Part shown: in pieces, positions 1-36,349 of the stretch
How the letters are laid out: each line of letters opens with the position of its first letter
Numbering within the stretch: the first letter of the stretch is position 1
Notes under the pieces: generated by a model
Database searches by the model: none
What the model saw: the letters and a program-made list of their open reading frames with translations, nothing else
What the model was told of the DNA's origin: nothing
Position numbers and translations under genes: made by a program
Assembly (NCBI GenBank): GCA_016280325.1
Contig: JAEEGM010000092.1
Location: forward strand, 1-36,349
Reading direction: 5' to 3'
DNA length: 36,349 nucleotides
From: Eubacterium sp.
GTDB lineage: Bacteria; Bacillota; Clostridia; Lachnospirales; Lachnospiraceae

Positions 1-221
1 CGATGCCTGCCATCAATAAGAAGAATTCCTTACGGCTGCTTGCAGATGAGTGTCCTACGGTCGAGCAGGATGAGGAAGAAGGTTTCCTTTCCGTGGTGTT
101 TGACCACAGGCCGAATGAGCATGCCGATTTGTTGCTCCGGTCATTTGAACTGGGTGTGCAGGGCGTGATCGATCAATATGGCAGTGAGTTTGTCAGTCTG
201 GTGTATGAAACAAGTGAATGA
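1..221 (+). CDS. prp: Ribosomal-processing cysteine protease Prp, C-terminal part (5' truncated by window edge)
   Basis: C-terminal part resembles Prp (ELGVQGVIDQYGSEFVSL); directly upstream of rpmA whose product has a Prp-type N-terminal extension. Confidence 0.75.
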   Translation, partial: MPAINKKNSLRLLADECPTVEQDEEEGFLSVVFDHRPNEHADLLLRSFELGVQGVIDQYGSEFVSLVYETSE

Positions 222-273
222 GTGTTAGGAGAACTGCATACGAAGTATGTGTGCTCCGGATTGCGAGGTTATT

Positions 274-558
274 ATGTTGAAGTATAATCTTCAGTTATTT
301 GCCCATAAAAAGGGAATGGGTTCTACCAAGAACGGTCGTGATTCCGAGTCCAAGAGACTGGGTGCGAAGCGTGCGGACGGTCAGTTCGTATTGGCAGGAA
401 ATATTCTGTATCGTCAGCGTGGAACCAAGATCCATCCGGGAACCAACGTTGGTAAGGGTGGCGATGATACGCTTTATGCCAAGGTTGATGGAATTCTTCG
501 TTTCGAGCGTAAAGGTCGCGATAAGAAAGTGGCCAGTGTTTACCCGAAGGAAGACTGA
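274..558 (+). CDS. rpmA: 50S ribosomal protein L27 with cleavable N-terminal extension
   Basis: [60 protein letters not shown] upstream of ATG at 274 (ORF track start 247 looks too far upstream). Confidence 0.95.
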
Positions 559-578
559 TCGGATTAGTATGAATGTGT

Positions 579-603
579 GGGCTGACAGCGTGTTTGTCAG
601 CCC
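579..603 (+). terminator. Stem-loop (9 bp perfect, 7-nt loop) between rpmA and obgE; terminator or attenuator candidate
   Basis: GGGCTGACA-gcgtgtt-TGTCAGCCC followed by ctcgtttattt (weak U tract). Confidence 0.5.
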
Positions 604-627
604 CTCGTTTATTTAGGAGACAAAATC

Positions 628-1923
628 ATGAGTTTTTCGGATAAGGCGACGATACGGATCCGTTCCGGTAACGGCGGCGATGGGCATGTAAGCTTCCGTC
701 GTGAAAAATATGTCGCAAACGGCGGCCCGGACGGCGGTGACGGTGGTCGCGGCGGTGATCTTATTTTTGAAGTGGATCCCGGCCTTAATACATTGAACGA
801 CTTTCGTTATAAGCAAAAATACTATGCCGGTAACGGCGAACCCGGAGGGAAAAGACGATGTCACGGAGCGGACGGCGATGATCTCGTTGTAAAGGTCCCG
901 GCAGGGACGATCGTAAGAGAAGCAAGTACCGGACAGGTAATCACGGACATGTCTTATGAGAATACCCGTGAGGTGATCCTTAAGGGTGGACGCGGCGGCA
1001 AGGGAAACATGAACTTTGCCACGCCGACGATGCAGGCGCCGAAGTACGCGCAGCCGGGTAAGCAGGGAATTGAGCTTGAGGTTATTCTTGAGCTGAAGGT
1101 GATCGCTGATGTTGGTTTGGTGGGATTTCCCAATGTCGGGAAGTCAACCCTGTTATCCCGCGTCAGTGCTGCCAAGCCCAAGATTGCTAACTATCACTTC
1201 ACGACGCTGAATCCGAATCTCGGTGTGGTGGATCTGGACGGTGCGAACAGTTTTGTCATGGCGGATATACCCGGCCTGATCGAGGGAGCTGCGGAAGGAG
1301 TCGGACTGGGACACGATTTCCTTCGCCATATCGAGCGAACGCGTGTTATTTTGCATGTTGTTGATGCGGCATCGACCGAGGGACGTGATCCAATCGAGGA
1401 TATTCACACGATCAATAAGGAATTGGCAGAATACGATAAGGTACTTGCGGGCAGACCGCAGGTTATCGCCGCGAACAAGCTGGATTGCCTGTTCGGCGAG
1501 GATCGTGAGACGGTTCTGGAACTCTTGAAAGAAGAGTTTGAATCGCAGGGTGTACCGGTGTTCCCGATCTCAGCGGTCACCGGAGAAGGTGTTAAGGAAC
1601 TCCTTTACCACATTCGCCGGATGCTGAACGAACTCCCGGATGATCGTGTTGTCTATGAAAAAGAATATGAGGTTAAGCTTCCGGATCTTTCCGACGAACC
1701 GTATACGGTTACGAAAAGTGAGGACGATGAGGACACCTATCTTGTTGAGGGACCTCGTATCGAGCGTATGCTGGGCTACACCAACCTGGATTCGGAAAAG
1801 GGCTTTGCGTTCTTCCAGAAGTTTTTGCAGGAAAACGGTATCCTGGACGAGTTGGTGGAACTGGGCATTCAGGAAGGTGATACGGTTAAGATCTACGGCT
1901 GGCAATTCGAGTATTATCCGTAA
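628..1923 (+). CDS. obgE: GTPase ObgE/CgtA
   Basis: Obg glycine-rich N-terminus (GNGGDGHVSFRREKYVANGGPDGGDGGRGG), GFPNVGKSTLL P-loop, DIPGLIEGA, NKLD, C-terminal OCT-like domain. Confidence 0.97.
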   Translation: MSFSDKATIRIRSGNGGDGHVSFRREKYVANGGPDGGDGGRGGDLIFEVDPGLNTLNDFRYKQKYYAGNGEPGGKRRCHGADGDDLVVKVPAGTIVREASTGQVITDMSYENTREVILKGGRGGKGNMNFATPTMQAPKYAQPGKQGIELEVILELKVIADVGLVGFPNVGKSTLLSRVSAAKPKIANYHFTTLNPNLGVVDLDGANSFVMADIPGLIEGAAEGVGLGHDFLRHIERTRVILHVVDAASTEGRDPIEDIHTINKELAEYDKVLAGRPQVIAANKLDCLFGEDRETVLELLKEEFESQGVPVFPISAVTGEGVKELLYHIRRMLNELPDDRVVYEKEYEVKLPDLSDEPYTVTKSEDDEDTYLVEGPRIERMLGYTNLDSEKGFAFFQKFLQENGILDELVELGIQEGDTVKIYGWQFEYYP

Positions 1924-1938
1924 TAGGAATGGTTAAAA

Positions 1939-3156
1939 ATGGCTAAAATCGGAATCCTCGGCGGCAGTTTCAACCCGCCACATAAAGCGCATCGCGCTAT
2001 GGCTAAGGCTGCCTGCGAACAATACGGTTTGCAGACGCTGTATATCATGCCCAATTCACGTCCGCCTCACAAGTCGGATGAAGAATTCGTAAGCGACGAG
2101 CACCGCGTCCGGATGATCAAACTGATGATTGAAAGCATGAAGGACGGAAAATGCCGTTATTCGGACTTCGAGATAGAGCATGGTGGTGTCAGTTATACGT
2201 ATGAGACACTGACACGTTGGAAAAAAGAGAATCCCGAAGACGATATCTTCTTTATCATCGGCGGTGATTCCCTGGAAGCCTTTGACACCTGGAGGGAGCC
2301 CGGTATCATATCGGAGAAAGCCACGATGTTGGTGGCGCCACGTTCCGGGATGACAGAGAAGGAATTAAAAACCCTTTGTAAGGATTTTTCAAAAAAATAT
2401 ACGGGAGATTTCTTACCGCTCTCGATCAAATCTTCCTACGCCGAACTATCATCCACAAAGATTCGTAAGAAGCATGGTGAATCAGGAAGCCTTCCGGGTC
2501 GAGTGAAGCGTTATATCGAGTTGCATGGACTATACGGATGCAAGATGCTGACATATGATCAGGTTCCACAGGAAAAGGAACTTTTGAAGTGTCTGCATGC
2601 GACGCTTCGACCGAAACGGTACCGCCACACAATCGGAGTCGCGGATACGGCAGAGATGCTCGCGGAACGATACGCCGCTAATGATGATTCGTTTATTAGT
2701 AGTTCCAGGCAGGCGGGACTATTACATGACAACGCGAAATATTTCACCGATGCCGAGCAGGTCGCCCTTTGCGATGCATATGGCATCGAACTCACGTCCA
2801 CGGAGCGGGAAAATCCTTCCCTGATCCACGGAAAGCTGGGGGCATACCTTGCGGAGCACAGATATGGCGTAAAGGACGAGGATATCCTGAACGCAATCCG
2901 TTATCACACAGTCGGCAGGCCTCGGATGTCCCTCATGGAGAAAATCATCTACATAGCGGATTATATCGAACCGGGACGTGTGATCCCGGGCGCCCTCCAT
3001 CCGCTTGAAGAGATACGAATCCTCGTAACGCAAGATCTTGACAAGGCACTGGTCTTTGTTATCGAGAATACGATCGATTATCTCCAAAAGACAGGCAGAA
3101 CGATTGACGAAGCGTCCCTTGCCACGCTTCAATACTATACAAAAAATGGAATTTAG
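1939..3156 (+). CDS. nadD: Fused nicotinate-nucleotide adenylyltransferase (NadD) and YqeK-type HD-domain hydrolase
   Basis: GILGGSFNPPHKAH nucleotidyltransferase motif and SSTKIRKK at the N-terminal half; RHTIGVADTAEMLA...GLLHDNAKYF and IRYHTVG HD-type motifs at the C-terminal half; one uninterrupted 405-aa ORF. Confidence 0.9.
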   Translation: MAKIGILGGSFNPPHKAHRAMAKAACEQYGLQTLYIMPNSRPPHKSDEEFVSDEHRVRMIKLMIESMKDGKCRYSDFEIEHGGVSYTYETLTRWKKENPEDDIFFIIGGDSLEAFDTWREPGIISEKATMLVAPRSGMTEKELKTLCKDFSKKYTGDFLPLSIKSSYAELSSTKIRKKHGESGSLPGRVKRYIELHGLYGCKMLTYDQVPQEKELLKCLHATLRPKRYRHTIGVADTAEMLAERYAANDDSFISSSRQAGLLHDNAKYFTDAEQVALCDAYGIELTSTERENPSLIHGKLGAYLAEHRYGVKDEDILNAIRYHTVGRPRMSLMEKIIYIADYIEPGRVIPGALHPLEEIRILVTQDLDKALVFVIENTIDYLQKTGRTIDEASLATLQYYTKNGI

Positions 3157-3168
3157 CCGGCAAGTCGC

Positions 3169-3238
3169 TCAGATTCTATCGCCCTTCGAGGCGTATTTAG
3201 CGCATTCGCTACTTCGCCGAGAAGAAGATAGAATCTGA
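3169..3238. repeat. Cloverleaf-like structured element, copy 1
   Basis: 12-bp perfect outer inverted repeat TCAGATTCTATC/GATAGAATCTGA enclosing three short hairpins (CGCC-CTTCGA-GGCG; TAGCG-CATT-CGCTA; CTTC-GCCGA-GAAG). Confidence 0.8.
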
Positions 3239-3267
3239 ACGACAGACATGCAAATATACCATATCAG

Positions 3268-3339
3268 ATTTCATCGCCCCTCGAGGCGCATTGAGCGCAT
3301 GCGCTACTTCGGCGAGAAGAAGATAAAAGAAGATGAAAT
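3268..3339. repeat. Cloverleaf-like structured element, copy 2
   Basis: 8-bp perfect outer inverted repeat ATTTCATC/GATGAAAT around the same core as copy 1 (about 48/53 identical). Confidence 0.8.
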
Positions 3340-3376
3340 AGGATCGACATAAGAATTGAATCTTAGGAGAATAATT

Positions 3377-3733
3377 ATGAGTGAAACATCGATGACTATG
3401 GCCCGCGTCGCCTACGACGCACTGGATGAAAAACTTGGTGAGGATATCGAGATCCTGAAGATCGACGAGATATCCGTGATCGCCGACTATCTTGTGATCG
3501 CGAACGGAGACAACCCGAATCAGATCCGCGCCATGCTTGAACAAGTGGAACAGCGCATGAGTGAAGCCGGATTTGACTCCAAACGGATTGAAGGCAATAA
3601 AAACTCAACCTGGATCCTGATGGATTATGGGGATGTGATTGTACATATTTTTTCACGAGAAGACCGCCTTTTCTACGATTTAGAGCGTATTTGGAGGGAC
3701 GGAACCAAGGTTAATCGTGAGGATATCGGGTAA
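3377..3733 (+). CDS. rsfS: Ribosome silencing factor RsfS
   Basis: RsfS/DUF143 pattern (DYLVIANGDNPNQIRAMLEQVEQ, W.LMDYGDVIVHIF..E.R.FYDLERIW); RBS TAGGAGA before ATG 3377. Confidence 0.95.
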   Translation: MSETSMTMARVAYDALDEKLGEDIEILKIDEISVIADYLVIANGDNPNQIRAMLEQVEQRMSEAGFDSKRIEGNKNSTWILMDYGDVIVHIFSREDRLFYDLERIWRDGTKVNREDIG

Positions 3734-3786
3734 AAGAACGTTCAGAAACTATCTACGAACGGCGTATTTTTCACTACGAAAGTTTC

Positions 3787-3815
3787 TTGATTTTTCTCCC
3801 GGGTTCTGCTATGAT
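3787..3815 (+). promoter_or_regulatory. Sigma-A type promoter for the DUF5688-like gene
   Basis: TTGATT - 17 nt - TATGAT. Confidence 0.6.
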
Positions 3816-3858
3816 AAGAGAACGATATGAAGTATTTTGACAGTGAGAAGGGAGTTCT

Positions 3859-4755
3859 ATGTCAAAATACGATTTTTTAATGCAGGTGAAGGATCATCTG
3901 GAAGAGTGTCACGAACTGGATGGCACTGTAGTGGAAGGTAATGTCTACCTGAAAAACAATGATACCGAGTGCTATGGGGTGTCAATCTGCCGTGGTGAGA
4001 CGTTCATCTCGCCGGTCTTTTATGTCGATCGTTTCTACGATGCTTATTGTCAAAAAAAGCTGACAATGGAAGATGTGGTACGAACCATCGTCGGTCACTT
4101 TATGACCGTTTCCGAAGCATGCAGGGATCATTCCGATATTTCCCTTGAGTACGAAGATTGCAAGGAGAAGATCATCTATCGGCTGATCTCGGCTAATAAA
4201 AATGCCCGCTATTTGGAGTCGATTCCGTACATCCCGTTTCTGGATATGGCAATTATCTTCCTGATCGTATATCGATTGGACGAAGAGGGACTGGAATCCA
4301 TACGGGTTACAACGGAACTGATGGACAGCTGGGGTGTCGGAACGGAAGAACTGATGATGCTGGCGAAGAAAAATACGCCGGCGATCTTTCCTGCGACCCT
4401 GGAACCCATGGCGGATGTGATGGCGCGGCTTCTTCATATGGAGATGGATGAGATCGAAGAGATGGAGCTGGATTCACCTTTGCTACTGCTGTCGAACAAG
4501 CAGGGTATATACGGTGCGACTTCCATGATCTACGAAGAGCAGGCCGAGCAGATCGGTGAAATACTTGGAGAAAACTTCTATGTGATCCCCAGCAGTGTGC
4601 ATGAAGTTCTGATACTGCCGGAGAGCGAGGTTTCAGACCCTGAGCCACTGGATGAGATGATCACTCAGATCAACCGGGACCATCTGGGTAGCGTCGATGT
4701 CTTGTCAGATCGTGCATATTTTTATATGCGTAACGAAAAACGATTTTATTTTTGA
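3859..4755 (+). CDS. DUF5688-family-like protein of unknown function
   Basis: 298-aa ORF with good RBS; overall pattern (GVSI..G....PVFYVDRFYDAY, NARYLESIPYIPFLDMAIIFLI, FYVIPSSVHEVLILPES) resembles the DUF5688 family of Lachnospiraceae. Confidence 0.75.
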   Translation: MSKYDFLMQVKDHLEECHELDGTVVEGNVYLKNNDTECYGVSICRGETFISPVFYVDRFYDAYCQKKLTMEDVVRTIVGHFMTVSEACRDHSDISLEYEDCKEKIIYRLISANKNARYLESIPYIPFLDMAIIFLIVYRLDEEGLESIRVTTELMDSWGVGTEELMMLAKKNTPAIFPATLEPMADVMARLLHMEMDEIEEMELDSPLLLLSNKQGIYGATSMIYEEQAEQIGEILGENFYVIPSSVHEVLILPESEVSDPEPLDEMITQINRDHLGSVDVLSDRAYFYMRNEKRFYF

Positions 4756-4756
4756 C

Positions 4757-4785
4757 TTTACAAAATGCATCAGATTGATTATAAT
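4757..4785 (+). promoter_or_regulatory. Promoter for tRNA-Arg
   Basis: TTTACA - 17 nt - TATAAT, 12 nt upstream of the tRNA 5' end. Confidence 0.65.
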
Positions 4786-4797
4786 AGACAAGGCAAT

Positions 4798-4871
<74 letters not shown>

Positions 4872-4873
4872 GC

Positions 4874-4912
4874 GGGAAACGCCGGCCGTTTATCGAACCC
4901 CGGCGGTTTCCC
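4874..4912 (+). terminator. Stem-loop 2 nt downstream of the tRNA; possible tRNA terminator
   Basis: GGGAAACGCCGG / CCGGCGGTTTCCC, 12 bp with one bulge; the following U tract is weak. Confidence 0.5.
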
Positions 4913-4943
4913 TATACTTTGTTTATAAAGGAATGTGAATCCT

Positions 4944-5591
4944 ATGAAGATGCAATACAAAAAACTGGTTATTATTATTTCCGTAGCAACACTTTTGCTC
5001 GGATTTTTCATCCTAACACTGATCCCCAGCGGAAAAGGCGGCAATGATGCTTCTGAGGCGGATCTCAAGATGAACGAGAATCCGGAGATCAACTCGCTGA
5101 TCGCGGAGTATTTCACGGCAAAGAAGACGGTTGACATGGATGCGTTTGAGACAATCGTCAGCGACGTTAATCGGATCGATAAGGCGAAATTCACGGCGAT
5201 GGCAGCGTATGTGGAGGATTATCAGAACATTAACTGCTACGTGATCGAGAATTCCGAAGGGAACGGTTACCGCGTCTACGCCAGGTACGATATGAAGATG
5301 AAAAATATTGACACACCGGCTCCGTGTCTGAGTGCGTTTTATGTGACGTCGACTTCGGATAACAATTACATTATCTATCTGAGTGCATTGGATGAGGTTC
5401 AGGAGGATTTCATCACGTCCGCGGATCAGAACGAAGCGATAATCAAGTTGACGGCTGAGGTACAGCAGGCGATGGATGACGCGATCGCGCAGGATCCGAC
5501 CTTTAAGCAGTTGTATCAGCGCATGGATCGTGAGATTAAGGCGGCTTCCGGCTCGGCAACCGGTGTATCCGGAGGGGCAGTGAGCAACTGA
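4944..5591 (+). CDS. Membrane-anchored extracytoplasmic protein of unknown function
   Basis: N-terminal TM segment (LVIIISVATLLLGFFILTLIP) then a soluble domain of ~180 aa; AAAGGA RBS; GTG 4935 is an alternative start. Confidence 0.75.
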   Translation: MKMQYKKLVIIISVATLLLGFFILTLIPSGKGGNDASEADLKMNENPEINSLIAEYFTAKKTVDMDAFETIVSDVNRIDKAKFTAMAAYVEDYQNINCYVIENSEGNGYRVYARYDMKMKNIDTPAPCLSAFYVTSTSDNNYIIYLSALDEVQEDFITSADQNEAIIKLTAEVQQAMDDAIAQDPTFKQLYQRMDREIKAASGSATGVSGGAVSN

Positions 5592-5681
5592 TCGTTTTTC
5601 AATAAGAAATATGCATCACCTGTGGTGACCTGTGTTATGCGCACGGGACACTGCGGGTGATTTTCATAAGGGAGGATTCAC

Positions 5682-6377
5682 GTGCGTATCAATCGATTTT
5701 TAAGTCATAACGGCGTCTGCTCGAGGAGGGAGGCGGACCGCATGCTGGAAGCCGGTCGTGTGCGAATCGGTGATCGGGTTGCCGTGCTGGGTGATACGGT
5801 TTCAGAGGGGGATTCCGTGTATGTTGACGGCGTACCGGTGGAGAGAAAGGCGGAGCGCGTAATCCTGGCATATCACAAGCCACTCGGTGTTATCTGTACG
5901 ACCAGTGAAAAGGAACGGCCGAACTTGACAGATGTGATTGATTATCCGGATCGGGTGTTTCCGGTGGGGCGGCTTGATAAGGATTCAACCGGGTTGATTC
6001 TGCTCACAAATGACGGATTACTCGCTGATGAACTGATGCGTGGGCGAAATGACCATGAAAAGGAATATGTCGTGTGTACAGACAAGCCTTTGACGGATTC
6101 GGTGGTTCAGGCGATGGAACAGGGAGTGCCGCTGATGGAGACGATGACGAAGCCCTGTCGGATTTTTGATCGCAAAGGAAAGGAATTCCATATTGTTTTG
6201 ACGCAGGGGTTGAACCGTCAGATACGAAAGATGTGCGAATACTTCGGATATCGAGTAACGTCGCTTAGGAGAATCCGATTCGTATCGGTAACGCTTGACG
6301 GACTTGATGAGGGAACATGGCGTGTGCTTACGGAAGCTGAGGCACGTGAACTCAATGAGGTTTGTAAATCGAACTAA
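5682..6377 (+). CDS. 16S/23S rRNA pseudouridine synthase, RsuA/RluB/RluF family
   Basis: S4 domain MRINRFLSHNGVCSRREADRMLEAGRV, catalytic VGRLDKDSTGLILLTNDG, LTQGLNRQIRKMC. Confidence 0.95.
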   Translation: MRINRFLSHNGVCSRREADRMLEAGRVRIGDRVAVLGDTVSEGDSVYVDGVPVERKAERVILAYHKPLGVICTTSEKERPNLTDVIDYPDRVFPVGRLDKDSTGLILLTNDGLLADELMRGRNDHEKEYVVCTDKPLTDSVVQAMEQGVPLMETMTKPCRIFDRKGKEFHIVLTQGLNRQIRKMCEYFGYRVTSLRRIRFVSVTLDGLDEGTWRVLTEAEARELNEVCKSN

Positions 6378-6387
6378 GGGGGAACAG

Positions 6388-8388
6388 GTGTTGGAAGAGA
6401 AGAAGCGAATGGAGGAATTGGTCGAAATCCTTGACCGTGCAGCCAGAGTGTATTATTCCGGCGAGGATGAGATCATGTCCAATTATGAATATGACAAGCT
6501 CTACGATGAACTGACTGAACTGGAGAAGAAAACCGGTATTATCCTGGCGGGGTCGCCCACGACGAAGGTCGGCTACGAGACGCTCAGCGAATTACCGAAA
6601 GAGACGCATATAGCGCCGATGCTTTCTCTGGCCAAGACCAAGGATGTTGGCGAACTGACGGATTGGCTTGGAGATCAGAAAGGTCTTCTGTCCATGAAAC
6701 TCGACGGACTCAGCATCATCATCACCTATGAAGACGGAGTGCTGACGAAGGCATTGACACGCGGAAACGGCGAAGTGGGCGAGGTGATCACAAATAATGC
6801 CCGTACTTTTAAAAATATCCCGGGCCGGATCCCGTTTTCAGGTCGAATGGTACTTCGCGGAGAGGCGCTGATTCGTTATTCGGATTTTGAAGAGTTGAAT
6901 CAGGGCTCTGGCGATGATGAGTCGATCCGTCAGTATAAAAATCCCCGCAATTTATGCGCCGGATCAGTGAGACAGCTCAATAACGAAGTGACAGCCGGGA
7001 GACGTGTCCGTTTTTATGCCTACAATCTGATTGAGCTTGCAGGTGAGGGGGATGACCTGCCGTCTTTGTCGGAGGGAAGCAAAGAAGATGAGTTGACGTT
7101 CATACATTCACAGGGCTTTGAACTGGCGCCGTATAAACCGGTTACCGGCGACGGCCTGGCAAGTGCGGTCGATGTGTTCGCAAAGGAAGTGGCAGAGTCG
7201 GATCTTCCAAGCGACGGGCTGGTTCTGACCTATGATGATATCGCATACAGTAAAGAACTGGGGAGAACGGCGAAGGCGCCCCGTGATTCAATTGCTCTGA
7301 AATGGCAGGACGAGACAGCAGAAACAACACTTATTGATATCGAGTGGAGCGCTTCACGTACCGGTCTCATTAATCCGGTGGCGATCTTCGAGCCGGTAGA
7401 GCTGGAAGGCACCACGGTACAACGCGCCAGCGTCCATAACGTCAGTATTCTTAGGGAACTGAAACTGGGAATCGGAGATCGGATCACGGTATATAAAGCC
7501 AATATGATCATTCCGCAGATAGAGTCCAACCTGACGGGCTCCGATACATGTGAGCCACCGAAACGATGTCCGATTTGCGAGAGTGAGACGGAACTTGTTA
7601 ATGAGAATGGCTCAACTGTGCTTATGTGCCCGAATGAGGCATGCTATGCCAAGCAAATCCGTGCGTTGACGCATTTTGTCAGCCGGGATGCCATGAATAT
7701 TGACGGCTTATCCGAGGCGACACTGGAAAAATTGATCTCCAAGCATTATATTCGCACGTGTGAGGACATTTTTCATCTGGAAAAATATCGTGACGAGATC
7801 ATTTCTGACGATACGATGAAGATCCGTGAAAAGGCTTTTGAGAACCTGAAAAACGCGATCGAATCGGCAAAGAAGGCATCGCTTCCCAATGTGATCTTCG
7901 CGCTTGGGATCCGTGGGATCGGTTTGGCTACGGCAAAGGATATCGTTAGGAAATATCCGGACATCACGCTTTCCGGGTTTCTGTCGATCACGAAGGAGGA
8001 GCTTTTGGCAGTTGACGGGATTGGTGAAAACCTGGCGGATAGTGTTATTGCCTATGTTAATAATGACAGGAATCGGGAACTGGTTGAGAAACTGGATAGC
8101 ATACTACAAGTGTCTACTCCTGAAATTTCAACGAGTGAGGCAGTGCTCGACGGACTGACATTTGTGATCACAGGAAGTCTCCATACCTTTGAGAATCGAA
8201 GTGCCTGCAAGGAGAGCATTGAAAAACTCGGCGGTCGCGTGGCTTCGGCCGTGAGCGCCAATACGGATTTTCTCGTAAATAATGATATTCACTCGACCTC
8301 GTCAAAAAATAAGAAAGCGAAAGCTTTGGGGGTTCCCATTATCACCGAAGCGGAATTGAGAAGCCGAATGGAAGCAATTTTTCCTTGA
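6388..8388 (+). CDS. ligA: NAD-dependent DNA ligase
   Basis: KLDGLSIIITYEDG active site, CP.C...CPN..C Zn finger, HhH repeats, C-terminal BRCT (GLTFVITGSL). Confidence 0.97.
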   Translation: MLEEKKRMEELVEILDRAARVYYSGEDEIMSNYEYDKLYDELTELEKKTGIILAGSPTTKVGYETLSELPKETHIAPMLSLAKTKDVGELTDWLGDQKGLLSMKLDGLSIIITYEDGVLTKALTRGNGEVGEVITNNARTFKNIPGRIPFSGRMVLRGEALIRYSDFEELNQGSGDDESIRQYKNPRNLCAGSVRQLNNEVTAGRRVRFYAYNLIELAGEGDDLPSLSEGSKEDELTFIHSQGFELAPYKPVTGDGLASAVDVFAKEVAESDLPSDGLVLTYDDIAYSKELGRTAKAPRDSIALKWQDETAETTLIDIEWSASRTGLINPVAIFEPVELEGTTVQRASVHNVSILRELKLGIGDRITVYKANMIIPQIESNLTGSDTCEPPKRCPICESETELVNENGSTVLMCPNEACYAKQIRALTHFVSRDAMNIDGLSEATLEKLISKHYIRTCEDIFHLEKYRDEIISDDTMKIREKAFENLKNAIESAKKASLPNVIFALGIRGIGLATAKDIVRKYPDITLSGFLSITKEELLAVDGIGENLADSVIAYVNNDRNRELVEKLDSILQVSTPEISTSEAVLDGLTFVITGSLHTFENRSACKESIEKLGGRVASAVSANTDFLVNNDIHSTSSKNKKAKALGVPIITEAELRSRMEAIFP

Positions 8389-8413
8389 AAAATCGTACGT
8401 TTTGTGATATAAT
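8385..8413 (+). promoter_or_regulatory. Sigma-A type promoter overlapping the ligA stop codon
   Basis: TTGAAA - 17 nt - TATAAT. Confidence 0.65.
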
Positions 8414-8475
8414 GATCGAGATTGAGGTGTGATGAGCACGAATGTTTATCGAATCGATCCTTGGGGGAGGAAATC

Positions 8476-11400
8476 ATGAGATTTAAACGTAATTTTGTGA
8501 CGATTGCCTATTCGGCCGTATTCATATTGCTGATGTTGATCAGCGTCTTTTACATCGTTTCGATGTCTTATGATACGTTCGATGTCAGCGGAATGGGAAT
8601 ACTTTATGCCGTATTGATGGCAATCGGAGTGGGGTTGATCCTTATTGCCTGCTTTTTTCTGCATGAAAAAGGTACACTGAAGGGGATTCAGGCGACGAAG
8701 GCACCTTTGGTTGTCATCGAGGTGATCCTGGTTGTGGGAGCTGTCGGACTCGGATTCTATTTGAATCAGAGTAACGGTATCGAGAACGGTATCTGGATTG
8801 GCTTCTATCTTGCGTGTGTTTACGGTGTTTGCCGCGTTCTCGGCGGTAGATTATGTGGTATCTTCGGCCTTGGTATTTCACTGGCGCTTACATATTTTGC
8901 CTTTGATACCGGTTGGGCCGTCTTTGATAAGGAGGAGATGCTTGATATTCTCTGCATCCTTGTTCCTTTCTTTACATTTTTGATCATCATGAAATATATG
9001 ATTCCTTTGTTTGGCAAGGAATCGTTTATTGTTGTGTGTGCGCTGGTCGTTCAGAGCGCGATTTTTGGTGCGGCTATCGCGATGAATCCGCTTGCAATCG
9101 TGCTTTTGGTCGGCTGCGTTCTTTCCCTTATCTTTGCGAAACTGAGAACGGCGGATACGATTGTGACTAAAGGACCGTTTATGGCCGTTTTCCTGCTTGT
9201 TCTTTCGGCGGGGGCTGCGTTTGGCGTATCGCTTTTGCTCGAAAAGGATTTTATGGATATTATCACGATCAATCTGGATCAGGGATTTCGTGACGCGCTC
9301 AATAGTGGAGAGTTACTGAAGTATTCACTGGATAAGTTCCGCGATATGTTGTCGCTCGTTATGTATCACGCGTTCGATTACGGTATTTTCTCATCGATTT
9401 TGCTTCTGTTCGCGGCATTTGCCGGATTTTTCGCCATAAAGAGAAAACTCTCCGAGATTGGACCGCTGATCCTGACGATGCTTGTAGCACTTGTCGGTTA
9501 TGTAATGGTTGGTGTTTTCGGAGGCCATGGCTACTATATGACATATTTGATTGGAGTTTTTGCTGCTTATGGTATGTATAACGCGCTTCTTCCTGAGTTT
9601 TTACATCTGGAGAGTGATGAAGACGCGTATGATTTTGATGAAGTAAACGATGCCGGTTCGAATCGCTCCGAAGTCAAGGAGAAGGTGGCTGTTGAGAACC
9701 ATGAGTCATCAGCCTCAGATTCGTCGGATGTTTCGCAGGCTGCACAGACGGTGAACGGCGCCGGTGACAGAGGACGTGGATCCAATTCGATCAACCAGGT
9801 TACAGCCGGAGAGTCGGACGAAGCTCATTTTCAGGAATGGCACGTTTCTGCAGAGTTTGTACGCGAGGATGAACTTCGTAAGGAACGCCAGGAGGAGAGA
9901 GAGCGCAGTTATCGTGTTGCCAAGGAGCAGGCTGAGGCGAAGGCGGCCGGAAAGTCTGAGGAGGATATAGCGGCTATCGCGACGGCTGCGGAAGATGAAG
10001 TTAAAGCCGCGGCGCCCGGTCGTGTTGTTTATACGGGAGAGGATTCACATCCGACAGAGACGACAGTTCAGGCATCGGTACCGCCGATTAATGCGAATTC
10101 CGGCGGACAGGATTTGGTGCTTGATTTTTCGGATGTTATTCAGGAAGATAATTCGGACGGTGTTGCAACGGCACCGGTGGCTACACCGCCGGCTTCCGTA
10201 CAGTCCGGTATAGATTACGGCCCGGATATGTCGCAGATCCCGAACAAAAATCCGAGTGACAAAGAGGATGATCAGGAAATTCATAGTAGTTTTCAATCGG
10301 ATTCGGATACAATTGTTCTCAGTGGATATCAAAACGAAAAAAAAATGCACGGGGCAGCTGATCTGTTGAACGCAATTAATGAAGCACAGATTCCGACAGT
10401 CGAGATTCCTGATGTTCCCAGCGTGAACCCCGCCGTTTCGGAGCCGGTATCTGAACCGGCATCGGAGGACGGAACGGATATTTCTTTTTATGATGATGAT
10501 GTAAAGGAGGCGGCGGACGCGGATATTAAGCTTGCGGAAGCGGCAGCGAATTTTTCCGTGAACGACGCGAACAATATGATTCAGCCGGGTGAGGATGAGC
10601 AACTCGATAATCTTCTTGATCGTCTCGATATGTCGGATAGTATTAAGCGCATGAATGAAAGTGCACGCGAAGACATGGCGGATGTGATCGAACAGGCAGA
10701 TGATCCGGCTGAGGAAGAAGTGGTTCTCGTTAACGAGGATTATAACTTCGGAAGTGATGACGGAGAGTATGGTGAGGTTCCGACGGTCAGTGATCTTGAA
10801 GATCGTTGGCGTGCTGAACAGGAACTGCAGAAGGTACCGGAGGAAGAGGTTCCGGATGTGGTTTCCGCGGATGAGGTTTCGGTAGACGATGTGATGTCCG
10901 GATTTGACTTCACAAGTAACGATGCACCGGAGGAGACTGCCTTTGATGAGATTGGTTCATCCGTTCCGGATTCCATGGATGACATGGTATCATCGGATCT
11001 TGCGGAGGATGACACCAATGTTCTTATGATGGATGCTGTAGAAGAACCGTCAGATGATAGGATTACCATGGATTTGTCGGATGAACAGGCCGATGATATG
11101 GTATCTTCGTTCCGACCGGAAGAACCGGTGGATGAGTCAGAATTTATGACTATGCCGGAAGAGGTTGCTCCTGCTGTCGATGTGCAGACAGAAGAATTTA
11201 CGCCGGTTACGGATATGCAGCAGACAGAAGAGTTCACGCCGGTTACGGACATGCAGCAGACAGAAGAATTCACGCCGGTTACGGATATGCAACAGATAGA
11301 AGAATTTACATCGGTTACGGATATGCAGCCGGAAGAAGTTATGCCGGCTACTGAAGCGCCGAAAGATGATAGAAGTGAGTTTGTATCATTTATGGATATG

Positions 11401-11958
11401 GCGGGACGGAATTCCGGTATCACCCAGCCCGAGGAGATTACGCCGACTGCGGAACAAGTGTCGGATTCATTGCGTATTACACCGTTTGAACCGGAGCGTA
11501 TCGAGATGCCTGAAACGGAAGCTGTTAAGCCGGAGCCGGAGATGCAGCTTGAGTCCGAGCCGCAGTTTACCCATGAGCCGAATGCTGTTAAGCCGGAGCT
11601 GGAGATGCAGCTTGAGTCCGAGCCACAGTTTACCCATGAGCCGGATGATGTAAAGCCGGAACCGGAGCCGGTTGTTAACCATACCGAACAGAGTCCGGTC
11701 TACTCCTTTACCAGTAAGGATGTCAATATCGATATTCGTGAGGATGAGGGACAGCTTGGTATTCCCAAGCCGGGAGATGAGTCGATGTCGTCTTACGTTG
11801 ATCGCTACGCGGCGGCCTCATCTAGAAATGGAAGACCAATGGCGGCTGATCTGGACAATTATGAAAAGAAAAAGACAGACAGACCGATCCATACGGAAGA
11901 AGTTGTTTCACACAGCGGCAATGGTTCACGTAGTTATCATAAGATCATTTTAAAGTAA
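8476..11958 (+). CDS. Large multi-TM membrane protein with ~780-aa acidic low-complexity C-terminal tail, unknown function
   Basis: GGGGGAGG RBS before ATG 8476; ~10 hydrophobic segments in the first ~380 aa; remainder Asp/Glu/Pro/Ser/Val-rich with internal tandem repeats. Confidence 0.8.
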   Translation: MRFKRNFVTIAYSAVFILLMLISVFYIVSMSYDTFDVSGMGILYAVLMAIGVGLILIACFFLHEKGTLKGIQATKAPLVVIEVILVVGAVGLGFYLNQSNGIENGIWIGFYLACVYGVCRVLGGRLCGIFGLGISLALTYFAFDTGWAVFDKEEMLDILCILVPFFTFLIIMKYMIPLFGKESFIVVCALVVQSAIFGAAIAMNPLAIVLLVGCVLSLIFAKLRTADTIVTKGPFMAVFLLVLSAGAAFGVSLLLEKDFMDIITINLDQGFRDALNSGELLKYSLDKFRDMLSLVMYHAFDYGIFSSILLLFAAFAGFFAIKRKLSEIGPLILTMLVALVGYVMVGVFGGHGYYMTYLIGVFAAYGMYNALLPEFLHLESDEDAYDFDEVNDAGSNRSEVKEKVAVENHESSASDSSDVSQAAQTVNGAGDRGRGSNSINQVTAGESDEAHFQEWHVSAEFVREDELRKERQEERERSYRVAKEQAEAKAAGKSEEDIAAIATAAEDEVKAAAPGRVVYTGEDSHPTETTVQASVPPINANSGGQDLVLDFSDVIQEDNSDGVATAPVATPPASVQSGIDYGPDMSQIPNKNPSDKEDDQEIHSSFQSDSDTIVLSGYQNEKKMHGAADLLNAINEAQIPTVEIPDVPSVNPAVSEPVSEPASEDGTDISFYDDDVKEAADADIKLAEAAANFSVNDANNMIQPGEDEQLDNLLDRLDMSDSIKRMNESAREDMADVIEQADDPAEEEVVLVNEDYNFGSDDGEYGEVPTVSDLEDRWRAEQELQKVPEEEVPDVVSADEVSVDDVMSGFDFTSNDAPEETAFDEIGSSVPDSMDDMVSSDLAEDDTNVLMMDAVEEPSDDRITMDLSDEQADDMVSSFRPEEPVDESEFMTMPEEVAPAVDVQTEEFTPVTDMQQTEEFTPVTDMQQTEEFTPVTDMQQIEEFTSVTDMQPEEVMPATEAPKDDRSEFVSFMDMAGRNSGITQPEEITPTAEQVSDSLRITPFEPERIEMPETEAVKPEPEMQLESEPQFTHEPNAVKPELEMQLESEPQFTHEPDDVKPEPEPVVNHTEQSPVYSFTSKDVNIDIREDEGQLGIPKPGDESMSSYVDRYAAASSRNGRPMAADLDNYEKKKTDRPIHTEEVVSHSGNGSRSYHKIILK
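11185..11328 (+). repeat. 36-bp in-frame tandem repeat, 4 copies (QTEEFTPVTDMQ)
   Basis: Units 11185-11220, 11221-11256, 11257-11292 and 11293-11328 read directly from the sequence. Confidence 0.95.
11521..11646 (+). repeat. 63-bp in-frame tandem repeat, 2 copies plus a partial third
   Basis: AVKPEPEMQLESEPQFTHEPN / AVKPELEMQLESEPQFTHEPD, then DVKPEPEP. Confidence 0.95.
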
Positions 11959-12789
11959 TGCATGAAGGATCGGTTTGCGGTTTTTAAACGTCACATATTC
12001 CGTGAAGCCGATATCTGTTAGAAGTTCGGCGGCATAATCAAACTCACAGGCCAGTACGGATGGATCGTGAGCGTCTGAGCCGATGGAAATCAGTCGTCCG
12101 CCGAGTTCATAATATCTGCGAATTAAAACCGGATGGGGGTTCGGATTTCGATCCCCCGTCCTTTTTGTTTTATAAATACCGGATGTATTGACTTCCAGCG
12201 CAATGCCTTTTTTGATTATAATATTCATTATTTCATCCGTGATTTCGAGAAACGATTCCGGATGATACATATAGTCAGAAGGACTGTAACGAACAGCATA
12301 ATCAAGGTGACCCAGTATATTAAAATTCGAAAAGACGGTCAGATTATCCAGTGTTGTAATAAAGTATTTTTTTATGATGGAATCCGGATCGTTTTTGCTC
12401 CAGAATTCCGGATAATAGGGATCCTTTTTATCGATCAGATGTATGGAACCGATCACCTGGTCAAAAGCCGGATTTTCACATAGTTTATTGTTGGCTTCCA
12501 AGATATCCGGATCGGCTTGAAGACCGCATTCGACACCGATATTAATCTCAAAATCCGGGTATTGTTTTTTGGCATCAGTAAGTGTACGGATATAATTGTC
12601 CACATCGAACTGAAACGGATTTTCTTCGCATCCGGGACACTGATCGGCAGGAAACCCATAGTCCATATGATCCGTGAAACAAATCCCGGATAATCCGAGC
12701 TCTACTGCGCGATTTATCTGCGACGTAACAGAAGCCTTACTATCCATGGAAAAATCACTGTGAAGATGTGTATCGTATTGTATTCTCAT
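11950..12789 (-). CDS. Histidinol-phosphatase (PHP family, HisJ/HisK type)
   Basis: PHP motifs DTHLHSDFSMDS, GICFTDHMDYG, GVECGL, GHLDYAVRY, GSDAHDPSVL. Confidence 0.88.
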   Translation of the reverse strand: MRIQYDTHLHSDFSMDSKASVTSQINRAVELGLSGICFTDHMDYGFPADQCPGCEENPFQFDVDNYIRTLTDAKKQYPDFEINIGVECGLQADPDILEANNKLCENPAFDQVIGSIHLIDKKDPYYPEFWSKNDPDSIIKKYFITTLDNLTVFSNFNILGHLDYAVRYSPSDYMYHPESFLEITDEIMNIIIKKGIALEVNTSGIYKTKRTGDRNPNPHPVLIRRYYELGGRLISIGSDAHDPSVLACEFDYAAELLTDIGFTEYVTFKNRKPILHALL

Positions 12790-14624
12790 AAAAATGCTTC
12801 CTCCTCAGGGCCTCCCGGTGTAACACGCTGACGATCAGCAGCCGATGCCACCATCGAATAATTGGTATAGTAAACGACAAATCCCGGTTTGCCTCCACCG
12901 GGTTTCTTGACATTTTTTTTCTGCGTATAATCGATCTCCAGTTTATCTGCCTGCTTCCCCTTCGAGAAGAGAGCGGCCAGCGAGGCGGCTTCTTCAAAGG
13001 TGCTTATCGGCGGCTCGTCGCCCTTACATTTGACGATCACATGTGAGCCCGGCATCTGTTTGGCATGAAACCACCAATCGTTTCCGGTGGCAAATTTGAA
13101 GGTCAGTTCTTCGTTTTGATAATTATTCTTTCCGACATAGATATCGTATCCGTCGGAAGAAATAAAATGCAAAGGTTCGCTTTTGGGAAGCTGTTTTTGT
13201 TTTCCTTTGTTTCCGGTCTGCTTTTTGATATAACCGTGATCAACAAGCTCAGAGCGTATCGCAATCAGATCCTCCTCTTTACGCGCTATGGAGAGTTCTG
13301 TCAAGATCGACTCCAGATGTTCGTATTCGGCCTGCGCCTCAGACAGTTGGACCGTGACAGCGTCATAGGTTCGCTTCAGTTTTCCGTAGCGGTCGTAGTA
13401 TTTATTTGCATTATCCGGGATACTCATTGTCGGATCAATCGGAATATTGACCTCGGAATCGTCGTGATAATTGGTGCAGGTCAATACCATTTTCTCATGG
13501 ATGGCCGGATCGGATTCCGCAAGCGGAAGAGCAGGAAGTTCACTGTACCCGTAGGTTGTGATAAGCTCTCCGTAAATCTGGTATTTATCCTTTTTCTCAG
13601 TATCCTTGAGCTGCTTATGAAGAATGCCAAGCTTCTTGGCGACACGGTCAAAATGCGTCTGTACGGTATTTTTAAGTTCGGCGGACTTGGAGCGGATACG
13701 CGTCATGCTGTCTTTTTCACGGTAAAATCGCTCTACAATCGATGATGGGGAAGAGTCTTCCTCCGAATGCAGCCCGTCAAAAAGTTTCATGGTAATAACG
13801 GAGAATTCTTTCGGAGAATCGTCATCATAGTAAATCACAGGGGTAAAAATACCCTCATCCACCTGCTTCATTAACCTGCGAAACGACTCCATCAGCGCAG
13901 ATCGATCGTTACCGTTTAAGGAAGCCGTGGGAGCATCACCGTCCACACCGGCCCTTTCACAGAGTTCCTGCGCCATCAATTGTGAGATACCGGACATGGA
14001 GCCGGCAATCGCCTTAGCGACAGTCGTCGGTTTTGAAAAAATAAACTGATTCCAATCCTCGATGGATACATCAGACGGAGATACTTTATCCATCGTATTC
14101 GGGATAAAGTATTCACGTCCGGGCAGCACTTCTCGTACAGAACTCATCAGGCTGTTGACATGTTTGATGCTATCTATGATCTTTTCATCCTGATTCAGGA
14201 ATATGATATTGCTGTGTTTCCCCATTATCTCGATCACGAGAGAATAGGTCACATCATCACCCAGTTCGTTTTTTCCGGACAAATGTATCCTTACTACGCG
14301 TTCCAGACCTTCCTGCGTAACGTTAGTGATCTTTGCGCCGGACAGGTGTTTGCGAAGCAGCATGCAGAAATTCGGCGCGGTTAACGGAGAAGGCTTATTG
14401 TCTGAAGTCAGATAGATAAGCGGAAGAGAAGCGTTGGCGGACAGCTTCAGGCGCATGGTTTCACGCTTTGGAACGGATGGGTCCGTTGTTTCTCTTGCCG
14501 GTGACTGGATCGTCAGAAGCAATTCGTCAGCCTCGGGTTGAGCTATTTTTCTTATATGTCCCTGCGATAGTCTGTTATCAAGTTCTTTCGTCAGCGCAGC
14601 GATCGTAATTCCGTCAAAAGCCAT
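12786..14624 (-). CDS. rqcH: NFACT-family protein RqcH (Rqc2 homologue; formerly fibronectin-binding protein A)
   Basis: N-terminal MAFDGITIAALTKELDNRL...; NFACT-R segment DGYDIYVGKNNYQNEELTFKFATGNDWWFHAKQMPGSHVIVK. Confidence 0.95.
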   Translation of the reverse strand: MAFDGITIAALTKELDNRLSQGHIRKIAQPEADELLLTIQSPARETTDPSVPKRETMRLKLSANASLPLIYLTSDNKPSPLTAPNFCMLLRKHLSGAKITNVTQEGLERVVRIHLSGKNELGDDVTYSLVIEIMGKHSNIIFLNQDEKIIDSIKHVNSLMSSVREVLPGREYFIPNTMDKVSPSDVSIEDWNQFIFSKPTTVAKAIAGSMSGISQLMAQELCERAGVDGDAPTASLNGNDRSALMESFRRLMKQVDEGIFTPVIYYDDDSPKEFSVITMKLFDGLHSEEDSSPSSIVERFYREKDSMTRIRSKSAELKNTVQTHFDRVAKKLGILHKQLKDTEKKDKYQIYGELITTYGYSELPALPLAESDPAIHEKMVLTCTNYHDDSEVNIPIDPTMSIPDNANKYYDRYGKLKRTYDAVTVQLSEAQAEYEHLESILTELSIARKEEDLIAIRSELVDHGYIKKQTGNKGKQKQLPKSEPLHFISSDGYDIYVGKNNYQNEELTFKFATGNDWWFHAKQMPGSHVIVKCKGDEPPISTFEEAASLAALFSKGKQADKLEIDYTQKKNVKKPGGGKPGFVVYYTNYSMVASAADRQRVTPGGPEEEAFL

Positions 14625-14676
14625 GATTATATCCTCATTTCATATGTGAAGGCATTTTCATTCCATATACAGGCAT

Positions 14677-14705
14677 ATTCTACCAAGAAAATTCAATTCC
14701 GTCAA
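14677..14705 (-). promoter_or_regulatory. Promoter for rqcH
   Basis: Minus strand TTGACG - 17 nt - TAGAAT. Confidence 0.65.
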
Positions 14706-14714
14706 CGAGTTTCC

Positions 14715-14743
14715 TTGACTTATTGCCGCTTTTATTCTATAAT
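14715..14743 (+). promoter_or_regulatory. Promoter for the yicC-remA-gmk operon
   Basis: TTGACT - 17 nt - TATAAT. Confidence 0.7.
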
Positions 14744-14775
14744 AATACAGAATGCAGTTCGAGGGGAGGTATTAT

Positions 14776-15654
14776 ATGATTCAAAGCATGACGGGGTTTG
14801 GTCGAGGGGAAGCCGCCGACGAGCATTATAAGGTTACGGTTGAGATGAAATCCGTAAATCATCGGTATTTGGATTTCAATATCCGTATACCACATAAATA
14901 TGCATTCTATGAGCACCGCATCAGACAATTAGCCAAGCAATTCGCTTCACGCGGAAAGATTGATATGTTTATCATGATCGAATCTCTTGGCGAGGCTGAT
15001 GTTAACATTGTTTACAATCGTTCAATTGCCGGTGCTTATCTGGAAGGTGTTCGTCAGCTGGCATTGGATCACTCGATGAAGTTTAAGACCGATGCTTATC
15101 AGATTGCCAGCCTTCCGGAAGTGTTTACGATGAAGGATAATGCGGTTGATGAGACGATCATCGCACCATTGATTGACGAGGCCGTGCGCAAGTCCGGTGA
15201 ACAGTTTAGTGAAAGTCGTCGCATCGAGGGTGAGAGTCTTGCCAAGGATATGCACGAAAAGCTGGATCAGATCCGTGAATATATCGATATGGTTGAAGAG
15301 CGATATCCGAAGATTCTTGAAGAATATGGGAATCGTATTCGAAAGAAAGCAGAGGAACTTCTTTCCGATCGTCAAATTGATGAGAGAGTTCTCGCTTCGG
15401 AGATGGTCATATATGCGGACAAACTTTGTGTGGATGAGGAGATGACACGAATCAAGACACATATTCAGCATATGAATGAGTGTCTGGATGGAAATGAGAG
15501 CAACGGACGAAAGTTGGATTTTCTGACGCAGGAGCTGAATCGTGAGGCCAATACGATTCTTTCCAAGTCCAGCGATGTCACGATCGCGAATTACGGAATA
15601 GAGATCAAGACACTGATTGAGAAGGTACGCGAACAGGTACAGAACATCGAATGA
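14776..15654 (+). CDS. YicC/YloC-family endoribonuclease
   Basis: MIQSMTGFGRGEA start and C-terminal GRKLDFLTQELNREANTILSKS...; RBS GAGGGGAGG. Confidence 0.95.
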   Translation: MIQSMTGFGRGEAADEHYKVTVEMKSVNHRYLDFNIRIPHKYAFYEHRIRQLAKQFASRGKIDMFIMIESLGEADVNIVYNRSIAGAYLEGVRQLALDHSMKFKTDAYQIASLPEVFTMKDNAVDETIIAPLIDEAVRKSGEQFSESRRIEGESLAKDMHEKLDQIREYIDMVEERYPKILEEYGNRIRKKAEELLSDRQIDERVLASEMVIYADKLCVDEEMTRIKTHIQHMNECLDGNESNGRKLDFLTQELNREANTILSKSSDVTIANYGIEIKTLIEKVREQVQNIE

Positions 15655-15681
15655 TTGATGTCAGATAATCAGAGGTTACGT

Positions 15682-15942
15682 ATGGGTTTTGTCAATATCG
15701 GTTACGGGAATATGGTCAACACGGATAAGATCTACAGTATTGTTGGATCGGAGGCTGCACCGGTTAAGCGTATGGTTCAGGCCGCCAAGGATAATGGCAT
15801 GGCGATTGACGGTACATGCGGACACAAGACCAAGTCTGTACTGGTTATGGAGAACAATTCAATCGTTCTTTCTGCCCAGTTACCTGAAACTATCGTTAAG
15901 AACTGTAGTAAGGTAGAAAGCCGGGAAGGAGATGCGCGATGA
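15682..15942 (+). CDS. remA: RemA / DUF370 extracellular matrix regulatory protein
   Basis: GFVNIGYGNMVNTDKIYSIVGSEAAPVKRMVQAAKDNGMAIDGTCGHKTKSVLVM; between yicC and gmk; RBS AGAGG before ATG 15682. Confidence 0.92.
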   Translation: MGFVNIGYGNMVNTDKIYSIVGSEAAPVKRMVQAAKDNGMAIDGTCGHKTKSVLVMENNSIVLSAQLPETIVKNCSKVESREGDAR

Positions 15943-16586
15943 GTAAAACAGGAGTTTTAACTGTTATGTCAGGATTTTCCGGTGCCGGCAAGGGGACGAT
16001 TGTCAAAGGGTTGCTTGCCGATCATGATTATTACCTTTCCATATCCTGTACAACGAGAGCGCCTCGTGAAGGAGAGGAGAACGGTCGCGAGTATTTTTTT
16101 GTCACCAGAGAAGAATTTGAACGCATGATTCGCGACAATGAGATGATTGAATGGGCGGAATATGCCGGGAATTACTACGGAACGCCTAAGAAGGCTGTGG
16201 AAGACCGGCTGTCCGAAGGAAAAGATGTCCTGCTTGAAATTGAAGTGCAGGGAGGCATGCAGGTCAAGAAGTTGTTTCCGAATGCCGTTTTGTTGTTTGT
16301 GATTCCCCCTTCGGCGGAAGAGTTGTTGAGTCGTCTTCGCGGACGCGGGACGGAGACGGAAGAACAGATTCGGCTTCGTTTTGAGCAGACCGCTCGCGAG
16401 ATTCATTATATCAAAGATTACGATTATGTAATAACCAATGATGAGCTCGATAAAGCCATAGAAAAGATTAACGCTATTATTGACAGTCAGAGAGTTAAAC
16501 CCGTATTTCAGGAAGATTCCATACAGGCGCTCAGTCAGGGGATAACACATCTGATTGACTCGAGCGAATTAGGAAAAAAGGATTAG
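15939..16586 (+). CDS. gmk: Guanylate kinase
   Basis: SGFSGAGKGTIVKGL P-loop, SCTTRAPREGEENGREYFFV, EIEVQGGMQVK. Confidence 0.97.
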   Translation: MSKTGVLTVMSGFSGAGKGTIVKGLLADHDYYLSISCTTRAPREGEENGREYFFVTREEFERMIRDNEMIEWAEYAGNYYGTPKKAVEDRLSEGKDVLLEIEVQGGMQVKKLFPNAVLLFVIPPSAEELLSRLRGRGTETEEQIRLRFEQTAREIHYIKDYDYVITNDELDKAIEKINAIIDSQRVKPVFQEDSIQALSQGITHLIDSSELGKKD

Positions 16587-16602
16587 TTGGGAGACGAGCA
16601 TC

Positions 16603-17343
16603 ATGAGTGAAGAGCTGAAAGAATCAGAGATTATGCCGGATACTGCCGATGTCGAAGTAGAAACCGATGATATAGAGGCAGAGGTTTCCCCGGAAGAGGA
16701 AGCCACAGAAGGCAAGAAAAAAGAGAAGAAAAAGCGTTCCAAGGTCAGTATTGCTATTGAGATCGGTATCTATGTCGCGTTGATTTTTGTCTGTGTGTAC
16801 ATCGTGCCGAAATATGTGATGCAACGAACCGCGGTTTCCGGTGAATCGATGGAAGACACCTTACATGATAAGGAAAGCCTTTTGATCAACAAGATATCCT
16901 ATCGATTCCACGATCCGGAACGATACGACATTGTCGTTTTCTATCCGAAAGGAAAGGAAGTAGACGATTCCGAGTTTTATATCAAGAGGGTCTACGGGTT
17001 GCCGGGAGAAACGATCCAGATCAAGCATAATGACATTTATATCAATAATCAGAAGATTGAAGATAAGTATGCCAAAAACGCCATGGATGATGCAGGATTG
17101 GCCGCTAAACCATATACACTGAAGGAAGATGAATTCTTTGTCTTGGGAGATAACCGGGAGGTCAGTCTTGACAGCCGAAAGATTCCTACGAAGGATAAGG
17201 AAAAATACGCGGACATGTATACAGAAGATGAATTGGAAATGATGTCCGAGGATGCGGCACCCGGTCCGGTCAAGAGAGAGTTTATTGAAGGAAAAGCATT
17301 CTTCCGAATATGGCCGCTTGGAAAGTTTGGATTTGTCAGTTAG
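16603..17343 (+). CDS. lepB: Signal peptidase I
   Basis: N-terminal TM; SGESMEDTL, YIKRVYGLPGETIQI, GDNREVSLDSR motifs. Confidence 0.93.
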   Translation: MSEELKESEIMPDTADVEVETDDIEAEVSPEEEATEGKKKEKKKRSKVSIAIEIGIYVALIFVCVYIVPKYVMQRTAVSGESMEDTLHDKESLLINKISYRFHDPERYDIVVFYPKGKEVDDSEFYIKRVYGLPGETIQIKHNDIYINNQKIEDKYAKNAMDDAGLAAKPYTLKEDEFFVLGDNREVSLDSRKIPTKDKEKYADMYTEDELEMMSEDAAPGPVKREFIEGKAFFRIWPLGKFGFVS

Positions 17344-17402
17344 TTACGTTCAGAATCATTATTATCATATGAAAACACAAGGAAAGAGAAAGGAGAACCA
17401 TC

Positions 17403-17639
17403 ATGTTACATCCATCTTACACCGATCTTATGAATATCGCCAACAGCGAGGTTGAACAGGGCGAACAGCCGGTAGTAAACAGCCGTTATTCGATTGTTCT
17501 GGCGACAGCAAAGAGAGCAAAGCAGATCATCGGTGGATCAGAGCCGCTTCAGGAGGACATCACATGTCCGAAACCATTGTCAATCGCGATTGATGAGTTG
17601 GCTAACGGTGCGATCAAGATTCGTGGTGAGGACGACTGA
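17403..17639 (+). CDS. rpoZ: DNA-directed RNA polymerase omega subunit
   Basis: MLHPSYTDLM...NSRYSIVLATAKRAKQII..., KPLSIAIDELANGAIKI. Confidence 0.93.
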   Translation: MLHPSYTDLMNIANSEVEQGEQPVVNSRYSIVLATAKRAKQIIGGSEPLQEDITCPKPLSIAIDELANGAIKIRGEDD

Positions 17640-17667
17640 TCGAAAAGAACGGTAATTGAATAATCCG

Positions 17668-18012
17668 TTATCGTGCACCGGGAACCACGTCCTCACGACA
17701 GATTGGCATCATAAGGTAGATTCCCTCACGGATGAATTCACTATCCAGATCATTCAGTTGAATGATCTGGTTTTTGTATTCTGAAGCCGTGATATGAGAG
17801 TAGGACTTATAATAGCGCTTCGCCAGCGTGTCTAACGTGTCACCGGGATGAATCAGGACCTGTTCATACCCTTGAACACAGGAGAGATCTCCACTATCAG
17901 CAAATGCTTTTGTTGAAAACAGGATAAAGAACAGGACACAAAGCACCACAACGGCAGTCACGCCCCAAAGGACGGCTCGCTTCCCTGTCAACGTCATCAA
18001 TATATGTTTCAT
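17668..18012 (-). CDS. YneA-like membrane-anchored LysM protein (putative SOS cell-division inhibitor)
   Basis: 114 aa: N-terminal TM, then LysM-like VLIHPGDTLDTLAKRYYKS...NQIIQLNDLDSEFIREGIYLMMP; promoter carries SOS boxes. Confidence 0.8.
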   Translation of the reverse strand: MKHILMTLTGKRAVLWGVTAVVVLCVLFFILFSTKAFADSGDLSCVQGYEQVLIHPGDTLDTLAKRYYKSYSHITASEYKNQIIQLNDLDSEFIREGIYLMMPICREDVVPGAR

Positions 18013-18032
18013 AATCGGTCACCTCCGCGCAC

Positions 18033-18046
18033 AGAACATCTGTTTG
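18033..18046. promoter_or_regulatory. LexA/DinR-type SOS box 2, just downstream of the -10
   Basis: AGAACATCTGTTTG (minus strand CAAACAGATGTTCT); 12/14 to CGAACRNRYGTTYG. Confidence 0.65.
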
Positions 18047-18051
18047 AGATA

Positions 18052-18080
18052 ACTATATCATACGAACAGATGTTTGTCAA
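18052..18080 (-). promoter_or_regulatory. Promoter of the YneA-like gene
   Basis: Minus strand TTGACA - 17 nt - TATAGT. Confidence 0.85.
18063..18076. promoter_or_regulatory. LexA/DinR-type SOS box 1, within the promoter
   Basis: CGAACAGATGTTTG, 14/14 match to Firmicutes consensus CGAACRNRYGTTYG. Confidence 0.88.
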
Positions 18081-18214
18081 TACAAAAATCGAACAAATTT
18101 TCGATTACATATCAGAATAGACGTTTTTTCGTATTTTTTATTATTAATGACATGATTCTGTCAAGAGGGGTGGTTATGATTACATTGTTAATAAACTATG
18201 GAGAGGGGTATCGT

Positions 18215-20062
18215 ATGTTACACGATTATAGGGGATTCGGATTCGGATTTGTTCGTCATATGTTCAAAGGCTTCTGTGTGGTTATTTTTCTTATATTGTT
18301 TGGTGTCTTGTTTTCTTTTCATCAAAAAGAGGCGTTGGCGGCCGGCAGTTCTCCGCTGACGCTAACCTACAGCGATAAAGTTCATACGTATAAAGGTGTG
18401 CAGGGAAAATTGAATCTGATGCACAAGGATTACGAATTCACAACCATGCCCATCGTTAAACTTGATGGTGTACTATACGCGCCGGCGCAGGAGTTGTTTC
18501 AGAAAATTCTGGGCTGCAGCTGGGATTATAATACCGAAACAACGGAGTATCATGTATACGATGACGATCTGGATGTGATGATACAGTTTAAGGCAGGAGA
18601 GAAGTCTTTTACACTGATTAGTGGCGGGAATGTGACGGCTGTTTCTCTGTCAAAGCCTATCCTTATGATTCAGAACGGCACCTCCGAGGTGATGCCCTGT
18701 ATCCCGATTACAAAGGTGCTGAAAACCCTAAAATTTACTACTTCATGGAGCAAGAAAAAAGCGACCTATTCGGCACTTCGATCGAAATTTTTTGATTGGA
18801 TCGGTACGACTGAGGATACGGATACAAGCGTAAATCATGTCAGCCATGCAACCGGTACCTATAGCTTCAGTGATAATATGGCATATATCGATCTGAAGTT
18901 TTACGGAGACCGTCAGGAATCCTTTGATGCGGTCTATGTTGACCGTAATGACAAGATCATCACGGTAACGCTTCCGGACTCCACATTTTTACCGGAATTA
19001 AAAATGTACGATCGCTTTGGTGAGATCGCGGAGCGTATGGTCGTGACAGAAGAGGAGAAAAAGGTAACCGTTTTGTTCTATTGCGAAGATACAACAGAGT
19101 TTACCTATACAACTGCCGATAAGCGGCTGCATCTGCGTCTGATGTGGGATTACAGCAACAAGACCGGTAAGATCACCAATTACTCCCTGACCTTTGACAG
19201 GCCGGGGCCGGAGTATCTGATTGACAAGGTTTCCCAGGAAGAATGCTATGATTCCGTTTCATATAATAAAGCATTTAAGCTGATCGTCAAGGGGGATCAT
19301 CTGAAGTTTTACAAAAAACATCCGGTTGTCATCAATAATAATGCCGTAAAACGGATCAAGGTATATCTGTCGGATAATGAAAATACCGTCATCAAAGTGA
19401 CCACGAAAAAACTGCAAGGGTACAAGGTGTCAAGGATTGGAAATAAGTACGTGGTCAAGATGGATAATCCCAAGAAGATCTATAAAAATATCCTGGTATT
19501 TGATTGCGGACACGGAGCCCATGACAGTGGTGCCGTGAATTATGGGGTAAGAGAGAAGAATCTTAATCTCAAGATCGGGTATAAATTACTGAGTAAGTAT
19601 TTCAACCAGCTGAATCCGGACATCAAGGTATACTGGACAAGAAAGACAGATAAATTTGTCACACTGGATGATCGATCGAAGTTCGCTGAGAAGGTGTGCG
19701 CCGATGCTTTTATCAGTTTGCATATGAATTCGGCAGCGAATACGAAGGCAAACGGCACGGAGGTCTATTACTCCGTAAATAATAATAAGAAAAAGTCATC
19801 CGGTCTCATGAGCCAAAAGATGGCCCAAATGATGGATTCCGCGTTGGTATCCGCCTTGAAAACGAATGACAGAGGTGTCAGAACAGCCGGATTTTACGTA
19901 ATCAAGAGAAATACGGTACCGGCAATCCTGATCGAGCTGGCATTTTTGAGCGGGAATGAGGATCACAAGCGAATGATAACCTCATCCTTCCAGAAAAAAG
20001 CAGCGAACACGATTCAGACCGTGATCAAGAATATCTTTAAGAAATATCCATCGAAAAGATAA
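18215..20062 (+). CDS. N-acetylmuramoyl-L-alanine amidase (Amidase_3) with N-terminal copper-amine-oxidase-like/AMIN-like region
   Basis: Signal/TM segment; C-terminal LVFDCGHGAHDSGAVNYGVREKNLNLKI, FISLHMNSAANTKANGTEVYY, ILIELAFLSGNEDH; RBS GGAGAGGGG before ATG 18215 (ATG 18176 is an alternative). Confidence 0.9.
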   Translation: MLHDYRGFGFGFVRHMFKGFCVVIFLILFGVLFSFHQKEALAAGSSPLTLTYSDKVHTYKGVQGKLNLMHKDYEFTTMPIVKLDGVLYAPAQELFQKILGCSWDYNTETTEYHVYDDDLDVMIQFKAGEKSFTLISGGNVTAVSLSKPILMIQNGTSEVMPCIPITKVLKTLKFTTSWSKKKATYSALRSKFFDWIGTTEDTDTSVNHVSHATGTYSFSDNMAYIDLKFYGDRQESFDAVYVDRNDKIITVTLPDSTFLPELKMYDRFGEIAERMVVTEEEKKVTVLFYCEDTTEFTYTTADKRLHLRLMWDYSNKTGKITNYSLTFDRPGPEYLIDKVSQEECYDSVSYNKAFKLIVKGDHLKFYKKHPVVINNNAVKRIKVYLSDNENTVIKVTTKKLQGYKVSRIGNKYVVKMDNPKKIYKNILVFDCGHGAHDSGAVNYGVREKNLNLKIGYKLLSKYFNQLNPDIKVYWTRKTDKFVTLDDRSKFAEKVCADAFISLHMNSAANTKANGTEVYYSVNNNKKKSSGLMSQKMAQMMDSALVSALKTNDRGVRTAGFYVIKRNTVPAILIELAFLSGNEDHKRMITSSFQKKAANTIQTVIKNIFKKYPSKR

Positions 20063-20078
20063 TCGATTATCTTGAAGA

Positions 20079-21149
20079 TTAATCATCTTTTCGTAGAGTA
20101 ACCGCGGAGGCGGCACGACGTTTGCGATCCTCATCGAGAGCAGCGTAGTGCCGTCTTGTTGTATTGACGTCATTGTGCCCGAGAACCTCGGCGACCAGGT
20201 AAATATCTCCGGTTTCCCGATACAAACTGGTGCCGTAGGTGGAACGAAGTTTATGCGGCGTGATATGCTTGACTGTTGTCACATGGGAAGCGGCATCTTT
20301 GACCAGATCCTCAATCGCCTGCACGGTAATCCTTCGTTTTTGGATTGACAGGAAAAATGCGTGTTCGTGGCCGGCCTTGGTTTCAATATGACGGCGTTCC
20401 TCATAATACGTATACATGGCCTCGCTGACTTCGTCGCCGAAATACACAAAGTCCTCCTTGCCGCCTTTTCGAATGATTTTGATCCGATTGTTCTTGAAAT
20501 CAATATCCTCCAGATCAAGTCCGACACACTCGGAAACACGAATTCCCGTACCGAGCAGAAGAGTGAAGAGGGCAAGATTACGCACCTTATTCTTCTCAAA
20601 ATACGTTCGCTTCATCCCTTTCATCGTTTCGCCGCCGTGTTCCACATAATCCAGAAGATTAGCAACCTCGTCATAATCCAGCCGCGTGATTTCCTGTTTG
20701 TGAAGCTTCGGCATATCCACGATCACGGTTGGATTCTTATTGATCATCTCATGTTTATAATAATAATTGAAAAAGCTTCTCAGCGAGGCTAATTTGCGTT
20801 TTATGCCACGTTCGTTGTTCGTATGGGTAACACCGGCCTCGTCTTCATAAAGCTTCAAATACTCCATATATTCCTCGATATCAAGAGCGTCTAACTTCTC
20901 CAGATCCGTCAACGAGATTGATCGTATATCATCCTTATTTTTAAACGAGGGATTGGCTTGACATAAAAACGAAAAGAACAAACGGATGTCATATACATAA
21001 GATATTCTGGTCTTGGCTGAGGTTTTCGGTTCCATGGCACGAAAATAATCCCTGCAAAATCCGGGAAGAGTTTCCAATACCTCCCTAAGTTTTCTTGTGT
21101 TGTCACGAGATGTTTGTTCATGGTATGTGATTTTCTTGTCCGATGCCAT
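20079..21149 (-). CDS. Tyrosine recombinase (XerC/D-like integrase)
   Basis: Catalytic residues: GTGIRVSE (R), RKGGKEDF (K), ITPHKLRSTYGT (HxxR), LGHNDVNTTRRHY (H, Y); RBS GGGAGGT before ATG at 21149. Confidence 0.92.
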   Translation of the reverse strand: MASDKKITYHEQTSRDNTRKLREVLETLPGFCRDYFRAMEPKTSAKTRISYVYDIRLFFSFLCQANPSFKNKDDIRSISLTDLEKLDALDIEEYMEYLKLYEDEAGVTHTNNERGIKRKLASLRSFFNYYYKHEMINKNPTVIVDMPKLHKQEITRLDYDEVANLLDYVEHGGETMKGMKRTYFEKNKVRNLALFTLLLGTGIRVSECVGLDLEDIDFKNNRIKIIRKGGKEDFVYFGDEVSEAMYTYYEERRHIETKAGHEHAFFLSIQKRRITVQAIEDLVKDAASHVTTVKHITPHKLRSTYGTSLYRETGDIYLVAEVLGHNDVNTTRRHYAALDEDRKRRAASAVTLRKDD

Positions 21150-21211
21150 AAGAAGAGTACCTCCCATATGAAAAATAAGCTGACAGAACAACTTGTGTAG
21201 TTGCTGTACTC

Positions 21212-21240
21212 ATTATACCATATAGAGAAGAGACTGTCAA
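21212..21240 (-). promoter_or_regulatory. Consensus promoter of the tyrosine recombinase
   Basis: Minus strand TTGACA - 17 nt - TATAAT (exact consensus). Confidence 0.88.
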
Positions 21241-21257
21241 CTCTCTTGGACAAACTC

Positions 21258-21354
21258 CAGTTTTTCAAAAAGAGGTATATAGAAATGCAGAACGATTTGT
21301 TTCTGCATTTCCATATACCTCTATATTTCCATATACCTCTATTTTGAAAAACTG
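21258..21354. repeat. Long inverted repeat (cruciform/MITE-like) with an 18-bp direct duplication in one arm
   Basis: CAGTTTTTCAAAA...TTTTGAAAAACTG ends; AGAGGTATATAGAAATGCAGAA vs TTCTGCATTTCCATATACCTCT (21/22 complementary, 8-nt loop); ATTTCCATATACCTCTAT repeated in the right arm. Confidence 0.88.
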
Positions 21355-21400
21355 CCGTATTTATATCCTGATACCTGTAAACATCCAGTAACTCTCTCAC

Positions 21401-21430
21401 AAAAAAAAGCCCTCCTACGAGGACTTTTTC
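21401..21430 (-). terminator. Intrinsic terminator of the blaI-type gene
   Basis: Minus strand gaaaaaGTCCTC-gtag-GAGGGCtttttttt (one G-U pair), strong U tract. Confidence 0.85.
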
Positions 21431-21464
21431 ATTTCATCTTTTGTTCCTGATCGTTGACGAAGGA

Positions 21465-21869
21465 TTACATCTTTTGGTTATGATTGATCATGCGTTGCAG
21501 TTCGATGATTTCTTCCGTAGTCAGCTTGCGCTGGCCAAGGTAATCCTGGATAAACACATTGAGCGATCCGTTAAACATTTTTGAGAACAACGCCTCGGTC
21601 TCAATACGCTGAACTTCTTTTTTTGTGATCTGAGCCCTGCAATTAAATCCGGGGTCCTCACGTGACACGGCACCTTTGTCAATCAGGCGTTTGATCACGG
21701 TATAGGTCGTATTCTTTTCCCAACCGATATACTCTTTGATGATCTTGGCAATATCTTTAGCAGCAAGTACACTGTTGGACCATAAAAGCTCCATAACATT
21801 TAGCTCGCCTTCATGTAACCGAATTTCATCTTTTTTGTTCGCCATACACCATATACCCCTTTGATACAA
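21465..21869 (-). CDS. BlaI/MecI/CopY-family transcriptional repressor
   Basis: Winged-helix LHEGELNVMELLWSNSVLAAKDIAKIIKEYIGWEKNTTYTVIKRLIDKGAVSRED. Confidence 0.92.
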   Translation of the reverse strand: MYQRGIWCMANKKDEIRLHEGELNVMELLWSNSVLAAKDIAKIIKEYIGWEKNTTYTVIKRLIDKGAVSREDPGFNCRAQITKKEVQRIETEALFSKMFNGSLNVFIQDYLGQRKLTTEEIIELQRMINHNQKM

Positions 21870-21895
21870 TCTCTACAAAAGTAGATGCAATGTTC

Positions 21896-21905
21896 TACAT
21901 CTGTA
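21896..21905. promoter_or_regulatory. BlaI/CopY-type operator, distal copy
   Basis: TACATCTGTA, matches TACANNTGTA. Confidence 0.75.
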
Positions 21906-21934
21906 TACACACGAAAAATCGACCGTGCATTAAC

Positions 21935-21964
21935 ATTCTACATCTGTATACATACGATTGTCAA
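21935..21964 (-). promoter_or_regulatory. Promoter of the blaI-type gene, -10 overlapped by an operator
   Basis: Minus strand TTGACA - 18 nt - TAGAAT; operator TACATCTGTA at 21939-21948. Confidence 0.75.
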
Positions 21965-21983
21965 GAGGTTTTTTACAAGTTTT

Positions 21984-22940
21984 TTAAGTTTTTTTTAAGC
22001 GATTAAGAATGTCTACAAAATATGGAGGGAGCTCAGATGTAAACTCCATATATTGATGTGTTGTCGGATGGATAAATCCGAGTGTTCCCGCGTGTAAAAC
22101 CTGTCCTTCGAGCGAGGAAAAGGCAGAATCCGGCTTTGGACCGTAGACGGTATCGCCGAGCAACGGATGGTGAATATAGGCCATGTGAACTCGTATCTGA
22201 TGTGTTCGGCCTGTCTCCAGCCGGCATTCGATGTGATTGAACCGATTATTCAGATGATCAAGTACGTGATAATGTGTCACTGCTCGCCGGCCCTTTTCCG
22301 CGGGCACTACACTCATCTTTTTACGATCCCGGGCATCTCTTGCCAATGCCTGATCAACGGTTCCGTCATCTTCTTTGAAGTTATGATATACGACAGCCTG
22401 ATACTTTCTTGTGATGCTGTGTTCTGCAAACTGTTCAGCCAGACAATGATGTGCCTTGTCATTTTTACAGGCAATCAGGATGCCGGTGGTATCACGGTCA
22501 ATCCGATGAACGATCCCGGGTCTGATGACTCCGTTGATGGCAGAAAGCTGTCCCTTACAATGATATAAAAGTCCGTTGACCAATGTATGGGAAGGATGTC
22601 CGGCAGCCGGATGAACGACCATGCCTTTCGGTTTGTCGATCAGTATCACATCGTCGTCTTCATAAACGACAGACAACTGCATATTTTCCGGTTCGACTTT
22701 ATCCGGCGTTGCGGCCGGCGGAAAACTCACAGTTATCGTTTGCCCCGCGCAGACGGGTTGCCCACTCTTTTTTACAGGTTTATCATCAAGCAGAATCCTA
22801 TCCTGTTTGATCAGTTTTTGGATATATGAGCGGGTATACTCGGTTTGTTCCGTCAAAAAAATGTCGAGACGAAGGTTATCATCGCCCCGACTGATTATAA
22901 ACTCGCGTATTTCACTCACTGCTTTTTCTGAGTTTTCCAT
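21984..22940 (-). CDS. rluD: RluA/RluD-family rRNA pseudouridine synthase
   Basis: S4 domain, GIVHRIDRDTTGILIACK, CRLETGRTHQIRVHMAYIHHPLLGD. Confidence 0.95.
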   Translation of the reverse strand: MENSEKAVSEIREFIISRGDDNLRLDIFLTEQTEYTRSYIQKLIKQDRILLDDKPVKKSGQPVCAGQTITVSFPPAATPDKVEPENMQLSVVYEDDDVILIDKPKGMVVHPAAGHPSHTLVNGLLYHCKGQLSAINGVIRPGIVHRIDRDTTGILIACKNDKAHHCLAEQFAEHSITRKYQAVVYHNFKEDDGTVDQALARDARDRKKMSVVPAEKGRRAVTHYHVLDHLNNRFNHIECRLETGRTHQIRVHMAYIHHPLLGDTVYGPKPDSAFSSLEGQVLHAGTLGFIHPTTHQYMEFTSELPPYFVDILNRLKKT

Positions 22941-23434
22941 AAATCGTTATCCTTGTTATAGATGAAAAATAAACTGATAACCAACAGTAATACAGATAGC
23001 GTCACATAGATATCCGCTACATTAAACACAGGGAAATGAATCAATTCCACATAGATGAAATCGATCACGTAATGATACCAGGCGCGGTCGATGAAGTTTC
23101 CGACAGCACCGGCACAAAGCATAATCATCAGAAAACGCAAAAACCAATACCGTTTCGTAAACGGTATACGTGAATACAGAATGGCCATTACTACGACAGC
23201 TACTGCCGTAATAATATAGAACAGCCAGAACGCATTTTTAAAAAGCCCCCAGGCTGCTCCCTGGTTCTCAAGATAATGGAAAGTCAGTACTCCGTCCCAG
23301 ACCTTGATATCACCGGACACAAGGTTTCCGGCCGCCCACATCTTGGTAATCCTGTCCAGTATAAGCAAGAGGATGAAGATCGCAGAAAAAACCAGATGCG
23401 TCTTCATCCAGGGAAATCGTTTCTCTTTCATCAA
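22916..23434 (-). CDS. lspA: Lipoprotein signal peptidase (signal peptidase II)
   Basis: Four TM segments; ENQGAAWGLF, AGAVGNFIDRAWYHYVIDFI, FPVFNVADIYVT. Confidence 0.95.
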   Translation of the reverse strand: MMKEKRFPWMKTHLVFSAIFILLLILDRITKMWAAGNLVSGDIKVWDGVLTFHYLENQGAAWGLFKNAFWLFYIITAVAVVVMAILYSRIPFTKRYWFLRFLMIMLCAGAVGNFIDRAWYHYVIDFIYVELIHFPVFNVADIYVTLSVLLLVISLFFIYNKDNDLWKTQKKQ

Positions 23435-24744
23435 AAATCATCTACGCTACCGAGAAACTCAAAGGGGTCCTCAGCGCTGTCTCCGTTCGTTTTTTTCTTT
23501 TTACCAATCGTGATATTCTGAAGGATGGAATCCAAACCTTGCGGTTGCATCTGTACTTCAGGCTCAGCCGGTTCAAGTACAAGAACCTCCGGCTCTTTCT
23601 TTTCAGGAACCGTCAGAATCTCCTGTTCGCGCACGGCACGTATCGAATCGCCGAGGTTGATCGTCTCCGCCGAAAGAATGGATTGCTGTTCGGCATCGGT
23701 CATCGGTGCTTTGGCGGCTCTGAGTGCTTCGCGATCTACCGACTTAACATCCGGAAGGACCATCGTCTTATCCGGTACCGCAGTCTCCTGCGGCTGAACA
23801 GACGCTGCAGACGCGTCAGCGTACATTTCAAACTGAGCGCTGATATCTATTTCCTGAGTTGGCTGCGGTTCCTGTACCGGTGTGGCAGCCTGTGGCTGCA
23901 AAGTAGGAATAACAGGTTCCGGTGCAGCCGGTTCTTCTTTAGCAATACCGGACAAATCCGGAAGTGGCTGCGTCGTTCCGCTGGACGAAAATGAATACAC
24001 CGAAGATTTCTGTGGAGCCGAAGCCGGTTCGCTTTCGGCCGGTGTATCATCCGGTACAAAATCCATAGACGATGCCGGTGTCGGTGTTACGGCCGGTTCC
24101 GGTGCAACAGCAGGTGCAGGCGTCACAGCCGGTTCCGGTGAGATAGTCGGCTCCGGAGTTGATGCCATGAACCCGGCATCCGGTATCTCGGTGTTCATCG
24201 CTTGAGACGAATCAGAGACAGGCTCTGAAGTCATCTCTGCCATCATAGACGGATTCGTCGGCTGTACCGGTGGCTGATCAGCGATTTCGGGTGTTTCCAC
24301 CTCAAAAGTTGCGCTTGTGATCAGGCGAAGCTGCTCATTGGCAGCGACTTGCAATTGCGCTTTGTAATGATTGAATTGTTGAACCAGAGCCAGGCATTTT
24401 TCACGAATACGTGTGTATTCCTGCTCGGCGGTATCGATAATCTGTGTGGCCTTATTGTTGGCTTCTTTCTCTATTGCTTCCGCCTTCAGCATGGCAGCAT
24501 CCTTGGTTTCTTTGGATGTTTTTTCGGCAAGCAAAAGAGCCTTCTGCATTGTCGATTCGATCGATCGATAATACTGAATGCCGTCGGTCAGAGTCTTGAT
24601 CTGTTTTTTCAGTTCCTCATATTCATTGTAAAGAGCTTTGTAATTCTCAAAGACCATGTCGAGATACTCATCCATCTCGAAACGGTCGTATTTACGCTTG
24701 CTCGTAAGAATTCGCTTGTTCTCTAATTCCAATGGCGATAGCAT
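23431..24744 (-). CDS. divIVA: DivIVA-domain protein with long Pro/Glu-rich tail
   Basis: N-terminal LSPLELENKRILTSKRKYDRFEMDEYLDMVFENYKALYNEYEELKKQIKTL, coiled coil, then a low-complexity tail; adjacent to sepF. Confidence 0.88.
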   Translation of the reverse strand: MLSPLELENKRILTSKRKYDRFEMDEYLDMVFENYKALYNEYEELKKQIKTLTDGIQYYRSIESTMQKALLLAEKTSKETKDAAMLKAEAIEKEANNKATQIIDTAEQEYTRIREKCLALVQQFNHYKAQLQVAANEQLRLITSATFEVETPEIADQPPVQPTNPSMMAEMTSEPVSDSSQAMNTEIPDAGFMASTPEPTISPEPAVTPAPAVAPEPAVTPTPASSMDFVPDDTPAESEPASAPQKSSVYSFSSSGTTQPLPDLSGIAKEEPAAPEPVIPTLQPQAATPVQEPQPTQEIDISAQFEMYADASAASVQPQETAVPDKTMVLPDVKSVDREALRAAKAPMTDAEQQSILSAETINLGDSIRAVREQEILTVPEKKEPEVLVLEPAEPEVQMQPQGLDSILQNITIGKKKKTNGDSAEDPFEFLGSVDDF

Positions 24745-24756
24745 CGCTCACTCCTC

Positions 24757-25269
24757 CTAGAATTCTTTTTCAATCGTAGGCATCATGGAAACCGTATTTT
24801 CGTTGATAGAAATGGAATCACTATTGATGTCCACATTCTCCGGTGAAAAGATAAAAATATACTTAGCAATCTGGTTGTACTTACCGTTGATCGCGTAGAT
24901 ACATCCGGAGATGAAATCCATAATACGCTGTGCGTCATCCGGATCGAAGCCTTCAAGATTGACAACTACCGGGCGACCGGACAAAAGCTTGTTACAGATT
25001 TCCTGAGAGTCCTCAAAAGAACTCGGAGAAATAATATTCACCTGCATTGCTGGTTTCATAGACACCACCTTTGATTTTGAGCTGAGGAAAGACGGCCGTC
25101 TTGACGTCTCCTCGTCATCAGTTTCTTCATTACGGGACTGGGATGAGTAAGATCTGCGCTTGGGCCTCTCTTCTACCGGGGCCGCCTGCTCCTCTTCCTC
25201 ATAATACTCATCTTCATAATCCTCGTCATCATTGATCTTGAAGAAATCCAATACTGATTTTAAAGCCAT
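24757..25269 (-). CDS. sepF: Cell division protein SepF
   Basis: MALKSVLDFFKINDDEDYEDEYYEEEE N-terminus; VNIISPSSFEDSQEICNKLLSGRPVVVNLEGFDPDDAQRIMDFISGCIYAINGKYNQIAKYIFIFSPENVDI. Confidence 0.95.
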   Translation of the reverse strand: MALKSVLDFFKINDDEDYEDEYYEEEEQAAPVEERPKRRSYSSQSRNEETDDEETSRRPSFLSSKSKVVSMKPAMQVNIISPSSFEDSQEICNKLLSGRPVVVNLEGFDPDDAQRIMDFISGCIYAINGKYNQIAKYIFIFSPENVDINSDSISINENTVSMMPTIEKEF

Positions 25270-25276
25270 GAGAAAA

Positions 25277-25975
25277 TCATCCTTTCTGATAATTTCGAGC
25301 GCCGAATATGCCGGTTCCGACACGTACAAAAGTGGCTCCCTCTTCGATTGCCACTTCATAGTCTCCCGTCATACCCATAGACAGTTCGCTCATATCTATA
25401 TTATCGTTGTTTTTGGCTCTCATGTCAATAAGTAATTTCCTTAAATCTGTAAAAATCTTCCGATTTTCTTCCGGATCTTCCACAAATGGTGCAATTGTCA
25501 TCAATCCGTGGACATAAATATTAGCAAATTTTGCGATTTCGTCCAAAAATGACGCCACATCTTGTGGGGCGAGACCAAACTTGCTCTCCTCTCCGGCCAT
25601 GTTTACCTCGATCAGAATGTGGGCAATCTCTCCTGCTTTTTCATACTGACGATCGATCTCTTCAGCCAAACGAAGCGAATCCACCGAATGGATCATCTTC
25701 GCCCGCCCGGGAAGCATCTTAACCTTGTTACGTTGCAGATGCCCAATCATATGCCAATCGATATCATCAGCCATGGTATCATGCTTCTCGACCAACTCCT
25801 GTACCTTATTCTCGCCATATACACGTATCCCGGCGGCATACGCTTCCTCAATCATCTCAATCGGCTTGGTCTTACTAACGGCGATCAGCGTCACTTCGCT
25901 CCTATCCCTTCCGGCACGCTCACAAGCGGCACAGATTCGTTTCTCGACTTCTTGTAAATTCTCTGTTACTGACAT
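25277..25975 (-). CDS. yggS: YggS-family PLP homeostasis protein
   Basis: LIAVSKTKPIEMIEEAYAAGIRVYGENKVQELVEKH, WHMIGHLQRNKVK, ELSMGMTGDYEVAIEEGATFVRVGTGIFG. Confidence 0.95.
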   Translation of the reverse strand: MSVTENLQEVEKRICAACERAGRDRSEVTLIAVSKTKPIEMIEEAYAAGIRVYGENKVQELVEKHDTMADDIDWHMIGHLQRNKVKMLPGRAKMIHSVDSLRLAEEIDRQYEKAGEIAHILIEVNMAGEESKFGLAPQDVASFLDEIAKFANIYVHGLMTIAPFVEDPEENRKIFTDLRKLLIDMRAKNNDNIDMSELSMGMTGDYEVAIEEGATFVRVGTGIFGARNYQKG

Positions 25976-26036
25976 ATTTATTCCTCCTGAATATAAAGTA
26001 ATTAACAAGTCGCGTCGGACGCGACAACATCCTTAA

Positions 26037-27431
26037 TTAGTCGATAAAATCATCATCCGTAAGTTCGCTCGGATCAACAACGATATGGTCAAATGCGCTG
26101 AGACCGTCCCTGGTCTGATCCGAAATGATGCTATACTCCTTGTTCTGGTAAAGCACATCGATCGGCTCGAAGCGACAGAACCCCTCATTGACGCTGTAGA
26201 CGCCCTCTCTCTCCATATTTTTGTTCAAGGTAAAGAGGCCGCCCTTGCCGGAAAGAAGTGTATCACCGGCAGCAAGTCTGGCGTCACGGATATAAGTGAT
26301 ATCATCCTCGGTAAAACTGGACGTGATATCAATGTTTTCAACACCGGTCGAACCATCCTCATTTTTGACCTGCTTGACCACCGTCTGCTTGTTGTTGATC
26401 AATGAGATAAACTCTTCAGGAACCTCGAAGTACTCCTTTTTCAGGATGGAACTGTTGGGGATCTTAAGACCTTTAGCATGACGAAGTCCGAACTCGATAC
26501 GCAGGAAACGGTCATTGATATAGCGTTCCATATAACGTGAGGTGGAAAGCTTCGCCAGGTGTTTGTCGCCGGCATTATAAATCTGCAGTGAGGCATTAAA
26601 GGAGATTCCGTCCCGTACAACAGTGACTCGAACGGACTGTTCGTTTTTTAACATCTTATAATAGTTATCATCCAACTCGACGATCAGGGACCAGTCGTTG
26701 GAAGTTACCAGTTTGTACGCTGCGTCTCCGGATACAACCCGTCCGGCGGCCGCAACCTGCTTTCTCTCTACACTGCTGTATTTATCGAGTGTATCAGGTG
26801 TGACATCGCCCTGCCTGAGAGATTCGTATCCGTCGGTATAGTAGGAAATAACGCCGGATTTGGCAGCTTTATAACGGCGATAACTTGTTTCGGCGCCGTC
26901 AGACTTGATCTGCTTTTTCAAGTCTTTAAAAAGATTCCCGCGACTATGCTCCAGGATAATATTATTGATGGAAAAATGAAAATCCGAACCGTCCGAATAA
27001 TTGGAAAGTGAAAAAGAATTATTGAAGGTGTCGATTTGCTCACGGATCGGGGAAACCTGTGTGGATCCTACATTATCATTGCGAAGATCCGCCAGCATGG
27101 ACCGCAGGGAATCGTCATCGTCCAACGTGTATACGACATTACCCTTTCCTACGCGGGATCCTTCTGCAATATAATAATTGATATAGCCGGCGTCGTCGGT
27201 GGTCACGACTTCCTCATCGCGCAATACATATGCAAAAAGCGGTGAGTCATCGGATATCTCAGACGTATTCACCTCGTAGATGGAAACGTGACTCTGTGTA
27301 AAGTAATTCCAGGCAAGGATGATCAGATATAAAAGAATCAAAAGCATAAGGAAAAAAGCGATGCCCGGCGTACCGTGACGTCGCATTTTTACAACGTTAT
27401 GATCTTCTACATTCTTACGAGCTCTCGCCAA
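26037..27431 (-). CDS. HlyD-like membrane-anchored adaptor protein in the division cluster
   Basis: N-terminal TM then lipoyl/barrel-like HlyD pattern (LRDEEVVTTDDAGYINYYIAEGSRVGKGNVVYTLD); directly upstream of yggS-sepF. Confidence 0.75.
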   Translation of the reverse strand: MARARKNVEDHNVVKMRRHGTPGIAFFLMLLILLYLIILAWNYFTQSHVSIYEVNTSEISDDSPLFAYVLRDEEVVTTDDAGYINYYIAEGSRVGKGNVVYTLDDDDSLRSMLADLRNDNVGSTQVSPIREQIDTFNNSFSLSNYSDGSDFHFSINNIILEHSRGNLFKDLKKQIKSDGAETSYRRYKAAKSGVISYYTDGYESLRQGDVTPDTLDKYSSVERKQVAAAGRVVSGDAAYKLVTSNDWSLIVELDDNYYKMLKNEQSVRVTVVRDGISFNASLQIYNAGDKHLAKLSTSRYMERYINDRFLRIEFGLRHAKGLKIPNSSILKKEYFEVPEEFISLINNKQTVVKQVKNEDGSTGVENIDITSSFTEDDITYIRDARLAAGDTLLSGKGGLFTLNKNMEREGVYSVNEGFCRFEPIDVLYQNKEYSIISDQTRDGLSAFDHIVVDPSELTDDDFID

Positions 27432-27805
27432 TCCAAGTCACCTCGTTCCAAAGCTTTGATCAGCAACTCCGCCGTAGCCACATTCGTTGCAAGCGGAATG
27501 TTGTGTACATCACACAGCTGAAAAATATTGTTTACATCCGGCTCGTGAGACTTTGGTGTCACAGCGTCACGAAGAAAAATAACCAGATCGATCTCGTTTC
27601 CTTCAATCTGTGCTCCCAGCTGCTTCTCTCCTCCCAGATGTCCGGCCAGATACTTGTGTACCGAGAGGTTTGTTACCTCCTCGATCAGTCGACCGGTGGT
27701 TCCCGTAGCATAAATCTTGTGCTTGCTGAGAATCCCGTGATAGGCGATACAGAAATTCTGCATCAAGATTTTCTTTGAGTCATGCGCAATCAATCCAATG
27801 TTCAT
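27407..27805 (-). CDS. mgsA: Methylglyoxal synthase
   Basis: IGLIAHDSKK, IYATGTTGRLI, AGHLGGEKQLGAQI, DLVIFLRDAVTPKSHEPDVN, IPLATNVATAELLI. Confidence 0.96.
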   Translation of the reverse strand: MNIGLIAHDSKKILMQNFCIAYHGILSKHKIYATGTTGRLIEEVTNLSVHKYLAGHLGGEKQLGAQIEGNEIDLVIFLRDAVTPKSHEPDVNNIFQLCDVHNIPLATNVATAELLIKALERGDLDWRELVRM

Positions 27806-27849
27806 ATCCCTTTAATGCCTCCCTTTAGCATCTATTGATGTCAGACCGG

Positions 27850-29010
27850 CTAACGTCTGGCCGGTTGAATCCCTATGTTGATCAATATCCCTACGGCAAT
27901 CATCGAACTTAACATGGATGAAATACCACTACTTAAAAACGGCAACGGCAGACCGGTATTCGGAAGAATGGAAGTATTTACACCGATGTTGAAGAACACC
28001 TGGATCGTAAACATGGTTCCGATTCCGATTGCGATCATCATTCCCATATAATCTCTCGCTCTTTTAGCTACGAGAAAACATTTGATAATAATAACGGACA
28101 AAAGAGCCAGTATCAGCATACAACCGATAAAGCCAAATTCCTCACTGATCGGCGTCCAAACAAAGTCGGAATCCCTTACGCTGACGTTCGTGTAGTTACG
28201 CATTGTGGCATCTGAATCCATCATCATTTTTCCGTACAGTTTACCGGAAGCGATTGAGATAACGGAGTTGTTTTGCTGGAACATCGTTCCGAGTGCTTCT
28301 TCTTCCGGATGCAGGAAACCGACGATACGTTCAATCTGATATTCGTTCAAAAACAGTTTCTCACCGGGTGTTGTAATATACCAGAAAAATCCACCGATCA
28401 GAGGTATGACGATGGCCGCGACAGGACCGAGAATACGGGCGCCGACACCGGAACTGATCAGCATCATAACCAGTATCATGATAATAACTATACTGGAAGA
28501 AAGGTCTGACTGTATCAGGATGAAAAATGTCGGTACGATCGTAATACCACAGGCAAGGAAAAATACCTTCCAACTGCGGATATTTTTATCTTCGTGCTCC
28601 ATATAACGGTTGAAAAATGCGGCAAGTGTCAGGATGATGACAACCTTACATACCTCGGAAGGCTGAAAGTAATACGGGCCGAGATCAAGCCAACGAAAGG
28701 ATTGTGTGGACAGGTCGGTACCAAGAGGTGAAAAGCGCGTAGCGGCCACCATCAACGTGGCAGCAGCGTAAAGTAGGATCACGTAACGACAGAGCGTATG
28801 GTAATCCATGATGGACACGATCCCCATGATAATAAAACCCATCACAAGTCCAAGGAGCTGTTTGCCCATTGAGAAGTTATTGGAAACCCTCTCCAGAATA
28901 AATGTACTGATGCCGGACAGCATAATAACAACTATGATCAATGAAAAATCATAGTTTCTCCAATTATAACGCTTCAGTGAAAGCCACTGAAAAATGCGTA
29001 GTTTCGGCAT
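27850..29010 (-). CDS. rodA: Rod-shape-determining protein RodA (SEDS glycosyltransferase)
   Basis: Polytopic SEDS protein; DLGPYYFQPSEVCKVVIIL, QSDLSSSIVII, ISEEFGFIGCML, GLPLPFLSSGISSMLSSMIAVGILINI. Confidence 0.95.
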   Translation of the reverse strand: MPKLRIFQWLSLKRYNWRNYDFSLIIVVIMLSGISTFILERVSNNFSMGKQLLGLVMGFIIMGIVSIMDYHTLCRYVILLYAAATLMVAATRFSPLGTDLSTQSFRWLDLGPYYFQPSEVCKVVIILTLAAFFNRYMEHEDKNIRSWKVFFLACGITIVPTFFILIQSDLSSSIVIIMILVMMLISSGVGARILGPVAAIVIPLIGGFFWYITTPGEKLFLNEYQIERIVGFLHPEEEALGTMFQQNNSVISIASGKLYGKMMMDSDATMRNYTNVSVRDSDFVWTPISEEFGFIGCMLILALLSVIIIKCFLVAKRARDYMGMMIAIGIGTMFTIQVFFNIGVNTSILPNTGLPLPFLSSGISSMLSSMIAVGILINIGIQPARR

Positions 29011-29031
29011 GCTCGTACTCCTTATCGTTTG

Positions 29032-31917
29032 TTAATCGCGAACGGCATCGTTGTCCAGTGCCGGAAGCGAAACGGTCTCTTTCAACAGAGATTCTCTGGA
29101 TGACTTGTCATAATAATACTTGTAAATATTGCTGGCCAGTTCGGCCGCATTACCGGATGTATAACCGTTCGGAATCTGCACGGTAACCGTGATCTCCGGG
29201 TTTTCATACGGCGCGAAGCTGACAAAGAGCGCGTGGTTCGGCTCATTGTTTGTGATCTGCGCGGTACCGGTCTTACCGGCTACATGAACGGGAAGTTTAT
29301 CGAAAAGCTTCGTGATACTTCCGGAATCCACTACGTGTCGCATACCGGTACGGATCGCGGTCATCGTGGAGGGCTGAAGATCCAGCTTACTCTTGGTTTT
29401 GGCTTTGTTCTTCTTGGTTTTTCCTGAAGAAATATCACGGATCTTGTCCACCAACGTCAGATCATAGCAGGTTGTACCGTTTGCCAGCGTTGTAACATAA
29501 CGTGAAAGCTGGGACGGTGTGTACAGGTTGGAAGCCTGTCCGATGGAGGAACGCACAACGTCGACATCGGAAAAGTTCGGCTCTGCTTCCGGCACCTCAA
29601 CACCGGAACGGGATGTCAGCCCATACATGTTGGCATATTTTTTCAGTCGTGAAAGACCTTTCTCGTTATCGATCGCATTTTTCTCACCGTTACCAAGCAG
29701 GTAACCCATCTCATAAAAGAAATAGTTACAGGAGTGCTGGATCGCCTGGCTGACATTAATCGTTCCATGACCGACGCTTGACCAGCATTTTGGCCAGGGC
29801 GGGTTGATCTTGTCAAAGGTTACTTTATCCTTGACCCTGGTATAGGGATCTACAATCCCCTCTTCCAACACCGTTGTTGCCGTAACCATCTTGAACGTGG
29901 ATCCCGGCGCAGTCTTCTGCTGCGTAGCACGGTTCAACAGCGAATATGCGGTACTGGTACTGATTTTGGAATAATAATCCGCGTCGACACCGTTGGCGAA
30001 TTTGTTGTTGTCATAACTCGGATAGGAAACCATCGAAAGTACTTTTCCGGTTTTAACATCGGTCACCATAACAGAGCAGGCACACGGCGTTAACCCCAAT
30101 TCTCCTACCGGTAATTCCATCTTTCGGATCTTACTTCGGATAAAGGAATACGGAGAAACCATACCCGCTTCCACTTCCTGATAGGTGCTCTTTTTATTCT
30201 TTATCACACCCTGTTCCATCAACAGGAGGCAGATTTCACGACCGCTGATCTTGTCATCCGAAACCATGACATGATAGACACGTTTGTCAAAAAATGCGTC
30301 GTCGCCAAGTTCGTCAAGGATGTAGGATTTGATCTTTTCGAACACCTCCTCGGAACTGTAATAATTGGCATCGATATCGAGGTATTCCAGATTGATCCAG
30401 TTGTTCTTGATAGCGTAAACGATGAACTCACTGAGTGAGATCTTCCCTTTTTTATAATGGCGGACCGTTGAGTCCGAAGAGTCGATCGACTTTGCGTCCA
30501 GCACGTTATTTGTCGTTAACATGGAGTAAATATAATCCATGTATTCACTCATCGCATCGGAAAGAGAATCCATCGAGCGCTTATTGGTATAATTCAACTC
30601 CCGCTTGATATGCTTAAGTGCACTTTTCTTCACTTCCGAAAAACGGGTATAGATTCGTTTTTCCAAAGCGGACGCCTTATCGGAACTAAACTTGGTCACA
30701 TCGACAATACTGTTTTGCAGGATGGCATCATAAACATCATAGATCGATACCAGGATTCCGGACGCCTTTTTACCCTTGGTTCCGTGTGAATGTGAGTCCG
30801 TCAGTTTTGACATCAGAATACTGGCCACTTCCTTTGCGGCCAGGGTAAATGTAGCCTTCTGCAGTTCGGAATCTATGGAAAGATAAATATCATTTCCGGA
30901 AACCGGTTCCCTCGTTTGTTCCTGTTGTACGATACGGGAACTGGAGTCGAGAACCAGTTTTTCCTCACCCTTCTTTCCCTTCAGGACATCCTCGTATTCT
31001 TTTTCGATTCCCGTTTTACCGATCTGATCGGAAGCGGAATAATCATTGGACTCATCCGCATACTTGTATTGCTCCAGCGTTTCAGATGAGATCAATCCCG
31101 TATAGCCGATGATATGTGAAAAATACTCACTGTCATAGTATACGCGATGCAGTTCGGTCGCAATCTCAACACCGGGCATATCTGCGGCGCTTTCCTTGAT
31201 GGCAGCCACGGTTTTTTCACTGACACCGCTACTGATCGTGATAGGCTCATACTTGGAATACGTCTTCATCAAAAGCGCATAACGCACCGTCATGATCGTA
31301 AGCGCTTCCTCATCCGTATACCTGGGTTCGAGTAGTGCACCCGTCTCTTTGTCCTTGGCTTCCGGTGAGAAGAACCGGGTGGTGTTTGGTTTGTCAGTAT
31401 TTCGCAGGTAATCAAAGGTTTGTTCAGCCGTCATGGCCTCCTGCTCATCGTCGAGTTCTTCAACACTCTTTTTAAAGAAAATATCTCGCTTAAACCTGAG
31501 CTCCGCGTTTTTCTCAACACGGAATACTTTCTTCCCTTTTTTATTGATTCGGATCGGGAATTCCAGTTCGATCTTATCGCCGTTTTTCTTGATCAGATTG
31601 ACGCATTTCAGGATCATGGTGTTTTTGGAAATGTTATCCGTCAGATCACCCGTATCCTCAATCGTCACAGCATAGCTTTGTTCGTTTCCGGCCAGTAGTT
31701 TTCCGTTACAATCATAGATCTGTCCGCGCGCCGACTTAATGTTTCGCACTTTGGTGTTACGGATGGAGGCCTGCTTATCATATTTTTCTCCGCTGACGAT
31801 CTGCAGATAAAACATACGAACGATCAGAATGGAGAACAAAACGATATACATTGTTACCAGAGCAAAGAGCCGTGAACGTACGACGGAACGAATACCCTGC
31901 CATATACTATCCCACAT
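29032..31917 (-). CDS. mrdA: Penicillin-binding protein 2 (MrdA) with a large insertion
   Basis: TM + PBP dimer domain; transpeptidase motifs APGSTFKMVTA (SxxK), HSCNYFFYEMG (SxN), VAGKTGTAQI (KTG). Confidence 0.95.
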   Translation of the reverse strand: MWDSIWQGIRSVVRSRLFALVTMYIVLFSILIVRMFYLQIVSGEKYDKQASIRNTKVRNIKSARGQIYDCNGKLLAGNEQSYAVTIEDTGDLTDNISKNTMILKCVNLIKKNGDKIELEFPIRINKKGKKVFRVEKNAELRFKRDIFFKKSVEELDDEQEAMTAEQTFDYLRNTDKPNTTRFFSPEAKDKETGALLEPRYTDEEALTIMTVRYALLMKTYSKYEPITISSGVSEKTVAAIKESAADMPGVEIATELHRVYYDSEYFSHIIGYTGLISSETLEQYKYADESNDYSASDQIGKTGIEKEYEDVLKGKKGEEKLVLDSSSRIVQQEQTREPVSGNDIYLSIDSELQKATFTLAAKEVASILMSKLTDSHSHGTKGKKASGILVSIYDVYDAILQNSIVDVTKFSSDKASALEKRIYTRFSEVKKSALKHIKRELNYTNKRSMDSLSDAMSEYMDYIYSMLTTNNVLDAKSIDSSDSTVRHYKKGKISLSEFIVYAIKNNWINLEYLDIDANYYSSEEVFEKIKSYILDELGDDAFFDKRVYHVMVSDDKISGREICLLLMEQGVIKNKKSTYQEVEAGMVSPYSFIRSKIRKMELPVGELGLTPCACSVMVTDVKTGKVLSMVSYPSYDNNKFANGVDADYYSKISTSTAYSLLNRATQQKTAPGSTFKMVTATTVLEEGIVDPYTRVKDKVTFDKINPPWPKCWSSVGHGTINVSQAIQHSCNYFFYEMGYLLGNGEKNAIDNEKGLSRLKKYANMYGLTSRSGVEVPEAEPNFSDVDVVRSSIGQASNLYTPSQLSRYVTTLANGTTCYDLTLVDKIRDISSGKTKKNKAKTKSKLDLQPSTMTAIRTGMRHVVDSGSITKLFDKLPVHVAGKTGTAQITNNEPNHALFVSFAPYENPEITVTVQIPNGYTSGNAAELASNIYKYYYDKSSRESLLKETVSLPALDNDAVRD

Positions 31918-31920
31918 GTT

Positions 31921-32436
31921 TTACAGCTCCTCCTCTCTGCGTTTTAGTATGGAAGGAAGCTCGTCTAACATACGGATCAGATAGAACATAAGGATTCCTA
32001 CGATAACCGTATATAATAGTTCGGGCAGAATAATATGCCACAAATAAAAGCCGAGATGCAACCTTCCCCGAAGTAGGAATTCGGTAACATAATAATAAGC
32101 GCAATACACAAAATCTCCGACCGAGATCAGCACGATCGGAAGCAGAATACCTTCGGTAAAAAACACCTTGCGGATATAACCGATGAAAAAGCCAATCGTC
32201 ATCAGGATAAAGCCGTACAAGCCGATTACGCTGCCGTACATCATATCCATCATCAGACCGCAGACAAGACCGATCCACATACCGTGCGTCCGCCCGCGAA
32301 GAAAGCCATAGCTGACCGTTACGACCAACATCAGATTCGGTACGACTTCGGCCAAAGCAATCGCCTGAAAAAAGGTTGTCTGAAGCAAAAAAGCAACCAA
32401 TATGATAACGATCGAAATCAGTACTTTTCTAATCAT
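31921..32436 (-). CDS. mreD: Rod-shape-determining protein MreD
   Basis: Small polytopic protein, FLRGRTHGMWIGLVCGLMMDMMYGSVIGLYGF; between mreC and mrdA. Confidence 0.9.
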   Translation of the reverse strand: MIRKVLISIVIILVAFLLQTTFFQAIALAEVVPNLMLVVTVSYGFLRGRTHGMWIGLVCGLMMDMMYGSVIGLYGFILMTIGFFIGYIRKVFFTEGILLPIVLISVGDFVYCAYYYVTEFLLRGRLHLGFYLWHIILPELLYTVIVGILMFYLIRMLDELPSILKRREEEL

Positions 32437-33304
32437 AACTTGACATATCCTTCACTTCTGTTGAATCCTTCAACTGCGTGATGATCAATACGGTCTGCAG
32501 CTGATCAAATGACACGACCGGAGTAAGGTGAGCCGTCTTGGTAAGTGTGGACGGGTCATCCTTGATATCCTTGATATAACCGACGGAAAGCCCCTGTAAG
32601 AACTTGTCGCTGACATGAGAAGTTACCACTTCATCGCCTTCTTTAACATTGGCGGAATTGCTGATCATCTCGACATCGATATAACCGTTAAAAATACTCT
32701 CCATATTGCCTTTGACCATGCAGGTCTCGCCTGTCTTCTCAAACATCGCGCTGACATTACTCTTGTCATCAATGATCGCGCGCACCTTGGCGTAGTGCTC
32801 TCCCGCTTCGCTGATGATTCCAACGAGACCGTTGCCGGCAATCACGTTCATATCAACCTTTACGCCGTCAGCGGTGCCCTTGTCGATCGTAAAAACATGG
32901 AACCAGTTATTACCGTCACGGCTGACTACGGTAGCGGCCACCTTGGGGTAATCCGGATATTTTTTATCCAGTTTATAAAGCTCTCTGTAGTTCTCCAGAT
33001 TAGAGTTTTCACCGGCAAGAATTTTATTGTCGTAACTTAACTCATCGATCTTCTTTTTCAACTCTTCGTTTTCCTTGAGAAGATCTTCCTTGGATTCCAG
33101 ATAATCCAGCTTGTCCGAGAAGAATTTGCCGATAGAATTGATTCCTTTTTGCATCGGAGTAACGACATTTCCCAGTGTTGTTTTCATGCCAACAAAACTG
33201 TCTGAAAATTTAAAAGACAGCACGACCATAACAAAACATAGGATTGTCAGAAGAATATAGACGAACTTCGGATGAATCCGAAATTTATTTTTACGCCTGC
33301 TCAT
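32429..33304 (-). CDS. mreC: Rod-shape-determining protein MreC
   Basis: TM + coiled coil, AATVVSRDGNNWFHVFTIDKGTADGVKVDMNVIAGNGLVGIISE. Confidence 0.95.
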   Translation of the reverse strand: MSRRKNKFRIHPKFVYILLTILCFVMVVLSFKFSDSFVGMKTTLGNVVTPMQKGINSIGKFFSDKLDYLESKEDLLKENEELKKKIDELSYDNKILAGENSNLENYRELYKLDKKYPDYPKVAATVVSRDGNNWFHVFTIDKGTADGVKVDMNVIAGNGLVGIISEAGEHYAKVRAIIDDKSNVSAMFEKTGETCMVKGNMESIFNGYIDVEMISNSANVKEGDEVVTSHVSDKFLQGLSVGYIKDIKDDPSTLTKTAHLTPVVSFDQLQTVLIITQLKDSTEVKDMSSYD

Positions 33305-33316
33305 GGTATCCTCCCA

Positions 33317-34312
33317 TTACTGTGACAGACGGGCAAGACCCGGGTTTTCAATCACGGCACCAAGTCCCATAACCACCGAACTCTCAGGTTCATTACAAAG
33401 ATTGACCCGAAGTCCGAGCAACTGCTGGTAGAAGAATTCACCCAGCTCGCCGATACGCGATGAACCGCCGGTCAGGTAAACGCCGTGCTTATAAATATCG
33501 GACGAGATTTCCGGTGGCGTGCGCTCGAGCAACACCTTGATCTGATCCACGATATCCTGGAACAGATCGATCAATGCTTCGTGAACCTCACGGCCGGTGA
33601 CTGTGATCTCACCCGGCAGACCGGTAACCATATTACGTCCGCAAACGTCAATCGTATCATCATTTTCAAAAGCGGAAGCTATCTGTGTCTTGATATCTTC
33701 AGCTGTTTTTTCTCCGATCACAAAGTTACGATCTCTCTTAACCTTGGCGATGATCGCTTCGTTAAAGCGGTTTCCTCCAATAGGGATCAGGCGGCTTTGT
33801 ACGATTCCGCCAAGAGAAAGAATGGAAACCTCGGTTGTGTTGGCGCCGATATCCACGATAAGCGTTCCGGTTGTCCCGGTGATGTCGAGATCCATACCAA
33901 GCGCGTCCGCAATCGGCTTCTCAACGATGTGGATACGCTTCGGCTTCAGATTCGTATTGGATATCAGGTCAAAATACGCCCTCTTCTCAACCTCGGTAAT
34001 ATCGGTCGGTACAGCGATATAATATTCGGCACCCTTGAACCTTTTTTTGCCGTCTAACTCTGCGAAAAAATAGTCGATCAGCGCCTGCATGTTTCCGATA
34101 TCGGCAATAACACCGTTTTTAACCGGATATGTTACCGCAATGTTGGCAGGTGCTTTTTCATACATTTCGTAGGCTTCATTTCCCACAGCAAACGTATGAG
34201 TTTTATTATAAACGGCGATCACATTTTTCTGATGAAGAATGATCCCTTCCTCGTTCTTGTAGATCTTGATGGAGTTTGTACCAAAGTCGATTCCGATCGC
34301 TTTTGTTGACAT
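33317..34312 (-). CDS. mreB: Rod-shape-determining protein MreB/Mbl
   Basis: Actin-like motifs AIGIDFGTNSIKIY, VEKPIADALGMDLDITGTTGTLIVDIGANTTEVSILSLGGI, YLTGGSSRIGEL. Confidence 0.95.
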   Translation of the reverse strand: MSTKAIGIDFGTNSIKIYKNEEGIILHQKNVIAVYNKTHTFAVGNEAYEMYEKAPANIAVTYPVKNGVIADIGNMQALIDYFFAELDGKKRFKGAEYYIAVPTDITEVEKRAYFDLISNTNLKPKRIHIVEKPIADALGMDLDITGTTGTLIVDIGANTTEVSILSLGGIVQSRLIPIGGNRFNEAIIAKVKRDRNFVIGEKTAEDIKTQIASAFENDDTIDVCGRNMVTGLPGEITVTGREVHEALIDLFQDIVDQIKVLLERTPPEISSDIYKHGVYLTGGSSRIGELGEFFYQQLLGLRVNLCNEPESSVVMGLGAVIENPGLARLSQ

Positions 34313-34330
34313 AGTATGTGTTTCCTTTCG

Positions 34331-35050
34331 TTATTCGTATGTATTGTCTGTATCCCGGAAAAATCCGGATTCCAAATAGCTAAGATAGGTATTATCACCG
34401 ATAATGATATGATCGTACAACCGGATGCCAACCTGTTCGCAGGCTTGTGAAAAGATCGTGGTCGTCTGATGATCTTCCGGGCTCGGTGTCGGATCACCAC
34501 TGGGGTGATTGTGCAGTATCACCATCGCGAAGGCATCGTGAATCAATGCCAATCGCAATGCTTCTCTGGGCGAGATGATCGCCTGGCTGATCGTTCCGCG
34601 AAACATATCCTCGGCCTTCAAAAGACGGCCGGATGCGTCAAAAAGCGCAACATAAAAATGTTCCGTCTCCAGTGATCGCATATCCTCCATGAAGTAAAGC
34701 GCCAGTTCTTTCGGACTGTGAAACTCGTTTCCATTCGAACGACACATCCGGGACAGGCGTTTGGCAATCTCTACGACGCACAGCAGTTCCAATGCCTTGA
34801 CATCTCCGATTCCGACCAGCTTCGTCAGCTCCGGACGTGAAGCATGATACAGACCGAGAAGTCCGGGGTATACCTCCGAGAGATTCAGTATCTCTCTGGC
34901 TAACTCCACACTGGTCTTCTCTTTGGTGCCGGACCGCAGGATGACAGCCAGCAGTTCCGCGTCAGAAAGCACCGATACGCCGTAGTTCATCGCTTTCTCA
35001 TAAGGACGCTCAGATCCCGGCAGTTCCTTGATCGATATGTGCTTACTCAT
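34331..35050 (-). CDS. radC: RadC/JAB-domain protein
   Basis: ERPYEKAMNYGVSVLSDAELLAVILRSGTK, HNHPSGDPTPSPEDH; start ATG at 35050. Confidence 0.95.
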   Translation of the reverse strand: MSKHISIKELPGSERPYEKAMNYGVSVLSDAELLAVILRSGTKEKTSVELAREILNLSEVYPGLLGLYHASRPELTKLVGIGDVKALELLCVVEIAKRLSRMCRSNGNEFHSPKELALYFMEDMRSLETEHFYVALFDASGRLLKAEDMFRGTISQAIISPREALRLALIHDAFAMVILHNHPSGDPTPSPEDHQTTTIFSQACEQVGIRLYDHIIIGDNTYLSYLESGFFRDTDNTYE

Positions 35051-35091
35051 ATGTAATTTGGCTTTCGCCGTGATGATAAACCGTAACATTC

Positions 35092-35120
35092 ATTATAACA
35101 CAGATTCAAGTCTCTCGCAA
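35092..35120 (-). promoter_or_regulatory. Promoter upstream of radC-mreBCD
   Basis: Minus strand TTGCGA - 17 nt - TATAAT. Confidence 0.6.
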
Positions 35121-35163
35121 GAGCGTTTTCCTCGTATTATCGAAAATAACGCATTTTTGAGTG

Positions 35164-36349
35164 TTAAATCGAGATCAGGTCTTCATCTGCCAGTTTCTGG
35201 AGAGATTTCAGGATCCCCAACTTTCCGTGTGGCCATGTAAGTCCGCCCTGAAAGTATACGGCATAAGGCTCTTCAATCGGGGCATCTGCCGTTAATTCGA
35301 TGGAAGCCCCCTGGATAAAGGCGCCTGCTGCCATGATTACATCGCTGTGATAACCCGGCATCGCGTACGGTTCGGGAACAACGTGGGCGTCAACAGGTGA
35401 AGCCTCCTGGATTCCGCGACAAAATGCGATAACCCGTTCGGCTGATCCCAGTCGGATCGCCTGTATGATATCATAGCGATCGTCCGTCGGCCCCGGACTG
35501 GTCTCGAACCCCAGCCTATGATAGATATGCGCTGCAAAAATGGCACTTTTCAAGGCGGAAGCGACTACCGTCGGAGCCTGATAAAGCCCTTGATACAGGG
35601 AAGGATTGATCTGAAGTGAAGCGCCGACTTCGGCACCGAGTCCCGGAGAAGTCAGGCGATAGGCGCATTTTTCTATGAGATCCTCCCGCCCCGCGATATA
35701 GCCGCCCATCGGGGCCAGGCCGCCGCCGGGATTCTTGATCAATGATCCGACGCACAGATCGGCACCGACATCGGAAGGTTCGATCGCCTCGACAAATTCT
35801 CCGTAACAGTTGTCAACCATAATGATGATATCTTTACGAATGCCCTTGATGAAACGGATCAGTTCACCGATCTGTTCCACGGAAAGCGTCTTTCGCATCG
35901 CGTATCCCTTGGAGCGCTGGATGGTTACCACTTTGGTCTTGTCGTTGATCGCAGCGCGGATTCCGTCATAATCAAACGAAGAATCCTCCTTCAGATCAAC
36001 CTGGGCATAAGTAATGCCGAACTCCTTCAGCGAGCCCATGCCTTCGCCACGACCGTCGATACCGATGACATTTTCAAGTGTGTCATAAGGTTTACCAACC
36101 GGGGACAAAAGTTCATCACCCGGCCTTAAGAGGGCTGAAAGCGTCAGATACAGCGCGTGTGTTCCGCAGGTGATCTGAGCACGAACCAGCGCCGCCTCCG
36201 TGTGGAACACCGAAGCATAGACACGTTCCAGGGTATCACGTCCGTCATCGTTGTAGCCGTAGCCGGTCGATCCATACAGGTGATTCTCGGATACATGATT
36301 GTCCTGCATGGCTTTAAGCACTTTGAGTGTGCCGCTCTCTGCTCTTTGA
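35164..36349 (-). CDS. Methionine gamma-lyase family / 'aluminum resistance' protein (PLP-dependent), 5' end beyond the window
   Basis: MQDNHVSENHLYGSTGYGYNDDGRDTLERVYASVF, IMVDNCYGEFVE, SLIKNPGGGLAPMGGYIAGR; frame stays open to the window edge (QRAESGTLKVLKAMQD). Confidence 0.92.
   Translation of the reverse strand, partial: QRAESGTLKVLKAMQDNHVSENHLYGSTGYGYNDDGRDTLERVYASVFHTEAALVRAQITCGTHALYLTLSALLRPGDELLSPVGKPYDTLENVIGIDGRGEGMGSLKEFGITYAQVDLKEDSSFDYDGIRAAINDKTKVVTIQRSKGYAMRKTLSVEQIGELIRFIKGIRKDIIIMVDNCYGEFVEAIEPSDVGADLCVGSLIKNPGGGLAPMGGYIAGREDLIEKCAYRLTSPGLGAEVGASLQINPSLYQGLYQAPTVVASALKSAIFAAHIYHRLGFETSPGPTDDRYDIIQAIRLGSAERVIAFCRGIQEASPVDAHVVPEPYAMPGYHSDVIMAAGAFIQGASIELTADAPIEEPYAVYFQGGLTWPHGKLGILKSLQKLADEDLISI

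Follow-up and report, generated by a model that had tools for sequence, protein, structure and literature searches.

The 220-bp gap between nadD-yqeK and rsfS in the analysed window (a 36,349-nucleotide stretch of DNA from Eubacterium sp., family Lachnospiraceae) contains two copies of a ~80-nt hairpin-forming repeat. We consider this element, with a probability of roughly 0.7, to be a lineage-specific, non-coding, dispersed imperfect palindrome of the REP/ERIC/NEMIS/Efa kind that is apparently non-autonomous. On the best reading of the data, it represents a previously undescribed family that has spread within a single uncultured Lachnospiraceae species.

The gap extends from the stop codon of nadD-yqeK (1939-3156) to the start of rsfS (3377-3733), which has orthologues across the genus; the gene names are those given in the initial annotation, and both genes, like the two copies and their parts, are given on the plus strand. 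As that annotation had reported, the gap holds two related elements (3166-3349). Copy 1 (3166-3244), which starts 10 nt after the nadD-yqeK stop codon, matched the covariance model of the family with 97.9 bits, and both sides of its outer stem depart from the family consensus. Its outer arms, GTCGCTCAGATTCTATC (3164-3180) and GATAGAATCTGAACGAC (3227-3243), form an inverted repeat that, including the extension, spans 17 nt at 94% complementarity. The arms enclose an inner hairpin (3181-3226), delimited by fold and covariation, that is composed of the internal loop GCC/AA (3181-3183/3225-3226), the stem CTTC/GAAG (3184-3187/3221-3224), the internal loop GA/GA (3188-3189/3219-3220), the stem GGCG/CGCC (3190-3193/3215-3218), the internal loop TATT/CTT (3194-3197/3212-3214) and the apical stem TAGCG/CGCTA (3198-3202/3207-3211). 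Copy 2 (3261-3349; covariance-model match 3261-3339, 68.6 bits) combines the consensus outer stem, formed by the arms ATTTCATC (3268-3275) and GATGAAAT (3332-3339), with a degraded inner stem and an insertion of ~10 nt, AAGATAAAAG, at 3320-3329 beside the second AAGAT, where its exact placement is ambiguous. The fold of copy 1 was far better than that of shuffled sequences (z = -7.1 on the plus and -8.5 on the minus strand, with 0/200 shuffles as good), while copy 2 alone folded no better than its shuffles (z about -1). Given the fold scores of copy 1 and the 17 copies found genome-wide, the two elements are not a product of chance.

The self-complementary outer stems originally described, 12 bp in copy 1 (3169-3180/3227-3238) and 8 bp in copy 2 (3268-3275/3332-3339), were both recovered, and the family consensus together with the analysis of the arms explains why they differ: the stem of copy 1, ATTCTATC/GATAGAAT, is a doubly changed, deviant version of the consensus, whereas copy 2 carries the consensus itself, displaced by the insertion at about 3320-3329. 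The folding of each core into three consecutive hairpins, as in a cloverleaf, did not hold up, since one long hairpin was obtained both for copy 1 with RNAfold and for 16 copies with RNAalifold. The five core differences between the copies are indeed present, but the statement that all of them fall in loops or linkers is true of the cloverleaf only; under the supported fold, three of them (CTTC to CCTC, CGCC to CGGC and, in the basal pair of the apical stem, T to G) affect paired positions and disrupt the pairing in copy 2.

Covariation was evaluated in an alignment of 16 copies, from which copy 2 was excluded because of its insertion. Across the 27-pair hairpin, 94.2% of cells were paired, and double-sided changes occurred at 16 of the 27 pairs, in 43 cells (shuffle means 7.5 and 12.3), a level reached in 0/500 shuffles. 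Shuffling does not remove the kinship among the copies; sliding the partners keeps that kinship, and the slid versions scored far lower, with a covariation score of 0.327 for the true partners compared to 0.04-0.14. The compensatory variation that had been proposed from the two window copies is therefore real and strong. Double changes outnumbered G-U intermediates in the stems, while the unpaired elements GCC/AA, GA/GA and TATT/CTT were mostly invariant between copies. The helices that exist only in the cloverleaf showed one double-change cell against a shuffle mean of 0.9, and the inner helix that competes with them in the single hairpin showed seven (shuffle mean 2.5, 0/500). The cloverleaf was accordingly rejected, its own helices lacking covariation beyond the shuffle level.

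The host assembly is a fragmented, 90%-complete metagenome-assembled genome of 2.14 Mb and the one genome of its species in this analysis. Among named records, its RsfS was matched best by Lachnospiraceae metagenome-assembled genomes, on which we base the placement of the host as an uncultured member of the family. A BLAST search of this assembly with a 181-bp stretch returned 16 matches, a count that includes the window and one self-match on the reverse strand. With a covariance model built from 15 copies (copy 2 entered without its ~10-nt insertion), at least 17 strong copies (68-101 bits) were found on 12 contigs, along with one diverged copy, at C156, and reverse-strand self-matches. A pattern for the 5' half of the element gave 18 matches in the host genome compared to none for the reversed pattern, and a loop-based pattern added few new convincing members. 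The search of the host genome that the initial annotation had suggested thus yielded further copies, for a total of 17 good ones, and with these copies and the covariation in hand the repeat candidate survived the check for their absence. The diverged copy (L035:1501-1580, minus strand) adjoins a tgt-like gene and has kept the internal loops, although its stems differ; its 3' arm and flank, 27 nt in all, recur without the 5' arm at C91:10769-10795 (L158; 96%, E 1.3e-5). Partial copies were also observed. Half copies with a break close to the apex of the hairpin occur at C53, with a 5' half between 560 and 641 of L022, and at C15, where a 3' half accompanies a full copy (in L014 and L026, next to the C15 copy). 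A scan for mini-elements consisting of arms only produced one good case, the outer-arm remnant AGATCAGATGCAATCATATCGACA at C90:163-184 (L212), and one doubtful one. Cutting or deletion of the hairpin at the DNA level would be expected to leave such partial copies.

The ends of the element are inverted repeats whose sequence varies between copies. The 14-nt outer arms paired with their own partners at a mean of -15.9 kcal/mol, compared to -8.9 kcal/mol for arms swapped between copies; none of 10,000 permutations reached this value, and in each of the 16 copies the own pairing was stronger than the mean of its cross pairings. These swap tests show locus-specific complementarity without distinguishing between selection and template copying. 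Many departures from the consensus are double, and within individual copies (C53b, C120a and C97a) they form blocks. Template switching between hairpin arms has been proposed to leave multi-base compensated blocks in stems (PMC8794818), and the blocks seen here would fit such repair, but they could also stem from subfamily inheritance or selection. No obvious target-site duplication was seen in the flanks, which were read by eye. Read on the minus strand, 8/17 copies have TGTC or AGTC immediately at the hairpin foot, and none has GTAG.

All copies but one (C47) are intergenic, and in 9/17 copies a stop codon lies 2-18 nt away; relative to the nearest gene, 6 copies are in sense and 11 in antisense orientation by our count, with distances and orientations derived from simple ORF calls. 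Pairs are frequent, in tandem at C125 and C92 and inverted at C120, C97 and C53, where 21-81 nt separate the copies, and no cassette genes lie between paired copies. The genes adjoining the copies share no pathway. At the exceptional C47 locus (L019:443-1618), the copy overlaps in antisense the 3' end of a 392-codon ORF, whose final codons, as called, it contributes. The second C120 copy (L017, about 1580-1760) is spanned by a short ORF that at its end overlaps the ATG of the next gene; read by eye, this ORF has a hydrophobic N-terminus and a basic C-terminus encoded by the element.

Comparison of orthologous loci, as had also been proposed, showed that the yqeK-rsfS gap is short and element-free in five close congeners. 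The lepA-hemW gap is 140 bp in the host, with one antisense copy; in G012, G010 and G014 it is about 5-15 nt, and in G048 and G011 it is filled by other hairpins. With a single strain of the species in the comparison, mobility had to be read from these orthologous gaps, and the gaps, which are too diverged for base-by-base alignment, suggest that the 80-nt element is mobile.

Outside the host, the 5'-half pattern with up to 3 mismatches gave 0-3 matches per genome in 394 other genomes of the order, which is the level of the reversed control, and the exact pattern had no match in the GTDB 220 representatives. Among the congeners searched, the covariance model found only two weak look-alikes, both in G048 (E 3e-6 and 0.16). 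A search of IMG/VR viral contigs, phages and plasmids returned no match, and a phage, plasmid or viral origin was rejected on that ground. Likewise, the comparison with Rfam that had been advised gave nothing meaningful at the element even at an E-value cutoff of 10, and no hit there above the gathering score, so that membership in a known RNA family was rejected. The only Rfam family above the gathering score in the window was a tRNA gene at 4798-4871; elsewhere in the host genome, an S10-Clostridia ribosomal protein leader (RF03136) scored above the gathering score at L226:1042-1188 on the minus strand.

In the broad sense, the element has the properties of a dispersed palindromic repeat: many copies, an intergenic position near gene 3' ends and an empty orthologous site. 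ERIC, NEMIS/Correia, Efa and Ype are dispersed intergenic repeats of ~100 nt whose transcripts fold as one long hairpin (PMC1590033, PMC2229807), and the 80-nt element resembles them in its preference for gene 3' ends, its moderate copy number and its confinement to one species or group, although no sequence relation to any of the four was found. The terminal inverted repeats of NEMIS, ERIC and RUP are constant, and these families also have target duplications; in the 80-nt element, by contrast, the outer arms vary and are compensated. Its occurrence as extragenic palindromes downstream of genes, in both orientations and as dimers, recalls REPs, and the TGTC/AGTC at the foot of 8/17 copies may echo the TGTC variant of the REP CGTC tag. 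However, REPs measure 20-40 bp, with CGTC stems of 8-9 bp and loops of 4-5 nt (PMC3733652), while the 80-nt element has 27 pairs interrupted by internal loops; it is too long for the GTAG and CGTC classes of REPs. No Y1/RAYT transposase (PF01797) was detected in the 90%-complete host assembly by a search that was positive in control genomes, which led us to reject a RAYT-driven REP, although CGTC REPs, too, have no dedicated transposase in a published survey (PMC3733652). Rickettsia palindromic elements are also dispersed hairpin-forming repeats of ~100 nt, but they commonly lie in frame within genes (PMC2229807). Multi-base compensated stem changes are shared with RNA hairpins proposed to be maintained by template switching; that work (PMC8794818) concerns RNA genes, whereas the present family consists of paralogous DNA repeats in one genome, in which such a mechanism may operate. 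Since the element resembles stem-loop repeats, exceeds the length of REPs and is at most a candidate MITE, we regard it as a new family of the stem-loop repeat kind. In the REP and stem-loop literature searched, no family from Lachnospiraceae is described.

The initial annotation had left the choice between a REP/MITE-like family and a structured RNA. The repeat half of that proposal stands in the broad sense (17 copies, intergenic, in both orientations and in pairs, with short gaps in congeners), while an RNA bound to one strand is not favoured. A multi-copy structured non-coding or cis-regulatory RNA, in which a protein or ligand would bind the conserved unpaired loops and the helices would change under selection to keep pairing, would account for covariation around nearly invariant internal loops, for the sense orientation of both window copies between co-directional genes, and for the resemblance of the loops in G048 and in the diverged copy at C156. 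We nevertheless judge it unlikely: the antisense orientation of 11/17 copies argues against a strand-bound cis-regulatory RNA, the neighbouring genes have no pathway in common, the yqeK-rsfS gap of congeners does without the element, no Rfam family matches, and G-U intermediates are fewer than double changes. Still less probable is a site of single-stranded DNA recombination or replication, attC-like or REP-like, whose unpaired bases are read by a recombinase and which would be a natural target and not a selfish passenger. The free stems around invariant loops and the frequent pairs, three of them inverted at 21-81 nt, are consistent with such a site, but the missing cassette genes between pairs and the absence of a Y1 transposase from the 90%-complete assembly speak against it.

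Two further explanations appear very improbable. Intrinsic terminators that look alike by convergence would place hairpins near stop codons, and T runs do follow a few copies (C92b and C53b); however, no T run follows most of the hairpins, those of the two window copies among them, one copy sits within the yqeK-rsfS gap between two co-directional genes, and similarity over 80 nt indicates common descent and not convergence. The other, equally remote, is a coding element inserted in frame in the manner of the Rickettsia palindromic elements, for which the ORF running through the C47 copy and the short ORF across the C120 copy could be cited. The remaining copies are all intergenic and no frame is open in every copy; copy 1 has a stop in a frame that is open in others, in agreement with the earlier view that conserved coding is unlikely.

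As a dispersed, apparently non-autonomous palindrome, the 80-nt element may have spread through an enzyme acting in trans that recognises the folded single strand. Stems that vary freely around loops that do not suggest that the folded strand, and not a fixed end sequence, is what is recognised or selected. The arms might be kept complementary by intrastrand template switching in the quasi-palindrome, combined with counter-selection of copies whose fold is lost. Where the element is transcribed between co-transcribed genes, as it would be between yqeK and rsfS, it may at most act as an RNA hairpin altering the stability or processing of the flanking mRNA, by analogy solely with ERIC and NEMIS, which are reported to have such effects (PMC2229807).

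A second, larger intergenic hairpin family of ~150 nt was first met in the lepA-hemW gaps of G048 and G011. BLAST over 39 genomes of the genus gave matches in seven: the counts were 20 (G002), 13 (G011), 12 (G048) and 8 (host), and a small number each came from G010, G008 and G012 (members L223-L252, e.g. L242:1467-1614, L238:1456-1603 on the minus strand and L223:1503-1650 on the minus strand); a motif check of the window found none. The inner core CTCCGCTTGCGCCATT...ACGCAGCACTGCA...CTACGCAGTGGCGTT is conserved in 22 distinct copies, and the outer stems, self-complementary over 25-35 bp, are mostly locus-specific: one subfamily has a common outer stem, CCATACCG..., while the outer arms of the remaining copies are entirely different. 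Arms paired with their own partners at a mean of -44 kcal/mol compared to -21 kcal/mol when swapped. Most copies are flanked by genes of the same direction, and many are located 6-15 nt past a stop codon, about 15 in sense and 4 in antisense orientation by our count. No Rfam match was found in six loci and no match in plasmids, phages or viral contigs. In the lepA-hemW gap of G048 and G011, two to three ~45-nt repeats that match one another imperfectly, TTCATCCGAGGGG..CACCATTAG.TTTTGGAACAGGA, come after members of this family (L213:1160-1500; L217, reverse complement of 1746-2039), and in G002 only a 5' half is retained. Because the host has an 80-nt element in this same gap, the gap may be an insertion hot spot.

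The ~150-nt family poses the same question of arm complementarity with arms of 25-35 bp, and it is possibly a better lead than the 80-nt element. Only tentatively, and at rather long odds, do we suggest that the two families belong to a class of structure-recognised hairpin elements in this genus in which only a folded core with its internal loops is conserved, and local DNA at each site serves, by inverted template copying, to build or renew the outer stem; if this were true, every insertion would carry a private, well-matched long stem. The 80-nt element adds a repeat family to the Lachnospiraceae, and its paralogous copies, some 17 in number and bearing compensated changes in blocks, constitute a clean natural data set in which template switching and selection can be compared.
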